Origin: Streptomyces sp. TLI_105
Lineage (GTDB): Bacteria > Actinomycetota > Actinomycetes > Streptomycetales > Streptomycetaceae
Assembly: GCF_900105415.1 (NCBI RefSeq)
Contig: NZ_FNSM01000001.1
Location: forward strand, 5,729,501-5,793,500
Direction of reading: 5' to 3'
DNA: 64,000 bases
A model generated the notes under the pieces. That model had not been told where the DNA came from, did no database searches, and worked only from the letters and a program-made list of their open reading frames with translations. A program made the position numbers and the translations under genes. Positions 1 to 64,000 of the stretch are shown piece by piece; position 1 is the first letter of the stretch, and every line of letters starts with the position of its first letter.

Positions 1-591
1 CATGAAACGCACCACGGCCCGCGGTGTATAAAATTCGCCTGAATCGCCAGCAGCGTCCCGCAGCTCTTGGAGCATAGACTCATAGACATGAGCCATGGTG
101 TAGACCTCGCTCTGAGCATGGAAATCAATGCCCGCGATGGTGTCTACGACCGAGCGAAGTAGGTAGCCGGATCGCATCCGGTTCTGGACTTCCTTGAAGA
201 TCGTCCCGATGACGTCAAGCTCAGACGAGCCGGATCGCCGGGCTAGATACGGCAAGAGGTCGGCGTTTACGAACTCCGTGAGCGTGTCGCCTGTCCGGCG
301 CTGCTTCTCGGGGCAGCCGGCCCAGTCACGCCAGCGGTAGGGCTCCTCAATCAGCGGCTCGAAGGTTCCCTCGCCGAAGTCTTCCCGGTCCTCCTCCTGC
401 GCATCCAGTGCCTTGAGGAAGAGCAGCCAAGAGAACTGGGGAATGCGCTCGATGTCGCCGTTGAGACCCGAGTCCTTCCGCATGATGTCACGCGCCCGCT
501 TGATGATGGCGTTGAGGTCAGCGACCTTGGCACGCCGCTCACCTGCTGGTCGTGCGGTGGTCTCATCAGGCAGATTGAACAGAGTGCTCAC
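1..591 (-). CDS. hsdM: Type I restriction-modification methyltransferase subunit M (partial, 3' end off window)
   Basis: The first 197 codons of an N6-adenine methyltransferase subunit that pairs with HsdS to set specificity and with HsdR (next gene) to restrict DNA. The visible part is the HsdM N-terminal helical domain: a region starting ADLNAIIKRARDIMRKDSG, then FSWLLFLKALD. It ends at the beginning of the catalytic domain with GEFYTPRAVVRFM, where SAM binding starts; the NPPF motif lies off the window. The start is GTG at 591 with GGAGAG (599-604) six bases upstream. It lies 130 bases downstream of hsdR on the same strand, so hsdR-hsdM order is seen; hsdS is not in the window. GC is visibly lower than in the chromosome to the right, fitting acquired DNA. 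Confidence 0.9.
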   Translation of the reverse strand, partial: MSTLFNLPDETTARPAGERRAKVADLNAIIKRARDIMRKDSGLNGDIERIPQFSWLLFLKALDAQEEDREDFGEGTFEPLIEEPYRWRDWAGCPEKQRRTGDTLTEFVNADLLPYLARRSGSSELDVIGTIFKEVQNRMRSGYLLRSVVDTIAGIDFHAQSEVYTMAHVYESMLQELRDAAGDSGEFYTPRAVVRFM

Positions 592-721
592 GCGGGTTCT
601 CTCCGGACAGGATGGTAAGGCTTGGCGGCGGGCAGGCCGATGCGAGCCTTCGGATCATGGGGGTGAGGAGCCTCAGTGACAGCTTGAAGCCTCGTCCCCG
701 CCTTCGGGAGGGTAGTCGCTT

Positions 722-3124
722 TCAGGCCGCGTAGAGGACTCTCTGGAGCTCATCCCACGTCTGGCGGAGACGCTCCGGTCCGCCGAAGAGGCTTGCGATC
801 TCTCGTAGCGAACCGTGCCGACGCATCGGCTCCAGCTTCAGGACCTCCAGCTTCTCCAGTTCTCCCGCGCCGTGCACGGCATACCGATCGAGAAGCTCGT
901 CGATGACAGCCCGAGCTTCCTCAGGCAACGGCTCGAAGAAGTCACCCTTCGCGCGCTTGGCCCGGTAGACGCGCTCGTGGCGGCTGATGGCTGGCTCGTT
1001 CCAGGCCACATGCATCAGCACATCCAGGGGATCTGCATCGGTCAACCCCGTCCGCTCGCACAGCTCGTCCAGAGCGATGCCTCGGGCACCCAGCGCTTCG
1101 GCGATTTCACTGCGCGAGGGAGCCGTCCGCCAACGAGTGCGCAGCTTGTCGGGTCCGGGGAAGAGCTTTCGCACCACCCCTTGGGCGTAGTCGCGGTACT
1201 CGACAAGGCGGAGCTGGTCGCTACCGGGTTCCGTCATCCAGACGCCCTCCGCGGTGATCTCCACCTCCGTGTCTTCCATGATGAACTTACGGGGCGGTAC
1301 AGGAGTGGCCGGCGGCTGGTCCTCGTCCTCGCCCTCGTCAGTTGGGGACGCTTCAGATGAGTTGGTCTCCGGCTCCACCAACTGTGGATCACAGACCACC
1401 TGGCCATCGTCGTCGATCGTGTCCTGGACCTCGTACTCGGCTGGACCATCGAATTCAGCGTCCTCGAACAGGACGGTCGCGCCGACGAAGTCGATGATCT
1501 CGAAGGACAGCTTGTCGTAGTCCTCAGCCAGCCGCGTTCCCCGGCCGATAATCTGCTTGAACTCATGCACGGATCCAACTGGGCGGAACAGGACCACGGT
1601 GCGGAGGGTCGGAATATCGACGCCCGTTGACAGCATGCGCGACGTGGTGGCCACGACGGGGGCCAACGTCTCAGGGTCTTGGAACTGCTCGAGCTTGTGT
1701 TTTCCCCAGTCACCCTCCTTACTCACAATGCGGGCTGCATAGTCCTTATGGATTCGGGACATGTCCTTGTTAGCGTTGGTCATGGCCTGCCTCATATCGA
1801 GCGCGTGGTCCGAGTCGACGCAGAAGATGACCATCTTCCCCATGCGGTCTGTGTCATGGAGATAGTCCGTGAGGTACTGAGCCGCCGCGTCGGTCCGCTT
1901 CAGGAGCGAAATGATGCGCTCGAAGTCCTTCGTCTCATACAAGCCTTCGGGTATTTCCCGCTGATACTTGTCGACCTCGCCAGCGGTGATTTGGACCCCT
2001 TCGGCATCCGGACTGAGCACGACGCGGCGTACTCGGTAGGGTGCCAGGTATCCATCCGCAATACCCTGCTTGAGTGAGTAGGTGTAGAGGGGTTCGCCGA
2101 AGTACTTGTACGTGTCGATGTTTGCGGCACGCTTCGGGGTGGCGGTCAGACCCAGCTGAATCGCTGGGCTGAAATGGTCAAGGATCGCCCGCCAACTGGA
2201 CTGCTCCTTGGCGCTGCCTCGATGGCATTCATCGACGATGACCAAATCGAAGAAGTCGGGCCCGTACTCCTTAAACAGGTCGGCACGAGTCACATTGGTG
2301 AGAGCCTGGTAGGTAGCGAAGTAGATACTCCGCGCGGTGTCCTTCTCGCCGCGGATGCGGTGGACCGCTTCGCCGAAGACGGGCGTGAATTCGTTCCGCA
2401 TCGGCTGCTCGATGAGGCTGTCGCGGTCTGTCAAGTAGAGGACACGCTTGAGGCCAGCCTGCCCGGTGTGCTCCCAGTACTGCATCAACTTCCAGACGAT
2501 CTGCATCGCCGTGAAGGTCTTGCCGGTGCCGGTCGCCATGGTGAGCAACAAACGGTCGCGCTGGCCACCCAGGCAAGCAGCCACCGTGCGGTGGATGGCA
2601 ATGCGTTGGTAGTAGCGGGGTTCCTTCGGGGTTCCGTCAGCGTGCTTCAGCATGCGGCTGAAGGGCTCGCGCAGTACATCTGCAACGGTGCTGTCGGTGA
2701 TGCCCTGATGGATCAGGTACAACCCCCACAGCTCGTCTGGGCGCGGGAAGTACTCGGGGCTCGTCTCTTCACCGGTCAGGAAGTTGAACATGGCGACGCC
2801 GTGGCCGTTAGTCGAGATAGCTACGGGCAAGTCGAGCTGCTCGGCGTACGCCTTGGCCTGCTGCAAGCCGTCGCGGGGATCAGCGAACTCGCGCTTGGCT
2901 TCGACGACTGCTACCGGGACGCCCTCGGCGATCTCCAGGACGAAGTCGGCCTGAAGAGGCCGCTGCCGACGATGAGACCGGCCAGCCCGCACGATCCGCC
3001 CTGCCGTGACCGGCACCTGCTCCTTGATCTGGCCAGGCAACCACCCCGACTCGTCCTTCAGACGCGGAAGCACGTAATCCCGGCAAATGGTCGCTTCATC
3101 CCGCCCCTTGTCAACCATGGTCAT
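722..3124 (-). CDS. hsdR: Type I restriction endonuclease subunit R
   Basis: ATP-dependent motor and nuclease of the type I system; it translocates and cuts unmodified DNA as part of the R2M2S complex. About 800 residues, a usual size for the EcoEI/EcoAI type. The N-terminal nuclease core shows ADFVLEIAEGVPVAVVEAKRE (PD-(D/E)XK type). Helicase motifs follow: TMATGTGKTFTAMQ (Walker A), VDECHRG (DEAH-like box), LGLTATPKR (motif III) and IGRGTRL (motif VI). An acidic linker (about residues 585-605) separates a C-terminal EcoEI-type domain. Start chosen at ATG 3124 (MTMVDKG); ATG 3118 is equally possible and neither has a clear ribosome site. The gene looks intact, with no frameshift. Confidence 0.93.
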   Translation of the reverse strand: MTMVDKGRDEATICRDYVLPRLKDESGWLPGQIKEQVPVTAGRIVRAGRSHRRQRPLQADFVLEIAEGVPVAVVEAKREFADPRDGLQQAKAYAEQLDLPVAISTNGHGVAMFNFLTGEETSPEYFPRPDELWGLYLIHQGITDSTVADVLREPFSRMLKHADGTPKEPRYYQRIAIHRTVAACLGGQRDRLLLTMATGTGKTFTAMQIVWKLMQYWEHTGQAGLKRVLYLTDRDSLIEQPMRNEFTPVFGEAVHRIRGEKDTARSIYFATYQALTNVTRADLFKEYGPDFFDLVIVDECHRGSAKEQSSWRAILDHFSPAIQLGLTATPKRAANIDTYKYFGEPLYTYSLKQGIADGYLAPYRVRRVVLSPDAEGVQITAGEVDKYQREIPEGLYETKDFERIISLLKRTDAAAQYLTDYLHDTDRMGKMVIFCVDSDHALDMRQAMTNANKDMSRIHKDYAARIVSKEGDWGKHKLEQFQDPETLAPVVATTSRMLSTGVDIPTLRTVVLFRPVGSVHEFKQIIGRGTRLAEDYDKLSFEIIDFVGATVLFEDAEFDGPAEYEVQDTIDDDGQVVCDPQLVEPETNSSEASPTDEGEDEDQPPATPVPPRKFIMEDTEVEITAEGVWMTEPGSDQLRLVEYRDYAQGVVRKLFPGPDKLRTRWRTAPSRSEIAEALGARGIALDELCERTGLTDADPLDVLMHVAWNEPAISRHERVYRAKRAKGDFFEPLPEEARAVIDELLDRYAVHGAGELEKLEVLKLEPMRRHGSLREIASLFGGPERLRQTWDELQRVLYAA

Positions 3125-3240
3125 CACGGTACGCCAAAACGCTGACAACCGGTCCGTCCTGGAGCTGTATGCCCTTAGCCAGAGCTGGACTTGGACCCTT
3201 GAGGCAGTTCTCGCAGGTCAGCACACGGGGCAGACCCAAA

Positions 3241-3267
3241 ATGCCCCCAGCGAGTTGCTGGGGGCAT
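3241..3267 (-). terminator. Perfect 11-bp hairpin, likely terminator of the GntR operon
   Basis: ATGCCCCCAGC and GCTGGGGGCAT are perfect inverted arms around a 5-base loop. On the minus strand the stem is followed by TTTTGGG. It lies between the end of the small-gene operon (3343) and the hsdR start, so it would separate the two transcripts. Confidence 0.65.
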
Positions 3268-3342
3268 CTTGATGGCGCAAGCGAGGTTCCTACGGCCTGA
3301 CGTGTTCCGAGGAAGCGGTGTTCTCGTTGCTGCTGGCGAGGA

Positions 3343-3630
3343 TTACACCTGCGGAAGCCGACGGCCACGGCTCTCTGCAACACGTAGCGCCTGTCCCAAG
3401 GCTTGCGCGAGGTCTGTGGACGCAGCACGCAGGTTCGCCAGGTCGGGCTCCGTGAGGCTCAGCACCTCGATCGCGTGCTCCAGGGCATCAGCCGCAAGGT
3501 CTAGGGAGGCTGCTTCGAGACTGTCGGCCAGGCGGGACAGGTAGCTGTTGCTGTCGTCGGTGCTCAGGAAGCATGGTTTGCCGTCGGGGCCGGACCAAGG
3601 GAGGAGCCGCAGCTCGTTACGGGAGGTCAC
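3343..3630 (-). CDS. Small conserved hypothetical protein, last gene of GntR operon
   Basis: A 95-residue protein with a Leu/Ala-rich helical middle (SRLADSLEAASLDLAADALE) and no signal peptide or membrane segment. Its ATG overlaps the TGA of the upstream GntR gene by four bases (ATGA, 3627-3630), so translation is probably coupled. I do not recognise a named family. Position and coupling suggest it works with the regulator or the operon's small proteins. The coding call rests on the overlap, the clean frame and actinomycete-like codon use. Confidence 0.75.
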   Translation of the reverse strand: MTSRNELRLLPWSGPDGKPCFLSTDDSNSYLSRLADSLEAASLDLAADALEHAIEVLSLTEPDLANLRAASTDLAQALGQALRVAESRGRRLPQV

Positions 3631-4337
3631 CTGTCCATCTCCCTTTCCTTGGGTGTCGGGTGGGTGGTGAAGACCGCGTCTGCGGCATCGCTAGGGAGCG
3701 CCAGGAGCACGGCCTCGATCACGCGGCCCGTGGAGTTGATGGCGACACTCGTGATGGTGAGGACCGTCCGCGTGGGGCTGATGCGGAGGGTCGTTGCCTC
3801 TTCCGGGGTGGGGAGGCGGGCGGTGACCGTCTCTTGGGCCTTCACCCAGTCCGCGTTCCGGCCACCGGGCCACGTGCACGAGCCAAGGTGTGCGGCCGGC
3901 GCGAGATCGCGGGGGACGTAGATGCGGGCCACGCTTCGCGGGGTCTCGCCCTCATAGGTGGTGCAGTGGAACTCGGTCAGAGGGGTGTTCGGCGGGACCT
4001 TCAGGAGGGTTCTGATGTGGCCGCGGGCACGGAGGGTGGCCGTACGGATGGTGGTCTGGAGGTCGGGGGTGAACGGTATGCGGGCGCCGCTGGTGTAGGT
4101 GATGCGGCGGAGGGTGGGGCGGACGAAGTTGCCCTTGCCGTGGGTCTTCTCGATGAGTCCTTCGGCCTGGAGGAGGGCGAGGGCCTGGCGGATGGTCGGG
4201 GTGCTGACCTTGTAGTGAGCCGCGAGCTTGGGTTCCGAGGGGAGGCGGGTGCCGGGCTTGAGGTGGCCGGTGGTGATCTGGGTGCGGAGGTCTTTGGCGA
4301 TGGTGTCGCGGAGGGTGGGCACGGTCGTGGTCACCAC
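3627..4337 (-). CDS. GntR-family (HutC/UTRA type) transcriptional regulator
   Basis: A 236-residue DNA-binding regulator. Residues about 8-70 form the GntR winged helix (LPSEPKLAAHYKVSTPTIRQ then GLIEKTHGKGNFV). The rest is a UTRA ligand-binding domain, ending with the family's strand pattern near VIEAVLLALPSDAADAVF. GTG 4337 and an in-frame GTG 4334 follow AAAAGGTG closely. It overlaps the upstream 74-codon gene by seven bases and the downstream gene by four, so it is an internal member of a coupled operon. It probably works with, or competes with, the divergently encoded second GntR protein at 5292. The ligand is unknown. KorSA-like GntR regulators are known in actinomycete integrative elements; assignment to that group is inference. 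Confidence 0.88.
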   Translation of the reverse strand: MVTTTVPTLRDTIAKDLRTQITTGHLKPGTRLPSEPKLAAHYKVSTPTIRQALALLQAEGLIEKTHGKGNFVRPTLRRITYTSGARIPFTPDLQTTIRTATLRARGHIRTLLKVPPNTPLTEFHCTTYEGETPRSVARIYVPRDLAPAAHLGSCTWPGGRNADWVKAQETVTARLPTPEEATTLRISPTRTVLTITSVAINSTGRVIEAVLLALPSDAADAVFTTHPTPKEREMDR

Positions 4338-4555
4338 CTTTTGTGGACTCGGAGGGCGACCAGGCGGGTGCGGGGGTGCATGGTCAGTTGCTCGCCCGTT
4401 TCGAAGAGGAGGTGTTTGGCGCCGAGGGGGAGTTGGCGGAGGTCAGCTACTCGGCAGGGCTGGCCGCCGATCTGGATGACGTCGCCTCGCTGGACGTTGA
4501 TCGAGGTGATCTCGATGGGGGCGACCACGGCGCCGGTCGGGGTCCAGGGCTTCAT
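4331..4555 (-). CDS. Small hypothetical protein (74 aa)
   Basis: Starts MKPWTPTGAVVAPIEITSIN and is predicted to be a small beta-rich protein (VQRGDVIQIGGQPCRV, then a basic C-terminus). The frame could be extended upstream, but the proposed ATG (4553-4555) overlaps the stop of the preceding 59-codon gene as ATGA, which decides the start. The stop overlaps the GntR start by seven bases. Function unknown; the short barrel-like pattern and the cluster suggest a nucleic-acid-associated or regulatory accessory protein, which is only a guess. Confidence 0.7.
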   Translation of the reverse strand: MKPWTPTGAVVAPIEITSINVQRGDVIQIGGQPCRVADLRQLPLGAKHLLFETGEQLTMHPRTRLVALRVHKRW

Positions 4556-4731
4556 CCTGTTGCCTCCGGGCGGGGCGGGGTGGTCGCCGGTGTGTGGCAG
4601 GGGCAGGCGCATGCCTCGTAGATCACCGGGATGTCGACGGGGGCCGTTGTAGGGGAGGAGTGGACGCACTCGTGGTGGGTGCCGATCTGGCACCGAGACG
4701 AGCGGTACGGGGTGGGCTTCGCGTGGGGCAT
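4552..4731 (-). CDS. Small Cys/His-rich hypothetical protein (59 aa)
   Basis: A 59-residue frame, MPHAKPTPYRSSRCQIGTHH at the start and YEACACPCHTP near the end. CQIGTHHEC followed by CACPCH gives five cysteines and several histidines, a pattern that could bind zinc. Its ATG overlaps the TGA of the upstream 63-codon gene (TGATG, 4729-4733) and its TGA overlaps the next ATG, so three consecutive genes are stitched by stop-start overlaps. No signal peptide. Family not recognised. Confidence 0.6.
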   Translation of the reverse strand: MPHAKPTPYRSSRCQIGTHHECVHSSPTTAPVDIPVIYEACACPCHTPATTPPRPEATG

Positions 4732-4922
4732 CAGGCTGCCTCCGCCGGCGTGAGCTGGAGGTGCTCAGTGGTGGGGACGCGTGGGCGGACAAGGGTCGTA
4801 TCCTCGGGGCGGGTGATGGCCTGTCCCAGCAGGGTGTTGGGGCGTAAGGGCTTGTGGGAGCGGGCGGTTCGGGCGTGCCGCGGTCTGGTGGGGTGGAGTA
4901 CGCGGCGGATACGGTTGAGCAC
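4731..4922 (-). CDS. Small basic hypothetical protein (63 aa)
   Basis: A 63-residue, strongly basic protein (MLNRIRRVLHPTRPRHARTA at the N-terminus) with a less charged C-terminal half. AGGAG (4932-4936) lies about nine bases before its ATG, inside the end of the preceding gene, and its stop overlaps the next start. Basic composition suggests nucleic-acid contact, but no motif is visible and I cannot name a family. A chance ORF is possible, yet the ribosome site and the TGATG junction argue against it. Confidence 0.55.
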   Translation of the reverse strand: MLNRIRRVLHPTRPRHARTARSHKPLRPNTLLGQAITRPEDTTLVRPRVPTTEHLQLTPAEAA

Positions 4923-4934
4923 GCTGATCAGCTC

Positions 4935-5213
4935 CTATCGCTGATGGCCAGGTCCCCGGACGTCGCCCGTCGCGGGGACCGCTTTGTTCACGGCGGCCCA
5001 GAGGGTGCGGCCGCCAAGGCTGGTGGCCAGGAGACCGAATCGGTCCGCCGCAGCCACGACTTCCAGGACCTCCCGCCATGTCTCGGCGGGGAGGGACTCC
5101 GGTACCTCTGCTTCGATCGATGTGTGCCGCGGGTGCTCTTCCACGCGTGTGGTGAGTCCGACGGCTGACAACCGGGCGGCGAGGGCCTCCGCGCTTACTT
5201 CTGAAGCAGGCAC
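4935..5213 (-). CDS. Hypothetical protein, first gene of the minus-strand GntR operon
   Basis: A 92-residue acidic protein starting at GTG 5213, chosen because GGAGG (5221-5225) sits seven bases upstream; a longer frame to 5240 lacks such a site. The sequence (MPASEVSAEALAARLSAVGL, then TSIEAEVPESLPAETWREVL) predicts a small alpha/beta fold. It opens the six-gene minus-strand run and its promoter region carries the CTAG operators shared with the divergent GntR gene. Function unknown. Confidence 0.72.
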   Translation of the reverse strand: MPASEVSAEALAARLSAVGLTTRVEEHPRHTSIEAEVPESLPAETWREVLEVVAAADRFGLLATSLGGRTLWAAVNKAVPATGDVRGPGHQR

Positions 5214-5251
5214 AGGGCAGCCTCCGTCACCGGCGATCACTTTGAGTGAAG

Positions 5252-5282
5252 CTAGTTAACTAGATTAGAGCTAGTGGACTAG
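5252..5282. promoter_or_regulatory. Tandem CTAG-type operators in a divergent promoter
   Basis: Two 12-base inverted repeats, CTAGTTAACTAG (5252-5263) and CTAGTGGACTAG (5271-5282), are 19 bases apart centre to centre between two divergent transcription units, each encoding a GntR protein. The right-hand site ends nine bases before the ATG at 5292. GntR/UTRA proteins typically bind short palindromes with a central TA-rich core, so autoregulation by one or both GntR proteins is likely. Confidence 0.65.
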
Positions 5283-5291
5283 ATTTTCCAT

Positions 5292-6056
5292 ATGCCTGAG
5301 CAGCCGCCTTACCTCCGCATCGCCGAAGAACTGCGGCGGCGGATCGCGGAGCACGAGTGGACCCCTGGAGACCGGCTGCCCTCGCGGGCCCAGATCGGCC
5401 AGGAGTGCGGGGTGGGCGAGAACGTCGTCCGTCGGGCCCAGGAGCTGCTGATCTCCCAAGGAGTACTGGAGGGACGGGCCGGATCCGGGACCTACGTGGC
5501 CGAGCCCCGGCGGCGGGTGCGGATGGTGCGGTCCGCGGCGCGCGAGCAGCCGGATGGGTCACCGTTCCGGGCCGACATGAAGGCCGTGGGAAGGAACGGC
5601 GGCTGGGAGAGCCGGACCGATGCCAAGGTGCCCGCGCCGGCGGAGATCGCTGCGCGGCTCGGGATCGGTGAGGGCGAGCTGTGCGTCCGGACCGTGTACG
5701 AGTTCCTCGCCGACGGACGGCCCGTGCAGCTGTCGACGAGTTGGGAGCCGTACGACCTCACCGGCGGCACACTCGTCGTCCTGCCAGAGGGCGGGCCGCA
5801 TGCCGGGGCCGGCGTGGTGAACCGTATGGCCGAGATCGGAGTCACGGTCAGCCACGCCGTAGAGCAGCCCGAGCCGCGACAGGCGACCGCCGAGGAGGCA
5901 TCGCTCCTGGGAATCCAGAAGGGCGCCCTCGTCACCCGGATCCGGCGGACGTACTACAGCGACGAGGGGCGGCCTGTGGAGACGGCTGACATCGTCGTTC
6001 CTGCCGCCCTGTGCGAGATCGTCTACGAAATCCCTGTCAGTCGACGGCAGGGCTAG
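5292..6056 (+). CDS. GntR-family (UTRA) transcriptional regulator, divergent
   Basis: A 254-residue regulator. The winged helix is at about residues 5-75 (RIAEELRRRIAEHEWTPGDR, then SGTYV), and the UTRA effector domain spans about 95-250 (VYEFLADGRPVQLSTSWEP; VTRIRRTYYSDEGRPVETAD). There is no Shine-Dalgarno sequence before the ATG and the operators end nine bases upstream, so the mRNA may be leaderless. It is transcribed away from the small-gene operon. It is a different protein from the GntR inside that operon. Its effector is unknown. Confidence 0.88.
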   Translation: MPEQPPYLRIAEELRRRIAEHEWTPGDRLPSRAQIGQECGVGENVVRRAQELLISQGVLEGRAGSGTYVAEPRRRVRMVRSAAREQPDGSPFRADMKAVGRNGGWESRTDAKVPAPAEIAARLGIGEGELCVRTVYEFLADGRPVQLSTSWEPYDLTGGTLVVLPEGGPHAGAGVVNRMAEIGVTVSHAVEQPEPRQATAEEASLLGIQKGALVTRIRRTYYSDEGRPVETADIVVPAALCEIVYEIPVSRRQG

Positions 6057-6260
6057 GCCACCAGCTCTAGGGCGGGTGGCCAGGCCACGCCCTCGCATGA
6101 GCTTGTTGATGTTGCTGGGTCGCGCGGAGGGGCGCTGAACTACCCATCTCTTTAGGCCAGGTCATGCTGATGGGTATCGATCTGTTCAGTTGCGGTCGGC
6201 CACGCACTACGGTTGCGCCAAAGGTGTTGTGATCAGTGCGCACTGTGCACAGGAGTGTGG

Positions 6261-7847
6261 ATGCAGCCTCTGTATGCGGTCGATTTTGACGTGTCGTCGA
6301 CGCGTGGAGCTTCCTTTGATGTGCTTGGGCAACTGCGTGAGCATCTTGCGTCGTGGCTGAACAGCCCTCCTAGCGGCGGGCCCACGGCAGCGGACCTGGT
6401 CGTGGCAGGAGAGGCGCTGCTGGCTGCCAAGCCGCCCGGCCGTGAGCAGAGGCAGGTGCGTTGGTGGGTTGAAGCAGGCGACGTTGCTCAGGCGCTGCGG
6501 GTACGTTTGTCGCATCCGATCGACAGTGGTGCACGGTTCGTCACGCAGGTGACGCTGGCCAAGGTCTCCGATCAGGTGTCGCTGCGGGTCATGATGGGAC
6601 AGGAGATCCCGAGTGGTTGGCTAGCTCCGATCCAAGACCCGTCGTTGTACCGGCCGAACGTATTGGGCAGGGTATGCGGGGACGAAGCACTTAGCCTGCG
6701 CACTCTGAGCCAGGTGGTGACCGGTCGGTTCGAGCCGATCCGCCAGAGCGAGCAGGTCTCGGTGCTTGCTGAGTCGCTGGCGGCTCCCACCCGGCTGCCT
6801 GCTCTGCTTATTCAGCCGCGGGACGAGTCAGCGTGGCAGCTCGCCAGACGGGCTTCGTCCCAGCTTGCCGGCCTGGCTCAGGTCGTCACCCTCAACTACG
6901 CAACCAGCCGGGCTCTTTCGCGGGAACTTCCTGAACTGCAGGTCCCCGATGGCGGGGTTCTTCTAGTCTGGCCCGATCTCCGGCTGTCTCATCCGCGCTA
7001 TTCCCGGTCTGAGATCGCCGTCGAGGGAATGGTCGAGCACTGGATGCGGACCCTGGCGGAGCTGTCCGTGCTTGCGCGTGGCTCCGACCGGGGGTGGGAC
7101 GCGGCTCGGCAGTCGGCGCGCGCGACTGCTGCCCGACGGGCGGCTGCCCAAGTCGAGGAGGCGCGTCGTCTTGGTGACGCGGCGGCGGAGCGGGCGGCAC
7201 TGGAGCAGCGCGTACGTGAGTTGGAAGAAAGCGTCAGCGAGTGGGAAGGGCTGGCCATATCGGAGGCAGCCCGAGCGGATGAGCACGTGTCCAAGGCTGC
7301 TGACGCGGCCAAATTCGAAGAGGAAGCGATACGGTGGCGCAAGCTCTATGAGCAGGAACGCGTCTCCAGCGGTGCCCCTTCAGCACCGGTGGACCCCTGG
7401 GCGACTATCCCTGACTTGCAGAAGGGGGTCTCGGCTCCCACATACCGAGCGCTGGAGGCCGCTTCGGAGGGTCGGGTCGTGTTCACCCCCAACGCCGAGC
7501 GAAGCTGGAAGTCAGATCAGTACCGCTTCCATGAAGAAATGACTGAGCAGTTGATCTTGCTTGCCAAGGCGGCAGCAGACCTCTATGAGCAGCCACAGCC
7601 GTCTATGCCGCGCCTTGACGAATGGTTCTCCACCCAGCACGGGCTAAAAGTGGCAACGAGCGATCTGACCATTAAGAAGGATCCGAAGATGCGGTGGGCC
7701 TCCCACGGGGGTAAACAGCATGACACCCTGCCACATGTGAAGGTGCGAGACGGGGTTGCGCATAGTGACTGCGGACGCATTCACTTCGCCCTGGACCCCG
7801 ACAACCGTCGCTTCATCGTTGACCATGTAGGCGTCAAGAAGTACTGA
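6261..7847 (+). CDS. Large protein of unknown function, candidate island defence or toxin gene
   Basis: A 528-residue protein. ATG 6261 is chosen because AGGAG (6251-6255) precedes it by five bases; the frame extends upstream without a ribosome site. The N-terminal half (about 1-270) has no motif I recognise. About 270-365 is a charged Ala/Glu/Arg coiled coil (AQVEEARRLGDAAAERAALE). The C-terminal 110 residues end RIHFALDPDNRRFIVDHVG, a strand pattern resembling the closing strands of RelE/ParE-like toxin folds; that is inference. No membrane segment or signal peptide. It is the last gene before the attachment scar and shares the island with a type I restriction system, so a defence role is plausible but unproven. 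Confidence 0.8.
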   Translation: MQPLYAVDFDVSSTRGASFDVLGQLREHLASWLNSPPSGGPTAADLVVAGEALLAAKPPGREQRQVRWWVEAGDVAQALRVRLSHPIDSGARFVTQVTLAKVSDQVSLRVMMGQEIPSGWLAPIQDPSLYRPNVLGRVCGDEALSLRTLSQVVTGRFEPIRQSEQVSVLAESLAAPTRLPALLIQPRDESAWQLARRASSQLAGLAQVVTLNYATSRALSRELPELQVPDGGVLLVWPDLRLSHPRYSRSEIAVEGMVEHWMRTLAELSVLARGSDRGWDAARQSARATAARRAAAQVEEARRLGDAAAERAALEQRVRELEESVSEWEGLAISEAARADEHVSKAADAAKFEEEAIRWRKLYEQERVSSGAPSAPVDPWATIPDLQKGVSAPTYRALEAASEGRVVFTPNAERSWKSDQYRFHEEMTEQLILLAKAAADLYEQPQPSMPRLDEWFSTQHGLKVATSDLTIKKDPKMRWASHGGKQHDTLPHVKVRDGVAHSDCGRIHFALDPDNRRFIVDHVGVKKY

Positions 7848-8147
7848 CTGGCCTGCATGGCTACTCATGCAGCGCATCTGACATCCGCGATCGACATCAC
7901 GCGGTTGGGTGCGGGCAGCGTTACGCGGTCACTAGCGCCATGACAGTACCTGGCAGTAGACCTCATGCAGCCGAGCCGATCGAACTTACAAGGCAGGTGT
8001 CGGCGCCGGGGTCCGTGCCAGATCCATGCCAGATCGAGCAGTCAGTCACGGTCAATTGGGGTCCGTGATGGTGCAGGCAAGTGCGGGGCCCGCAGCGTCG
8101 GTGTACGCCCGTTGACCAGTCAAGACCGCTGTGTGTGCGGTGCCAGG
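7848..8147. other. Gene-free end of the island with repeats
   Basis: No coding frame is convincing here. The stretch holds TGCCAGATC twice (8016-8024, 8027-8035), GGGGTCCGTG twice (8008-8017, 8058-8067) and the inverted pair TCACGG/CCGTGA (8046-8051, 8063-8068). It also holds a near copy of the tRNA core described separately. Repeats beside an attachment site are typical of recombinase or excisionase arm sites. Confidence 0.55.
7985..8005 (+). repeat. Imperfect second copy of the tRNA-Val attachment core
   Basis: CTTACAAGGCAGGTGTCGGC here matches CTTACAAAGCAGATGTCGGC at 8148 in all but two positions (19 of 21 over the full stretch 7985-8005 against 8148-8168). Beyond that the two diverge. 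Either an older, decayed attachment site or a recombinase-binding site that mimics the tRNA anticodon arm. Confidence 0.6.
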
Positions 8148-8192
8148 CTTACAAAGCAGATGTCGGCGGTTCGAAACCGTCCGCGCCCACCA
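8148..8192 (+). repeat. Attachment-site scar: 3' half of tRNA-Val(TAC)
   Basis: This 45-base segment is the 3' part of a tRNA: anticodon loop CTTACAA (anticodon TAC), 3' anticodon stem AGCAG, variable ATGTC, T arm GGCGG-TTCGAAA-CCGTC, acceptor CGCGCCC, A, CCA. The bases before 8148 (TGCCAGG) do not pair with AGCAG, and no 5' half or D arm exists upstream, so the tRNA is incomplete. A truncated tRNA 3' end bounding a low-GC island with restriction genes is the classic product of site-specific integration into a tRNA gene. The intact copy should be left of the window. Confidence 0.82.
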
Positions 8193-8197
8193 ATACG

Positions 8198-8229
8198 AAG
8201 GCCCCGGACCGATCATGGTCCGGGGTCTT
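8198..8229 (+). terminator. Terminator of the original tRNA-Val transcript
   Basis: A 13-bp stem (AAGGCCCCGGACC / GGTCCGGGGTCTT, one wobble) around GATCAT, six bases after the CCA end of the tRNA fragment. It marks where native chromosome resumes. Confidence 0.75.
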
Positions 8230-8283
8230 CCGTGTTCATCGGGGCGGTGGGTGGGGCGTTCGGTGGACCATGGGGGTGTGGCG

Positions 8284-8652
8284 GTGACCGTTTGGGTCGA
8301 TGGCTGGCAGATGCAGTGCTGTGGGGAGGGCTTCGCGGCAGGTGGTGTCGTCTCGTGGGATCTGGTGCGGGTCGATCCGGAGGATTACGCCGATGTCGTC
8401 GGGGAGCGGTGGGCCCCCGCGATCGACTTTCGTGAGGAGCATCACGGGCAGGAGCCGGACCGCGTGGCCGTCTCGCTGGAGGTGCTGACGATCGTCGAGG
8501 TCCACTGCCGGTACGAGACGTCCCCGGGCATGACCGCCTTCCCCGTGCCGGGTACGGCCGTGCTGGTTCCGGTCGAGGCGGCGGACGGGTGGGCCGAGGT
8601 CCGGCCGGGCGTTCGTTTCGCGGGGTATCTGGTGACCGCCCGCCTGGCATAG
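8284..8652 (+). CDS. DUF6578-like conserved protein
   Basis: A 122-residue protein starting MTVWVDGWQMQCCGEGF at GTG 8284, with GGGGG (8272-8276) seven bases upstream; GTG 8278 is an alternative. The opening WVDGWQMQCCG and the later DFREEHHG are features I associate with the actinomycete family DUF6578. The C-terminal half is beta-rich (GTAVLVPVEAADGWAEVRPG). No signal peptide. Function unknown. It is the first chromosomal gene after the island and is likely the original neighbour of the tRNA gene. Confidence 0.75.
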   Translation: MTVWVDGWQMQCCGEGFAAGGVVSWDLVRVDPEDYADVVGERWAPAIDFREEHHGQEPDRVAVSLEVLTIVEVHCRYETSPGMTAFPVPGTAVLVPVEAADGWAEVRPGVRFAGYLVTARLA

Positions 8653-8731
8653 GGCCGGCCGGTGCGGAGCTTCCGGCGATCATGGTCGGGGGTCTTCGGC
8701 GTGGCGGGAGCGGGTGTGGTCGGATGAGGGG

Positions 8732-9256
8732 ATGAGCACTCTGTACTTGTTTGCCAGCGCCGCCGAGCCCGTTTTCGACATCGCCCGCGTCATCGAGGAC
8801 GCGCAGGCCGACGGCTGGGACGTCTGCCTCGGGCTCACCCCCACGGCGGCGCGCTGGCTCGCCGGGTCGCTCGACGGGCTCGCCGTGCTCACCGGGCATC
8901 CCGTGCGGTGGGACTACGGGCTTCCCGGCGAGCCGGACGTGTGGCCGGAGGCCTCGGCGGTCCTCGTCGCGCCGGCCACCTTCAACACCGTGAACCAGTG
9001 GGCGCTCGGGATCGTGGACAAGTTCGTCGTCGGCGTGGTCGCGGAAGGTGTCGGCAAGGGGATTCCGATGGTGGCCATGCCGTGCGTGAGCGCGGCCTAT
9101 GCCCAGCACCCGCAGTTCGAGCGGTCCCTGGAGACCCTTCGTGGCGCCGGGGTCTCGGTGCTGTACGGCGAGGACGGGTTCCTGCCGGACCCGTCGGCGG
9201 GCTTCCCGTGGCGGTCGGCCCTCGATGCCGTCCGTGAGCGGGTGGCCGTCGGTTGA
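8732..9256 (+). CDS. Flavoprotein of the HFCD type (phosphopantothenoylcysteine decarboxylase-like)
   Basis: A 174-residue FMN-binding protein of the homo-oligomeric flavin-containing Cys decarboxylase fold. It starts with a Rossmann-like strand (MSTLYLFASAAEPVFDIARV). The family's PATFNTVNQWALGI segment follows at about 92-105 (AxxxTxNK-like), and VAMPCVSAAYAQHPQF lies near the flavin site. It is a stand-alone protein, not the CoaBC fusion, so its substrate is unknown. Start ATG 8732 has a close GAGGGG; a GTG at 8714 is an alternative. Confidence 0.82.
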   Translation: MSTLYLFASAAEPVFDIARVIEDAQADGWDVCLGLTPTAARWLAGSLDGLAVLTGHPVRWDYGLPGEPDVWPEASAVLVAPATFNTVNQWALGIVDKFVVGVVAEGVGKGIPMVAMPCVSAAYAQHPQFERSLETLRGAGVSVLYGEDGFLPDPSAGFPWRSALDAVRERVAVG

Positions 9257-9300
9257 GGGGCGGCCACCGTCGGCTGAGTGGGTGGCTGTCCGTTGAGGGG

Positions 9301-9342
9301 TGAGGGGGCGTGCCTCGAAGCTGAGGGGGCGTGCCTCGAAGT
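9301..9342 (+). repeat. Two tandem copies of a 21-base unit
   Basis: TGAGGGGGCGTGCCTCGAAG followed by one variable base is repeated twice in direct contact (9301-9321, 9322-9342), just upstream of the DUF4231 gene. Further GGGTGGCNGTC pieces precede it (about 9240-9300). Replication slippage is the simplest origin. Confidence 0.75.
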
Positions 9343-9377
9343 TGACGTGGACGCGTCCTGGCCGGTGTACTCCGGGC

Positions 9378-9914
9378 ATGTCTGACGTGGGGGACGCGCC
9401 CGAATCGGGGTCGCAGGGCGGCGAGATGACGTCGCAGCGGTACATCGAGACCAGGATCGTCCAGTATCAGGAGTGGTACGACGCCAAGGCGACCCGGATG
9501 AAGGCGATGCATCTGCGGATGCGGACCGTGTCCGTCGTCGGTGGCGCGCTGGTCCCGGTGTTCGTGAACCTGGACCTGGGGTTCGCGCGGGTCACCGCCA
9601 CGGCGCTGAGCGTGGTCGTCGTCGCCGCCATCTCGCTGGAGAGCGTGTACCGCTACCGGGAGCAGTGGAAGAACTACCGGTCGACGGAGCAGCTGCTGGG
9701 GCACGAACGCATCTACTTCGAGGCCAAGGTCGGGCCGTACCGCAACCTGGGCCGGCGCGACGCGTTCTCCGTCCTCGTCGCCCGCGTCGAGAAGGCCATC
9801 GCCAACGAGAACTCCGCCACCCTGAACGTCATGACCCTCGGCGGCCAGGTCGACTCCGATGTGCAGCAGCACGGGATTCCGGCCGCCCGGCAGGAGGCGG
9901 AGGAGGCCACGTAG
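9378..9914 (+). CDS. DUF4231 membrane protein
   Basis: A 178-residue protein with two closely spaced membrane helices, about 57-75 (VVGGALVPVFVNL) and 79-97 (TATALSVVVVAAISLESVY), followed by YREQWKNYRSTEQLLGHE, the charged segment characteristic of DUF4231 and related SLATT-type proteins. SLATT families are proposed pore-forming effectors in nucleotide-signalling conflict systems, but no sensor or second-messenger gene lies beside it here. ATG 9378 is chosen; there is no strong ribosome site. A 15-bp terminator follows immediately. Confidence 0.82.
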   Translation: MSDVGDAPESGSQGGEMTSQRYIETRIVQYQEWYDAKATRMKAMHLRMRTVSVVGGALVPVFVNLDLGFARVTATALSVVVVAAISLESVYRYREQWKNYRSTEQLLGHERIYFEAKVGPYRNLGRRDAFSVLVARVEKAIANENSATLNVMTLGGQVDSDVQQHGIPAARQEAEEAT

Positions 9915-9920
9915 CGCGCG

Positions 9921-9957
9921 CCTGCGGGCCCCGGCCCCGGGTGCCGGGGCCCGCAGG
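9921..9957. terminator. Bidirectional 15-bp terminator hairpin
   Basis: CCTGCGGGCCCCGGC and GCCGGGGCCCGCAGG pair perfectly around a 7-base loop between two converging genes ending at 9914 and 9978. Confidence 0.8.
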
Positions 9958-9977
9958 GTGTCAGCCGACCCGCGCGG

Positions 9978-10427
9978 TCAGCACCACTTGTAGTCGACCC
10001 GCGTCGAGTTGTACGAGCAGGTGTCGACCGTCGTGCCGTTCGACCTGCGCAGCTTCGCCGTGTCCCGGTCGTTGTTCCAGACGTACGCGGCACGGTTCTG
10101 GTACACGTTCGCGGCCGTGTTCGTGCCGCGGCCCGTGCGGACCGTCACGATCTTGCCCTTGCCGAGCGTGTAGTTGCCGAACGTGTACTTGTGGTTGGCC
10201 GCGTCCGTCAGCGTCCAGCCCCGCAGGTTGACCGCCGCGCCGGTCGTGTTGCGTATCTGGACGTACTCGGCGTTGAGGCTGCCGTTGGACCGGTTGTCCG
10301 TGCCCGGGCTGTCGTAGTAGATCTTGTACAGATGGACCGAGCCGACGGCCTGGGCCTGCGAAGGCAGGAGGAGGACGCCGGAGGCGGCGGCCGCGGTCAC
10401 GGCCGCGAGCGTACGTACGCGAAGCAT
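9978..10427 (-). CDS. Secreted lamin-tail domain protein
   Basis: A 149-residue exported protein. The signal peptide (MLRVRTLAAVTAAAASGVLL, cleavage after AQA) precedes a lamin-tail domain of about 115 residues with the typical pattern: NAEYVQIRNTTGAAVNLRGW, then YTFGNYTLGKGKIVTVRTG and AYVWNNDRDTAKLRRSNG. Lamin-tail domains form small Ig-like folds used for binding outside the cell, often beside nucleases or other exported enzymes; this one stands alone. GAGGGA lies about five bases before the ATG. Three cysteines sit in or near the C-terminus (TCSYN; KWC). Confidence 0.88.
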   Translation of the reverse strand: MLRVRTLAAVTAAAASGVLLLPSQAQAVGSVHLYKIYYDSPGTDNRSNGSLNAEYVQIRNTTGAAVNLRGWTLTDAANHKYTFGNYTLGKGKIVTVRTGRGTNTAANVYQNRAAYVWNNDRDTAKLRRSNGTTVDTCSYNSTRVDYKWC

Positions 10428-10551
10428 GAATGTCCCTCAGTTCTCTGCCGGACTCCCGCCGATGGGGCCCGGCGCACACAGGATATGCATGATCTTCACT
10501 TCTTCCGCACGGCTTCCGGCCAGTCCCGGTCGTCCGTCCTGGACTCGTCGC

Positions 10552-11024
10552 ATGGGCAGCGAACCGCTGCGGATCACCGTCCTCGGGTCCGCCACCCCCT
10601 TCCCCCAGCCGGGCAACGCCTGCTCCGGCTACCTCGTCGAGCACGGCGGTCTGGTCTGGCCGCCTTCGCTCTGCGCGTCGAGGACGGAGGCGGGCGTTAG
10701 CTCGTCTGCTCCGGGGACTGCGAGCCCTGTCCCGCGCTCGTCGAACTCGCCCTCGTCTGCGACCTGTTCGTCTGCGAGGCCGATGGCTCCGTGCCCGGGC
10801 ACCACTCGGCGGCGCAGGCCGGACGGAGTGCCGCCGACGCCCGCGCCGGCCGGCTCGTCGTGACCCACGTCGGGCCGGGGACCACTCCGGCGGAGGCCGT
10901 CGCCCTCGCCGCCGCCGAGTACTCCGGCGACATCGCCCACGCCGACCCCGGGCTGTGGTTCGAGGCCGGTGCCGGTGCCGGTGTCGATGTCGGGGCCAGA
11001 GCCGGGGGCGGAACCGGAGCCTGA
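10552..11024 (+). pseudogene. MBL-fold metallohydrolase, internally deleted and broken
   Basis: The start (ATG 10552) encodes PLRITVLGSATPFPQPGNAC, the opening of actinomycete MBL-fold hydrolases. At about 10660 the homology jumps, in another frame, to LAAFALRVEDGGG, hits TAG at 10698-10700, and continues VCSGDCEPCPALVELALVCD then GRLVVTHVGPGTTPAEAV, the C-terminal third of the same family. About 100 residues in the middle, including the HxHxDH metal site, are missing. Frameshift, stop and lost active site together make this a pseudogene. Confidence 0.75.
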
Positions 11025-11037
11025 GGCGGGTCCGGCC

Positions 11038-11796
11038 TCACGCGTCGAAGTCGTACTCCAGGACGTACGACGACGAGTCCAGCGTCATCTCGTTGAGCTC
11101 CACCGCCATCCCGGGCCCCGTGAAGGCCGTGCGGCCGATGAGCACCACCGGCGTCCCGAACTCCAGGGAGAGCCGGTCCGACTCGTCCGCCGTCGGCATC
11201 CGGCAGCGGATCTCCTCCCGGAACCGCACCGGCCGGTGCCCCAGCTCCGTCAGCCGCGCGTAGGTGCCGCCGGGGCCCGTGTCCGGCTCGGTGATCGGCG
11301 TACCGCGCACGAGCTCGGCGGAGAGGTACGACACGGAGAGCAGCACCGGCTTCGTGTCGAGGACGAAACGGCGGCTCCGGACGCAGACCGGTGCCCCAGG
11401 CGCCAGGTTCAGCGCCCCCGCGACCCGGTCGCCGGCCGCCGTCTCGCCCACCTCGATCTGGTCGACGACCAGCTCCCGGTCCTCGACGTCCGCCGACCAG
11501 ACCGAGCGGCCACTGCCCCACCGGTCCCCGGCGAGGCGCGGGATGCCCCGGCGGCGCAGCGGACGGAAGACCCGGACGAAGACCCCGGCGCCCTTGCGCG
11601 CCTCGGCGAGCCCCTCCGTGCGCAGCACGGACAGGGCCTGGCGGGCGGTCATGCGAGCCACGTCGTAGGTCGTCATGAGGTCGTTCTCGCCGGGGAGCCG
11701 CTCACCCGGCGCGAAGGCGCCCGACTGGATCGCGGTTCTCAACTCGTCGGCGATGCGCTGGTACTTGGGCCGACGAGCGCTGTCCTGGTCAGTCAC
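11038..11796 (-). CDS. GntR-family (UTRA) transcriptional regulator
   Basis: A 252-residue regulator. GTG 11796 is chosen because the family begins just before KYQRIADELRTAIQSG, and GGGAGTG lies upstream; the frame is open further. The winged helix covers about 10-75 (LPGENDLMTTYDVARMTARQ), and the UTRA domain about 95-250 (PVCVRSRRFVLDTKPVLLSV). A perfect 12-base palindrome (11901-11912) about 105 bases upstream is the likely operator. The divergent 74-codon gene at 11985 may share that control. Effector unknown. Confidence 0.88.
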   Translation of the reverse strand: MTDQDSARRPKYQRIADELRTAIQSGAFAPGERLPGENDLMTTYDVARMTARQALSVLRTEGLAEARKGAGVFVRVFRPLRRRGIPRLAGDRWGSGRSVWSADVEDRELVVDQIEVGETAAGDRVAGALNLAPGAPVCVRSRRFVLDTKPVLLSVSYLSAELVRGTPITEPDTGPGGTYARLTELGHRPVRFREEIRCRMPTADESDRLSLEFGTPVVLIGRTAFTGPGMAVELNEMTLDSSSYVLEYDFDA

Positions 11797-11900
11797 GGGT
11801 GGACCACTCCCTTCGTCTGCGGGACACCCTACGGCGCGCTCCTCGGCCCGGCTGCACGCCTGTACGCCGTCCCGCCCGGTCGATCCATCCATCGGGGGAC

Positions 11901-11912
11901 ATCTCTAGAGAT
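11901..11912. promoter_or_regulatory. Palindromic operator candidate for the adjacent GntR regulator
   Basis: ATCTCTAGAGAT is a perfect 12-base palindrome between the divergent GntR gene and the gene at 11985. Its CTAG centre is typical of HutC/UTRA-subfamily operators. Confidence 0.55.
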
Positions 11913-11984
11913 ACGTTGACAGGGCCCGGTCGCCGCGCTTCCCTGAGTGTCCCCAAGCTTCAGGAACCGGGACGGAGGGGATGC

Positions 11985-12209
11985 GTGCAGCCACTGCCCG
12001 AGGTCGGTGACCTCGTCCGCGACACCGCCACGGGGCGGGTCGGTTTCTATGTGGAGAGCGTCTCCGGACGCTTTCTGATCCGCGCCGTCCACGGTGGCGT
12101 CGAGTGGGAGGCCGAGCCCGTCGACGTCCAGCTCGCCACGCCCCTCCACGAACTGCGCGCCCGCACCGCCGAGATCAACGCACGGAGCAGACGCGGTCTG
12201 GGCGGGTGA
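11985..12209 (+). CDS. Small conserved hypothetical protein (74 aa)
   Basis: A 74-residue protein, MQPLPEVGDLVRDTATGRVG, with a compact beta-rich body (FYVESVSGRFLIRAVHGGVE) and a basic C-terminus. The start is GTG 11985 with GGAGGGG (11974-11980) four bases upstream. GDLVRDxxTGRVGxY is a pattern I have seen in small actinomycete proteins of unknown role. It lies divergent to the GntR gene across the ATCTCTAGAGAT palindrome and may be under its control. Confidence 0.72.
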   Translation: MQPLPEVGDLVRDTATGRVGFYVESVSGRFLIRAVHGGVEWEAEPVDVQLATPLHELRARTAEINARSRRGLGG

Positions 12210-12325
12210 GGGGGAGCGGCGACCGGGGGTGGTCGTTCCTGGGGATCGCGGGTCGTTCGGGACGGTTGCGGCCGGGACCGCGGCGAGCCCGGGTGATTGT
12301 CAGTGGTCCGCGCCACACTGGAGAC

Positions 12326-12649
12326 ATGTGCCGCAGCATCAAGACGCTCCGCCCGCCCGTCCTGCCCGAGGAGGCGACCGAGGACGACATCCGCGCCGCC
12401 GCCCTGCAGTACGTCCGCAAGGTCTCCGGCTTCCGTGCCCCCGCCGCCCACAACCGCGAGGTCTTCGAGCGGGCCGTGGACGAGATCGCCGACGCGACCG
12501 CGAGACTCCTCGCCGACCTGGAGGTGCGCGGCGTGCGCCCTGCCGCCGTCAGGACGCGGCAGCCTCGGCCGGACGTCGTCAGGACGCGGGAGCCTCGGCC
12601 CGTCGCCCTCAGGACGCGGGCGCGGGAGCCGCGGCCGGACGCCGTATGA
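12326..12649 (+). CDS. DUF2277 family protein
   Basis: A 107-residue protein. MCRSIKTLRPP, then DIRAAALQYVRKVSGFRAPA and the VDEIADATARLLADL helix match DUF2277, a family of small soluble proteins of unknown function that begin MCR(N/S)I. The last 35 residues are extra: three imperfect RTRxPRP repeats encoded by tandem GTCAGGACGCGG-type units, probably slippage-derived. Its 3' end overlaps the convergent DedA-type gene by 41 bases, so the repeat tail lies in DNA used on both strands. Confidence 0.85.
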   Translation: MCRSIKTLRPPVLPEEATEDDIRAAALQYVRKVSGFRAPAAHNREVFERAVDEIADATARLLADLEVRGVRPAAVRTRQPRPDVVRTREPRPVALRTRAREPRPDAV

Positions 12650-13238
12650 GGTACGCGGCGAGGCCGCCCGCCAGGAAGAGCGCGAGGGTCGACACCCCCG
12701 CGCTGAACCAGGTCGCGCCCAGCCACTGACCGCCCAGCCAGCCGAGCCCCACGCTGTACGAGGCCCAGGTCACGCCCGCCAGCGCCGACCACGGCAGGAA
12801 CTCCTCGACCCGCCGCTTCGCCGCGCCCGCGCCCAGCGAGACCACGGAGCGGCCGGCCGGGGCGAAGCGCGCGAGCACCACGAGCAGTCCACCGCCCCGC
12901 GCGAGCGCGGTGCCGAGACGTTCCTGCGCCAGTGAGAGGCGGCGCGAGCGTCCGATCGCCCGGTCCAGCCTGGCCCCGCCGCGCAGCGCCAGCCGGTACG
13001 CGAGGAAGTCGCCGAGCACCGAGGCGCCGGCCGCGCAGAGGAGCAGGGGGAGGAGCGACGGTACGCCGGTGGACGCCCCGGTGGCCGTCGCCGCCGCCGT
13101 GGCGGCGGTGATCACGAGGAAACCGCTCGGCAGCACGGGCAGGAAGACGTCGAGCAGGATCGACGTCGCCACGACCGGGTAGATCCATGGGCCGGCGGTG
13201 AGCGACCGCAGCGAGCCCAGGCTGTCGAGCAGATTCAC
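12609..13238 (-). CDS. DedA-family (VTT domain) membrane protein
   Basis: A 209-residue membrane protein with about five hydrophobic segments. ARFAPAGRSVVSLGAGAAK near residue 123 corresponds to the conserved re-entrant F/YxR...G signature of the DedA/VTT family. DedA proteins are linked to lipid-carrier flipping (undecaprenyl phosphate, phospholipids) and to envelope stress tolerance; the specific substrate here is not predictable. It is convergent with the DUF2277 gene (41-base overlap) and single-gene otherwise. Confidence 0.82.
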   Translation of the reverse strand: MNLLDSLGSLRSLTAGPWIYPVVATSILLDVFLPVLPSGFLVITAATAAATATGASTGVPSLLPLLLCAAGASVLGDFLAYRLALRGGARLDRAIGRSRRLSLAQERLGTALARGGGLLVVLARFAPAGRSVVSLGAGAAKRRVEEFLPWSALAGVTWASYSVGLGWLGGQWLGATWFSAGVSTLALFLAGGLAAYLIRRPAAAPAPAS

Positions 13239-13280
13239 AGGCCTGAGACTACGCGGGGGCGGGCGCCCGACCGCCGGTGG

Positions 13281-13434
13281 GTGCCCGGCGCCGGGCCGGG
13301 GAGAGGGGCCGGTCGGTGCCCGGGCCGGGGGAGAGGGGCCGGTCGGTGCCCGGGACAGGGGAGAGGGCCCGGTCAGTACCCGGGGCCAGGGAAGAGAGGC
13401 CGGTCAGTACTCGGGGCCAGGGAAGAGGGGCCGG
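13281..13434 (+). repeat. Five tandem 28-35-base repeats
   Basis: Units of the type GTGCCCGGGCCGGGGGAGAG + GGGCCGGTCG start at 13281, 13316, 13346, 13376 and 13407, drifting gradually (GTGCCC to GTACCC to GTACTC). The last runs into the terminator hairpin of the DoxX gene. Non-coding slippage array. Confidence 0.8.
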
Positions 13435-13459
13435 AAACCGTGCTGCGGTTTCCGGCCCC
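13427..13459 (-). terminator. 14-bp terminator hairpin of the DoxX gene
   Basis: GGGGCCGGAAACCG and CGGTTTCCGGCCCC pair perfectly around TGCTG, 23 bases beyond the DoxX stop codon. Confidence 0.8.
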
Positions 13460-13481
13460 TCCCGGTAGTCGTGCTCGTACG

Positions 13482-14003
13482 TCAGGCCGCGACCGGCGCG
13501 CCCCGATCCTCCCGTGCCTTCGCGGCCGTCGTCTCCCCGGCGCCGAAGAGCCGGTCGAGGGCCAGCGCGCCCGGGCCCGTGAACACGAGCAGCGCGAAGG
13601 CCCAGCAGAACATGGCCGCGCTCTCGCCGCCGTTCTGGATGGGGAGGAGCGACTCCGGCTGGTGGACCTTGAAGTACGCGTACGCCATCGAGCCCGAGGC
13701 CAGGAAGGCGGCGCTCCGGGTGCCGAGGCCGGCCAGGACCAGGATGCCGGCGCCGAGCTGGATGACGGCCGCGTACCAGCCCGGCCAGGTGCCGGCCGGT
13801 GTCGCGCTGCCGCCGAGGACGCCGAAGAGCGAGGAGGCGCCGTGGCAGGCGAAGAGCAGGCCGACGACGATGCGGAAGAGGCCGAGCGCGTAGGGCTGGG
13901 CCTGGTTCAGACGGGCGGTGAGGCTCGCGGGGGCGTCAGGGGAGCCGAGGGTGCCGGGCGTCGTGCCGGCCTTGGCGGTGTTCGGGGCGTTCAGGTCGGT
14001 CAT
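13482..14003 (-). CDS. DoxX-family membrane protein
   Basis: A 173-residue protein with four membrane helices: about 38-60 (YALGLFRIVVGLLFACHGAS), 78-98 (AAVIQLGAGILVLAGLG), 100-115 and 128-148. The RIVVGLLFxxHGxxxLFG segment is the DoxX signature. Family members take part in quinone or thiol redox partnerships (with sulfur oxygenase or SodA/SseA-type proteins), but the partner is not encoded nearby. ATG 14003 has AAGGAGT about nine bases upstream. A possible iron-box half-matched site lies about 75 bases upstream of the start. Confidence 0.85.
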   Translation of the reverse strand: MTDLNAPNTAKAGTTPGTLGSPDAPASLTARLNQAQPYALGLFRIVVGLLFACHGASSLFGVLGGSATPAGTWPGWYAAVIQLGAGILVLAGLGTRSAAFLASGSMAYAYFKVHQPESLLPIQNGGESAAMFCWAFALLVFTGPGALALDRLFGAGETTAAKAREDRGAPVAA

Positions 14004-14076
14004 GGGGGTGGGACTCCTTCGGTCTGGCCTCGTCCGTGGGGAACGGGGCGCGGGGGGACGGAAACCGATGAGGTCG

Positions 14077-14095
14077 TTAGGTTAGGCACCCCTCA
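14077..14095. promoter_or_regulatory. Imperfect iron-box-like site upstream of DoxX
   Basis: TTAGGTTAGGCACCCCTCA matches the DtxR/DmdR iron-box consensus TTAGGTTAGGCTAACCTAA in 15 of 19 positions, with the left half exact. If functional, the DoxX gene would be iron-regulated. Confidence 0.4.
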
Positions 14096-14120
14096 CTAGT
14101 GCTTGCAAGTTCAACATTCG

Positions 14121-14160
14121 GCCACCGGGGAGTGTGTGGCGGGGCTCACTCCCCGGTGGC
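14121..14160 (-). terminator. 14-bp terminator hairpin of the HNH nuclease gene
   Basis: GCCACCGGGGAGTG pairs with CACTCCCCGGTGGC around a 12-base loop, 31 bases past the stop of the gene at 14192. Confidence 0.75.
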
Positions 14161-14191
14161 CGCCGCTGATGCGGGCTCAGCGGAACGGTGC

Positions 14192-14842
14192 TCAGCAGCC
14201 GTTGAGGACGGACTGGAGGGCGCTCTTCTCGGCGGAGTCGACGCTGAGGTTCCAGTAGTACTTCACCTGCACCCACGCCCGGACGTACGTGCAGCGGTAG
14301 GCCGTCCGCGAGGGCAGCCACGTCGCCGGGTCCTGGTCGCCCTTGGCCTGGTTGACGTTGTCGGTGACGGCTATGAGCTGCGGCCGCGTGAGGTCGTTCG
14401 CGAAGGACTGGCGCTGGGCGGTGGTCCAGGAGTTCGCGCCCGAGCGCCAGGCCTCGGCGAGCGGGACCATGTGGTCGATGTCGAGGTCGGAGGCGACGGT
14501 CCAGGTGGCGCCGTCGTACTCCGAGTACCAGCTGCCGCTGATCGCGGCACAGTTGGAGTCGGTGACGACGTTCACGCCGTCGCGCTTGAGGACGGTCTCG
14601 CGCGTGTTGCAGGTGCCGGACTGGGTGATCCAGTGCGGGAAGAGGTCCCGGCTGTAACCCGTGGTGGAACCTTCCGCCTTGACCGTGAGGGTGGCCAGGT
14701 ACGTACGGGCGGTCGCGGCGCTGACCGGGGTCGGCATGGCGGCCTGCGCTGCCGGTGCGGTGGCGAGGAGGCCGGTGACGGTGAGGGCGGCGGAGGTGGC
14801 GAGAACGGCGAGTCGACGCGCGTAGATCATGCCGACGGGCAT
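14192..14842 (-). CDS. Secreted HNH-family (DUF1524-like) nuclease
   Basis: A 216-residue exported nuclease. Signal peptide MPVGMIYARRLAVLATSAAL through AQA; ATG 14842 is favoured by AAGGGAG five bases upstream, while the open frame extends further without a ribosome site. The catalytic core is DLDIDHMVPLAEAWRSGA (about residues 126-143; the His of DHxVPL is the general base). It continues LTRPQLIAVTDNVNQAKGDQ, the beta-beta-alpha metal segment, then DPATWLP. Three or four cysteines may form disulfides outside the cell. Likely a non-specific extracellular nuclease for nutrient DNA or competition. Confidence 0.88.
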   Translation of the reverse strand: MPVGMIYARRLAVLATSAALTVTGLLATAPAAQAAMPTPVSAATARTYLATLTVKAEGSTTGYSRDLFPHWITQSGTCNTRETVLKRDGVNVVTDSNCAAISGSWYSEYDGATWTVASDLDIDHMVPLAEAWRSGANSWTTAQRQSFANDLTRPQLIAVTDNVNQAKGDQDPATWLPSRTAYRCTYVRAWVQVKYYWNLSVDSAEKSALQSVLNGC

Positions 14843-15149
14843 GTGAACTCCCTTGATGTGGGGGGACCTTGGCTGGCAGCCGTCCCCGCGGGGTGCCGGG
14901 CGGTCGGGCCCGGTCATCGTGGCGGCGCCAGGTTTCCGTAGGGGGTGCGCCAGGTAACAGGGTGACGACATGGACACGTCACATCAAGGGGTGTGCGGGT
15001 CCTGATGGAGCGCCAGGTTCCGCCCGTGTTCAGGAGTTCAGGAGGGATGGGGAAAGGGGGCGGGTGCGTGGGCCCGTGATCCGCCCCGGAAACGCCTCGC
15101 GCGCGGCCGGAAGATCCGGCCGCGCGCGAGGGTAGGGGGAGCGCCGCGT
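14843..15149. other. Intergenic stretch with terminator hairpin
   Basis: No gene seen. It contains the promoter side of the HNH gene and, at 15095-15131, a perfect 16-bp hairpin (CCTCGCGCGCGGCCGG / CCGGCCGCGCGCGAGG, loop AAGAT) that ends the minus-strand phosphatase transcript. Confidence 0.7.
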
Positions 15150-15818
15150 CTACGGCAGTACGGTCAGCGTGATCGAGCCGTCCTCCGCGCGCTCCACCCG
15201 CAGCCGGGTGAGGTCGGCGACGTGCACGTCCGGCGCGAAGGCCGCCGCGCGCGGGCCCACGCCCACCACCCGCATGCCGGCCGCGCGGCCCGCCCGGATG
15301 CCCGCCTCGGAGTCCTCGAAGACCACGCAGTCCGCCGGGGCGAAGCCCAGCGCCGCCGCGCCCTTGAGGAAGCCCTCGGGGTCCGGCTTGCTGGCGCCGA
15401 CGCTCTCGGCGGTGACCCGGGTCTCCGGCACGGGGAGCGCCGCCGCGCCCATCCGGGCCTGGGCGAGGGCCTCGTCCGCCGAGGTCACCAGGGCGTGCGG
15501 GAGGTCCGCGATGGCGGCCAGGAAGGCGGGGGCGCCGGGCACGGGGGCGACCCCGTCGAGGTCGGCGGTCTCCTCGGCCAGCATCACCCGGTTGTCGGCG
15601 TGGTTCTCCGCCATCGGGCGGTCCGGGAGGAGGACGGCCATCGTGGCGAACCCCTGGCGACCGTGCACCACCTTGAGCACCTCGTCCGGGTCGAGCCCGT
15701 GCCGGTCCGCCCAGCGGCGCCAGCAGCGCTCGACGACGGCGTCCGAGTCGACGAGGGTGCCGTCCATGTCGAGGAGGAGGGCGCGGGCGGTGAGCGTTGC
15801 CGGGGTGCTGGCAGGCAT
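15150..15818 (-). CDS. HAD-superfamily sugar-phosphatase-like hydrolase
   Basis: A 222-residue haloacid-dehalogenase-fold phosphatase. Motif I DMDGTLVDSD (nucleophile and acid Asp) is at about 16-25, motif II VTSAD near 118, motif III KPDPEGFLKGA near 148 (Lys), and motif IV VFEDSEAGIRAGRAAGM near 170. The small helical cap between motifs I and II and the DSEAG motif resemble DOG-type sugar-phosphate phosphatases; phosphoglycolate phosphatase is an alternative. ATG 15818 is preferred to the longer frame because TGGAGACCCC precedes it. Monocistronic, with a strong terminator. Confidence 0.85.
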   Translation of the reverse strand: MPASTPATLTARALLLDMDGTLVDSDAVVERCWRRWADRHGLDPDEVLKVVHGRQGFATMAVLLPDRPMAENHADNRVMLAEETADLDGVAPVPGAPAFLAAIADLPHALVTSADEALAQARMGAAALPVPETRVTAESVGASKPDPEGFLKGAAALGFAPADCVVFEDSEAGIRAGRAAGMRVVGVGPRAAAFAPDVHVADLTRLRVERAEDGSITLTVLP

Positions 15819-16145
15819 GGGGTCTCCAGAGGGGGTCGCGGAGAACGAAGTGGTCCCGCCCACCGGTCAGGGAGTGCGGGCGGGGCCACTTTGTTCTTTC
15901 ACGATACAAAACCGGGGGTCGTCTTGGCCAGCCGGCCCGCGTGCTGGGATCCCGCGGACCGCCGTAGGCCCCCGCCGGGCCCCACCGCCGACCGTCGTCG
16001 GCTCGCTGCCGGCTCGCTGCCGACTCACTGCCGGCACCGCTGTCGGCCGTCGTGACCCGCCGTCCGGCCGTCGCGCCGTCCGCCCGTCGCGCCCTCCCTC
16101 CGCAGCGCCGTCCGCCCGTCGCGCCGTCCGCCCGTAGCGCCCGTC
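15819..16145. other. Gene-free stretch with short direct repeats
   Basis: The promoter side of the phosphatase gene, then low-complexity DNA: GCCGTCCGCCCGTCGCGCC occurs exactly at 16075-16093 and 16107-16125, with further pieces around. GGCTCGCTGCCG repeats near 15998-16020. No coding frame or hairpin is convincing. Confidence 0.6.
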
Positions 16146-17285
16146 CTAGAGCCAGGTGCTCCGCTCCAGGGCCTCGCGGGTGTGGGGGCCGTACACGCCC
16201 TTCGGGTCGCCCTGGATGTACATCCAGGACTGGTAGCTCTTCACCGCGCGCCAGACCTCCTGGTCGTACTCCCCGTCCACGTCCCCGTGGTACGCCCCCG
16301 CCAGGGTCAGGCGCGCCTGGAGTTCGACCACCTCCTCGCCCGTCGAGCCGAGGCTCAGCGTGACCGCCGTCTCCTCGGTCGGCCGCGCGGACGGCGTGGC
16401 CGACGTCGGCGCCGCGGTCGTCGGAGCCGCGGAGGGGACGGCGGCCGGAGGGGTCGTCGGGCTCGTCGACGGCCTCGGGCTCGCGGTGGTGCGGCTCGGG
16501 GAGGGAGTGGAGGACGGGGACGCGGACGTCCGCTGCGGGGTCGGGGAGGACGTGGTCGGCTCAGGGGTCTCCGAGGAAGAGGAAGGGGACGGCGCCTCCG
16601 ACACGGCGACGTTCAGGGACGCGCTCGTGGTGACCTCCGGTACGGCCGCCCGGTCGCCGGTCTCGTCCGCGCCGCCGAGGACGGCCGCCGCCAGGGCCGC
16701 CGTGCCCACCACGGCGACGGCGGCCACCGCCGCGACCACCACGCCGCGCCTGCGGCCCCGGCCCCGCGCATGCTCCTGGTCGTGCGCGGGCGGCACGTCG
16801 CCGATGCCGCGCAGTAGCAGCGGCATCGTCTCGGAGGGGTCGCCCGTGGCGCCGGGGTGGCCGTCCTCAGGGTGCGCCCCCGGGTCGGCGGGGTATGTCT
16901 CCGGGCCGGCGGGGCGCGCCCCCGGGCTCGCGGGGTATGTCTCCGAACCGGCAGGGTGCGCCCCCGGGCTCGCGGGGTATGTCTCCGGGCCGGCAGGGTG
17001 CGCCACCGGCATCGGTGCCGTGAGGTCGCTCCCCGGCCGGATCGCCGCCAGCTGGGTGGTCGGCGGGTCCTCCGTCGAGTGGGCCGGTTCCGTCGACTGC
17101 ACCGGCTCCGCCGCGTACACCGGCAGATGCGCGGTCGGCTGCCCCTCCGACCCCTCCGGCGAGTCCAGGGTCACGTACGGCCTGATCCGGAGCGGGTCGA
17201 AGTCCTCGGCCGCCGCCTCCGCCGCCCGGGCGCAGGCGCAGCCAGGTCTGTGTACACCGCATTCAGGACAGACGTGTCCGGTCAT
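16146..17285 (-). CDS. Membrane-anchored peptidoglycan-binding-domain protein with zinc-ribbon-like N-terminus
   Basis: A 379-residue protein. The N-terminus MTGHVCPECGVHRPGCACAR has a CxxC...CxC zinc-ribbon-like motif on the cytoplasmic side. Residues about 92-135 are Pro-rich imperfect repeats (GPETYPASPGAHPA type). One membrane helix lies at about 182-203 (GVVVAAVAAVAVVGTAALAA), followed by a long Ser/Thr/Pro wall-spanning stalk. The C-terminal 65 residues form a PG-binding-1 domain (GSTGEEVVELQARLTLAGAY; GVYGPHTREALE). Probably links the membrane to peptidoglycan. The DNA of the repeat region is itself tandemly duplicated. Confidence 0.82.
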   Translation of the reverse strand: MTGHVCPECGVHRPGCACARAAEAAAEDFDPLRIRPYVTLDSPEGSEGQPTAHLPVYAAEPVQSTEPAHSTEDPPTTQLAAIRPGSDLTAPMPVAHPAGPETYPASPGAHPAGSETYPASPGARPAGPETYPADPGAHPEDGHPGATGDPSETMPLLLRGIGDVPPAHDQEHARGRGRRRGVVVAAVAAVAVVGTAALAAAVLGGADETGDRAAVPEVTTSASLNVAVSEAPSPSSSSETPEPTTSSPTPQRTSASPSSTPSPSRTTASPRPSTSPTTPPAAVPSAAPTTAAPTSATPSARPTEETAVTLSLGSTGEEVVELQARLTLAGAYHGDVDGEYDQEVWRAVKSYQSWMYIQGDPKGVYGPHTREALERSTWL

Positions 17286-17425
17286 GATGGGTCCCCTCCC
17301 CGATACAACTGCGAGCGATTATGCAGCCCGCCCCTGTACGCCGGGCGAACGACCGCGCCCTTCCGCAGGCCATAACGGGACATTCGGACCAGGATGGAGG
17401 AGCCGCCCACGGAGACGGAGACCCC

Positions 17426-19492
17426 ATGGCCCAGGACACAAGCCCGTCCCAGCTCGGCGACGCCCCCGCCCCCGCGCCCGGGGAGGGGCAGAGCCACCGC
17501 ACCGTCCTCGTCGCGATCGGCGCGCTGCTGCTCGGGATGCTGCTCGCCGCCCTCGACCAGACCATCGTCTCCACCGCCCTGCCGACCATCGTCAGCGAGC
17601 TCGGCGGCCTGGAGCACCTCTCCTGGGTGGTCACCGCCTACATACTGGCGTCCACGGCAGGGACACCCCTCTGGGGCAAGCTCGGCGACCAGTACGGCCG
17701 CAAGAAGCTCTTCCAGGCCGCCATCGTCGTCTTCCTCATCGGCTCCGCCCTCTGCGGCATCGCCCAGAACATGCCGCAGCTCATCGCCTTCCGCGCGATC
17801 CAGGGCCTCGGCGGCGGCGGCCTCATGGTCCTGTCGATGGCGATCGTCGGCGACCTCGTCTCGCCACGGGAGCGCGGCAAGTACCAAGGCCTCTTCGGCG
17901 CCGTCTTCGGCGCCACCAGCGTCCTCGGCCCGCTGCTCGGCGGGCTCTTCACCGAGCACCTCTCCTGGCGCTGGGTGTTCTACATCAACCTTCCCATCGG
18001 CGTCGTCGCGCTCTTCGTGATCGCCGCCGTGCTGCACATCCCGGTGCGCTCCACCCCGCACACGATCGACTACCTCGGCACCTTCCTCATCGCCTCGGTC
18101 GCCACCTGCCTGGTCCTGGTGGCCTCCCTCGGCGGCACCACCTGGGCGTGGGGATCGGCGCAGATCATCGGCCTCGCCGTCCTCGGAGCCGTACTCCTCG
18201 TCTGGTTCCTGTACGTCGAGCGGCGGGCCGCCGAACCCGTGCTGCCGCTCAAGCTGTTCCGGATCCGGACCTTCAGCCTCGTCGCGGTCATCAGCTTCGT
18301 CGTCGGCTTCGCCATGTTCGGCGCGATGACCTATCTGCCGACCTTCCTCCAGGTGGTCCAGGGCGTCACCCCGACCATGTCCGGCGTCCACATGCTGCCC
18401 ATGGTCCTCGGCATGCTGATCACCTCGACCGCCTCCGGGCAGATCGTCTCGCGCACCGGCCGCTGGAAGGTCTTCCCCCTCGCCGGCACCGCCCTCACCT
18501 GCCTCGGCCTGCTCCTCCTCCACCGGCTGACGGAGACCAGCTCGACCTGGTCGATGAGCGTCTGCTTCTTCGTCTTCGGCGCCGGACTCGGCCTCGTCAT
18601 GCAGGTCCTCGTCCTGGTCGTGCAGAACGCCGTCTCGTACGAGGACCTCGGCGTCGCCACCTCCGGAGCCACCTTCTTCCGCTCCATCGGCGCCTCGTTC
18701 GGCGTCGCCGTCTTCGGCACGATCTTCACCAACCGGCTCACCGACGAACTCGCCGACGTGTTCGCGAGCGCGGGGGCGGAACTCCCGCCCGGCACCGGCC
18801 CCGGCCAGGTCGCCGCCGATCCGCGCGCCATCAACCAGCTCCCGCCCGCGCTGCGGCCGGCCGTCCTGCACGCGTACGCCACGTCCATCACGGACGTCTT
18901 CCTGTACGCGGCACCCGTCGTCCTCGTCGCCTTCGTCACCGCCTGGTTCCTGAAGGAGGACAAGCTGCGCGCCTCCGTCACCGCGCCCGACACCAGCCAG
19001 ACCCTGGCCTCCAACCCGGTCGAGCGCTCCTCGTACGACGAGTGCGCCCGCGCCCTGTCCGTCCTCGGCTCCAGGGAGGGCCGCAAGGCGATCTACGTGA
19101 AGATCACCGAGCGCGCCGGACTCGACCTGCTGCCCGCCGCGAGCTGGCTGCTGCTGCGCATCCGCCGCCACGGGACCGTCGAACCCGCCCGGCTCGCCGA
19201 GGCCACCCCCGTACCGCTGCGGGTGATCACGGAAGCGTCCCGGCAGGTGGAGGAGCGGCGGCTCGCGGCCCGGGAAGGCGTCCAGCTGATCCTCACCGAG
19301 GACGGCGTACGGGCGGCGACGGTACTGGCCGAGGCCCGGGAGGAGTCGCTCGCCGAGCTCCTCGGCGACTGGTGGGGGCCCGACCGGCCGACCGACCTCG
19401 TGCAGCTGGTGGAGGAGCTGACGGCCGAGCTGTGCGGCTCGGACGGGGAGCGACCCGACAGGCCCCAGCCGCCCCGAGACCACCAGCCCTGA
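17426..19492 (+). CDS. MFS multidrug exporter (DHA2, 14 TM) with C-terminal winged-helix-like extension
   Basis: A 688-residue proton-driven efflux protein. ATG 17426 follows GGAG (17417-17420). The opening helices contain LDQTIVSTALPTIVSELGG and WVVTAYILAS, the DHA2 hallmark, then motif A GKLGDQYGRKKLF. Fourteen membrane segments run to about residue 520. The remaining 160 residues are unusual: ARALSVLGSREGRKAIYVKI, then LLLRIRRHGTVEPARLAEAT and GVQLILTEDGVRAATVLAEA resemble a MarR-type winged helix with recognition helix and wing. Fusion of an exporter to a DNA-binding-like or ligand-sensing domain is rare; sensing at the membrane is inference. No neighbouring repressor is seen. Confidence 0.88.
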   Translation: MAQDTSPSQLGDAPAPAPGEGQSHRTVLVAIGALLLGMLLAALDQTIVSTALPTIVSELGGLEHLSWVVTAYILASTAGTPLWGKLGDQYGRKKLFQAAIVVFLIGSALCGIAQNMPQLIAFRAIQGLGGGGLMVLSMAIVGDLVSPRERGKYQGLFGAVFGATSVLGPLLGGLFTEHLSWRWVFYINLPIGVVALFVIAAVLHIPVRSTPHTIDYLGTFLIASVATCLVLVASLGGTTWAWGSAQIIGLAVLGAVLLVWFLYVERRAAEPVLPLKLFRIRTFSLVAVISFVVGFAMFGAMTYLPTFLQVVQGVTPTMSGVHMLPMVLGMLITSTASGQIVSRTGRWKVFPLAGTALTCLGLLLLHRLTETSSTWSMSVCFFVFGAGLGLVMQVLVLVVQNAVSYEDLGVATSGATFFRSIGASFGVAVFGTIFTNRLTDELADVFASAGAELPPGTGPGQVAADPRAINQLPPALRPAVLHAYATSITDVFLYAAPVVLVAFVTAWFLKEDKLRASVTAPDTSQTLASNPVERSSYDECARALSVLGSREGRKAIYVKITERAGLDLLPAASWLLLRIRRHGTVEPARLAEATPVPLRVITEASRQVEERRLAAREGVQLILTEDGVRAATVLAEAREESLAELLGDWWGPDRPTDLVQLVEELTAELCGSDGERPDRPQPPRDHQP

Positions 19493-19504
19493 ACCCCGGA
19501 ACAC

Positions 19505-19644
19505 GGGGCTCCTTGCCGTACGACCGGCCCTGGACCCCCGGAGCGCGGGGCGGCCCCGAGCCCGGGCTCCGGCCTCGGAGCCCCTTGCCGCACCACCGGG
19601 CCCCGGGCCCGGAGCATGGGGCTCAGAGCTCCTTGCCGTACCAG
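19505..19644 (+). repeat. Degenerate copies of the GNAT gene 3' end
   Basis: GGGCTCCTTGCCGTACGACC (from 19506) and GAGCCCCTTGCCGCACCACC (from 19578) echo GAGCTCCTTGCCGTACCAG at 19626, which encodes the last residues of the GNAT protein. The 130 bases between the MFS and GNAT genes therefore hold two decayed copies of the GNAT stop region. Confidence 0.55.
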
Positions 19645-20108
19645 ATGTCCATGTACGGTCCGGTGCAGTACGCGGGGATCTCCGCGTACCCGTGCCGCGT
19701 GTACAGGGCCCGCGCCTCGACCAGGTCGAGGCGCGTGTTGAGGACCATCCGGCGCGCGCCGAGACCGCGCGCCTCCTCCTCCAGCCTCCGCAGCAGGGCG
19801 CCCGCGCCGCCCGCGCCGCGGAAGGCGTGCCGCAGGAAGACCCGGGTCAGCTCGGCGCGTTCGCCGTCCAGCATCAGGACCCCGCCGCAGCCGGCCGGCT
19901 TCCCCTCGAACCGCGCGACCAGGAACTGCCCGGTCGGCGGGGTCAGCAGCTCGACCCCGTCGTTCGTCAGGCCCTCGTCCACCTCGGCCTCGGTCGCGGG
20001 CCGCTTCCAGTAACGGCTGGCCACGTCGTCGTAGTAGTCGCGCCGGAGGGCGGTCGCGTCCGGGGTGTCGACGCGCTCGGGAGAGAAAGTCCAGGTCATG
20101 CGGGCCAT
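19623..20108 (-). CDS. GNAT-family N-acetyltransferase
   Basis: A 161-residue acetyl-CoA-dependent acetyltransferase. The acetyl-CoA binding motif A is ELTRVFLRHAFRGAGGAGAL (about residues 86-105, R/Q-x-x-G-x-G/A type). Motif B-like NTRLDLVEARALYTRHGYAE follows at about 123-142, and the protein ends IWYGKEL. Start ATG 20108 or ATG 20099 (MTWTFSPERV); neither has a good ribosome site. Substrate unknown. The 3' end is copied imperfectly twice downstream. Confidence 0.85.
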   Translation of the reverse strand: MARMTWTFSPERVDTPDATALRRDYYDDVASRYWKRPATEAEVDEGLTNDGVELLTPPTGQFLVARFEGKPAGCGGVLMLDGERAELTRVFLRHAFRGAGGAGALLRRLEEEARGLGARRMVLNTRLDLVEARALYTRHGYAEIPAYCTGPYMDIWYGKEL

Positions 20109-20151
20109 TGTGCGACCCGCACGACCGGCCTCGCCGCCGAATTACTTCGGC

Positions 20152-20475
20152 TTACTTCGGCGACGCCTGCTGGACGACCTCGAACGACCACAGGGTCGAT
20201 CCGGAGGCGGCGGGCTTGGGCCGCTCGCCGCCCTCGCCACCGCCCTGGTGGGCGGCCTTCATGGAACCGTTCATCCAGTTCTGGAAGTCCTCCTCGCTGC
20301 GCCACCGGGTGTACACCAGGTACTGGTCGGTGCCCTCCACCGGGCGCAGCAGCTCGAACCACTCGAACCCGTCGGACCCCTCCACGGCCCCGGCCCGAGA
20401 GGCGAAACGCTGCTCCAGCACCTCACGCTGCTCGGCCGGCACGGTCAGGACGTTGATCTTTACCACACTAGGCAC
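20152..20475 (-). CDS. IsdG/MhuD-like haem-degrading monooxygenase (ABM fold)
   Basis: A 107-residue ferredoxin-like-fold monooxygenase. The start is GTG 20475 with GAGAGG about seven bases upstream. Asn8 (VVKINVLTV), Trp67 (FQNWMNG) and His76 (MKAAHQG) fall at the spacing of the catalytic Asn/Trp/His triad of IsdG and MhuD (N7/W66/H75), which argues for haem breakdown rather than a generic antibiotic-biosynthesis monooxygenase. It would release iron from haem in the cytoplasm, probably as a dimer. It is monocistronic; no iron box was seen nearby. Confidence 0.85.
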   Translation of the reverse strand: MPSVVKINVLTVPAEQREVLEQRFASRAGAVEGSDGFEWFELLRPVEGTDQYLVYTRWRSEEDFQNWMNGSMKAAHQGGGEGGERPKPAASGSTLWSFEVVQQASPK

Positions 20476-20520
20476 ATGACACCTCTCAGGAAGCACAGGC
20501 CGGGCGCTGCGCCGAGCCTT

Positions 20521-20785
20521 GATCACGTACGTGCAGTCTCGTACATCCGCCGGTCAAAGCGGCGTGAGGACGACTCGCAGGCATCGCCCGTGGCGCAGCG
20601 CGAACGGTGTGCCTCGCTGATCGCGTCGAACGTCGAAGTCGTCCACCGTGCTCCGAATCCTGCGGGACCCGCGCCTTGCGGGGTACGCGATCGAGTGGCA
20701 GGGGCGGGTCCCGGCGAGCAAGGACGCCGAGGACCCGGAAGATCTCGAATGGCCGGCACGGTCGGGGTGTCCGCGGCGGGGGTGA
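20521..20785 (+). pseudogene. Serine recombinase remnant
   Basis: From about 20527 the frame reads VRAVSYIRRSKRREDDSQAS then SPVAQRERCASLIASN, the N-terminal catalytic opening of actinomycete large serine recombinases. At about 20642 homology switches frame to STVLRILRDPRLAGYAIEWQ, the start of the central recombinase domain, and stops at 20785. Some 100-200 residues between are missing and there is no C-terminal part. A decayed integrase of a former mobile element. Confidence 0.65.
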
Positions 20786-20807
20786 CCTGGTTCGCCTGCC
20801 ACACAGA

Positions 20808-20878
20808 GCCCGCCTGGCCCAAACGGCGAGGCAGCGCCATCAAAAGGCGTGTCATCCCGGTTCGAGTCGGGGCGGGCA
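20808..20878 (+). other. Degenerate tRNA-like fold
   Basis: GCCCGCC (20808-20814) pairs perfectly with GGCGGGC (20871-20877). Between them are an anticodon-like arm GCGCC-ATCAAAA-GGCGT and a T-loop-like TTCGAGT, but the T arm is two bases short and the D arm pairs badly. Either a decayed or element-borne tRNA, or chance. It sits directly after the recombinase remnant. Confidence 0.3.
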
Positions 20879-20882
20879 CGAG

Positions 20883-21083
20883 TTACGTGTAGGAACGCGG
20901 TGGTCCGCTCCGGGCTGCCATGGCCAACGCAATGATCCAGCCGAGCACTGTCCATCCGAGAAAGACGTTGACCACTATGACCGACCCTCGGTTCGGGACG
21001 CTTCGCACGATCGCGACGACTGTCGGTACGAAGTACAGCAGCGCGACAACAAGCACCATCGGCACAAGCACGCTGTAACTCAT
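20883..21083 (-). CDS. Superinfection-immunity family membrane protein
   Basis: A 66-residue protein made of two membrane helices (VLVPMVLVVALLYFVPTVVA and NVFLGWTVLGWIIALAMAA) around a short polar turn. The NxxLGWTxxGW motif is the signature of the Imm_superinfect family, named after the phage T4 Imm protein that blocks DNA entry of related phages; most bacterial members have unknown roles. ATG 21083 has GGGGGA five bases upstream. It lies in decayed mobile-element DNA, which fits cargo origin. Confidence 0.78.
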   Translation of the reverse strand: MSYSVLVPMVLVVALLYFVPTVVAIVRSVPNRGSVIVVNVFLGWTVLGWIIALAMAARSGPPRSYT

Positions 21084-21333
21084 AAGTCCCCCGGACTGAA
21101 AGTTGGTTGACACCCTCTCTATCTCGCTCGCTGCGGCCTGTCCAGACCGTGTAGCCCGACGGGAAGGGCACCGCCCAGTTCCGATCCGAGGGTGGGCAAC
21201 AGCTCGACACCAAGCACCAGGGGGCGGACATGCGCTGTACCGACTGCCCCGAGGCTCCGACCCACCGGGGACGCGGCGAAGCCCATCACAGGGCCTACGG
21301 AGCCCGCCCGAGTGTGCGACCCGCAGACGGCTG

Positions 21334-21579
21334 CAAGCCCTCGGTGGCGAGGACACCGACGACAACGTGTGGACTCTTTTGGTCATCCCGTTCGCGCAAG
21401 GGGTCGAGGGCGTCGAGGCGGCGGCCGTGACCCAGGTGACCATGACCCGCGGCGCGGTCCCACCCCGCCACGAGGTGGTGGAGCGGGTCGCGTTCGACCG
21501 GCCGTTCGGGGTCGTGGTGCTCGACGGGGCGGGGGAGCTGCCGTTCTTCATCGGCTGGCGGTCCAGTGCCCCTGAGTAG
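21334..21579 (+). pseudogene. Serpin C-terminal remnant
   Basis: The frame reads GEDTDDNVWTLLVIPFAQG, resembling a middle strand of actinomycete serpins. It then runs directly into EGVEAAAVTQVTMTRGAVPP (hinge and reactive-loop region) and AFDRPFGVVVLDGAGELPFF, the final serpin strands. The bulk of the roughly 370-residue inhibitor is absent and there is no start or ribosome site, so this is a deleted remnant. Confidence 0.65.
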
Positions 21580-21594
21580 GAGGAGCCGCCGGGG

Positions 21595-22272
21595 CTATCC
21601 GAGGACGCGGGCCAGGAGCAGGCCGTCGTAGCCCTTCGTGCCGACCGTCTGGAGGGCCGTCGCGTCGAGGCGGGGTTCGCCGGCGATCAGGTCGAACATC
21701 TCGCGCGTGCCCGTGATGGCCGGGTCGTCCGGGTCCGGGGTGGCGACCCTGCCGTTCCGCACCACGTTGTCGACGATGATCACCGTGCCCGGGCGTGAGA
21801 GCTTCAGCGCCCAGGCCACGTAGTGCGGGTTGTTGACCTTGTCGGCGTCGATGAAGACGAGGTCGAAGGGGCCCGCTCCCTCCGCTTCGAGCTGCGGCAG
21901 GGTGTCCAGGGCCGCGCCCGTCCGGACCTCGACGATCTTGTCGAGGCCGGCGCGGGCGATGTTGGCGCGGGCGACGTCCGCGTGGGCCGGGTCGTACTCC
22001 AGGGTGATCAGCCGGCCGTCGGCGGGCAGTGCGCGGGCCAGCCAGATCGTGCTGTAGCCGCCGAGGGTGCCGATCTCCAGGACGTTCCGCGCGCCCTGCA
22101 TCGCGGCGAGCAGATGGAGCAGCTTGCCCTGGTTGGGGGCGACGGCGATCTCCGGGAGGCCCGCCGCCGTGGAGTCGGCGAGCGCGGCCGTGAGCGCCTC
22201 GTCGGCAGGGGCGATCGTCTCGGTGATGTACCGGTCGACCGCGGTCCACCGGTTTTCCTGAGGGTTCGTCAT
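21595..22272 (-). CDS. Class I SAM-dependent O-methyltransferase (COMT-like)
   Basis: A 225-residue, metal-dependent catechol-O-methyltransferase-type enzyme. SAM motif I is LEIGTLGGYSTIWLARALP (about 68-86). The metal-binding acidic cluster is VFIDADKVNN (about 143) and VDNVVRNGR (about 170). Its ATG overlaps the stop of the upstream DUF2330 gene (ATGA, 22269-22272), so translation is coupled. Substrate unknown; small phenolics are usual for the family. Confidence 0.9.
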   Translation of the reverse strand: MTNPQENRWTAVDRYITETIAPADEALTAALADSTAAGLPEIAVAPNQGKLLHLLAAMQGARNVLEIGTLGGYSTIWLARALPADGRLITLEYDPAHADVARANIARAGLDKIVEVRTGAALDTLPQLEAEGAGPFDLVFIDADKVNNPHYVAWALKLSRPGTVIIVDNVVRNGRVATPDPDDPAITGTREMFDLIAGEPRLDATALQTVGTKGYDGLLLARVLG

Positions 22273-23363
22273 GCGGGCGAACGTACACCTGCGGTCTTGC
22301 CGGAGCGGCGCCTTTTCCCCCGTACGGCGAGCAGCGCCGCGAGCAGCAGGCCGCCGCCCACCGTCAGGAGCCAGACGGGGATGCCGCCGCCCACGGTCAG
22401 CAGCCGGTCGGTGTACTCGACTTCCCGGTACGGCGTGTCGGCGACGGTCCGCAGGTGGTGGTCGTCGTCGATCCGCTCGGGGTGCGGGAAGCGCTGTTCC
22501 AGGACCGTCAGACGGACGGGCGCGTCCCCCGTCAGGGCCGCCACCGCTCCCTCGGGGCGCTCGATCCGGCCCGCGAACGTCACCTCGGGGCGGTCGCCGC
22601 CGATGGGGGAGCGGGGCTCCATCCGGTGCTCGGCGAGGACGTAGAGCCCGAGGGTCTGGGGCGTACGGGCGAGACGGGAGAGCCGCATGGGGTAGACGAG
22701 TTCGGGGGAGGCGAAGGCGATCCGCAGCGGGGTCAGTTCGCCGTAGAGGGTCGCGCCCTTCTCCTGCGGGGCCAGGCGGACGGCGACGTACTCCCACTTC
22801 CGCTCGACGTACGGCCGGAGCGCGTCGGTGAGCCGCTCGGGCAGCTCGAAGCCGTTGGCGCGCAGCCAGTCGCCGAGGGCCTCGGGGTCGGTGGCGGTGA
22901 GCCGGGCCACGTCGAAGGGGCCGAGGCGTTCGCGCCCGACGACACCGACGCCGGAGCCCGCGCCGGGCGGGGCGGCGGCGGCTCCGTCGCCGTAGTCGCC
23001 GTCGAAGGGCCAGTCGCCCTCGCGCGGCCAGAAGTAGTAGCGGTCGCGCTGCTCGGGCTCGGTGAGCCGGTCGAGTTCGTCGAAGAGCGCGGGGTCGCCG
23101 AGGCGGACGTCGGCGCGGCCCGGCACCGGCATGATCCAGGCCGCCCGCCGGGCGTTCCCGTGGACGTCGAAGCGCATGACGACGGTCTCGGTGCGCCCGT
23201 CCCAGCGGACGGCCGACTCCTCCCGGTCGACGCCGATGCGCTCGGCCTTGTCCGGGATCATGGCGCCGCAGCCGCAGGCGTACGCCGGTGCGACGAGCGA
23301 GCCGAGCTGGAGCGCGAGCAGCGCGACGACGGTGGTCAGGATTCTGCTGTGTGTCCCCCGCAT
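22269..23363 (-). CDS. DUF2330 exported, membrane-anchored protein
   Basis: A 364-residue protein with a signal peptide (ILTTVVALLALQLGSLVAPA) followed by CGCGAMIPDK, the Cys-rich start typical of DUF2330. A large extracellular beta-rich domain (WIMPVPGRADVRLGDPALFD; PYVERKWEYVAVRLAPQEKG) precedes a C-terminal membrane helix (VWLLTVGGGLLLAALLAV) and a basic tail. Function unknown in the family; it looks like a surface protein anchored from both ends' context. It is coupled to the methyltransferase downstream by a 4-base overlap. Confidence 0.85.
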   Translation of the reverse strand: MRGTHSRILTTVVALLALQLGSLVAPAYACGCGAMIPDKAERIGVDREESAVRWDGRTETVVMRFDVHGNARRAAWIMPVPGRADVRLGDPALFDELDRLTEPEQRDRYYFWPREGDWPFDGDYGDGAAAAPPGAGSGVGVVGRERLGPFDVARLTATDPEALGDWLRANGFELPERLTDALRPYVERKWEYVAVRLAPQEKGATLYGELTPLRIAFASPELVYPMRLSRLARTPQTLGLYVLAEHRMEPRSPIGGDRPEVTFAGRIERPEGAVAALTGDAPVRLTVLEQRFPHPERIDDDHHLRTVADTPYREVEYTDRLLTVGGGIPVWLLTVGGGLLLAALLAVRGKRRRSGKTAGVRSPA

Positions 23364-23400
23364 GGGAGCTCAGACGCATCCGGGGAAGATCCGGTTCCGC

Positions 23401-26171
<2,771 letters not shown>

Positions 26172-26238
26172 GGGGGGCGCCGCCGGGGTGGGGCGGCCGG
26201 CGGCCCCATGGCCGGGGCCCTCTCCGTGGAAACGCCGC

Positions 26239-26271
26239 AGGCCCCGCCCCTCCGTGAGGAGGGCGGGGCCT
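26239..26271. terminator. Bidirectional GC-rich terminator
   Basis: AGGCCCCGCCCCTCC and GGAGGGCGGGGCCT pair with one bulged C around GTGA, between the converging thiolase (26171) and transglycosylase (26309) genes. Confidence 0.75.
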
Positions 26272-26308
26272 TGCGGATGCGCGGTGCGGCAGGTGCGCGC
26301 GGTGGTTC

Positions 26309-26710
26309 TTAGTACCAGCCGTTGGCCTGCCAGAACGCCCAGGCGGCGTTCGGGGAGCCGTAGCGCTCATTCATGTAGTTCAGGCCCCACTTGATCTGGG
26401 TGGCCGGGTTCGTCTTCCAGTCGGAGCCGGCCGAGGCCATCTTCGAGGCCGGCAGGGCCTGGACCAGGCCGTAGGCGCCACTGGACGAGTTGGTCGCGGT
26501 GTGGTTCCAGTGCGACTCGTGCTCGACGATCTTGCTGAACGAGGCGTACTGCGAGGCGGGGACGATGTGACGAGCGAGCTCCTGCGGGCTGTCGGCCGAG
26601 GCCGAGCCCGTCGTGCCCAGCACCGCACCCGACGCACCCAGCAGCACGGCTGCGGAGACGGCGATCTTCTTGTTGCGGGCAGAGACACGAGTGGTGAGCG
26701 AGCGGATCAA
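26309..26710 (-). CDS. Secreted lytic-transglycosylase-like (SLT) protein
   Basis: A 133-residue exported muralytic enzyme. The signal peptide (AVSAAVLLGASGAVLGTTGS, cleavage after ASA) precedes an 85-residue lysozyme-like domain: IVEHESHWNHTATNSSSGAY (catalytic Glu), GLVQALPASKMASAG, and the closing YMNERYGSPNAAWAFW. Similar small proteins act in cell-wall turnover and spore germination. The start is TTG 26710 because no ATG or GTG is available before the signal peptide. The 286-base upstream leader is long and gene-free; such genes in Streptomyces can carry a c-di-AMP riboswitch, but I could not match its core here. Confidence 0.85.
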   Translation of the reverse strand: MIRSLTTRVSARNKKIAVSAAVLLGASGAVLGTTGSASADSPQELARHIVPASQYASFSKIVEHESHWNHTATNSSSGAYGLVQALPASKMASAGSDWKTNPATQIKWGLNYMNERYGSPNAAWAFWQANGWY

Positions 26711-26996
26711 GGTATCGACCTAACGTCGGGAACAAGGGCCGCGCCAGGCGTTTTCGGCAAGCCGGAACCAGAGCCCGGGGGGCCCGGGGACTGGGGGGAA
26801 CCGGCCGTCCGTGGCGCTGCGATGAGCACCGGCTGCCTGGCGACGTCCACCAGAGAAGCAGGGCCGGAACCCCGATGCAACGACCCCCTGTACGAGGAAG
26901 GATCGGACCCGGAGGACCTCCGGAGGCAGGTGGGCGCGTCGCGTTTCCGCAGGTCATGGACTGATGTGGGGTGGTTTGGGTGGGTCTGCCGGTCTA

Positions 26997-27863
26997 CTAT
27001 TCCGGCTCGTACGTGACGTAGGTCCTGTGGGGCGCCTCACCCGGGGAGGGCTCTTCCGGCGCCTCGAATGTGACCTGGGCCTCGAAGTTCGCCCGCCGCG
27101 TGGCCCGCCGCAGCGCCCTCAGGAGCGCGCCACCGACCGCGAGGGTCAGGACGACGGTGAGAGCGGCCCGGCCGAGGTCCCAGCCGAGGGAGGTGGCGAG
27201 GACGTAGGCGAGGAAGCGGACCAGGTTCTCGTGGAGCGGGGCGCCCGGCTCGAAGGAGATCCCGCTGCTCAGGCCCTGGAGCAGGACCCAGCCCTGCAGA
27301 TTCATGACCGTGCCGTACGCGAACGCCGCCACGAACCCGTACGCGGACAGCATCAGCAGCTCGGCCCGGCCCCGCAGCCCGTCCGGGCCCGGCAGCAGCC
27401 CCGCGCCCATCGTGAACCAGCCCATCGACAGCATCTGGAACGGCATCCAGGGGCCCACCCCACCCGTGAGCAGCGCCGACGCGAACATCGTCACCGCCCC
27501 CAGGACGAAGCCGAAGCCCGGCCCGAGGACCCGGCCGCTCAGCACCATCAGGAAGAACATCGGCTCCAGACCGGCCGTCCCCGCCCCCAGGGGCCGCAGT
27601 GCCGCGCCGACGGCGGCCAGCACGCCCAGCATCGCCACCGCCTTCGCGTCCATCCCGCAGTCCGCGATCGTCGCCACCACCACCGCGACCAGCAGCGGCA
27701 ACAGCGCCGCGAACAGCCACGGCGCGTCCCCGGCGTGCGAGGTCACGGCGGAACCGGCGTCCGCGAAGAGAGGCCAACAGAAGGCGAGGACCCCCACGAG
27801 GGAGACGAGAACCAGCGCCGCGACGGAGCGGGGGCCCAGACGGACCGGGCGGGTCGTCCTCAC
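26997..27863 (-). CDS. ECF transporter S component (substrate-binding membrane subunit), likely for cobalamin
   Basis: A 288-residue membrane protein with about six to seven helices (ALVLVSLVGVLAFCWPLF; LLPLLVAVVVATIADCGM; VLGAVTMFASALLTGG). It is the S component that determines the substrate of an energy-coupling-factor importer. The GTG at 27863 overlaps the stop of the ATPase gene (GTGA), so it is the last gene of the five-gene operon. A cobalamin riboswitch at the operon head suggests vitamin B12 or a precursor as substrate; the sequence alone does not prove it. A 50-residue cytoplasmic tail (EAPEEPSPGEAPHRT) follows the last helix. Confidence 0.85.
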   Translation of the reverse strand: MRTTRPVRLGPRSVAALVLVSLVGVLAFCWPLFADAGSAVTSHAGDAPWLFAALLPLLVAVVVATIADCGMDAKAVAMLGVLAAVGAALRPLGAGTAGLEPMFFLMVLSGRVLGPGFGFVLGAVTMFASALLTGGVGPWMPFQMLSMGWFTMGAGLLPGPDGLRGRAELLMLSAYGFVAAFAYGTVMNLQGWVLLQGLSSGISFEPGAPLHENLVRFLAYVLATSLGWDLGRAALTVVLTLAVGGALLRALRRATRRANFEAQVTFEAPEEPSPGEAPHRTYVTYEPE

Positions 27864-29629
27864 AGCGCCGCCTCCACCTGCTCGACCGTGAGCCACGGCT
27901 GCGGCGCCAGGATCTTCGCCACCTGCGGCGAGAACGCCGGCGAGGACACCACGACCTCGGCCGTCGGGCCGTCCGCGACCACCTCGCCGTCCGCGACGAT
28001 CACCACCCGGTGCGCCAGCTCCGCGGCCAGCTCCACATCGTGCGTGGCCAGCACGATCGCGTGCCCCTCCGCCGCGAGCTTCCGCAGATGGGCCACCAGG
28101 CGGGCCTTGGCCGCGTAGTCCAGGCCGCGCGTCGGCTCGTCGAGCAGGAGCAGCGGCGGGCGGCCGGTCAGGACCACGGCCAGCGCGAGCGCGAGCCGCT
28201 GGCCCTCGGACAGGTCGCGGGGGTGCGTGTCGTCCGCCACCCCCGGCAGCAGCTCCTCCACCAGCGCCCGGCAGGTCCCGGGCGTCGCGCCCGCGTCCGC
28301 GTCGGCCGCCGCGCACTCGCCGGCGACCGTGTCCGCGTACAGCAGGTCCCGCGGCTCCTGCGGAACCAGGCCGACCTGGCGGATCAGGTCGCGGGGGTCG
28401 GTGGCGTGCGGGGCGCGCCCGGCGACCCGGACGCTGCCGCGCGTCGGCTCGATCATGCCGACGAGCGTGGAGAGCAGGGTGGATTTGCCGGCGCCGTTGC
28501 GGCCCATGAGCGCGATGGTCTCGCCGGGGGTGACGGTCAGGTCGATCCGGCGGAGGGCTTCGACGCGGCCGCGGCGGACGGCGAGGCCTTCGACGAGGAC
28601 CAGGGGGGTGGTGGGGGCGGGGCCGGTGGGGTGGGTGCGGCGCCGCTTGAAGGGGTTGATTCCCCCGCCCCTCCCCCTACGCCTGGCGGCGTGGGGGGAC
28701 CCCCACTTCCCGTCACCGGGACTCCGCCCCGGACCCCGGTTCTCAAGCGCCGGACGGGCTGAAAGATCCGGCCCCGCCGGCGTTCGAGGCGCGGGGGGCT
28801 GGGGGAGAAGCCCCGCAGGGTCCCGCCCCTCCAACCTCGCCTTCAGTTCTCCCGCCCGTCGCCTCGCGTCCCGCACCGTCAGCGGCAGCGGGTCCCAGCC
28901 CGCCAGGCGGCCCAGGGACACCACCGGCGGGTGCACCGGGGAGATCGCCATCATCTCGGCCGGGGGGCCCATCACGGCCTCCGGCAGGAGGAGGACCTGG
29001 TCCGCGTACTGGACGACGCGCTCCAGGCGGTGCTCGGCGAGGAGGACCGTCGTGCCCAGGTCGTGGACGAGGCGCTGGAGGACCGCGAGGACGTCCTCCG
29101 CCGCCGAGGGATCGAGCGCGGAGGTCGGTTCGTCGAGGACGAGGACCTTGGGGTGCGGGGTCAGGACGGAGCCGATCGCGACCCGCTGGCGCTGGCCGCC
29201 GGAGAGCGTGGCGATCGGGCGGTCGCGCAGTGCGGCGAGGCCCAGGAGGTCGAGGGTCTCCTCGACGCGGCGCCGCATGACGCCGGGCGCGAGCCCCAGG
29301 GACTCCATGCCGTAGGCGAGCTCGTCCTCGACCGTGTCGGTGACGAAGTGCGCGGACGGGTCCTGCCCCACCGTGCCCACCAGGTCGGCGAGCTCGCGCG
29401 GCGGATGCGTGCGGGTGTCGCGGCCGTCGACCGTCACCCGCCCGGTCAGGGTGCCGCCCGTGAAGTGGGGGACGAGGCCCGAGACCGCGCCGAGGAGGGT
29501 CGATTTGCCCACGCCGGACGGGCCCACGAGGAGGACCAGCTCGCCCTCGGGAACGGTGAGGTCCACGTTCCGCAAGGTCGGCTCGGCGTCCTCCTCGTAC
29601 CTCACCGAGACGTTCTCGAAGCGGATCAC
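27860..29629 (-). CDS. ECF transporter ATPase, fused A and A' subunits
   Basis: A 589-residue fusion of two ABC ATPases. First domain: Walker A GPSGVGKSTLL, signature LSGGQRQRVAIGS, Walker B VLVLDEPTSALD, H-loop AEHRLE. Second domain: Walker A GRNGAGKSTLL, degenerate signature LSEGQRLALALAV, Walker B LLLLDEPTRGLD, H-loop ATHDVE. They are joined by a linker at about residues 275-335 that is low-complexity and encoded partly by a Streptomyces-type intergenic repeat. It powers the T/S membrane pair. GTG 29629 overlaps the stop of the T-component gene and is preceded by AAGGAG (29635-29640). Confidence 0.92.
   Translation of the reverse strand: MIRFENVSVRYEEDAEPTLRNVDLTVPEGELVLLVGPSGVGKSTLLGAVSGLVPHFTGGTLTGRVTVDGRDTRTHPPRELADLVGTVGQDPSAHFVTDTVEDELAYGMESLGLAPGVMRRRVEETLDLLGLAALRDRPIATLSGGQRQRVAIGSVLTPHPKVLVLDEPTSALDPSAAEDVLAVLQRLVHDLGTTVLLAEHRLERVVQYADQVLLLPEAVMGPPAEMMAISPVHPPVVSLGRLAGWDPLPLTVRDARRRAGELKARLEGRDPAGLLPQPPAPRTPAGPDLSARPALENRGPGRSPGDGKWGSPHAARRRGRGGGINPFKRRRTHPTGPAPTTPLVLVEGLAVRRGRVEALRRIDLTVTPGETIALMGRNGAGKSTLLSTLVGMIEPTRGSVRVAGRAPHATDPRDLIRQVGLVPQEPRDLLYADTVAGECAAADADAGATPGTCRALVEELLPGVADDTHPRDLSEGQRLALALAVVLTGRPPLLLLDEPTRGLDYAAKARLVAHLRKLAAEGHAIVLATHDVELAAELAHRVVIVADGEVVADGPTAEVVVSSPAFSPQVAKILAPQPWLTVEQVEAAL
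28655..28830 (-). repeat. Streptomyces-type palindromic repeat inside the ECF ATPase linker
   Basis: CTCAAGCGCCGGACGGGC (28742-28759) and GCCCCGCCGGCGTTCGAG (28771-28788) form an imperfect inverted repeat, with GGGGGACCCCCAC- and CTGGGGGAGAAGCCCC-type hairpins beside it. This arrangement is familiar from intergenic repeats of Streptomyces. Here it is read through in frame between two ABC domains. Confidence 0.6.
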
Positions 29630-30768
29630 GCGATCTCCTTGGGTTTCGGCGCCACGAACGCCGGGATCAGGCCCACCAGGACCGACACCGCCGGCCACAG
29701 CGGCAGCTCCGGCGCCTCCAGGGGGACGACCCCGGGGTGCAGCGCCTCGGGGGCGTAGGCGTTCGCCCGGATCATCAGGACGGCGACCGCCGCCCCGGAG
29801 CCCGCGACCAGCCAGGCCCGCGCGCCCCAGCGATCGGGCCGGTAGCGCGTACGGACGGTCCGGCGGCCGCCGAGCCGGAGCCCGGCCGTCGCGGCGAGGA
29901 GCCCGGCGCCGAGCAGCGGCAGCCCGTACCCCGCGCCCTCCGCCGCGAGCAGCCCGTACGAGCCGGCGCACACGCCGAGGAGCCCGCCCAGGGTCAGGAC
30001 GTTCGTGGTGCGCCGCACCGCCGGCGGGACCTGCGCCGTCCGCCCGTACCCGCGCGCGTCCATCGACGCGGCGACCGCGATCGACCGCTCGAGCGCGCCC
30101 TCCAGGACCGGCAGGCCGATCTGGAGCACCGCCCGCACCCCGCCCGTGGGCCGGCCCCGCAGCCGACGGGCGGTCCGCAGCCGGGCCACGTCGGCGACCA
30201 TGTTCGGCGCGAAGGTCATCGCCACGACGACGGCGACCCCGGCCTCGTACAGCGCCCCCGGCAGCGACTTCAGCAGCCGCGCCGGGTTGGCGAGCGCGTT
30301 CGCGGCGCCCACGCAGATCAGCAGGGTCGCCAGCTTGGCGCCGTCGTACAGCGCGAACACCAGCTGCTCGGCCGTCACCCGGCCCCCGATCCGTACCCCC
30401 TGGGCCCAGTCGGGCAGCGGCACCTCGGGCAGCGTGAACAGCGCGTGCGTACCGGGGACGGGCGAGCCGAGCAGCAGCGAGAACACCACCCGCAGGGCCA
30501 CGACGAACAGGCCGAGCTTCACGAACGCGCCGTACGAACGGGCCCAGGGCGCGTCCGTGCGCCGGGCCGCGACGACGTACCCGGCGACCCCGACGAGCAG
30601 CCCGAGCAGCAGCGGGTTCGTGGTCCGGGAGGCGGCGACGGCCAGGCCGAGCGCCCACAGCCACCACGCGCCCGCGTGCAGGGCGTTGGCGCGGCTCGCC
30701 TCGGGGGCCGTGAGCACGGAGGCCGTGGACACCCGGAGGCCACGGAGGACGCTACGGGCCGCACTCAT
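29626..30768 (-). CDS. ECF transporter T component (EcfT/CbiQ type)
   Basis: A 380-residue membrane scaffold that couples ATPase motion to the S component. Membrane helices occur at about 28-80, 85-105, 150-170, 190-210 and in the C-terminal third. The cytoplasmic coupling region contains the family's two short Ala-Arg-Gly motifs, seen as MDARGYGRT and the LRTARRLRGRP region. ATG 30768 overlaps the stop of the upstream secreted-protein gene (ATGA). Its own stop overlaps the ATPase start. The C-terminal extension with extra hydrophobic segments makes it longer than a typical 260-residue EcfT. Confidence 0.9.
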   Translation of the reverse strand: MSAARSVLRGLRVSTASVLTAPEASRANALHAGAWWLWALGLAVAASRTTNPLLLGLLVGVAGYVVAARRTDAPWARSYGAFVKLGLFVVALRVVFSLLLGSPVPGTHALFTLPEVPLPDWAQGVRIGGRVTAEQLVFALYDGAKLATLLICVGAANALANPARLLKSLPGALYEAGVAVVVAMTFAPNMVADVARLRTARRLRGRPTGGVRAVLQIGLPVLEGALERSIAVAASMDARGYGRTAQVPPAVRRTTNVLTLGGLLGVCAGSYGLLAAEGAGYGLPLLGAGLLAATAGLRLGGRRTVRTRYRPDRWGARAWLVAGSGAAVAVLMIRANAYAPEALHPGVVPLEAPELPLWPAVSVLVGLIPAFVAPKPKEIA

Positions 30769-31508
30769 GCGCGCCGGCGGGCCTTCCAGATCGCCGCCCC
30801 GCCGAGGGCCAGGACGGCCGCCCCGCCGACGAGCACACCGAAGGACGGGCCGCCGCCCGAACCCTCCGAAGCCGCCGGAGCGGCGGACGCCGGGGTCTTC
30901 CCCGTGACCTGCTCGCCGCAGCCGTGCGCCGGGTAGCCCGCGATCCCGCACAGCATGGCCGAGCTGTCGTACCGCAGCGGCTTCGCCACCGCGGCCAGCG
31001 CCTCCGCGCCCGTCGCGTCCTCGCGGACCTCCGCGCAGCCGACCTTGATCAGCTTCTTCGGCGGGGCCTCCCCGGGCGGCGCGTCCGCGGGGCCGCCGAA
31101 GTCGACGACGACCGCGATCCGCTTGGTGCCGTCCTTCTTCTCCACGTCCCCGCAGATCCCCGGGAAGTCGGGGGCGACGGAGGGCAGGGAGGTGTCGTCC
31201 GTGCCGTTGCTGATCGCGAAGCGGAAGCCGAGGGCGTCGCCGTCGGCGGGCCGGGCGGTCGCCGGGCCCTGCGTGGCGTACGTCCACGGCTTCCCGCCGT
31301 CGCTCTCCCAGAACGACCAGTAGCGGTAACCGGCCGCCTGCGCCGGGGCCGCCGCGACCGCGGTCAGGACGAGCAGCGCCCCGGCCACGGCGCCCGCGAC
31401 CTTCATCCCGGCGATCTTGATTCCCGCGATCCGCGTCCTCGCGATCCGCGTTCCCGCGATCCGCGCCCCCGTGACCTTCGCTCCGGAGACCCTCGCTCCG
31501 GCGGTCAC
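30765..31508 (-). CDS. SCO2322-family exported protein, likely B12-capture partner (transcobalamin beta-domain-like)
   Basis: A 247-residue exported protein. Start GTG 31508, overlapping the stop of the barrel protein gene. An odd N-terminus of repeating TRIAGTRIAR/IKIAGMKVAG units leads into the signal sequence (ALLVLTAVAAAPAQA). The mature part starts GYRYWSFWESDGGKPWTYAT and PADGDALGFRFAIS, a W-Y-G-D pattern resembling DUF4430, the beta domain of transcobalamin and intrinsic factor. Two cysteine pairs (ICG, GCAE; LCG, GCGE) may be disulfides. It ends with a membrane helix (GVLVGGAAVLALGGAAIW) and KARRRA. Recognised as the SCO2322 family; the B12 role is inferred from the riboswitch and operon. 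Confidence 0.82.
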   Translation of the reverse strand: MTAGARVSGAKVTGARIAGTRIARTRIAGIKIAGMKVAGAVAGALLVLTAVAAAPAQAAGYRYWSFWESDGGKPWTYATQGPATARPADGDALGFRFAISNGTDDTSLPSVAPDFPGICGDVEKKDGTKRIAVVVDFGGPADAPPGEAPPKKLIKVGCAEVREDATGAEALAAVAKPLRYDSSAMLCGIAGYPAHGCGEQVTGKTPASAAPAASEGSGGGPSFGVLVGGAAVLALGGAAIWKARRRA

Positions 31509-32755
31509 TTCTTGCGGCCGCTCACGAGGAAGCCGACGCCGACGCCGACGAGCGTGCCGATGCCGATGATCCACCAGACGTCGAAGCCGGACCCGGCCTC
31601 GTCACTGGTGGAGGAGGCGGAGGTGTCCGGCGTCTTGGGCGCCGGACCGGTGGCGTTGAGCTGCTCGACCAGGTCCGCCGTGCCGAACTCGCGCGGGTCG
31701 GTGTCCGTCGCGCGGGCCGCCAGGATCAGCTGCGCGTAGGCGGCCGGGCCGCCTTCCTTCGCCCAGGCGGCGGAGTTCTTCTCCAGCCACGCCAGGGCCG
31801 GCTCGGTCTCCTTGGCGGCGCCGGCGGCGGCGAGCGCGACGACGGCGTCGGCGGTGTTGCCGATGTCGGGCTGCTCGGTGGTGTCGGTGGCGCCCGGCAT
31901 CGGCGGCAGGGTGAGGTGGCCGGTCTTCGCGAGCGCCTTCGACAGGTAGGAGGCGCCGTTCAGCGCGGCCCGCTCGACGGTCGGCTTCGACAGGTCGGTG
32001 CAGGTCGGCGGCTGCTCGGGGGAGGCCTTGGTGGCGACGACGCTCTTGCCGAGCCCGGCGAGGGTGGCCGCCGCGGTGGCGTCGGCGTTGGCGAGGAGCT
32101 TGCCGGTCTTGTCCGGCTGGTACGCGAACGCCCCGGCGCCCTCCTTGTCCGAGCAGGGCAGGGCGAAGGTGAGGAGCGCGTCGTACGGGGTGCGGCCCTC
32201 GGCGGAGGTGAACGAAACGGGCCGCACGCCGATCGCGGCGAGCGCGCCGACGACGACCGAGGTGGAGTTGGCGTCGCTCGCGCCGCCGACGCCGTAGCCC
32301 CAGCCGCCGTCCTTGTTCTGCACGCTCCGCAGCCAGTCGGAGCCGGCCTTGACGGCCTTGTCGATCGCCTCCGGGGCGGCGGCCTGACCGCGCACGGCGC
32401 GGAGCGCCTGGACGGCGACGGCGGTGGCGTTGGTGTCCCGCATCGTCTTCGCGTCGCAGGGCTGCGACACGTCCGCGCGGTACGAGGCGAACGAGCCGTC
32501 GGCGCACTGCTGGCCCAGGAGCCAGTCCACGGCCCGGTCGGCGGGCTGGTAGCCGGTGCCGCGCTGGGCGAGGAAGGCGAGCGACTGACGCCAGACACCG
32601 TCGTACGTCGGGTCCTTCGTGCCGTACAGGCCGGACGGGAGCGTGCCCGTGGACGGCGACGGCGACGGCGCGGCGGAGGCCGCCCCGGCTGCTGCGGTAC
32701 CGAGCACGACTGCGGCGGCGGCGAGCGCGGCGGCGCCGCGGCGGACGGTGTTCAT
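31505..32755 (-). CDS. Exported alpha/alpha-barrel protein (prenyltransferase/squalene-oxidase repeat), transcobalamin alpha-domain-like
   Basis: A 416-residue exported protein, first gene of the riboswitch operon. Signal peptide MNTVRRGAAALAAAAVVLGT to ASA. The body has repeated helical pairs with QW-type turns (LLGQQCADGSFASY; VQNKDGGWGYGVG), typical of terpene-cyclase-like alpha6/alpha6 barrels, the fold of the alpha domain of intrinsic factor and transcobalamin. The C-terminus is a membrane anchor (VWWIIGIGTLVGVGVGFLVS) with GRKK. No cyclase DxDD motif is visible, so binding rather than catalysis is likely. GGAGAGGG (32759-32768 region) precedes the ATG. Operon control by cobalamin supports B12 binding. 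Confidence 0.85.
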   Translation of the reverse strand: MNTVRRGAAALAAAAVVLGTAAAGAASAAPSPSPSTGTLPSGLYGTKDPTYDGVWRQSLAFLAQRGTGYQPADRAVDWLLGQQCADGSFASYRADVSQPCDAKTMRDTNATAVAVQALRAVRGQAAAPEAIDKAVKAGSDWLRSVQNKDGGWGYGVGGASDANSTSVVVGALAAIGVRPVSFTSAEGRTPYDALLTFALPCSDKEGAGAFAYQPDKTGKLLANADATAAATLAGLGKSVVATKASPEQPPTCTDLSKPTVERAALNGASYLSKALAKTGHLTLPPMPGATDTTEQPDIGNTADAVVALAAAGAAKETEPALAWLEKNSAAWAKEGGPAAYAQLILAARATDTDPREFGTADLVEQLNATGPAPKTPDTSASSTSDEAGSGFDVWWIIGIGTLVGVGVGFLVSGRKK

Positions 32756-32784
32756 GGGGCCCTCTCCTGCGGCCGGGCACCGGC

Positions 32785-32945
32785 ACGCCTCGGGGGCACC
32801 AGGCTCCGGCTCCGTATTCCTCGACGGTGCCGGCGGTCACGTCCCGGGCGGGGCATTCCGACTCGCCGCCCCGGTCGGGGCGGCTCACGGCTGCGGGGTC
32901 AGCGCCGGATTCCCACCGGCTTCCCCCCGTACGGGCATGATGACG
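32785..32945 (-). ncRNA. Cobalamin riboswitch
   Basis: On the minus strand the leader contains CCGGTGGGAATCCGG (32905-32919), preceded by GGGAAG. Then come CTGACCCCGCAGCCG (32888-32902) followed by TGAGC, and the B12 box GAGTCGGAATGCC (32852-32864). These are the conserved core elements of the cobalamin riboswitch in the right order. It ends shortly before the ribosome site of the gene at 32755, so it would repress the whole transport operon when cobalamin is plentiful. Outer stem ends are approximate. Confidence 0.92.
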
Positions 32946-33108
32946 ACGGGCCCACTCTACCGGCCCGTACGCCCGCCGCCCCGGGGGTGCGGGGCGCCTC
33001 ACACCGGGGCGGTAACGGGTCCGCCGACCTGCTCCCGGGGAACTGATCACTGTGCCATGCTGGCGCCGCCACGACGGCATGACGACGGTGTCTTCACGGG
33101 GGTGCGGA

Positions 33109-34797
33109 ATGCGGGCGTTGACCGAGAGCGACCCGCGGAGGATCGGTTCGTACCGGCTCCTCTACCGGCTGGGCGAGGGCGGCATGGGCCGCGTCTACCT
33201 GGGTCGCTCGCGGGGCGGCCGGACGGTCGCGCTCAAGGTGGTGCACGGCGCGCTCGCCGGCGACCCGGGCTTCCGGACGCGCTTCGCCCGCGAGGTGCGG
33301 GCCGCCCGGTCGTTACGCGGAGCCGGTACGGTCCCGGTCCTCGACGCCGACCCGGACGCGGAGGTGCCCTGGCTGGCCACCGCGTACGTGCCGGGTCCCG
33401 CGCTCTCCGAGGCGGTCCTGGCGCACGGACCGCTCCCCGCACCGGCCCTCTGGCGGCTGCTCTCCGGCCTCGCGCACGCCCTCGACGGCGTGCACCGGGC
33501 GGGCCTCGTGCACCGGGACGTCAAACCGTCCAACGTGCTCCTCTCGTCGTCCGGCCCGCTCCTCATCGACTTCGGCATCGCACGCTCCGCCGACGAGACG
33601 GCCCTGACGGGGACGGGCCTGGTCGTCGGCTCGCCCGGCTTCATGTCGCCGGAGCAGGCGGAGGGACGGACGGTCGGGCCCGCGGCGGACCTCTTCTCGC
33701 TCGGCGCGGTGCTGGCCTTCGCGGCGACCGGGCGCGGGCCCTTCGGCGGCGGCTCGGTGGCGGAGCTGCTGTACCGGCTCGTCCACCACGAGCCCGACCT
33801 CGCCGGGGTCGAGGGGCCGTTCGGGGAGCTCGTACGGGGCTGCCTGGCCAAACGGCCGGAGGACCGGCCGCCGGTGGCCGAGCTCGCCGAGGCCGCGGAC
33901 GCCCACCGGGAGGAGTCGGGGAGCTGGCTGCCGGCCCCCGTGGTCGCGGCGATCGCGCAGAAGGCGGAGGAACTGCTCAACGCGGAGACGGAGTTCGAGC
34001 CGGAGCCGGAGCCCCGGCCGGTCGCGGCGGAGACCGCCGCCGGGGCGGGGCCTGCCGCCGTCACCGTCGCCCTGCCGCCCACCGCGCCGCCCCGGACGGC
34101 CGTCCTGCCCGCGCAGGAGCCCACGGAGAGGCCCGCGCAGGAGCCCACGGAGAGGCCCGCCCAGGAGCCCGCCCCGCGACCGACCGCCCGGCCGTCCGTG
34201 CCCGCGCCCGCCCGGCCCTCCGCCGCACCCCACAGCCGCGCCGCCGCCCGGGGGCCGGCCGCCGAGTCGAGGGCCCGCGCCCGCTCGACGGGGGTGCCGA
34301 CCGCGCGGGAGCGCGCCGTACGGGCGCTGACCACGGGTCTCGGGAAGCCCCTGTTCGGGTTGTTCTACCTGGTGCCGATGGTGGCCTTCCTCGTGGGCGG
34401 GGTCGACCTCCTGAGCCGGGCGGAGGCGTACCCCTCGCTCTCCGACCAGGCGCAAGGTCCCTACCAGTGGGCGATGAACGACTGGTGGCGCCTCCCCGCC
34501 ACACTGCTCCTGATCGCCGCGATGGTGAGCCTCCACGGCTACCGGGGGCGGCTGCTCACGGTCCGGCCGGGCCGGGTCCGGCTGTGGTCGGCCGGGGTCG
34601 CCGTTTATTGGGTCGCGCTGATCGCCGTACTGACCCTGCACCTCCTCTGGTTCCTGTTCGTCCACAACGGCTTCGACTCCTACGAGCACGGCGGGCAGCA
34701 CTGGCTGTGGTGGGTGGCGATCCCGGTGATGGTGCTCGGCGGCGGTGTCTCCCCGCTGGTCCTGGTCATGTCCCTCGTCCGCCTGTTCAAGGCCTGA
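33109..34797 (+). CDS. Membrane serine/threonine protein kinase
   Basis: A 562-residue Hanks-type kinase. Glycine loop LGEGGMGRVYLGRS, catalytic Lys in TVALKVV, HRDVKPSNVLLS (catalytic loop), IDFGIARS (DFG) and GFMSPEQAEG (activation segment end). The kinase domain occupies about 10-265. A Pro/Ala/Glu linker follows (with AQEPTERP repeated three times). The C-terminal 160 residues carry four hydrophobic segments (LFGLFYLVPMVAFLVGGVD; LLLIAAMVSLHG; VYWVALIAVLTLHLLW; IPVMVLGGGVSPLVLVMSL). There is no PASTA sensor. ATG 33109 is preferred over upstream starts because of GGGGGTGCGGA. Target unknown. Confidence 0.9.
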   Translation: MRALTESDPRRIGSYRLLYRLGEGGMGRVYLGRSRGGRTVALKVVHGALAGDPGFRTRFAREVRAARSLRGAGTVPVLDADPDAEVPWLATAYVPGPALSEAVLAHGPLPAPALWRLLSGLAHALDGVHRAGLVHRDVKPSNVLLSSSGPLLIDFGIARSADETALTGTGLVVGSPGFMSPEQAEGRTVGPAADLFSLGAVLAFAATGRGPFGGGSVAELLYRLVHHEPDLAGVEGPFGELVRGCLAKRPEDRPPVAELAEAADAHREESGSWLPAPVVAAIAQKAEELLNAETEFEPEPEPRPVAAETAAGAGPAAVTVALPPTAPPRTAVLPAQEPTERPAQEPTERPAQEPAPRPTARPSVPAPARPSAAPHSRAAARGPAAESRARARSTGVPTARERAVRALTTGLGKPLFGLFYLVPMVAFLVGGVDLLSRAEAYPSLSDQAQGPYQWAMNDWWRLPATLLLIAAMVSLHGYRGRLLTVRPGRVRLWSAGVAVYWVALIAVLTLHLLWFLFVHNGFDSYEHGGQHWLWWVAIPVMVLGGGVSPLVLVMSLVRLFKA

Positions 34798-34806
34798 GGC
34801 AGGCCC

Positions 34807-35844
34807 TCACACCGCGACGTACGTGACCGGGTCCGTGCCCGCCACCGGCTCCGCCCGCCCGAGCTTCACCAGGCGGCGGACGTGGGCCTCCGCCTCGCTG
34901 ACGGCGATGTTCCGGGAGCCGTACGGGATCTGCTCCCAGGGGCGGTTCCACTCCATGCGCTCGGCGAGCTGCCAGGGCGTGAGCGGGGTGGCGAGGAGGG
35001 CGAGGAGGCCGGTGAGGCGCTCCTCGTGGTGGTCGAGGAGTTCACGGACGCGGCCGGCGGCGTCGGCGAAGGCGTACTGGTGGGCGGGCAGGACCTCGGC
35101 GACGCCGAGGCGGCCGATCCGTTCGAGGGAGTCCAGGTAGTCGCCCAGGGGGTCGGTCTCGGTGGCCTCGTCGGGGTCCTCGTACAGGCCGATGTGCGGG
35201 GAGATCCCGGGCAGCAGGTGGTCGCCGGAGAAGAGCCGGCCGTGGCCGGGCAGCCGGGAGGGGTGCTCCTCCTCCAGGTGCAGGCAGACGTGCCCGGGGG
35301 TGTGGCCGGGCGTCCAGATCGCGCGCAGCCGCCGTCCGGCCAGGTCGAGGAGCTCGCCGGGGACGATCTCGCGGTCGGGGAGGGCCGAGCGGAGGCCGGG
35401 CAGGGTCCGCATCCGGCCGGCGGCGCGGGCGGCCCGCAGCGGTGCGATGTGGTCCTCGGGGGCGCCGACGGTGGCGAGTTTGCGGGCGAGGTAGTCGAAC
35501 CAGGTGCCGGGCTCGGACGCGCGGGTGCGGCGGACGACGGCCGTGTCGGCGGCGTGCATGGCGATCCAGGCGCCGGACTCCTCGCGGACCCGGCCGGAGA
35601 GGCCGTGGTGGTCGGGGTGGTGGTGGGTGATGACGACGCCGTGGATCTCCCGGACCGACAGCCCCAGGGCGGTGAGCCCGCCGGTGAGTTCGTCCCAGGA
35701 AGCGGGATCGTCCCACCCCGTGTCGACGAGGACCGGGCCGCGGTCGGTGTCGAGGACGTGGACGAGGGTGTGGCCCAGCGGATTGTCCGGGATGGGCACC
35801 CGCAGGGACCAGACGCCACCGCCGTGCTCGGTCACCTGGGTCAT
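34807..35844 (-). CDS. MBL-fold metallohydrolase (glyoxalase II-like) with C-terminal winged-helix-like region
   Basis: A 345-residue zinc hydrolase. The metal motif THHHPDHHGLSG lies at about 74-85. A further His is in WTPGHTPGHVCLHL, and the last ligands are FSGDHLLP and LPAHQYAF. The last 60 residues (LTPWQLAERMEWNRPWEQIP, then EAHVRRLVKLGRAEP) form the helix-wing extension typical of this actinomycete MBL group. ATG 35844 follows GAGGACGCTC; a GTG at 35880 is possible. A 15-base inverted repeat (35897) sits about 53 bases upstream of the start. Substrate unknown; thioesters are common for the group. Confidence 0.88.
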   Translation of the reverse strand: MTQVTEHGGGVWSLRVPIPDNPLGHTLVHVLDTDRGPVLVDTGWDDPASWDELTGGLTALGLSVREIHGVVITHHHPDHHGLSGRVREESGAWIAMHAADTAVVRRTRASEPGTWFDYLARKLATVGAPEDHIAPLRAARAAGRMRTLPGLRSALPDREIVPGELLDLAGRRLRAIWTPGHTPGHVCLHLEEEHPSRLPGHGRLFSGDHLLPGISPHIGLYEDPDEATETDPLGDYLDSLERIGRLGVAEVLPAHQYAFADAAGRVRELLDHHEERLTGLLALLATPLTPWQLAERMEWNRPWEQIPYGSRNIAVSEAEAHVRRLVKLGRAEPVAGTDPVTYVAV

Positions 35845-36230
35845 GAGCGTCCTCGTCTCTGCGTACCGGTCGGCCGTCACCCGTCACCAACTGAAACTGA
35901 CTGATCGTCAGAATAGCTTGTGGTGCGGAGACTTCCACCTGTCGGTGACCTGCGTTCCGGTCGTCGGGGTCGGTCGTCGCCACCGGCCGGCTCCGGTCGC
36001 CTCGGCCGGGGAACCGGCTGCGATGCGCGGGAGCGGGACGCCGGCGGCGCCGAGCGGTCCCCGTCGCGCGACGGGGCCGGCCCCACGGGGGGATCGGCAC
36101 CACCGACTCCTCGTACAACCGTTGCCGCGTCTCGTATGTCTGTCTTGTTGTCGTTCGTGCGAACGCTCGTGACGACCGGTCCATCGAGGGGACGACACGT
36201 CTCCTTCTCCGACTGAAGAAACGGACGTCA
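35845..36230. other. Divergent promoter region between MBL hydrolase and FG-GAP protein genes
   Basis: 386 bases without a gene. It holds CTGACTGATCGTCAG at 35897-35911 and the palindrome CGTTCGTGCGAACG at 36152-36165, about 65 bases before the GTG of the secreted protein. No other structure or coding frame is convincing. Confidence 0.6.
35897..35911. promoter_or_regulatory. 15-base inverted repeat upstream of the MBL hydrolase
   Basis: CTGACTGATCGTCAG has CTGAC/GTCAG arms around five bases. It matches CTGACGCTTCGTCAG at 51219 in 12 of 15 positions. Likely a TetR-type operator. Confidence 0.5.
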
Positions 36231-38525
36231 GTGCACTCTCACCGCCACCGCACCACCGGCCGCGGACTCGCCGCCGCGACCCTCGCCCTCACCACCGTCA
36301 CCGGCGCCCTGGTCGCCGCCCCGGCGTTCGCCGCCCCGGCGACGGGCATCCTCGCCGCGGAGGCCGGCACCGGGACGCAGCAGCAGGCCGTCGTGGACCT
36401 TCCGGTCGACACGAACGTCCTCGGCAGCGGCCCGTCGGGCTTCCTCTGGGCGGATCAGGGGCACTACAACTGGACGCGGTACGCGGACGGCTCCGTGACC
36501 ACGCTGCCCGCGGGCGCCGAGGGAACCGCGTTCTACGCGGGCGGCGTCGGGTCGGACGTCGTCGTCGGGATGAACCCCCGCGTCACGGGGCACGTCTACA
36601 CTCTGTACGACATGGGCTCCAAGGACGCCGCCCCCGTCGTGATCGACGCGAGCAACCTGGGCTCGGACAGCTATTTCACGCGCCTGGTCGGCTCCACCGT
36701 CGTCGTGAGCGGCGCCGGCGCCTTCCACCTCCTCAGCGACCAGGACGGCCGGACCGTCGACCGGACGGTGCAGGGGCTGCCCGCGATGCGCTCGGTCGAT
36801 GTCGACGTGAGCACGCCGGACACCCTGATCCTCCGCTACCAGCCGACCGCGGACGCGAGCGTCTGGCGCGCGGCGCTGGTGGACGTCGCCTCCGCCACGG
36901 TCGTGGAGGACCGGGCCCTGACCGGGGCAGGCTCCTACGCCCACCAGATCGCCACCGCCGCGTCCGCCACGCACGTCGCCTGGACCGAGGGCACGAACAC
37001 CGGCGACGCGGTCCTGCGGGTCGCGCGGCGCGGGCAGGAGGACTCCGAGCGCATCCCGCTCGGGCGGGGCAACCTGCCCGGACTGAGCGTCCCGCTCACC
37101 GTGGAATTCCTGGGTGACTGGGTCACGTACGGCCTCACCGACGGCCGGTACGCCACCTCGCCCAACCCGCTCCACGCGCTGACGGCCCGCTCGCTGAAGG
37201 ACGGCCGGACGGTCGAGCTCCTCGACCTCGTCTACGACGTCCGCACCGACGGGGACGGGGCGATCCTGGTGAAGGGCGGCACGGTCGAGCAGGGCGAGGG
37301 GCTCTACCGGATCACCGCCGGCCCCGAGGGCGACCCGGTCGTCACGCTCGTGGCGCCCACCGGCCGTTCGGTCGTCCTGAAGCTGACCGGCCAGAGCGTC
37401 CCCACCGTCGTCGACTTCGGCAAGACGCCCCGCCCCCGACTGGGCTGGCAGTTCGCCCCCGCCGTCAATGCCTCGGTGGAGGTCGTGCTGACCCACACGG
37501 CCTCGGGGAAGAGGTCGACCCTCAAGGACACCTATCTGAGCCCGGACGGACGCGCCGACCTGTCCTGGGACGGCCGGTTCGGCGACGCCACCTCCGTCCA
37601 GCACGGCTCGTACACGTGGCGGATGACGGCCCGGACCGGATACGGCCTCGGCCCCGTCTACGAGCGGAGCGGCACCCTCACCGTGGGCGGCCCGCACATC
37701 CCGCACAGCTTCTCCAACGGCATCGACCCCGACCTGCTCGTCAAGACGAGCGGTGGCAACCTGATCGCCTACGACACCGACCAGGTCCTGAGGTACGACC
37801 TTCACGACGAGGTGCCTCCGGCGGAGCCGGAGCAGAAGTGGTCCACGGCCGGATGGGGCGTGTACGACCGGCTCGTCACGCCCGGCAGCATCGCCGGCGC
37901 GCCGAACGCGGACCTGCTGGGCCGTGACCGGTACGGCGTCCTGTGGCAGCACCTGGGCACCGGCGACCCCGACAAGCCCTTCGCCCCCCGCACCCGCGTG
38001 GGCGCGGGCTGGCAGACGTACCGGCTGATCACCGGGGGCTCCGACCTCACCGGTGACGGCCGCCCCGACCTGGTCGGCGTCGACACGACCGGCGTCGCGT
38101 GGCTCCACAAGGGCACCGGCGACTGGGCCAAGCCCTTCGCGGGCCGGGTGAAGATCGGCGGGGGCTGGGGCGCCTACAACCTCGTCACCGCCACCGGCAA
38201 CCTGGCCGGCGGGCCCGCCGGCGACCTCGTCGCCCGGGACAAGGACGGCGTCCTCTGGCTCCACCTCGGCAAGGGCGACGGCACCTTCGCGCCGCGCACC
38301 CGCATCGGCGGCGGCTGGAACCAGTACGGCGAGATCACCGCCGTCGGAGACGCCCAGTACGACGCGAACCGCGACGGCCGCCCGGACCTCGTCGCGAGGA
38401 GCCGGCGGGACGGCCACTACGAGCTCAAGCTCTACCACGGCACGGGCCAGTGGGCGACGCCGCTCAAGGAGGACCCGCTCCACTGGCAGCCCTCGTACAT
38501 GCCCGAGGGCTCGGTCCAGTACTGA
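36231..38525 (+). CDS. Secreted FG-GAP/VCBS-repeat protein
   Basis: A 764-residue exported protein starting at GTG 36231. The signal peptide covers GLAAATLALTTVTGALVAAP to AFA. The N-terminal 400 residues are beta-rich, propeller-like. Around 410-500 is a FlgD-like Ig segment (GKRSTLKDTYLSPDGRADLS; VQHGSYTWRMTA). The C-terminal third carries FG-GAP/integrin-like repeats with calcium-loop motifs DLTGDGRPDLVGVD and DANRDGRPDLVARS, alternating with FAPRTRVGAGWQTY-type units. Such proteins are extracellular binding or scaffold proteins of unknown partner. A strong terminator follows; it is monocistronic. Confidence 0.87.
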   Translation: MHSHRHRTTGRGLAAATLALTTVTGALVAAPAFAAPATGILAAEAGTGTQQQAVVDLPVDTNVLGSGPSGFLWADQGHYNWTRYADGSVTTLPAGAEGTAFYAGGVGSDVVVGMNPRVTGHVYTLYDMGSKDAAPVVIDASNLGSDSYFTRLVGSTVVVSGAGAFHLLSDQDGRTVDRTVQGLPAMRSVDVDVSTPDTLILRYQPTADASVWRAALVDVASATVVEDRALTGAGSYAHQIATAASATHVAWTEGTNTGDAVLRVARRGQEDSERIPLGRGNLPGLSVPLTVEFLGDWVTYGLTDGRYATSPNPLHALTARSLKDGRTVELLDLVYDVRTDGDGAILVKGGTVEQGEGLYRITAGPEGDPVVTLVAPTGRSVVLKLTGQSVPTVVDFGKTPRPRLGWQFAPAVNASVEVVLTHTASGKRSTLKDTYLSPDGRADLSWDGRFGDATSVQHGSYTWRMTARTGYGLGPVYERSGTLTVGGPHIPHSFSNGIDPDLLVKTSGGNLIAYDTDQVLRYDLHDEVPPAEPEQKWSTAGWGVYDRLVTPGSIAGAPNADLLGRDRYGVLWQHLGTGDPDKPFAPRTRVGAGWQTYRLITGGSDLTGDGRPDLVGVDTTGVAWLHKGTGDWAKPFAGRVKIGGGWGAYNLVTATGNLAGGPAGDLVARDKDGVLWLHLGKGDGTFAPRTRIGGGWNQYGEITAVGDAQYDANRDGRPDLVARSRRDGHYELKLYHGTGQWATPLKEDPLHWQPSYMPEGSVQY

Positions 38526-38561
38526 CGCGGAGGGCGGACCCCGGGAACCGGGGCTCGACGA

Positions 38562-38598
38562 CGGCCCCCACCAACGGTAAAGCCGCTGGTGGGGGCCG
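38562..38598 (+). terminator. 12-bp terminator hairpin of the FG-GAP gene
   Basis: CGGCCCCCACCA and TGGTGGGGGCCG pair perfectly; the loop contains a further CGG/CCG pair. A T-containing tract (GGTTTCAAG) follows. Confidence 0.8.
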
Positions 38599-38627
38599 GT
38601 TCGGTTTCAAGTATGGCTAAGTATAAC

Positions 38628-38646
38628 TAGAACTGGTATCAGTTCT
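38628..38646. promoter_or_regulatory. KstR-like operator upstream of the aldehyde dehydrogenase operon
   Basis: TAGAACTGGTATCA (38628-38641) fits TNNAACNNGTTNNA with the same single GTA-for-GTT change as the thiolase-side site. It overlaps a 7-base inverted repeat AGAACTG-GTAT-CAGTTCT (38629-38646). It lies about 78 bases before the ATG. Confidence 0.55.
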
Positions 38647-38723
38647 GAAGCATCGTCAGGAACATCGTCGGGAACGTCGTCAGGAACTCAGGGGCAATCC
38701 CTTCTCCTCGGGAGGCAGCGGTC

Positions 38724-40183
<1,460 letters not shown>

Positions 40184-40184
<1 letters not shown>

Positions 40185-40417
40185 TGGGCGACCGCTGGCA
40201 CGTCGAGGTCGACCGGAGCGTCTGCATCGGCTCCGGCATGTGCGTCAACCACGCCCCGGCCGGCTTCCGTCTCGACACGGCCCGCCAGTCCCATCCGGTG
40301 GAACCGGAGGCGGACGCGGGCGAACGCCTCCTCGCGGCGGCGGAGGGCTGCCCCGTGGAGGCGATCCTGATCACCCTGGCGGACGGAGGAGAGCCGGTCT
40401 TCCCACCGGAGGAGTGA
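40184..40417 (+). CDS. [3Fe-4S]-type ferredoxin for cytochrome P450
   Basis: A 77-residue ferredoxin. Cluster ligands are seen in CIGSGMCVNHAP and the later GCPVEAI. The position that would hold the fourth Cys of a 4Fe cluster is Gly/Ser, so a [3Fe-4S] cluster is expected, as in P450 partner ferredoxins of Streptomyces. The ATG overlaps the aldehyde dehydrogenase stop. There is no adjacent P450, but the CYP125-like enzyme at 23487 shares the presumed operator type, making it the natural electron acceptor. Confidence 0.9.
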
Positions 40418-40486
40418 CGCGCCCGCCGTGGCACACTGCCCCTCGATCACGGGGCCTCCACTCCCGTGACCTGGGAGGGGACGACC

Positions 40487-41026
40487 GTGTACGGAAGGAA
40501 GCGGGCCGCCGGCGCGGTCCTGGCCGTCGGGCTCGGAGTCGCGGGCTGCGGCGCGGGGGACACGGGGACGGGGGCCTCGGCCCCCGTCCCGCCGCGACCG
40601 GCGGGCACCGGGCCGCTCGCGAAGGAGGTCGTGCGGGCGGACTTCGACGGCTCGGTGGCGGACGCGGGCGTACCGCCGAACGCCCCGGAGTACGGCGAGA
40701 CGCACCGCGACGCGGCGGCGGGCTCGCGGCTGTCGTGCACCGTCGCCTTCAAGGGCTTCGGCACGGAGGACACTCCGGTGGACCTCCCCCGATACCGGGC
40801 GCTGGTGGGCGAGTTGCGCGAGCGCGGCTGGAGGAAGGCCGGGGACGGGCGCGGCCAGGAGGTGGCCGAGGACGGAACGGTCCACGTCGCCCAGGAGGTC
40901 TTCGAGCAGCGCGGCTGGACCCTCGTGTCGGAGCACCGGCCCTGGGGGGACGACGGCGTGATCACCCTGCTGGCCTTCGACGACGCCTGCATGAAGAAGG
41001 CCGGCGGCGGTGCCGGACCGGAGTAG
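40487..41026 (+). CDS. Lipoprotein of unknown function
   Basis: A 179-residue exported lipoprotein. The start is GTG 40487, with GGGAGGGG (40473-40480) six bases upstream; the signal sequence ends in the lipobox GVAGCG. The mature part is charged and hydrophilic (RYRALVGELRERGWRKAGDG; VHVAQEVFEQRGWTLVSEHR), with two cysteines besides the lipidated one (LSCTV, DDACM). It may share the upstream operon, but a gap of about 70 bases and its own strong ribosome site leave that open. Family not recognised. Confidence 0.8.
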   Translation: MYGRKRAAGAVLAVGLGVAGCGAGDTGTGASAPVPPRPAGTGPLAKEVVRADFDGSVADAGVPPNAPEYGETHRDAAAGSRLSCTVAFKGFGTEDTPVDLPRYRALVGELRERGWRKAGDGRGQEVAEDGTVHVAQEVFEQRGWTLVSEHRPWGDDGVITLLAFDDACMKKAGGGAGPE

Positions 41027-41100
41027 CCGTTTCCACGTGCAAAACTAGGCCCTTGGTCACGGGGGCAACGGGCCTTCGTGCGCGCGGAATCGGGAGTGTT

Positions 41101-41634
41101 GTGCGCAAGGCGATGTGGGTGGCCGCGGCCGCCGGTGTGGTTCTGCTCGTCGCGGGCTGTGGCAGCGAGGGCGGCACGGACAAGGGCGGCTCGTCGTCGG
41201 CCGGTTCGGCCTCTACGGGCGGTTCGGGCTCGGGTGGTTCGAGCGACCAGAAGCTCGATGCGGCCGCCGTCACCAAGGAGTTGACGGACGCGGCGACCGG
41301 GGCCGGCTTCACGCAGGACTCCTCGGGGGAGGACGTTCCGGAGGCGCTGAAGGACTGCATGGTCTCCTGGACGGCCGACGCCGAGAAGGCCGCCGACCCG
41401 AAGAAGTCCTACGCGGACACGGTCGCGACCCTGACCGGCGGCGGCTGGGCCGAGGCGCGCAGCTCCGAGCTGCAGGGCTCGGTCATCAAGTCCCTGACGA
41501 AGAGCACCTGGCAGCTCCAGGCCAGCAACCACGCGACGGGCCCGCTGAAGCTGGTGATGTTCGTCGCCACCGACGCCTCCCCGCAGTGCCAGGCGGTCAT
41601 GGAAGCCGAGAACGCCAAGCACAAGAAGTCCTGA
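41101..41634 (+). CDS. Lipoprotein of unknown function
   Basis: A 177-residue lipoprotein with lipobox LLVAGCG after a short signal sequence starting at GTG 41101 (GGGAG four to five bases upstream). A Gly/Ser-rich spacer (about 25-50) is followed by a compact domain (VTKELTDAATGAGFTQDSSG; STWQLQASNHATGPLKLVMF) with two cysteines (KDCMV, PQCQA). The plan is like the preceding lipoprotein: lipobox, spacer, about 120-residue domain with two Cys. They may be diverged paralogues. Function unknown. Confidence 0.8.
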   Translation: MRKAMWVAAAAGVVLLVAGCGSEGGTDKGGSSSAGSASTGGSGSGGSSDQKLDAAAVTKELTDAATGAGFTQDSSGEDVPEALKDCMVSWTADAEKAADPKKSYADTVATLTGGGWAEARSSELQGSVIKSLTKSTWQLQASNHATGPLKLVMFVATDASPQCQAVMEAENAKHKKS

Positions 41635-41640
41635 CCTCGA

Positions 41641-41677
41641 GCCGCTCGTGCCCCCGCCCGCCGGGGGTGCGAGCGGC
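41641..41677. terminator. 15-bp terminator between convergent genes
   Basis: GCCGCTCGTGCCCCC and GGGGGTGCGAGCGGC pair with two wobbles around a 7-base loop, between the lipoprotein gene and the KstR-like gene. Confidence 0.75.
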
Positions 41678-41682
41678 ACTCC

Positions 41683-42306
41683 TCAGCCCGCCGGCTCCGG
41701 TGCCGTCAGGTCGATCAGCCGGCAGACCGTCTCGATGTCGATCTTCACCTGTGCGATCGAGGCGCGTCCGGACAGCCAGGTGATCAGCGCCGAGTGCCAG
41801 GTGTGCTCGATCACCCGGACCGCCGACAGCTGGCTCGGGGTCGGGTGCTCCGCCCCCATCGCGTCCAGGATGATCGCGGTCGTCAGCCGGGAGACCGTGT
41901 CGACCTCGGGGCTCACGCTGCGGTCCGCGAAGGTCAGCGCCCGCACCATGGCGTCGGCCAGCTGCGGCTCCCGCTGGAGCGCCCGGAAGGCGCGCATCAG
42001 GGTCTCGGCGACCCGTTCCGCCGGGTCCGCGCCGGCGGGCGGCCGCTTCCGCAGCGTGGTGTGCATGTGCTGGAGCTGGTCCTGCATGGTCGCCACGAGC
42101 AGGTGGATCTTGGAGGGGAAGTAGCGGTAGAGCGTGCCGAGGGCGACCCCCGCGGCCTCGGCGACCTCCCTCATCTGCACGGCGTCGAAGCCGCCCCTGG
42201 CGGCGAGCTGGGCGCTGGCGTTCAGGATGCGGCGGCGCCGCGCCTCCTGGCGCTCCGTGAGGGGCGGCGACGCGGGTCTGTGGTCCGCTCTGTCGTCTGC
42301 GGTCAT
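41683..42306 (-). CDS. kstR: KstR-like TetR-family repressor
   Basis: A 207-residue TetR regulator. The DNA-binding region RRRRILNASAQLAARGGFDA followed by VQMREVAEAAGVALGTLYRY and FPSKIHLLVATM matches mycobacterial KstR very closely from memory (GGYEAVQMRAVADRADVAVG). The ligand domain also follows it (TEAMTRAYVFAD-like LADAMVRALTFADRSVSPEV; WHSALITWLSGRAS). KstR represses sterol catabolism and is released by a 3-oxo-cholestenoyl-CoA-type ligand. A perfect consensus site (42454-42467) lies upstream of its start, fitting autoregulation; related sites precede the P450/thiolase and aldehyde dehydrogenase genes in this window. Confidence 0.87.
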   Translation of the reverse strand: MTADDRADHRPASPPLTERQEARRRRILNASAQLAARGGFDAVQMREVAEAAGVALGTLYRYFPSKIHLLVATMQDQLQHMHTTLRKRPPAGADPAERVAETLMRAFRALQREPQLADAMVRALTFADRSVSPEVDTVSRLTTAIILDAMGAEHPTPSQLSAVRVIEHTWHSALITWLSGRASIAQVKIDIETVCRLIDLTAPEPAG

Positions 42307-42453
42307 GAGGTCCCGTTCCGTGCGGCTTCCGTGCGGGGGAGCGACAGTATGGCGGCACGCCCGCCGTGGCGCGAATCACCTGTTCCGGCTCTCACCACGG
42401 AGCTACCTGCCGGTAGATTCTGTGCTCCTTGAAGGATCAAGAACGATCAAGTC

Positions 42454-42467
42454 TGTAACTTGTTCTA
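42454..42467. promoter_or_regulatory. Perfect KstR consensus operator
   Basis: TGTAACTTGTTCTA matches TNNAACNNGTTNNA at every defined base. It lies between the kstR-like gene (start 42306) and the divergent glycosyltransferase gene (start 42522), 54 bases from the latter, so it may control both. Confidence 0.72.
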
Positions 42468-42521
42468 GATTAGCGCGAGCGGTTACGCTCCGGCGAAACG
42501 CACGCTCGAAGGGGGTCGCGC

Positions 42522-43841
42522 ATGACCGCTGAGGCCATAGAGGCAAGCCCCCGACAGGGCATCACCACGGCCGGTGACAGCCCGTTGCGGATCGCTCTCC
42601 TCACGTACAAGGGGAACCCGTTCTGCGGGGGCCAGGGCGTCTACGTCCGGCACCTCTCCCGCGAGCTCGCCCGCCTCGGGCACACCGTCGAGGTCATCGG
42701 CTCCCAGCCGTACCCGACGCTCGACGAGGGCGTGCCGCTCACCGAGATCTCCAGCCTCGACCTGTACCGCTCGCCGGACCCCTTCCGGACCCCGAAGCGC
42801 GACGAGTACCGGGACTGGATCGACGCCCTCGAGGTCGCCACCATGTGGACCGGCGGCTTCCCCGAGCCGCTCACCTTCTCCCTGCGGGCCCGGCGCCTGC
42901 TCGCCGCCCGCCGCGGCGACTTCGACGTCGTCCACGACAACCAGACCCTCGGATACGGACTCCTCGGCGGCCCGCGCGCCATCGGCGCGCCGCTCGTCAC
43001 GACGATCCACCACCCGATCACCGTCGACCGGCAGCTCGAACTCGACGCCGCCGCCGACTGGAAGCGCCGCGCCTCCGTCCGCCGCTGGTACGCCTTCACG
43101 AACATGCAGAAGAAGGTCGCCCGCCGGCTGCCGTCCGTGCTCACCGTCTCCGGCACCTCCCGCCAGGAGATCGTCGAGCACCTCGGCGTCCGCGAGGACC
43201 GCATCGAGGTCGTCCACATCGGCGCCGACACCGACCTCTGGTCCCCCGACCCGTCCGTCGCCGAGATCCCCGGCCGGATCGTCACCACTTCCAGCGCCGA
43301 CGTCCCCCTCAAGGGCCTCGTCCACCTGATCGAGGCGCTCGCCAAGCTCCGCACCGAGAACCCCGACGCGCACCTGGTCGTGGTCGGCAAGCGCGCCGAG
43401 GACGGCCCGGTCGCGCAGGCCATCGAGCGGTACGGGCTCGACGGCGCCGTCGAGTTCGTCAAGGGCATCAGCGACGCCGAGCTCGTCGACCTCTACCGGT
43501 CCGCGCAGGTCGCCTGCGTGCCCTCGCTGTACGAGGGGTTCTCACTGCCCGCCGCCGAGGGCATGGCGACCGGGACTCCGCTGGTCGCCACGACGGGCGG
43601 GGCGATCCCGGAGGTCGCGGGGGCCGACGGCGAGACCTGCCTGGCCGTGCCGCCCGGTGACGCGGGGGCGCTTTCCGCCGCGCTGGGGCGGGTGCTGGGC
43701 GACGCGGAGCTGCGGGCGCGTCTCGGCCGGGCCGGCCGCGAGCGGGTCCTGGCCAACTTCACCTGGGCCAGGGCCGCCCAGGGAACGGCGGAGCTCTACC
43801 GCGAGGCGATCGCCAGGCAGGGCGCCGGAGCCCGCCGGTGA
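42522..43841 (+). CDS. GT4-family glycosyltransferase
   Basis: A 439-residue retaining glycosyltransferase of GT-B fold. The N-terminal domain starts IALLTYKGNPFCGGQGVYVR (acceptor side with GGxGxxV), and the C-terminal donor domain shows VVVGKRAEDG and the E-x7-E motif in YEGFSLPAAEGMATGTP. GAAGGGGG precedes the ATG by about six bases. It heads a three-gene run with a methyltransferase and an alpha/alpha-barrel protein. From memory, the order aldehyde dehydrogenase - methyltransferase - glycosyltransferase also occurs at mycobacterial Rv0223c-Rv0225. Product unknown; a cell-envelope glycan or glycolipid is likely. Confidence 0.9.
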   Translation: MTAEAIEASPRQGITTAGDSPLRIALLTYKGNPFCGGQGVYVRHLSRELARLGHTVEVIGSQPYPTLDEGVPLTEISSLDLYRSPDPFRTPKRDEYRDWIDALEVATMWTGGFPEPLTFSLRARRLLAARRGDFDVVHDNQTLGYGLLGGPRAIGAPLVTTIHHPITVDRQLELDAAADWKRRASVRRWYAFTNMQKKVARRLPSVLTVSGTSRQEIVEHLGVREDRIEVVHIGADTDLWSPDPSVAEIPGRIVTTSSADVPLKGLVHLIEALAKLRTENPDAHLVVVGKRAEDGPVAQAIERYGLDGAVEFVKGISDAELVDLYRSAQVACVPSLYEGFSLPAAEGMATGTPLVATTGGAIPEVAGADGETCLAVPPGDAGALSAALGRVLGDAELRARLGRAGRERVLANFTWARAAQGTAELYREAIARQGAGARR

Positions 43842-43953
43842 GGACTCGCCTCGTTCGCCGGGCGCGGCCCGGTGGGTGGGTCGTGCCCACCCGTTCCGCC
43901 CTGCGGAACGCCTGCCCACAACGTCTCTTCAATCCCGAAAGCAGGCCGTCCTC

Positions 43954-44721
43954 GTGCTGACCGTCGACTTCACTCGTTTCCCGCTCGCCCCCGGCGACCG
44001 TGTGCTCGATCTGGGGTGCGGGGCGGGCCGGCATGCCTTCGAGTGCTACCGGCGTGGCGCCCAGGTCGTGGCCCTCGACCAGAACGGCGAGGAGATCCGC
44101 GAGGTCGCCAAGTGGTTCGCCGCCATGAAGGAGGCCGGCGAGGCCCCCGCCGGCGCGACCGCGACCGCGATGGAGGGCGACGCCCTCAACCTGCCGTTCC
44201 CCGACGAGTCCTTCGACGTCGTCATCATCTCCGAGGTCATGGAGCACATCCCCGACGACAAGGGCGTGCTCGCCGAGATGGTCCGCGTCCTCAAGCCGGG
44301 CGGCCGGATCGCGATCACCGTGCCCCGGTACGGCCCCGAGAAGGTCTGCTGGGCGCTCTCCGACGCGTACCACGAGGTCGAGGGCGGCCACATCCGCATC
44401 TACAAGGCCGACGAGCTGCTCGGCAAGATCCGGCAGGCCGGCCTCAGGCCGTACGGCACCCATCACGCGCACGCGCTGCACTCGCCGTACTGGTGGCTGA
44501 AGTGCGCCTTCGGCGTCGACAACGACAAGGCGCTGCCGGTCCGCGCGTACCACAAGCTCCTGGTCTGGGACATCATGAAGAAGCCCGCCCTGACCCGGGT
44601 CGCCGAGCAGCTGCTCAACCCGGTCGTCGGCAAGAGCTTCGTCGCCTACGCCACCAAGCCCCACCTGCCGAAGGCCGACGCCGCCACGGCCCCCACCGAC
44701 ACCGTGGGCGCGGCCAAGTGA
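43954..44721 (+). CDS. Class I SAM-dependent methyltransferase
   Basis: A 255-residue methyltransferase. SAM motif I is VLDLGCGAGRHAFE at about residues 15-28, motif II region VVIISEVMEHIPDD, and post-motif FxVLKPGGRIAITVPRYGPE. It has an extra C-terminal segment (YWWLKCAFGVDNDKALPVRA) typical of an actinomycete subgroup acting on lipids or glycans. GTG 43954 has only a weak AGG. Its stop overlaps the next start (GTGA), so translation is coupled. Acceptor unknown. Confidence 0.88.
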   Translation: MLTVDFTRFPLAPGDRVLDLGCGAGRHAFECYRRGAQVVALDQNGEEIREVAKWFAAMKEAGEAPAGATATAMEGDALNLPFPDESFDVVIISEVMEHIPDDKGVLAEMVRVLKPGGRIAITVPRYGPEKVCWALSDAYHEVEGGHIRIYKADELLGKIRQAGLRPYGTHHAHALHSPYWWLKCAFGVDNDKALPVRAYHKLLVWDIMKKPALTRVAEQLLNPVVGKSFVAYATKPHLPKADAATAPTDTVGAAK

Positions 44722-45806
44722 CGTCTCCCGAGCGGATCGCGGAGCACCTCGTCCTGCCCGGGGTGCTCACCGCCGAGCAGGCCGCCGAGACCGTGGCGGG
44801 GATCCTCGCCGTGCAGCGCGAGGACGGCGCCATCCCCTGGTTCCGCGGCCACCACCTGGACCCGTGGGACCACACCGAGGCCGCCATGGCCCTGGACGCG
44901 GCCGGCGAGCACGCCGCCGCGGCCCGCGCCTACGAGTGGCTCGCCCGCCACCAGAACGCCGACGGCTCCTGGTACGCGGCCTACCACGACGGCGACCCGG
45001 ACCAGGTCACCGACCGGAGCCTGGAGTCCAACTTCGTCGCGTACATCGCGGTCGGCGTCTGGCACCACTACCTGTCCACCGGCGACGACGCCTTCCTCGA
45101 CCGGATGTGGCCCGTCGTCTACGCGGCCGTCGAGTTCGTCCTCGGGCTCCAGCAGCCCGGCGGCCAGATCGGCTGGAAGCGCGAGCCCGACGGCACGCCG
45201 GTGCGCGACGCGCTGCTCACCGGCAGCTCCTCCATCCACCAGGCGCTGCGCTGCGCCCTCGCCATCGCCGAGGTCCGCGAGGAGCCGCAGCCCGACTGGG
45301 AGCTGGCCACCGGGGCCCTCGGTCACGCGATCCGCCGGCACCCCGAGCGCTTCCTCGACAAGTCCCGCTACTCGATGGACTGGTACTACCCGGTCCTCGG
45401 CGGCGCGGTCACCGGAGCCGACGCGCAGGCCCGGATCGAGGCCGACTGGGACCGGTTCGTCGTCCCCGGCCTCGGTGTGCGCTGCGTGGTCCCCAACCCG
45501 TGGGTCACCGGCGGCGAGAGCTGCGAACTCGCCCTCGCCCTCTGGGCGATGGGGGAGTCCGACCGGGCCCTCACGATCCTCCAGGACATCCGGCACCTGC
45601 GCGCCGGGAACGGCATGTACTGGACGGGGTACGTCTTCGAGGGCGCCACGGAGAGCGACAAGGCCGTGTGGCCCGAGGAGCAGACCGCCTGGACGGCGGG
45701 CTCCCTCCTCCTCGCGGTCGCGGCCCTCGGCGGCGAGGAGGCGACCGTCGCCGTCTTCGGCGGCGAGCGGCTCCCCACGGGCCTCGAACCGGACTGCTGC
45801 GCCTGA
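44718..45806 (+). CDS. Prenyltransferase/squalene-cyclase-like alpha/alpha-barrel protein
   Basis: A 362-residue cytoplasmic protein of helical-pair repeats: VQREDGAIPWFRGHHLDPWD, HQNADGSWYAAYHDGDPDQV, and a glycoside-hydrolase-like stretch WKREPDGTPV. No signal peptide. The DG(S/A)W/IP motifs resemble squalene-cyclase or glycan-processing (alpha/alpha)6 barrels; a glycosidase-type function would fit the glycosyltransferase neighbour. The start GTG 44718 overlaps the methyltransferase stop. This is a different protein from the secreted barrel at 31505. Exact reaction unknown. Confidence 0.82.
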   Translation: MTSPERIAEHLVLPGVLTAEQAAETVAGILAVQREDGAIPWFRGHHLDPWDHTEAAMALDAAGEHAAAARAYEWLARHQNADGSWYAAYHDGDPDQVTDRSLESNFVAYIAVGVWHHYLSTGDDAFLDRMWPVVYAAVEFVLGLQQPGGQIGWKREPDGTPVRDALLTGSSSIHQALRCALAIAEVREEPQPDWELATGALGHAIRRHPERFLDKSRYSMDWYYPVLGGAVTGADAQARIEADWDRFVVPGLGVRCVVPNPWVTGGESCELALALWAMGESDRALTILQDIRHLRAGNGMYWTGYVFEGATESDKAVWPEEQTAWTAGSLLLAVAALGGEEATVAVFGGERLPTGLEPDCCA

Positions 45807-45885
45807 ATCCCCGAGGGATCCTGACCTGATGCATGCTCGGCGCACGCAATTTTCGATGCGCGAGGCACCCCTTATGGCGCTCTAG

Positions 45886-45922
45886 GATATGCACGTCCAT
45901 GGCTGGCATGGACATGCATATC
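45886..45922. promoter_or_regulatory. 16-bp inverted repeat upstream of the HTH/DUF2690 gene
   Basis: GATATGCACGTCCATG (45886-45901) and CATGGACATGCATATC (45907-45922) are inverted copies with one mismatch around GCTGG. The size and position suggest a strong operator for the HTH protein that follows. It also argues for a translation start after 45922. Confidence 0.65.
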
Positions 45923-45940
45923 AGGGGGAATCGGTCACAG

Positions 45941-46810
45941 ATGGACCGTGCGGGGTCGGTCAAGGACCTGGCGAGCGAGCTGCTCGCGTTGAAGAAGGCA
46001 TCGGGATCCAGCTTCGTCCAGCTCAGCGAGAAGACGCACTACGCCAAGTCGTCGTGGGAACGCTGGGTCAACGGCAAGCAGTTCCCGCCTCGCGACGCCG
46101 TGGAGCGTCTCGCCCGGCTCTGCGGGACCGATCCGGCTCCGCTGCTCGCGCTCTGGGCCGAGGAGGACGCGCGGCGCGCGGCACCCGGGGCCGGGGCCGG
46201 GGCGGAAGCCGAGGCCGGGGCGGAGCTTGAGGCTGGAGCGGGAGCCGAGACCGGGACGGAAGCCGAGCCCGGGGCGGAAGCCGAGGCGGGGGCGGCCTCC
46301 CGGCGGCGTCGCGTCCTGTGGGCGTCGGTCGTGCTCGCCGTCCTCCTCGCGGCGGGCGCGATCTCCTACGCCGCCCTCTCCGGCTCCGGCGAACCGTCGG
46401 CCGCCCCCCGCCCGAAGCCCGCCGTGAAGGTCGCGGGACCGGCCACCGGCTGCACCCTCACGCACTGCGAGGGCCGTGACCCGAAGAAGATGAACTGCGG
46501 CGCCGACGCCGTCACCGTGCGCACCGGCTCCATCCCCAAGGACCTCGTCATCGAGCTCCGTTACAGCCGGGCCTGCCAGGCCGCCTGGGGCCGGATCTCC
46601 TTCGCCCAGGTCGGTGCCACCGTCGTGGTCAACAACTCCGACGGCGCCGCCCAGGCCGACGTCGTGCACTTCGACCGGGACGTCTACACGCCGCTGATCG
46701 CGGCGCCCGACGACGGTTCGGTCTGGGTCTGCGCGGCCCTCCCGAAGAACGGCGCGCGCAGCTGCACCGGCCGCTTCATTCCGAGCGAGGAGAAGGCGCA
46801 ACAGCCGTAG
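45941..46810 (+). CDS. HTH (XRE) membrane protein with extracellular DUF2690 domain
   Basis: A 289-residue protein. The N-terminal helix-turn-helix (MDRAGSVKDLASELLALKKA; YAKSSWERWVNGKQFPP) is followed by an Ala/Glu/Gly low-complexity stretch (about 85-120), one membrane helix (VLWASVVLAVLLAAGAISYA) and an extracellular domain with TGCTLTHCEGRDPKKMNCGA, the Cys-rich start of DUF2690. This is a one-component membrane regulator layout: DNA binding inside, sensing outside. ATG 45941 is preferred because the inverted repeat covers the earlier ATG codons. The 3' end overlaps the convergent lipoprotein gene by 35 bases. Confidence 0.83.
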   Translation: MDRAGSVKDLASELLALKKASGSSFVQLSEKTHYAKSSWERWVNGKQFPPRDAVERLARLCGTDPAPLLALWAEEDARRAAPGAGAGAEAEAGAELEAGAGAETGTEAEPGAEAEAGAASRRRRVLWASVVLAVLLAAGAISYAALSGSGEPSAAPRPKPAVKVAGPATGCTLTHCEGRDPKKMNCGADAVTVRTGSIPKDLVIELRYSRACQAAWGRISFAQVGATVVVNNSDGAAQADVVHFDRDVYTPLIAAPDDGSVWVCAALPKNGARSCTGRFIPSEEKAQQP

Positions 46811-47687
46811 GGGCGTTCGCGAGCACGGCGCGCGACTCCTTCTCCTGGCGGGCGGTGAGGCTCTTCCAGTCCTTGGCGACGGCCGGGTTCCGGTCCAGCC
46901 ACCGCTGCTGGACGGCGGCGAGCCGGGTGTACGCGGTGTCGAGGTAGCCCGTCTCGTCCTTGCAGCGCAGATCCGCCGCCAGGGCGGTACTGGTCGCCCG
47001 CGCCCCGGGGGTGCGCAGGGACGCGAGGAGCCGTGCGGGATCGGGTTCGGGGAACCCGGCCCGGTCCATGCACGCCCGCCACCGCGCCGTCACGGCCTGG
47101 AACGCGGGATCCTTCTCCACGTCCTCACGGGCCTGCTCCTGTGCCTCGAAGAGCATGATCCGCACCTGGAGCCAGCGCATCCGGCCGTCGCCGAGGACCC
47201 GCGTCTCGGCCTCGGCGAGGCAGCCGTTGCCCGGCCGGGACACGCTCATCGCGGTGCCCTTGGCGGTGACCCGCTTGTTCTGATCCCCGAAGAGTGCCTG
47301 CCCGTACGCCTCGGTGCTCTCCGGGCTGCCCGGCTTCGGGGGCGTGTCGGGCGCCGGCGGGGCGGATTCCGGGGGCGGCGTGGTCGATTCGAGGCCGAAC
47401 GGCTGCGGCAGCTGGTCGTCGCCCTGCGCCGCCCCCGCTCCGGGGACGGGTGCGTACCGGAATCCCCGCTTCGCCATGCAGGCGATGGTGAACCGGCGCT
47501 GCGCCTCGTGGCTGCGGGTGCTCGGGGTGAACAGGAGCTCGGTGACCGGAGGCCGCCGGTGCAGCTCCGCCGTGTCGACCCGGGTGGCGGAGGTGGTCCG
47601 GTGGTCGGGTTCCGGCGTCGTGCCGCACCCGGAGAGGGCTGCCGCACCGGCGGCGAGGCCGAGCGCGAGTACGAGCGTCTTCCGCAT
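46776..47687 (-). CDS. Lipoprotein of unknown function (303 aa)
   Basis: A 303-residue lipoprotein with signal sequence MRKTLVLALGLAAGAAALSG and lipobox LSGC. The mature part has a Pro-rich section (about 100-125) between two helical regions. ACMAKRGFRYAPVP and RACMDRAGFPEPDPARLL are similar Cys-containing segments (xxCM-x2-R/A-GF), suggesting an internal repeat in which each half holds one CM..GF motif. Function unknown. The leader before the ATG (ATCCGAAAGGCAGCTC) is duplicated before the I36 inhibitor gene downstream. Confidence 0.82.
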   Translation of the reverse strand: MRKTLVLALGLAAGAAALSGCGTTPEPDHRTTSATRVDTAELHRRPPVTELLFTPSTRSHEAQRRFTIACMAKRGFRYAPVPGAGAAQGDDQLPQPFGLESTTPPPESAPPAPDTPPKPGSPESTEAYGQALFGDQNKRVTAKGTAMSVSRPGNGCLAEAETRVLGDGRMRWLQVRIMLFEAQEQAREDVEKDPAFQAVTARWRACMDRAGFPEPDPARLLASLRTPGARATSTALAADLRCKDETGYLDTAYTRLAAVQQRWLDRNPAVAKDWKSLTARQEKESRAVLANAPTAVAPSPRSE

Positions 47688-47799
47688 CAGCGAGCTGCCT
47701 TTCGGATGCTTGGAGGGGCTTGAAGGGGCTTGGGCTTGAAGGGGTACGGCGGGGCCCGGCGCACCCCCGTGTCGCCGGGCCCCGCCACCACCGGTGGGA

Positions 47800-48243
47800 T
47801 CAGAAGCAGGGGATGGTGGTGCTCGGCCTGAGCTTCAGGGAGCTGGCCTGGCCCCCCTGCCACGCTTCCAGCCGGCTGCTGTCGACCTGGCTGCCGGGGT
47901 TGACGCAGAAGAGCAGACCGCCGCCGTAGTTGATGTCCTTGTAGTAGTGGCTCTCGTAGCCGCTCGTGCTGGAGTTGCTGGCCGCCCAGACGCGGTCGTT
48001 CACGACGACGGGGGAGCCGCCGCCATCGAAGTAGTCGTCCGTGAAGTCCGCGTCGCTGTTGAAGTACGAGTGCTTCGCCGTGCCGAAGCCGACCCAGAAG
48101 ACGCAGTGGTAGCCCGCCGCGCAGTCGGTCCCCGCCGCGGCGGGTCCCGCGGTCGCGACGGCGCCGCCCATGAGCAGCGCGGTCGCGCCGAGCACGGAGG
48201 CGATCCGCTTGCCGAGTCCGGTGGTCCGCTTGTTCTTGGCCAT
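47800..48243 (-). CDS. Peptidase inhibitor family I36-like secreted protein
   Basis: A 147-residue secreted protein. The signal peptide (ASVLGATALLMGGAVATAGP to AAA) is followed by CAAGYHCVFWVGFGTAKHSY, the gamma-crystallin-like C-x4-C-x-(F/W) start of the I36 family (SMI-type metallopeptidase inhibitors). Then come INYGGGLLFCVNPGSQV and a C-terminal Cys (IPCF), so disulfides are expected. ATG 48243 is preceded by GAAAGGCAG. A truncated relative, signal peptide only, lies immediately upstream (48327), so the locus was duplicated and one copy lost. Confidence 0.85.
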   Translation of the reverse strand: MAKNKRTTGLGKRIASVLGATALLMGGAVATAGPAAAGTDCAAGYHCVFWVGFGTAKHSYFNSDADFTDDYFDGGGSPVVVNDRVWAASNSSTSGYESHYYKDINYGGGLLFCVNPGSQVDSSRLEAWQGGQASSLKLRPSTTIPCF

Positions 48244-48326
48244 CTGTGAGCTGCCTTTCGGATGAGTGGAGGGGGACGGGGACCGGCATACCCCCGTGTT
48301 GCCGGACCCCGGATCGCGCCGGTCGG

Positions 48327-48440
48327 TCAGTGGGGGCCGGCTGCCGCCCGGCCCGCCGTCGCCACGCCGCCCGCGACGATCAGCGCTGTCGCGCCGAGGG
48401 CGGCCGCGGCCCGCTTGCGGAACCCGGTGATGCTGCCCAT
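48327..48440 (-). pseudogene. Signal-peptide-only remnant of an I36-type gene
   Basis: A 37-residue frame: MGSITGFRKRAAAALGATAL leading to RAAAGPH then stop. It equals the signal peptide of the neighbouring I36 gene (RIASVLGATALLMGGAVATA) and ends right after the cleavage site. The DNA after the stop (ACCCCCGTGTTGCCGGACCC region) resembles that after the intact gene, so the mature-domain part was deleted cleanly. Confidence 0.6.
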
Positions 48441-48554
48441 TCCCTGATCCACCTTCTCGTCGTGAGCGATCTGGTGGGTCACGCGCGCAGACAGGCTGAC
48501 ATCCACCGTGCGACCTCGTATTGGAAAAAAACGCACTGCGCGGAATGGCCGGTT

Positions 48555-49412
48555 TTAACCGGCCAGCCATGCGCTGGTCCCACTCCGGGCCGCCAGGAAG
48601 CGGCCCGGAGGCATTCCCGTCATCGCGGTGAACTCGCGGCTGAGATGGCCCTGGTCGTAGAACCCGCAGTCGGCCGCGACGCCGGCGGCCGGGCCGCCCG
48701 TGGCGAGGAGCCGGATCGCCCGGTTCAGGCGCAGGACGCGCGCCAGCCGCTTCGGGGTGAGGCCGATCTGCTCGCGGAAGCGGTTCTCCAGGTGCCGCAC
48801 GCTCCAGCCCGTCCTGGCGGCCAGCTCGGCGATCGGCAGCGAACCCGCCGTGCGCTCGAGGAGCCGCCACGCCTCCAGGACGGCGGGGGACGGCTCGCGG
48901 GACGGCGCTGCCCCGGCCGTCCAGCGCAACAGGGCCTCGTCGAGCAGGGCGAACCGCTCCCGCCACCCCGGGGCCGCCTCCAGGGCCCTGCCGAGCTCGC
49001 GGACCCGGGCACCGAGGACGTCCGCCGGGTCCGTGACCGTCTCCGCGAGCTCCCCCAGGGAGGTGCCGAAGAGCCGGTACGCCGCCCAGGGGGCGAGGGT
49101 GAGTTCCACCCCGTGGAGGTCTCCCCGGTGCCCCAGCACCCTGGCCCGGGTGTGCAGACCGGACACCACCGACGTGTGGGCCGGCGCCGCGGCCGCCGCC
49201 TCCCCGCAGCCCGTACGGCCGAGCCGCAGCTCGCCGCCGAAGCCGATGAGCAGCGACACCCGCCCGCTCGGCACCACGAGCCGCTCCTGCGGTACGCCCG
49301 CCGTCGAGCGGAACCCCCGGTACGTGCCGATGCCCGGCCCCAGCCGGGCGTCCGGCCTCCCGTAGTACCACTGACACCTGCCGCCCCCCGTACACACGCG
49401 GCGTCTCACCAT
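48555..49412 (-). CDS. AraC-family transcriptional regulator
   Basis: A 285-residue regulator. The N-terminal 150 residues form a beta-rich effector domain of the type often annotated DUF6597 (LVVPSGRVSLLIGFGGELRL). The C-terminal 110 residues hold the double AraC HTH: IAELAARTGWSVRHLENRFR (first) and VAADCGFYDQGHLSREFTAM (second), followed by TGMPPGRFLAAR, the family end. Start GTG/ATG at 49412 without an outstanding ribosome site. No obvious target operon; the divergent lipoprotein at 49649 is the nearest candidate. Confidence 0.9.
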   Translation of the reverse strand: MVRRRVCTGGGRCQWYYGRPDARLGPGIGTYRGFRSTAGVPQERLVVPSGRVSLLIGFGGELRLGRTGCGEAAAAAPAHTSVVSGLHTRARVLGHRGDLHGVELTLAPWAAYRLFGTSLGELAETVTDPADVLGARVRELGRALEAAPGWRERFALLDEALLRWTAGAAPSREPSPAVLEAWRLLERTAGSLPIAELAARTGWSVRHLENRFREQIGLTPKRLARVLRLNRAIRLLATGGPAAGVAADCGFYDQGHLSREFTAMTGMPPGRFLAARSGTSAWLAG

Positions 49413-49648
49413 CGACTCCTCTGAACTCCCGTGCCCGGATCCGTCCCGGGCCGGAGATCCACTGTCGGGAGGGCCCTGAGACGGTGCCAGAGGTGACGGT
49501 GTCCCAGGGACGCGGTGGGATGTCCCTCGGCTCTGACCTGCGGAGATGTCCAGGAGCAGGGATGGTCGAACCCGTACGGAGCCGCACCGGTGGCGGGCGA
49601 GGGGGCCCCGGGCGAGGCTGGCGGCACAGCCACCAGGGAGGTCCCGTC

Positions 49649-50191
49649 GTGCCCAGAAGCGTTTCGCGCGGAGTCGTGGCGCCGCTGCTGTCCTGCGCCC
49701 TGCTCCTGACCACCGCCGCCTGCAACGACGACACGCAAAGCGCGAGCGGTGCCGCGACCCCCTCGGCCTCCGCGAGCTTCGAGCAGCAGAAGCTGGCGAA
49801 GACGCGGTTCGTGGCCAACGCCGGTCTGGCCGCGGGCGCCACGTACCAGTGGATCGTGAAGCCGTACCGCGCGGGGAAGTTCAAGAAGGGCGCGGACGGC
49901 CGGACCCTCGCCCTGGTGAAGGCGGGCCTCGCGGGCGCGTTCACGTACAACCGGCTCAAGGCGGCGGTGAACAACGCCAAGGGCGACCCGCTGCTCTCGA
50001 AGGCGGTCGCGCCGCTCTCCGCCGGGATCGACTCGCTCAAGGACCTGGGGACGAAGCTCCGCAAGGGCGAGGCGGGCGACGCGGACGTCGGTGCCTTCGA
50101 GGGCGTCATCAACAGCGTCAAGGAGGCGGGGAAGAGCGCCGGCGCGAACGTCGTGGACAAGGTCCCCAGCGCCTCCCAGCTGGGCGGCTGA
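49649..50191 (+). CDS. Lipoprotein of unknown function (180 aa)
   Basis: A 180-residue lipoprotein. The start is GTG 49649, with GGGAGG (49636-49641) seven bases upstream; the longer frame lacks a ribosome site. Lipobox LLTTAAC is followed by a short Ser/Ala spacer, then a Lys-rich helical domain (QQKLAKTRFVANAGLAAGAT; TYNRLKAAVNNAKGDPLLSK). It is convergent with the LLM gene, whose stop lies only two bases away. Family not recognised; small helical lipoproteins like this are common in the genus. Confidence 0.82.
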   Translation: MPRSVSRGVVAPLLSCALLLTTAACNDDTQSASGAATPSASASFEQQKLAKTRFVANAGLAAGATYQWIVKPYRAGKFKKGADGRTLALVKAGLAGAFTYNRLKAAVNNAKGDPLLSKAVAPLSAGIDSLKDLGTKLRKGEAGDADVGAFEGVINSVKEAGKSAGANVVDKVPSASQLGG

Positions 50192-50193
50192 AG

Positions 50194-51204
50194 CTATGAG
50201 TTGAGCTCCGCCAGGAGGCGGAGCGTGGCGGGGTCCGGTGAGGTGACCAGCAGGTCCGTCACCGGGCCCCGCCGCCATTTCTCCAGGCGCCCGGCGATCC
50301 GCCGCCGGGGGCCGACGAGCGAGATCTCGTCCGCGAAGGCGTCCGGTACGGCGAGCACGGCCTCCTCGCGCCGGCCCGCCGCGAACAGCTCCTGGATGCG
50401 GCGGGCCTCCTTCTCGTACCCCATGCGTCCCATCAGGTCGGCGTGGAAGTTGCGGGCCGCGTGCCCCATGCCGCCGATGTAGAAGCCGAGCATCGCCTTG
50501 ACCGGGAGCAGCCCGGCCGTCACGTCCTCGCAGAGCCGCGCCCGGACCATGGGGGCGACGAGGAAGCCCTCGGGAAGCGTCTCCGGCAGGGCGTACACCT
50601 CGGCCCAGCGGTCGGGCGTCCAGTAGAGGGGCAGCCAGCCGTCGGCGATCGTGAGGGTCTGCGCGATGTTCTTGGGGCCCTCGGCGCCGAGCAGGACGGG
50701 GACGTCGGCGCGCAGCGGATGGGTGATCGGCTTGAGGGCCTTGCCGAGGCCGGTGCCGTCCGGGCCGTTGTACGGGTGGGAGTGGTGGCGTCCGTCGAGC
50801 CGGACGGGGGCCTCGCGGCGCAGCACCTGGCGGACCACGTCCACGTACTCGCGGGTCGCGGTCAGCGGGGAGCGGGGGAAGGGGCGCCCGTACCAGCCCT
50901 CGACGACCTGCGGCCCGGACAGGCCGAGCCCGAGCAGCACGCGCCCGCCGGAGAGGTGGTCGAGCGTGAGCGCGTGCATCGCGGTGGTGGTGGGGGCGCG
51001 GGCGGCCATCTGCGCGACGGCGGTGCCCAGCCTGATGCGGCTGGTGTGGGCGGCGATCCAGGTCAGCGCGGTGAAGGCGTCGGAGCCCCAGGCCTCGGCG
51101 GTCCACACGGAGTCGTAGCCGAGCCGTTCGGCCTCGCGGGCGAGGTCGAGGCGGTCGGGGGAGGGGCCGCGGCCCCAGTAGCCGAGGGCGAGTCCGAGTC
51201 GCAT
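50194..51204 (-). CDS. LLM-class F420-dependent oxidoreductase
   Basis: A 336-residue luciferase-like monooxygenase-fold enzyme that would use coenzyme F420 (or FMN). Typical segments: MRLGLALGYWGRGPSPDRLD, LGYDSVWTAEAWGSDAFTAL, IRLGTAVAQMAARAPTTTAM, HLSGGRVLLGLGLSGPQVVE and PVLLGAEGPKNIAQTLTIAD. ATG 51204 is the conserved start; ATG 51213 is possible. A 15-base inverted repeat (51219-51233) sits directly upstream and would block the promoter when bound. Substrate unknown. Confidence 0.9.
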   Translation of the reverse strand: MRLGLALGYWGRGPSPDRLDLAREAERLGYDSVWTAEAWGSDAFTALTWIAAHTSRIRLGTAVAQMAARAPTTTAMHALTLDHLSGGRVLLGLGLSGPQVVEGWYGRPFPRSPLTATREYVDVVRQVLRREAPVRLDGRHHSHPYNGPDGTGLGKALKPITHPLRADVPVLLGAEGPKNIAQTLTIADGWLPLYWTPDRWAEVYALPETLPEGFLVAPMVRARLCEDVTAGLLPVKAMLGFYIGGMGHAARNFHADLMGRMGYEKEARRIQELFAAGRREEAVLAVPDAFADEISLVGPRRRIAGRLEKWRRGPVTDLLVTSPDPATLRLLAELNS

Positions 51205-51218
51205 GCCCCACATCCTTT

Positions 51219-51233
51219 CTGACGCTTCGTCAG
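51219..51233. promoter_or_regulatory. 15-base inverted repeat upstream of the LLM oxidoreductase
   Basis: CTGACGCTTCGTCAG has six-base arms (CTGACG/CGTCAG) around CTT. It is very similar to sites at 35897 and 24792. Likely TetR-type operator. Confidence 0.58.
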
Positions 51234-51310
51234 GTGTGTTGCGGGGACTGTACGGCAACGGCCCCCCGCCCGGAAGGGATTCCGGGCGGGGGGCCGTTCG
51301 TGAGCGGGGA

Positions 51311-52159
51311 TCAGCCGCGCTGGATGCCCGTGGTGTCCTGGAGGACACCGCGGCGGCCGTCCTGCGTCTGGGCCACCAGGCCCGGACCGCGCTGCTCGAC
51401 CGCCAGGTACCAGGTACCCGGGGCCAGCTCGGCGATCGGCGCCTGCGAGCCGTCCTCCGCGTACAGCGGACGCGCGACCGGGACCGCGAACCAGAACGGC
51501 GCGAAGTCCGAGGCCGGCTGCGCGGCCGGAGCGGCCGCCTGCGGCTCGGGCTGCTGCGGGGCCTGCGGCTGCGGGGCGACGGCGTGCGCGCCGAACGGCT
51601 GACCCGCACCCTGCGAGGGGTCCTGCGGTCCGCCGTACTGCGGCTGCTGCGCACCCGGGTAGCCGTAGCCGCCGGGGACGCCCGGCTGACCCGGCTGACC
51701 GTGCTGCATGCCGTACGGCGAGGGGGTCTGCGGCTTGGGCGCGCCGACGAGCGGGGCCTTGAGGGCGGGGACCATCGGACCGGCGACGGCGGCACCGGCC
51801 AGGACCAGGGCGGCGATCAGGCCGAGGATGAGGCCGGCGCCGGCGTCGACCCCGCCGAGGTCGATGATCGTCCAGAAGAACGACCAGGCGGTGAAGACCG
51901 TGGCGGCGACACCGAACTGGACGACGTCCAGTCCCAGGACCTTGCGCGGCTGAGGCAGTGCACGGGTGAGGACGATCAGAGCTGCGCCGATCACGCCCAC
52001 CATGTACGTGCCGATGGCGTTCCCCAGGGAGTCCCAGGCGCTGGGGGCGTCAGCGCTCAGGCCCTTGTAGGAGATGTAGTCCAGGAACGAGGCGATGAAC
52101 AGCACCACCGCTGCACCGATCAGCACGCCATCGCCTCGGGTGAGGGAGCGGATATTCAC
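51311..52159 (-). CDS. DUF5336-like membrane protein
   Basis: A 282-residue protein starting at GTG 52159 (AAGGA about eight bases upstream). Four membrane helices occupy the N-terminal half (DGVLIGAAVVLFIASFLDYI; MVGVIGAALIVLTRAL; VVQFGVAATVFTAWSFFWTI; LILGLIAALVLAGAAVAGP). A Pro/Gln/Gly-rich tail (about 150-215) and a small C-terminal domain follow (LAPGTWYLAVEQRGPGLVAQ). The plan matches DUF5336, related to the mycobacterial 34-kDa antigenic protein. Function unknown. Confidence 0.8.
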   Translation of the reverse strand: MNIRSLTRGDGVLIGAAVVLFIASFLDYISYKGLSADAPSAWDSLGNAIGTYMVGVIGAALIVLTRALPQPRKVLGLDVVQFGVAATVFTAWSFFWTIIDLGGVDAGAGLILGLIAALVLAGAAVAGPMVPALKAPLVGAPKPQTPSPYGMQHGQPGQPGVPGGYGYPGAQQPQYGGPQDPSQGAGQPFGAHAVAPQPQAPQQPEPQAAAPAAQPASDFAPFWFAVPVARPLYAEDGSQAPIAELAPGTWYLAVEQRGPGLVAQTQDGRRGVLQDTTGIQRG

Positions 52160-52261
52160 GTAAGAAGTCCTTCGTCGGGTCGTCGCGTCGGGGGTGGCGC
52201 TCAGGTTCATGACACGGGGGGGCGGCCCCATGGTACGGAGCGAATCTATCGCCCGCCGGTA

Positions 52262-53179
52262 CTACCCCTGGAGGTAGGTGGCGATGCCGTCCGCCAGCCC
52301 CTGGGCCGCCTTCTGCCGCCACGTCGCCGACGTGAACAGCTGTGCGTCCTTCGGGTCACGCATATTGCCGCATTCGACGAAGACCTTGGGGACGGTCGAG
52401 AGATTGAGGCCGCCGAGGTCGTCCCGTACGTCCAACCCCGTACCGGAACCGATGTAGTTGGCGGGCGAGGCCCCGGTGGCGCGCGCGAAGCGCTCCACGA
52501 TCCGCTCGCCGAGGGCGCGGGAGGGGGCGACGATCCTCGCGGTGTCGGCGGAGCCCGCCCGCACCTTTGCGGGAAGGATCACATGGAAGCCGCGGTTGCC
52601 CGCGGCCGAACCGTCCCCGTGGACGGAGACGACGGCGTCGGCGCGGGCGGCGTTGCCGATCCTGGCCCGCTCGTCGATGCAGGGGCCCCAGGGGCGGTCG
52701 CCGTCGTGGGTGAGGACCACCTTGGCGCCGCGCGCGGTGAGGAGGTCCCGCAGCCGGTGGGAGACGTCGAGGGTGAAGGAGGCCTCGGTGTAGCCCGCGT
52801 CGGTGGAAGTGCCGGTGGTGTCGCACTCCTTGCGAACCGTCCCGATATCGACCTTCTGGTTGATTTCGGTGGAATGGCGGAAATTGCCGGAGTTGTGGCC
52901 GGGATCGATGACGACGGTCCTCCCGGCGAGCGAACGGCTCGCCTGGGAGGCGGGGAGCGGCGAGCGGGTGGGCCGGGGGGCGGAGGACGAGGCGAACGGC
53001 GGGCGGGACTGCGTCCCGCTCTCGCCCTGGGTCGCCTGGGGCACCTGGGACTCCTGGGCCTTCCCGTTCGGTGGCGAGGCCTGGGAGGTCGCGCACCCGG
53101 CGAGTGCGGCGCAGCAGCCCGCGGCGGCGAGAGCGAGGGCGAGGGCACGGCGGGCGGTGTTCCGGTGGTCGTACGGCAC
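52262..53179 (-). CDS. N-acetylmuramoyl-L-alanine amidase (Amidase_3), lipoprotein
   Basis: A 305-residue cell-wall hydrolase that cuts the amide between muramic acid and L-Ala. Lipobox LAGCA anchors it outside. After a disordered linker the catalytic domain begins VVIDPGHNSGN (zinc His). YTEASFTLDVSHRLRDLL supplies the zinc Glu, SVHGDGSA the second His, and FVECGNMRDPKDAQLF the catalytic Glu. The start is GTG 53179. No binding repeats are present. Its role is likely wall remodelling or spore-related turnover. Confidence 0.92.
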   Translation of the reverse strand: MPYDHRNTARRALALALAAAGCCAALAGCATSQASPPNGKAQESQVPQATQGESGTQSRPPFASSSAPRPTRSPLPASQASRSLAGRTVVIDPGHNSGNFRHSTEINQKVDIGTVRKECDTTGTSTDAGYTEASFTLDVSHRLRDLLTARGAKVVLTHDGDRPWGPCIDERARIGNAARADAVVSVHGDGSAAGNRGFHVILPAKVRAGSADTARIVAPSRALGERIVERFARATGASPANYIGSGTGLDVRDDLGGLNLSTVPKVFVECGNMRDPKDAQLFTSATWRQKAAQGLADGIATYLQG

Positions 53180-53341
53180 CCCGCGACTTTAGGCCCTGTG
53201 CGGGGCGAAATGCCGCAGGGGTACGTAGCAGGTTGGTCACCGGCGTCACGGAACGGTGGACGCGTGTGGGAGAACCGTGAAGGGTAGGTGGGAAGAGGCG
53301 GCGGTGGGGTGTCACCGCGCATGGACCCACGAGGGGGAACC

Positions 53342-55450
53342 GTGGTGGGGGAAGAACCGAACGACGCACGTCCCGAACCGAACGACGCACGTCCCGAACC
53401 GAACGACAGACCTCCGGGCGGCGACTGGCTGATCAAGGGGAGCGGGGAGGCTTCCGGAGCGGCTTCCGACGGCCCTCCGGGAGCGCCTGCCGGAGCGCCT
53501 TCGGACGCACCGCCCTGGGCCGCTCCGGCCCCGGCCGCCCCTGCGGCGCCGATCCCGCCGGCTGCTGCTCCGGCGGCTCCGGCCGCGGCGGCTTCCGAGG
53601 ACCCGGCAGCCCACGATGCTCCGGCTCCGGCTCCGGCTCCAGCTCCGGCGGCTCCGGCGGCTCCGGCCGCGGCGGCTTCCGGGGCTCCGGCGGCCCCCGG
53701 GGCCGGTCCCGGTGTGGGGGCGCCCACGCTCGCCTTCGGGACGCCGGCCGGTGCCGCGTCCGGCGCCGCGGCGCGGGCGGACGGTGCGGGCGCCACTCCG
53801 CACGCCTCCCCGCCCGGTCCCGCGGCCGCGCCCGGCTGGGCTGGGGCCGGGACCGTGCCGCCGCCGCCCGGCGCCCCGCCCGGCTTCGGGCCGCCGCCGG
53901 GGTACGGGCCGCCCGGGTACGGCCCGCCCCCGGCGCACGGCCCCGCGCAGCCGCCCGGCGACGCGAACCCGGCTCAGGCCGCCATGATCGGGCTGCTCAA
54001 CCTCTCCTGCCTCGGCCTCGGCTACGTCCTGCTGCGGAACTGGATCGGCGCCGCGCTCTGCTGGCTCGCCACCGCCGCCCTGCTCGTGGCCGCGCTCCCC
54101 GCCGACGTCGACGGCGTGCCCGTGGGCCTCCTCGCCGGCTACGGCCTCTTCCTGCTCGCCGTCGCCGCCGACGGCGCCCGGCGCGGGCTGCGCGCCACGC
54201 TCCGGATCGGCGCCTCCTTCCGGCGCCTGGCGCTGCCGCTCGCCCTCGTGCTGCTCGCCGTGCCCGCCGGCGGCTCCCTCGCGTACGGCGCGGCCCGCGA
54301 CGAGGCGAAGGAGCAGGCGCTGCTCGAACGGCTCGCGGCGGCCGACGCGCTGGTGAAGGAGGCCGACGGCCTCGCCTTCGACAAGGCCGAGCCGACCTTC
54401 CGCAAGGCGCTCGACACCTATGTGGACCTCGGCACGAAGCACGCGGGCTCGCGGGCCGGGAAGCTCGTCCCCGACCGCCTCGACGCGTACTACAAGACGG
54501 TCTCCGCCCCGTACGGGAAGAAGCAGTACTGCGCGGCCGTCCCGCCGCTCACGCACCTGCGGGAGCTCCCCTCCACCGTGGACAAGGGGCTGCTCGGCTC
54601 CCGGCCCGCCAAGACCGACGAGCCGCTGGCCGAGTCGCTCTACCAGTGCGGCACGGCGGCGCTCGGCGTGCAGACGGCGAACCCGCCGGCGAGCGAGAGC
54701 CTCAACGCGCTCCTCGACACCTTCCCGGAGTCCGCCCAGGCGACCCGCGTCGAACCGGCCGTCCGGGAGGCGATCAGGACGCGGACGGGCGCCCTCGCCG
54801 GCACCGAGCCCTGCGACGCCACCGACCAGCTGCGCGCACTGGCCTCCTCCCTCGACAACATGCCGGCCCCGTCCCTCAAGGGCGCGTCGAAGGAGGCGGC
54901 GGACGCGGTCCAGAAGGGCGACTTCGCCTGCGGGACCGACCACTTCAAGGACAAGGAGTTCAGCGAGGCGGCCACGGCCATGACGGACTACGCCAAGGCG
55001 TACCCGAACAGCCCGAAGGCCGCCCACGCCCGCTCGATCGCCATCGCCGCCGAGATCGCCGAGGAGGAGCCGGAGGCCGGCAGGAGCCTGCCGCCGGCCG
55101 ACGTCCCCGGCGGCGCCCGGATGGTCATGGTGGTCAGCAACGACGGCCCCGGCGAGGTAGAGCTGCTCTACACGGGCCCGATGACCGGCAAGGTCACCCT
55201 CAAGGCGTGCGGGACCTGCAAGAAGTACCAGACCCCGCTGCTCGTGAACTCCCCGAAGATCAAGGCGTGCACGGGGCCCTCCTCGAAGTACCCGAAGGCG
55301 ACCCTGCTGCTGCCCGCCGGTGACTACCACTTCCTCCAGAAGCGGGCGGCCACCGGCACCTCGACCGCCGGGGACACCAAGTCGAGCAAGACGAAGATCG
55401 AAGAGGGCTACAGCTACACGAACTGCCTGTACGTGACCTCGCTGTTCTGA
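53342..55450 (+). CDS. Large membrane protein with Pro/Ala-rich N-terminus and TPR-like extracellular part
   Basis: A 702-residue protein. GAGGGGG (53331-53337) favours GTG 53342 or 53345. The first 210 residues are disordered, beginning with EPNDARP repeats and long Ala/Pro runs, then PPGYGPPGYGPPPAHG. Membrane helices lie at about 215-285 (LLNLSCLGLGYVLLRNWIGA; LLAGYGLFLLAVAADG) and 305-320. The C-terminal half is helical with DTYVDLGTKHAGSRAGKLVP and AMTDYAKAYPNSPKAAHARS, TPR-like pairs, and ends in a small Cys-containing beta domain (LKACGTCKKYQTPLLVNSPK). Function unknown. Confidence 0.85.
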   Translation: MVGEEPNDARPEPNDARPEPNDRPPGGDWLIKGSGEASGAASDGPPGAPAGAPSDAPPWAAPAPAAPAAPIPPAAAPAAPAAAASEDPAAHDAPAPAPAPAPAAPAAPAAAASGAPAAPGAGPGVGAPTLAFGTPAGAASGAAARADGAGATPHASPPGPAAAPGWAGAGTVPPPPGAPPGFGPPPGYGPPGYGPPPAHGPAQPPGDANPAQAAMIGLLNLSCLGLGYVLLRNWIGAALCWLATAALLVAALPADVDGVPVGLLAGYGLFLLAVAADGARRGLRATLRIGASFRRLALPLALVLLAVPAGGSLAYGAARDEAKEQALLERLAAADALVKEADGLAFDKAEPTFRKALDTYVDLGTKHAGSRAGKLVPDRLDAYYKTVSAPYGKKQYCAAVPPLTHLRELPSTVDKGLLGSRPAKTDEPLAESLYQCGTAALGVQTANPPASESLNALLDTFPESAQATRVEPAVREAIRTRTGALAGTEPCDATDQLRALASSLDNMPAPSLKGASKEAADAVQKGDFACGTDHFKDKEFSEAATAMTDYAKAYPNSPKAAHARSIAIAAEIAEEEPEAGRSLPPADVPGGARMVMVVSNDGPGEVELLYTGPMTGKVTLKACGTCKKYQTPLLVNSPKIKACTGPSSKYPKATLLLPAGDYHFLQKRAATGTSTAGDTKSSKTKIEEGYSYTNCLYVTSLF

Positions 55451-55463
55451 GGCGTCACGTGCG

Positions 55464-56093
55464 TCAGCGACGCCGCAGCACCCGCAGCGAGTCGGTGACC
55501 GAGACCTCCTCGAAGTCACCCGACTCCAGGGCGCGGAGGTAGATCCGGTACGGCGCCTGGCCGCCGTCCTCCGGGTTCGGGAAGACGTCGTGGATGACGA
55601 GCAGGCCCCCGGGGGCGACCTTGGGGGCCCAGCCCTCGTAGTCGTTCGTGGCGTGCTCGTCGGTGTGCCCGCCGTCGACGAACACGAGCCCGAGCTGCCC
55701 GCCCCACACCTTCGCGACCTGCGGCGACCGCCCGACCACCGCGATCACGTGCTCCTCCAGGCCCGCCTTGCGCAGGGTCCGGCGGAAGGTCGGCAGGGTG
55801 TCCATGACCCCCACCTCCGGGTCGACCACGCTCGCGTCGTGGTACTCCCAGCCCGGCTGCTGCTCCTCGCTGCCCCGGTGGTGGTCCACGGTCACCGCGA
55901 CCGTCCCCGCCTGCCGGGCCACGTCGGCGAGCAGGATCGTCGACCGCCCGCAGTACGTCCCGACCTCCAGCAGCGGCAGCCCCAGCTTCGCGGCCTCGAC
56001 GGCCGCCCCGTACAGCGCGAGCCCCTCTCCGACGGGCATGAACCCCTTCGCGGCCTCGAAGGCGGCAAGGATCTCGGGCGAGGGCTCGGACAT
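55464..56093 (-). CDS. Class I SAM-dependent methyltransferase (small-molecule type)
   Basis: A 209-residue methyltransferase of the Methyltransf_24 / cephalosporin-hydroxylase-like group. SAM motif LLEVGTYCGRSTILLADVAR is at about 42-61, then VTVDHHRGSEEQQPGWEYHD, and LVFVDGGHTDEHATNDYEGW supplies the acidic/His metal-binding cluster. ATG 56093 has AGGAG five bases upstream; a GTG six bases earlier is an alternative. Substrate unknown. Confidence 0.88.
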   Translation of the reverse strand: MSEPSPEILAAFEAAKGFMPVGEGLALYGAAVEAAKLGLPLLEVGTYCGRSTILLADVARQAGTVAVTVDHHRGSEEQQPGWEYHDASVVDPEVGVMDTLPTFRRTLRKAGLEEHVIAVVGRSPQVAKVWGGQLGLVFVDGGHTDEHATNDYEGWAPKVAPGGLLVIHDVFPNPEDGGQAPYRIYLRALESGDFEEVSVTDSLRVLRRR

Positions 56094-56139
56094 GGTCACT
56101 CCTACTGGCGGGTACGCGTCTACGGGCGCCCATGGTGCC

Positions 56140-56547
56140 CTATGCGTCGCACGCGAACCACACCGTCTTCCCGTCGGCCCGCTCCTCGACCCCCCACCGG
56201 TCCGTCATGGCCTCCACCAGCGAAAGCCCCCGGCCGCTCTCGTCCAGCGGGTCGGCGGCCTTGGCGTACACCGTGCCGGGCACGCCGTCCGCGACCTCCA
56301 CCCGCAGCCCGTCCGGCTCCCGCAGCATCAGCACGGAACACCGCCGGCCCGGCACGTGCCGCACGACGTTCGCGACGAGCTCGGTGAGCGCGAGCGTCGC
56401 CGGGTCGGCGAGGTGGTCGAGCTCCCAGCGCGTGAGGAACATGCGCAGGATGCGCCGCATGTGACCGGCGGAGTGCTCACCGACGGTGAACCCCATGCGG
56501 TAGCTGGTGGCAAGTTCCGGAGGATAGAGGTCAGTTGCCTGATTCAT
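56140..56547 (-). CDS. ATP-binding anti-sigma-type protein (HATPase_c_2)
   Basis: A 135-residue GHKL-fold kinase-like protein of the RsbW/SpoIIAB type. The N box is ALTELVANVVRHVP and the G1 box VEVADGVPG; the final DESGRGLSLVEAMTDRWGVE is the G2 box. It lies divergent from an HTH/DUF5753 gene and a DUF397 gene, the classic Streptomyces triad in which the ATPase, HTH protein and DUF397 protein form a small regulatory module. No sigma factor is adjacent. Confidence 0.9.
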   Translation of the reverse strand: MNQATDLYPPELATSYRMGFTVGEHSAGHMRRILRMFLTRWELDHLADPATLALTELVANVVRHVPGRRCSVLMLREPDGLRVEVADGVPGTVYAKAADPLDESGRGLSLVEAMTDRWGVEERADGKTVWFACDA

Positions 56548-56631
56548 GCCACCAGGGTGGAGTGCTTTCGTTACGCTCGGCTACGGCCTGAACACAACGC
56601 CTGGGTGCGTCTGCTTGGGGGTGACCTCGCC

Positions 56632-57480
56632 GTGGTCAACATCCGCAACCTGGATCCGAGCGCCTCGCCGCTGGACTACTACGGATACGAACTCCGCCGG
56701 CTGAGAGAGGGAGCCGGACTCAGCCAGTCGCAGCTCGGCGACATCCTCTTCTGCACCGGCTCTCTGATCGGCCAGATCGAGACGGCGAGAAAGGTCCCGA
56801 CCAGGGAGTTCTCGGAGCGGCTCGACGCGGCGCTGCTGACGGGCGGCTTCTTCACGCGGCTGGTGGGGCTGGTACTGAAGAGCCAACTGCCGTCGTGGTT
56901 CAGACCGTACGCGGAGATGGAGGCGAAGGCGACGTACCTCTGCTCTTTCCAGGCGCAGGTGGTGCACGGACTGCTCCAGACGGAGACCTACGCCCGGGCC
57001 CTCATGGGGACCCGGTTCGAGAACGATCTCGACGGACTGGTCGCCGCACGCATCGAGCGCCAGCGGATCATGGACCGCGAACACCCGCCGCTGTTCTGGG
57101 TCGTCATGAGCGAGACGGCATTGCGCCAGGAGGTCGGCGGGCGGGAGGTGATGCGGGAGCAACTGACCCACCTGTTGGGGATGCAGGAACGCGAGTGGGT
57201 GAAGATCCAGATCCTCCCCTTCAGTGTCGGAGCACACGCGGGATCGCACGGCTCCTTCAATCTCCTCCGCTTCGAGAACGACCCCGACCTCGTCTACACC
57301 GAGGACTTCGTTCAGGGGCATATGACCGTGGATTCGGCCGCGTTCAGGGAGGGGTCGCTCCGTTACGATCACCTCCGAGCGGCCGCTCTCTCGGTGGAGG
57401 ACTCGACCGCGCTGATCACCCGCGTCATGGAGGAACACTATGGGGAGCAACCAGAACCTGGCGGGAGCGCGCTGGCGTAA
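56632..57480 (+). CDS. HTH (XRE) regulator with DUF5753 domain
   Basis: A 282-residue regulator. The N-terminal HTH (YGYELRRLREGAGLSQSQLG; TGSLIGQIETARKVPTREF) spans about 15-70. The remaining part is DUF5753 (ATYLCSFQAQVVHGLLQTET; PPLFWVVMSETALRQEVGGR; VKIQILPFSVGAHAGSHGSF). GTG 56632 is chosen; GTG 56605 is possible. It overlaps the DUF397 gene by 41 bases, so the two are co-translated. Homologues act with DUF397 partners in development and antibiotic control. Confidence 0.92.
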   Translation: MVNIRNLDPSASPLDYYGYELRRLREGAGLSQSQLGDILFCTGSLIGQIETARKVPTREFSERLDAALLTGGFFTRLVGLVLKSQLPSWFRPYAEMEAKATYLCSFQAQVVHGLLQTETYARALMGTRFENDLDGLVAARIERQRIMDREHPPLFWVVMSETALRQEVGGREVMREQLTHLLGMQEREWVKIQILPFSVGAHAGSHGSFNLLRFENDPDLVYTEDFVQGHMTVDSAAFREGSLRYDHLRAAALSVEDSTALITRVMEEHYGEQPEPGGSALA

Positions 57481-57721
57481 GTCCTCGTACAGCGGCGACA
57501 ACGGAGGCGATTGCATCGAGTGTGCCCCCCTCGGCGCCGCAGTCTGGCAGAAGTCCTCGTACAGCGGTGACAACGGTGGCCAGTGCATCGAGGTCGCCGA
57601 CCTCACCGCCCACATCGCCGTCCGCGACTCCAAGAACCCCGAAGGCCCCGCCTTCCTCGCCGCCCCCGCCGCCTTCGCGGCCTTCGTGAGCGCCGCCGCC
57701 GAGGGGCGCATCGGTCGCTGA
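57440..57721 (+). CDS. DUF397 protein with tandemly duplicated motif
   Basis: A 93-residue DUF397 partner of the HTH protein. WRKSSYSGDNGGDCIE and WQKSSYSGDNGGQCIE are two copies of the conserved opening in tandem, 22 residues apart; normal DUF397 proteins of about 60-70 residues have one. The rest (DLTAHIAVRDSKNPEGPAFL) is a normal C-terminal half. The DNA copies are nearly identical (AAGTCCTCGTACAGCGG at both places), so the duplication is recent. Confidence 0.9.
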   Translation: MGSNQNLAGARWRKSSYSGDNGGDCIECAPLGAAVWQKSSYSGDNGGQCIEVADLTAHIAVRDSKNPEGPAFLAAPAAFAAFVSAAAEGRIGR

Positions 57722-57723
57722 CC

Positions 57724-58152
57724 GTGGCGACCCTCATAGGGATGGTGATCCTCGCCCTCCTCCTGCCGACGTGGGCGGGGATCACGTACGTGGGACTGGC
57801 ACGGGCCCGGCGGGAGAACGCCGCACTGCCCCCGCCGCCCCGGCCCCGCCGTACCCCCGCGAAGAAGGCCGCCTGGATCGCCGCGCCGGCCTTCGTCGGG
57901 GGCGGGGCACTGCACGTGTACGGGCTCTCGTACATGCCCTTCCTCCAGCCGGAGGACGCGTGCTGGTTCAACGCGGGGCACATGGCGGTGCCCGACTCCA
58001 GCAGCGCGCTGCCCGTGAGCCTGGTGTGCGCGGGCGAGGAGATCGTCCCGTGGTGGGTCAACCCCGGGCTGCTCGTCCTCGCGGTCACCGCCGTCGGCGC
58101 GACCGTCACGAGCGTCGTCCTCGCGCTGAGGCGTCCGACCGAGAGCCGCTGA
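57724..58152 (+). CDS. Small membrane protein of unknown function
   Basis: A 142-residue protein starting at GTG 57724, two bases after the DUF397 stop. Membrane helices: LIGMVILALLLPTWAGITYV, IAAPAFVGGGALHVYGLSYM and VNPGLLVLAVTAVGATVTSV. A Pro/Arg-rich cytoplasmic loop (about 35-50) and an external loop with two Cys (DACWFN, LVCAG) that could form a disulfide. Co-transcription with the DUF397 operon is likely from spacing. Family not recognised. Confidence 0.75.
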   Translation: MATLIGMVILALLLPTWAGITYVGLARARRENAALPPPPRPRRTPAKKAAWIAAPAFVGGGALHVYGLSYMPFLQPEDACWFNAGHMAVPDSSSALPVSLVCAGEEIVPWWVNPGLLVLAVTAVGATVTSVVLALRRPTESR

Positions 58153-58365
58153 ACCGCCGTCGGCCCTTGCCTTGCGTCGCCCCCTTGGGATTGAGTGGTG
58201 TCGCGTGCGTCGGGGACTGACCATCCCCTCACGATGCGCGCACATCATCGGCGGTCGGGGGAACCACACCGCCCACCGGGGGAGAACAGCATCGTCCTGT
58301 CGTGATGCCCGCTCACTGTGAACGGCGCCCGGGTCTCTCCGGCATGCCTTCGTTCGCTGTGAAGG

Positions 58366-61300
58366 ATGCTCTTCTTGCGGTTCAAACCGGGGTTGTTCAC
58401 CTCTCGATCACGCTCGTCCACCACTCTCACCACCGCCATCACGTCCGTCGCCGTCCTGGCCGTCCTCGGCGGTGTGGCCGTCCGGCCCGACCTGGTCGTG
58501 CAGGACACCGAGCCGGACATGGCGGCCGTAGCCGACTCGTACGACGGCTACGACGTCAAGGCCGCCGAGCAACTGCGCGAGGACCAGTGTCTGGGCACCG
58601 AGGCCCTGCGCATGGGTGGGCCCAACATCTTCGCCCTCGCGCAGAGCTCCCTCATGCTGCCACCCGATCAGCTTCACAAGAAGTTCGCGCGGAACATCTT
58701 CAGCAGCGACATGACTCCGCTGCGCGAGGCCGCGAACGCGGACCAAGCCCTCACGGAGCAATGGCTCGACAAGGTCCAGAAGCAGGGCTACGCGTGGTCG
58801 AGCGCTGCCAGTCTGGAGTCCTATCCCAACGCGCCGCGGGACCCGGACAAGATCTTCGAGAAGACCGGGCTGCGCCCATGGCTGTACCAGTCGTACTGGG
58901 ACCCGATGACGGTGTTCAACCCCTTCTACGACTCCTCGCCCACCGCCGACGACAGGACGAAGGCCGCCGCGATCGCGATCGGCGACCCGCTCTACACCAG
59001 CGGCGGGACGCCGAAGGAGCAGGAGGCGTGGGCGCTGTGGAAGAAGAACTCGGGGAAGATCGAGCCCAACCAGTACTTCGTTCCCCGGGTGTTCGCCGAT
59101 GACGCCCGCATCTTCCTCGCCTCCGGCGGCTTCCCCCGTACCGCTCCCGCTCCGGACACCCCGGAGTTCCGGATCGCGGTCGAGGACCTGAAGGCCCGCT
59201 TCGGAGCGTGCGGCTGGCACGACCCGATCGACCCGAACCGCGTTCTCGGCAAGCAGGTGGCGCGGGCATCGGCCGAGTGGCAGCAGGAGATCACCGGCCA
59301 GGCCGCGCAGCGACAGCAGATTCTGACCGCCGGCAAGGACGCCACGAAGGCGCTGCAGGACGGCACGTACGCGCTCAGCATGCTCCTCGGCCAGTCGTGG
59401 CTCGCCGACTACTACACCCGCTGGCAGGACCACTGGGCCGCCGGCGGTGTGGGCTGGATCGGCGACAGCTACGTGACCGTCGAGGTGCCGGGCGCGCCGG
59501 GCATGTGCCTGGACGTCCAGGGCGGCGGCAAGACCAACGGCACGCCGGTCCAGATCTACACGTGCACCGGCGGCGCCGCCCAGCAGTGGACGATCGAGGG
59601 CGGTGAGGAAGACCTCCACCTCCGCAACGTCAACTCTCAGAAGTGCCTGGACGTGGCCGGGAACGCCTCGGCCAACGGTACGAAGATCCAGATCACGGAC
59701 TGCTACAGCACCAAGGGCCAGTCGTGGAAGGGCGACGTCCGCGCCGCCTCGCCCCTGAAGAACCTGACGACCGGTAAGTGCCTGGACCTCAGCGCGTTCA
59801 CCAAGAGCACGGACACGCGGCTGTGGGACTGCAAGGGCACCAGCGCGCAGAAGTTCCTGGTCAAGCCGTCCGGGCACAAGGGCACCGACAGCCTGTCCTA
59901 CCCGGACAAGGCGCAGTTCGACAGGGCGAAGAAGGGCCTCACCGACGCCCAGGCCGCGGCGAAGACCCACCTGGCCACGGTCAAGGCCCAGCTGGAGAGC
60001 GCCAAGAAGTCAGCCGTCTCCTCCGACGCGGCCGTGCAGGCCGCGTACGGCATCGCGGACGCCGCCGGCGCCCCGCGCGGCCGGGGTCTCCTGGTCGGCC
60101 GGCAGAAGGCGCAGGTCACCAAGGGGGCCGTCGCCGCGCTGACGGCGATGGTGAAGGCCGGAGAGACCGCCGAGGCCGCCACCAGGGCCGCCGCGGGCGA
60201 CAGCGCGACCATCACCCAGCGCGCCCTCGCCCAGGCCGCGCAGGTCAACGCCGAGTTCCGCAAGGAAGCCGCGCACACCGCCGAGTTGCAGGCGAAGGCG
60301 GCGGCCGACGCCGCCAAGCTGCACCGCGACAACGCGAAGAAGGACAAGGAGACGGCGGAGGCCAAGCTCGTCGTCGCCCTGAAGGCCGAGGGCGACGCCA
60401 AGGCGGCCGCCGCCGACGCGCACGCCAAGCGTCTCGCCGCCGAGGCCGAGGAGGCCAAGGCGAAGGCGGAGAAGGACACCGCCGCCGCCAAGCAGAACGA
60501 AGCGGCCCAGCACAAGCAGACCGCCCAGGCCGAAGCGGGCAAGGCCCAGGAGGCCAAGGAGAAGGCGCAGGCCGCCGAGAAGACCGCGGTCGCGCGCAAG
60601 AACGACGCGGTCAAGGCCCGCGACGACGCCAAGGCCAAGCGGGACGACGCCTGGGACGCCGAGCAGAAGGCCGAAGCCGCCCGCGCCAAGGCCGATGCCA
60701 AGGAGGCCTACGCGCGCTCCCTGGACGCCGGCGCGGACGCGGACGCCGCCCGTGCCGCCGCCGACGCGGCCGACCGGCACGCGGACGACGCCGAGGCCGC
60801 CGCGGGCCGGTCCCGTGCCGCGGCCGACGCCGCGACCCAGGCAGCCGCCGAGGCGGACGCCGCGGCCACCCGTGCCGAGGCGGCCGCCAAGCGGTCCCGC
60901 GCGGACGCGGACGCCGCCCAGGCCGCCAAGCTGAAGGCCGACGCCGCGGTGAAGACCGCGACCAGCGCCGCCGCCGACGCCATCGAGGCCTCCGGGCACG
61001 CCGCCGAAGAGGCCAAGACCGCCGTCAGGATGGCGGAGGAGGCGGAGAAGCTGGCCAAGACCGCCAAGACCCAGGCGGACGAGGCCAACAAGGAGGCCGC
61101 CAAGGCCCTCGCCGCCTCCGCGAAGGCGGCGGGTTTCGCGTACGTCACCGCACAGGCCGCCGTGGAGGCGGGCAACGCCGCCGCACAGGTCGCCAAGCCC
61201 GCCAACGACGCCATCCAGCTCGGCTCGCCGTACGTCACCACCGACTCGGCCGCCGGCCTCGTCGTGCTGACCGGGCAGGCGTCCAAGTCGATCGCCGAGC

Positions 61301-63000
61301 AGCAGAAGGCCGTCGCCGACGCCCACGCCAAGAACGCGCAGGCAGAGGCCGCCGCCGCGAAGAACATCGCCGACCAGGCGGCCGGCGACGCGAAGATCGC
61401 CTACCAGTACGCGGCCGACGCCGCCGCACACGCGGCCGACGCCCGCACCTACTCCAAGGAGGCCCTCGGCTACGCGGCCGACGCCGCCGTGGCCGCCTCG
61501 AAGGCCGCCGCGTCCCTGGCCCGCACCGTCGAGTACGACCGCAAGGCCGCAGAGGACGCCGCAGCCGCCGACAAGGCGGCGGGGCGCGCCGAAGGCTACG
61601 CCGAGCAGGCCCGTGAGTCCGCCGACCAGGCCGCCCTCGACGCCCGGGCCGCCCGCGACGCGGCCGCCGCGGCCGAGCAGTCCGCCAAGGACGCCCGCGC
61701 CGCCGCCGACCGCGCCGCAGCCGCCGCGACCGAAGCCGAACAGGCCGCCAAGGACGCCGCCGCGTACGCCAAGGAGGCCCAGGAGGCGGCCGACAGGGCG
61801 GAGAAGGCCGGGAAGGCGAAGCAGATCGGCACCGGAACCGTCGTCGACGAGCAGGGCGGCTCCATCGGCAACATGTTCTACGTCGTCGACCACATCGAGA
61901 ACATCGGTGACCCGCAGACCGTGCGGAAGACGGAGGGCTGCGACGGCTGGATCGACACGCTCTTCTACACGGGCAACTGCACGATCACCGCGAAGCTCCG
62001 GTACAAGGCGTTCCTCGACCTGTACCTGTGCTCCGCGCAGGTGCTGAACCCCTCGAAGTCGACGTGCCCCTCCGGCGCGACCACGTACCTGGGTGAGTAC
62101 CCGACCAAGGAACTGTCCCAGGAGGTCACGCACACCATCACGATCGCCGAGTACCAGGCGGGCGTCGACCCGGTGGACATCCTCTTCGGGAGCTGGATCA
62201 GGTGCGCCCAGAAGATCGCCCCCGGCGGTGAGAACGGAACCTGGAGCGGCTGTGCCTGGGCGGCCGTGGACGTCGCGTCCCTGTTCGCGGGCAAGGCCCT
62301 CCGGCCCATCGCGGACGCCGTGATGGCGGTGGACGCCGCCGCGCGGACGGGAATCGCCTTCGCGGACGCCTACAAGGCCCTGCGTGCTGTCGGCCTGAGC
62401 GACGACGTCGTCTACCGCATCGGGGTCAAGGGACTCGACGGCTTCATAAAGACCTGTACCAAGGTCCGTGCGCCGCTGTCCGCCGCGCGGGCGGCGTCCG
62501 CAGGCGCGGCGTCCGCGCAGGCGGCCTCTCCCGTCGACGGCTGCCCTGTGGGGCTCATCGCCTACAACAGCGAGGAGATGAGCCACCTGGCGTACAAGTT
62601 CAGGACGGAGTCGGGATACTTCGGCGCCGACCACAATGTCGCCGTCGCGAAGGTGCCGGGGTGGAACGACCCCAAGACAGGTGACTTCGTGATCGGCAAC
62701 AGTGGCTTCAACGGCCACTCGGAGATCATGATCCTGGAGAAGCTGAAGCAGAAGGGATTCGATCCCACCCAGATCACGGCCCTGTACACCGAGCGACAGC
62801 CCTGCCCGGACTGCGCCTCCGCCCTGACGGGCGCCCTCAAGAAGGGCACGCCCGTCACCTGGTCCGTCCCGTACCACCCCGACTTCTGGCGCGAGGCGAG
62901 GGACCTTCTCGCCGACTACGTCAAGCGGGCCGGCGGAGGGCGTATGGCGCGTTCCGCGGCGGACGCCGGCCCGGTCGAGGAAGGAGAAGCGCGTGAGTGA
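58366..63000 (+). CDS. Exported polymorphic toxin: ricin-type lectin, Ala-rich coiled coil, C-terminal deaminase
   Basis: A 1,544-residue export-type toxin. An N-terminal hydrophobic segment (LTTAITSVAVLAVLGGVAV) targets the membrane or secretion. About residues 45-360 are a helical region of unknown type. About 365-500 is a ricin-B-type beta-trefoil (GMCLDVQGGGKTNGTPVQIY; KCLDVAGNASANGTKIQITD; KCLDLSAFTKSTDTRLWDC). About 515-1150 is a very Ala/Lys/Asp-rich coiled coil. About 1155-1400 is a Cys-containing pretoxin part. The last 120 residues form a cytidine-deaminase-fold domain with GHSEI (His1451, Glu1453) and QPCPDCAS (Cys1480, Cys1483) as zinc and proton-transfer residues. The cognate immunity gene overlaps the 3' end. 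ATG 58366 has only a close AAGG. Confidence 0.9.
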   Translation: MLFLRFKPGLFTSRSRSSTTLTTAITSVAVLAVLGGVAVRPDLVVQDTEPDMAAVADSYDGYDVKAAEQLREDQCLGTEALRMGGPNIFALAQSSLMLPPDQLHKKFARNIFSSDMTPLREAANADQALTEQWLDKVQKQGYAWSSAASLESYPNAPRDPDKIFEKTGLRPWLYQSYWDPMTVFNPFYDSSPTADDRTKAAAIAIGDPLYTSGGTPKEQEAWALWKKNSGKIEPNQYFVPRVFADDARIFLASGGFPRTAPAPDTPEFRIAVEDLKARFGACGWHDPIDPNRVLGKQVARASAEWQQEITGQAAQRQQILTAGKDATKALQDGTYALSMLLGQSWLADYYTRWQDHWAAGGVGWIGDSYVTVEVPGAPGMCLDVQGGGKTNGTPVQIYTCTGGAAQQWTIEGGEEDLHLRNVNSQKCLDVAGNASANGTKIQITDCYSTKGQSWKGDVRAASPLKNLTTGKCLDLSAFTKSTDTRLWDCKGTSAQKFLVKPSGHKGTDSLSYPDKAQFDRAKKGLTDAQAAAKTHLATVKAQLESAKKSAVSSDAAVQAAYGIADAAGAPRGRGLLVGRQKAQVTKGAVAALTAMVKAGETAEAATRAAAGDSATITQRALAQAAQVNAEFRKEAAHTAELQAKAAADAAKLHRDNAKKDKETAEAKLVVALKAEGDAKAAAADAHAKRLAAEAEEAKAKAEKDTAAAKQNEAAQHKQTAQAEAGKAQEAKEKAQAAEKTAVARKNDAVKARDDAKAKRDDAWDAEQKAEAARAKADAKEAYARSLDAGADADAARAAADAADRHADDAEAAAGRSRAAADAATQAAAEADAAATRAEAAAKRSRADADAAQAAKLKADAAVKTATSAAADAIEASGHAAEEAKTAVRMAEEAEKLAKTAKTQADEANKEAAKALAASAKAAGFAYVTAQAAVEAGNAAAQVAKPANDAIQLGSPYVTTDSAAGLVVLTGQASKSIAEQQKAVADAHAKNAQAEAAAAKNIADQAAGDAKIAYQYAADAAAHAADARTYSKEALGYAADAAVAASKAAASLARTVEYDRKAAEDAAAADKAAGRAEGYAEQARESADQAALDARAARDAAAAAEQSAKDARAAADRAAAAATEAEQAAKDAAAYAKEAQEAADRAEKAGKAKQIGTGTVVDEQGGSIGNMFYVVDHIENIGDPQTVRKTEGCDGWIDTLFYTGNCTITAKLRYKAFLDLYLCSAQVLNPSKSTCPSGATTYLGEYPTKELSQEVTHTITIAEYQAGVDPVDILFGSWIRCAQKIAPGGENGTWSGCAWAAVDVASLFAGKALRPIADAVMAVDAAARTGIAFADAYKALRAVGLSDDVVYRIGVKGLDGFIKTCTKVRAPLSAARAASAGAASAQAASPVDGCPVGLIAYNSEEMSHLAYKFRTESGYFGADHNVAVAKVPGWNDPKTGDFVIGNSGFNGHSEIMILEKLKQKGFDPTQITALYTERQPCPDCASALTGALKKGTPVTWSVPYHPDFWREARDLLADYVKRAGGGRMARSAADAGPVEEGEARE

Positions 63001-63424
63001 TTCCGAGTTCGATCTGCCGCCCCATGCCCCGCCGGAGGTCGTCGCCGAGTGGAACGACCTGGCCGACAGGGTCTGCCGCGAGCTGGCCCGGGCCGGGCTT
63101 CCCGCCCGCAGGAGCGATCTCGACGGTGGTCCCTCGGGGCCGTCGGGTGCGGCCGGTGCGGAGGTTCACGTGGATCGCCTCGCCGAAGGCGGGGTGTTCG
63201 TGGACTGGCAGACGGACGCGGAGCTGCGGGCCACGGCCCTCGGCCTCTTCGCGGAGGGGATCGACTACGCGAATCCGCCTGCGGCGGTGCGGCACTACAA
63301 CAGCGTCCATAAGCTCATGCGGGACGCCCTGCTGGGAATCCTCGCCTCGGCCGGATTCCAGGTCGAGGAACCGGACCGGCACACGTACGGAAGCGCGGTG
63401 TACGTGAAGGGCCTCCGGCCTTGA
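62993..63424 (+). CDS. Putative immunity protein for the deaminase toxin
   Basis: A 143-residue cytoplasmic protein. The GTG at 62993 overlaps the toxin gene by eight bases, and AAGGAG (62981-62986) lies inside the toxin 3' end, so the two are translationally coupled, as toxin and immunity genes usually are. The sequence is acidic (MSDSEFDLPPHAPPEVVAEW; VHVDRLAEGGVFVDWQTDAE) with an alpha/beta pattern and no signal peptide, fitting an inhibitor that binds the deaminase in the producer's cytoplasm. No named immunity family recognised; role inferred from position. Confidence 0.78.
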   Translation: MSDSEFDLPPHAPPEVVAEWNDLADRVCRELARAGLPARRSDLDGGPSGPSGAAGAEVHVDRLAEGGVFVDWQTDAELRATALGLFAEGIDYANPPAAVRHYNSVHKLMRDALLGILASAGFQVEEPDRHTYGSAVYVKGLRP

Positions 63425-63460
63425 CGCACTGCTCGTCGGTCCCGACGGCTCGATGAAACG

Positions 63461-63491
63461 GAACCCCGCCGGGCGCTGCCCGGCGGGGTTC
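63461..63491. terminator. Perfect 14-bp terminator
   Basis: GAACCCCGCCGGGC and GCCCGGCGGGGTTC pair perfectly around GCT, between the convergent immunity gene (63424) and the DUF4259 gene (63497). Confidence 0.85.
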
Positions 63492-63496
63492 TCGGG

Positions 63497-63901
63497 TCAG
63501 GCCCCGGCGAGGACGGTCCGGAGCCGGACGATGCCCGCCTTCCACTCCTCGCCGTCCGACTCCTCCCAGAGTTCCAGGAGTTCGGACGGCTCGGTGAGGA
63601 CCCGGTCCAGGGCCTCGACGGCCGCCGGACGCAACTCCGCCGGGAGTTCGGGCAGGGACTTCTTCGGGGCGTACGAGGTGGTGACCGGGTCGCCGCCCGG
63701 GCACTGGGCCGCGACCAGGGCCGCCGACGCGATGGCCTCCACCGCCAGGTCCGAGTCGAGGTACTCCTCACCCGTCCCGGTGACCTCGCGGAAGGCCGCG
63801 AGCAGCACCTCGGCCCGCTTCTCCTCCGGGGCTTCGTCCACCCGGTACGAGAAGTCGGCGGCGGTGTCGTTGTCGAAGGGGCCTATGTCCCACGTACCCA
63901 T
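63497..63901 (-). CDS. DUF4259 family protein
   Basis: A 134-residue soluble acidic protein. MGTWDIGPFDNDTAADFSYR is the diagnostic opening of DUF4259 (G-x-W-G/D-x-G-x-F-x-N-D-x-A-x-D-F), followed by a helical region (AVEAIASAALVAAQCPGG) and LPAELRPAAVEALDRVL. DUF4259 proteins occur beside polymorphic toxins and may act as immunity-type proteins, so it could belong to the toxin locus despite its opposite strand. Function not established. Confidence 0.88.
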   Translation of the reverse strand: MGTWDIGPFDNDTAADFSYRVDEAPEEKRAEVLLAAFREVTGTGEEYLDSDLAVEAIASAALVAAQCPGGDPVTTSYAPKKSLPELPAELRPAAVEALDRVLTEPSELLELWEESDGEEWKAGIVRLRTVLAGA

Positions 63902-63972
63902 GGCGCGTGCTCGCTCTCCGGAGTCGTTCAGGTCTCCGAGATCGTGGCAGGCGCCACTGACAACGGGGCCGC

Positions 63973-64000
63973 TCAGTCGTCGACGCCCAGGTCGACGCGC
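63973..64000 (-). CDS. Possible 3' end of a further minus-strand gene
   Basis: The last 28 bases read RVDLGVDD then TGA on the minus strand, a plausible C-terminus, but too short to support. It is mentioned only because the window ends here. Confidence 0.25.

Follow-up and report, generated by a model that had tools for sequence, protein, structure and literature searches.

Animal transcobalamin-like domains bind whole corrinoids, and the B12-linked carriers transcobalamin, intrinsic factor and haptocorrin combine an extracellular toroid (PF01122) with a beta-grasp-like domain (PF14478). In other bacteria, proteins with a toroid and a transcobalamin-like SLBB domain have been predicted, together with CbiO and CbiQ, to act in B12 scavenging (Burroughs et al. 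2007, PMC1796856). The portion of that paper drawn on here describes the SLBB domain and the toroid as fused in one chain, with stand-alone SLBB domains also existing; it gives low-GC Gram-positives, planctomycetes and, less often, euryarchaea as the non-animal range of the transcobalamin-like SLBB clade, and states that bacteria with such proteins usually lack key B12 synthesis enzymes. ECF-CbrT from Lactobacillus delbrueckii is an ECF cobalamin importer whose S component, CbrT, itself binds the substrate, and the portion of its description used here mentions no extracellular capture protein (PMC5997447).

The operon described below, from Streptomyces sp. TLI_105, shares with the SLBB systems, as far as that portion of the paper covers them, an exported beta domain and a toroid, operon genes of the CbiO/CbiQ type and a proposed role in B12 scavenging; it differs in that its host has B12 synthesis genes. 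Compared with the animal carriers, the two domains are encoded here by two genes, as two separate membrane-anchored proteins coupled to an ECF importer, and neither PF01122 nor PF14478 is matched directly. Both domains also appear permuted when compared with a second actinobacterial operon type, in which the beta domain is DUF4430-like in order. The sequence-only reading had taken the system to be undescribed. Toroid and SLBB proteins with CbiO and CbiQ had already been predicted (PMC1796856), but the split, doubly permuted form is new as far as we have found, and the string 'permut' does not occur in the main text of Burroughs et al. 2007. Both exported proteins belong to NCBIfam families, SCO2321_fam (NF053823) and SCO2322_fam (NF040672), whose names derive from S. 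coelicolor locus tags and indicate no function. Among the papers searched, none mentions SCO2322 to SCO2325, and the one that mentions SCO2321 concerns transdermal peptides.

Organisation of the operon

The features of the operon, in the order in which they are read, are:

32852..32925, minus strand: cobalamin riboswitch aptamer (RF00174, model positions 46-168 of 189), with the first gene about 100 nt downstream
31505..32755, minus strand: SCO2321-family exported protein, 416 residues (NF053823, 556 bits)
30765..31406, minus strand: SCO2322-family exported protein, 213 residues from ATG 31406, alternative start GTG 31508 (NF040672, 210 bits)
29626..30768, minus strand: EcfT, CbiQ-like transmembrane coupling protein (PF02361, E 0.0019, 18.3 bits, cut-off 25; also from position and conservation)
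27860..29629, minus strand: EcfA-A', two fused ABC ATPase domains (from domain matches)
26997..27863, minus strand: EcfS, substrate-specificity component, 288 residues (PF12822, 28.1 bits, cut-off 30.7)

The riboswitch (32925-32852) scores 40.9 bits with the covariance model, against a gathering score of 31.5, and is the sole Rfam match at gathering thresholds in the window, by which we mean the whole stretch of 64,000 nucleotides analysed; the riboswitch seen earlier upstream of the operon is thus confirmed. The same order, SCO2321-SCO2322-EcfT-EcfA-EcfS, is repeated across Actinomycetota, so that the arrangement is not due to chance. An ATGA overlap at the SCO2322/EcfT junction and GTGA overlaps at the EcfT/EcfA and EcfA/EcfS junctions can be read from the sequence. 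The SCO2321/SCO2322 junction is uncertain, because its GTGA overlap exists only with the GTG start at 31508, and the ATG at 31406 gives a protein of the usual family length.

Two ABC ATPase domains, an EcfT and an S component, the parts that define an ECF transporter, are found together in this one operon, and the Pfam matches and conserved order bear out the full importer proposed at the outset. The ATPase matches are strong; those of EcfT and EcfS lie below the Pfam cut-offs and are backed by the conserved gene order. EcfS is 45-75% identical to 16 relatives drawn from both operon types. Its profile matched none of the solved S components, a point of difference from CbrT, and the two matches listed (E 1.4 and 1.5) are unrelated proteins.

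SCO2321 and its alpha/alpha toroid

The SCO2321 protein comprises a signal peptide, an alpha/alpha toroid, a linker and a C-terminal membrane anchor, signal and anchor being read from the sequence. Its AlphaFold model is all helical (pLDDT 92.0, pTM 0.92) and toroids dominate its Foldseek matches, which include 4zrp_B, from a transcobalamin:CD320 entry (E 6.6e-4, rank 50), in agreement with the alpha/alpha barrel originally suggested. Terpene cyclases and complement TED domains rank above 4zrp_B. Comparison by structure (Foldseek/VIA) and by sequence ranks squalene-hopene cyclase and drimenyl diphosphate synthase highest, and the nearest sequence relatives in the PDB are squalene-hopene cyclases. 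The alpha/alpha toroid fold is common to many other families.

Cobalamin_bind (PF01122) was matched by none of 44 SCO2321 relatives and none of four permuted sequences; a scan of 198 genomes gave 0/198, but its controls were likewise without a match. Among toroids of the other operon type, four of 14 match PF01122 (best E 0.17). Comparison with these toroids points to a circular permutation, in which the two halves, with approximate boundaries, correspond as follows:

32030..32644, minus strand: first half of the SCO2321 toroid, equivalent to the second half in the other operon type
31640..32029, minus strand: second half of the SCO2321 toroid, equivalent to the first half in the other operon type

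When the halves are rejoined in silico, at an approximate cut, the score rises from 250 to 363 and the comparison becomes one 279-column alignment. An artefact of internal repeats was rejected, since self-comparison scores only 122 against this gain. The order in the other operon type may resemble that in intrinsic factor; the register relative to animal transcobalamin is ambiguous because of the alpha/alpha repeats.

SCO2322 and its permuted beta domain

SCO2322 consists of a signal peptide, a beta-grasp-like domain and a GPS-CTERM-like anchor (20 bits, under the cut-off of 28). Its AlphaFold model (pLDDT 93.2, pTM 0.89) has an order of strands and helices that is compatible with a permuted beta-grasp; compared with solved structures, transcobalamin included, it gave no match (Foldseek, VIA). 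The same beta domain is found in other ECF operons of actinobacteria, there in the opposite, DUF4430-like order, with the following correspondence:

31206..31337, minus strand: N-terminal half of SCO2322 (YRYWSFW...DALGFRF), equivalent to the C-terminal half of other-order relatives (native columns 3-44 match columns 78-120)
30906..31154, minus strand: C-terminal half of SCO2322 (C..KRIAVVVDFG...C...GAEAL...LCGIAGYP..GC), equivalent to the N-terminal half of other-order relatives (native columns 71-134 match columns 10-68)

In profile comparison, native SCO2322 gives two matches to these relatives in swapped order (92.4 and 49.1), and the in silico permuted form a single alignment (132.7). Against a narrower other-order profile the permuted form scores 101.5, the shuffled maximum being 23.3 (n=100). 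Judged from these alignments, SCO2322 is likely a circular permutant, and this would be the reason for its failure to match DUF4430 directly; by hmmscan, PF14478 was matched neither by SCO2322 nor by six permuted or four native family members. Permutation may likewise be the cause of databases missing the kinship with transcobalamin.

The alignments argue more modestly for a relationship with DUF4430 itself. A merged domain scores 31.9 against the DUF4430 profile, over both halves and in DUF4430 order (shuffled maximum 17.2, n=80), and the hhalign probability is 70% for the merged domain compared with 14-38% for the relatives in DUF4430 order by themselves (scores 22.9 and 26.5). SCO2322 scores 30.3 in native and 30.8 in permuted form, so that permutation hardly shifts the score and the link rests mainly on one half. 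The earlier designation of SCO2322 as the DUF4430-type half is therefore upheld in part: the protein is recognisable as transcobalamin-like through its other-order relatives, but direct matches to DUF4430 and to solved structures are absent.

Riboswitches and the corrinoid regulon

Cobalamin-clan riboswitches (RF00174, RF01482, RF01689) lie upstream of the capture or importer genes at 24 of the 46 distinct loci scanned with Rfam. The batches gave 9/12, 4/11, 2/10, 7/10 and 3/4, or 25/47, in which one locus was counted twice, as L062 and L079; the short loci L007, L014 and L021, in the 4/11 batch, may stop before the riboswitch. At SCO2322-only loci a riboswitch exceeds threshold in only two of ten cases. 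Of three genomes with a split operon, two (G203 and G080) have one riboswitch at the SCO2321-SCO2322 pair and a separate one at the ECF genes, and in G029 a riboswitch is found at the pair only. At L050, L054 and L197 the pair stands together under its own riboswitch with the ECF genes elsewhere. A corrinoid function of the capture and importer genes is supported by these riboswitches, including those of the two split-operon genomes. The host genome has four further above-cut-off cobalamin riboswitches, before genes for cobalt uptake (CbiM/CbiQ), CobD, CobN and ribonucleotide reductase; with CobN, CobD and riboswitch-controlled cobalt uptake, the host probably makes its own B12.

Proposed function

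Taken together, the riboswitch, the gene order and its conservation, the predicted folds, both permutations relative to the second operon type and the regulon context suggest that the operon is probably a system for capture and import of a corrinoid (vitamin B12 or a precursor). Judging from the riboswitch family, scarcity of corrinoid would permit expression of the operon. SCO2322, as a membrane-anchored, permuted transcobalamin-like beta-grasp, would bind corrinoid outside the membrane, as would SCO2321, a membrane-anchored permuted toroid; with both present, the corrinoid would most likely be sandwiched in the manner of transcobalamin. We infer that it is then handed to EcfS, import being powered with ATP by EcfT and EcfAA'. 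A widespread exported pair thereby gains a testable role in B12 acquisition, and many Actinomycetota, B12 producers included, a candidate B12 importer.

The idea that two halves clamp B12 between them is weakened, as an obligatory arrangement, by the distribution of the pair. From 80 loci we set aside three permuted ones without upstream sequence, two cut by an edge and eight of the other type; in the remaining 67 informative loci SCO2322 occurs with SCO2321 at 45 and without it at 22, so that joint clamping cannot be general. Importer genes follow at most of these 22, of which nine are from Kribbella, the fraction being biased by sampling. Four SCO2322-only genomes gave no toroid match of this kind elsewhere (0/4), and the small genome of L060, from family f25, has SCO2322-EcfT-EcfA-EcfS only, with no f25 genome among the SCO2321_fam matches. 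Such loci would suit a corrinoid receptor formed by SCO2322 alone, SCO2321 being optional and serving, for example, in cell-wall tethering, storage or corrinoid protection and not as half of a binding site. We consider this rather unlikely: SCO2322_fam is also present in all 27 genomes with SCO2321_fam above cut-off, and the pair stays joined under its own riboswitch where the ECF genes lie apart, as at L050.

The substrate could also be a corrinoid precursor or pathway compound, such as cobinamide, pseudo-B12 or dimethylbenzimidazole, and not B12. This would be in keeping with a host that is probably a B12 maker and with an EcfS that matches no solved structure, but it seems doubtful given that the animal domains are generally known to bind whole corrinoids and that cobalt is already served by the host CbiM/CbiQ importer. 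The cyclase matches of SCO2321 raise the further thought of an exported enzyme unconnected with corrinoids, either a terpene cyclase or a glycan-active alpha/alpha toroid. The catalytic motif of class II terpene cyclases, DxDD, is found in none of 44 aligned family members, and we reject a terpene cyclase on this ground; with the protein exported and encoded beside SCO2322 under cobalamin riboswitches, an enzyme of either kind is very improbable.

Evolution of the two operon types

The second operon type also occurs in Streptomyces, where one of the proteins encoded at locus L175 matches DUF4430 in Pfam (E 4.7e-8); the DUF4430-type protein of L177 is matched by our custom profile only. Relationships were examined in trees from quick searches with SH-aLRT only, that of EcfT+EcfS comprising 66 rows after removal of duplicates (L107, L093, L124, L062) and of rows in which EcfT or EcfS was short or missing. 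At the other-order loci of family f14, toroids and beta domains fall in the other-order clade and EcfT+EcfS with the permuted operons. Re-permutation in place was rejected for these loci, as the conflict between clades makes cassette exchange the simpler explanation. On the tree the beta domain would have been permuted once (support 89, weak in view of few columns and a long-branch warning). The toroid may have changed order on two occasions, one at the base of the SCO2321 clade and the other, independently, in a lineage of Nitriliruptoraceae, the latter event depending on L138, a long row of odd composition and unsure placement.

Tentatively, and with slightly less than even confidence, we propose that a transcobalamin-type clamp was split in actinomycetes, that both its parts were circularly permuted, and that two interchangeable capture cassettes, one in DUF4430-like order and the other permuted, have replaced one another on a shared B12 ECF importer, the permuted pair jointly clamping the corrinoid for EcfS. 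With a putative vitamin carrier occurring naturally in permuted, split and tandem versions, it would become experimentally addressable whether the transcobalamin domains need one chain and one order. Tandem duplication is a likely route to the permuted forms: two beta domains occur in a row in Lentzea, and a toroid-beta-toroid-beta arrangement is found in Micromonosporaceae.

Organisation of the operon

Three features of the system's anatomy are well supported: a cobalamin riboswitch, an ECF importer, and circular permutation of both exported proteins, as compared with a second type of actinobacterial ECF operon, here termed the other-order type, which carries the same β-domain in an order like that of DUF4430, the transcobalamin β-domain. 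The operon in the window begins with the riboswitch:

32925-32852, minus strand: cobalamin riboswitch RF00174 (Rfam, 40.9 bits)

Five genes follow on the minus strand, encoding a SCO2321-family protein (an exported α/α toroid), a SCO2322-family protein (exported and β-grasp-like), EcfT, a fused EcfA-A' and the S component, EcfS. The Rfam match bears out the riboswitch that the sequence-only reading had placed before five genes. The stop-start overlaps of that reading are seen at three junctions; the fourth, SCO2321/SCO2322, overlaps only if SCO2322 starts at GTG. An in-frame run of near-repeats (AGARIAGTRIARTRIAGIKIAG; 31406-31508, minus strand) lies between SCO2321 and the SCO2322 ATG, and could be an unusual N-terminal extension or a spacer. 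From a reading of the frames, the upstream neighbour is a divergent, protein kinase-like gene, and downstream lies a separate gene for a small secreted protein. The closest named relatives of this SCO2322 are from Streptomyces.

Circular permutation of SCO2322

Structure prediction gives a high-confidence model of the SCO2322 ectodomain (pLDDT 93.2, pTM 0.89): two strands, a short helix, two more strands, a second helix and two short strands, in that order. The model has no Foldseek match in the PDB (best E 0.91) and the sequence none to Pfam DUF4430 (PF14478), likely because the chain is circularly permuted. In the class search, four genomes (G013, G036, G054 and G140) match the SCO2322 profile with its ends in reversed order; their loci encode a related exported protein with the strand-helix-GFICRIDGKP part first and the YWSYWH...WxYS...EGWSF part last. 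Against a profile of the other-order relatives, SCO2322 in native order matches in two swapped pieces (92.4 and 49.1), and after permutation in a single stretch of 99 columns (132.7). A narrower profile gives 98.6 for permuted SCO2322 against 81.2 + 29.2 unpermuted, and another alignment of those relatives gives 101.5 for the permuted form against a column-shuffled maximum of 23.3 (100 trials). At the level of sequence profiles, these comparisons show that SCO2322 and its other-order relatives are related by circular permutation. SCO2322 has four invariant cysteines; as read from the alignments, two of them coincide with cysteines in the other-order relatives, and the other two lie near counterparts, one beside the permutation cut.

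In precomputed Pfam annotation PF28005 covers SCO2322 and most other-order relatives among the matches listed; the same model, run directly from a local Pfam copy, does not match SCO2322. Several other-order β-domain proteins (e.g. P0178, P0206 and P0231) are publicly annotated as 'flagellar hook-length control protein FliK' or 'ABC transporter substrate-binding protein'; the FliK label is probably a misannotation.

Probable relationship to transcobalamin

The sequence-only reading took the two exported proteins as the halves of a transcobalamin-like carrier. This is probably right, but direct database tests reject the second half, SCO2322. The merged domain scores 31.9 against a DUF4430 profile made from surveyed loci, over both halves and in DUF4430 order (shuffled maximum 17.2, 80 shuffles), and the other-order relatives alone reach only 22.9 and 26.5. 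SCO2322 itself scores 30.3 in native and 30.8 in permuted order (shuffled maximum 17.7, 60 shuffles); as permutation barely alters the score, the signal comes mostly from the helix and following strand. A DUF4430 profile of actinobacterial sequences reaches transcobalamin-1 and transcobalamin-2 in the PDB with E values of no better than 0.075 and 0.25. Together, the profile scores suggest a modest link between the merged domain and DUF4430.

Two Streptomyces loci (L175 in G089 and L177 in G234) carry a second ECF operon encoding an other-order β-domain, EcfT, EcfA, EcfS, an other-order toroid and a DUF4430-matching protein, the last recognised by Pfam in L175 and by our own profile only in L177. 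Such an operon thus encodes three putative corrinoid-capture proteins.

Burroughs et al. 2007 (PMC1796856) proposed a B12-scavenging role in Gram-positive bacteria for transcobalamin-like SLBB proteins, which are frequently fused to a toroid and encoded alongside CbiO/CbiQ, and derived the animal carriers from them. The general idea was therefore already published, and the claim of an undescribed system may hold only for the actinobacterial split and permutation, of which no description was found among the matches listed from the open-access literature. We regard the system as a variant of the predicted B12-scavenging kind, with a putative corrinoid role.

Cobalamin riboswitches and a probable link to corrinoids

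Cobalamin-clan riboswitches of three Rfam families occur 5' of the capture or importer genes. They were found upstream at 9/12, 4/11 and 3/4 loci in three sets scanned, at seven of ten loci pairing toroid and SCO2322, and at two of ten with SCO2322 only. The total is 25 of 47 loci; L062 and L079 are the same locus, which leaves 24 of 46 distinct ones. The toroid-SCO2322 pair is separated from the ECF genes in three genomes: in G203 and G080 each of the two places has its own riboswitch, and in G029 an above-threshold one is found only at the pair. A Micromonospora locus (L064, 2173-13899) has four cobalamin riboswitches in 12 kb around tandem toroid-β-toroid-β genes and an ECF importer.

Elsewhere in the host genome of 8.9 Mb, four above-cut-off riboswitches precede genes for a CbiM/CbiQ cobalt importer, CobD (other cobalamin-synthesis-like genes lie alongside), CobN and ribonucleotide reductase; a sixth cobalamin riboswitch is below cut-off. 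Given those at the cobalt importer, CobD and CobN genes, the host probably makes B12 while also controlling this operon by B12.

Conservation and the proposed capture mechanism

SCO2322-family proteins occur in 125 of the 296 genomes of the class (103 above the family cut-off). The SCO2321 family is matched in 142/296, only 27 above cut-off, and the weak matches presumably include cyclases; all 27 genomes with an above-cut-off SCO2321 also have SCO2322. Among 80 surveyed loci of named records, the toroid lies immediately 5' of SCO2322 in 45 and is missing in 22 despite at least 1.8 kb of upstream sequence; three have no upstream sequence, eight are of the other-order type and two are cut at an edge. 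The ECF genes (EcfT, EcfA, EcfS) come next in the same orientation at most of the 80 loci that have room (exceptions L066, L119, L126, L137 and probably L122); in another set they do not at L050, L054 and L058. The last (genome G275) encodes a diverged SCO2322 relative with no adjoining ECF genes, and the window's EcfS is unmatched in G275.

In transcobalamin, as outlined in PMC1796856, B12 is sandwiched between the toroid and the β-grasp domain. Where both occur, SCO2321 and SCO2322 would sandwich a corrinoid at the surface in the same way and then hand it to EcfS. The strongest evidence against an obligatory two-protein clamp is that SCO2322 is kept without SCO2321 at 22 of 67 informative loci, about a third (nine of them from Kribbella); no toroid of the SCO2321 kind was found in any of the four SCO2322-only genomes tested. 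These observations also fit SCO2322 acting as the receptor by itself and the toroid being a second half that is optional.

Evolution of the two operon types

Trees were built by quick searches without bootstrap. In the EcfT+EcfS tree (66 rows), nine other-order operons group together (support 96) and a single Nitriliruptoraceae row lies close by, and two other-order loci of genome family f14 are nested among permuted operons, next to a permuted locus of that family (98). The toroid tree (70 rows in a common register) places 54 permuted rows, all except L138, on one side of a branch (100). L138 falls among the other-order rows; a separate toroid permutation there is likely, though not secure because L138 is a long row. 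One branch parts the two forms in the β-domain tree (107 rows; support 89, from few columns). The simplest reading of these trees is one main permutation per protein, perhaps with a second for the toroid, and capture cassettes that have been swapped on a common importer. Tandem copies (two successive β-domains in four Lentzea loci; toroid-β-toroid-β in L064 and L144) could have been the source of the permutations.

Some record names or bins look wrong. L069, L071, L084 and L100 are metagenome records titled Bifidobacterium breve, of which L069 and L071 cluster with Nanopelagicales-like records on the trees, and L137, titled Rhodobacteraceae, shares an identical β-domain with a Nitriliruptoraceae record.
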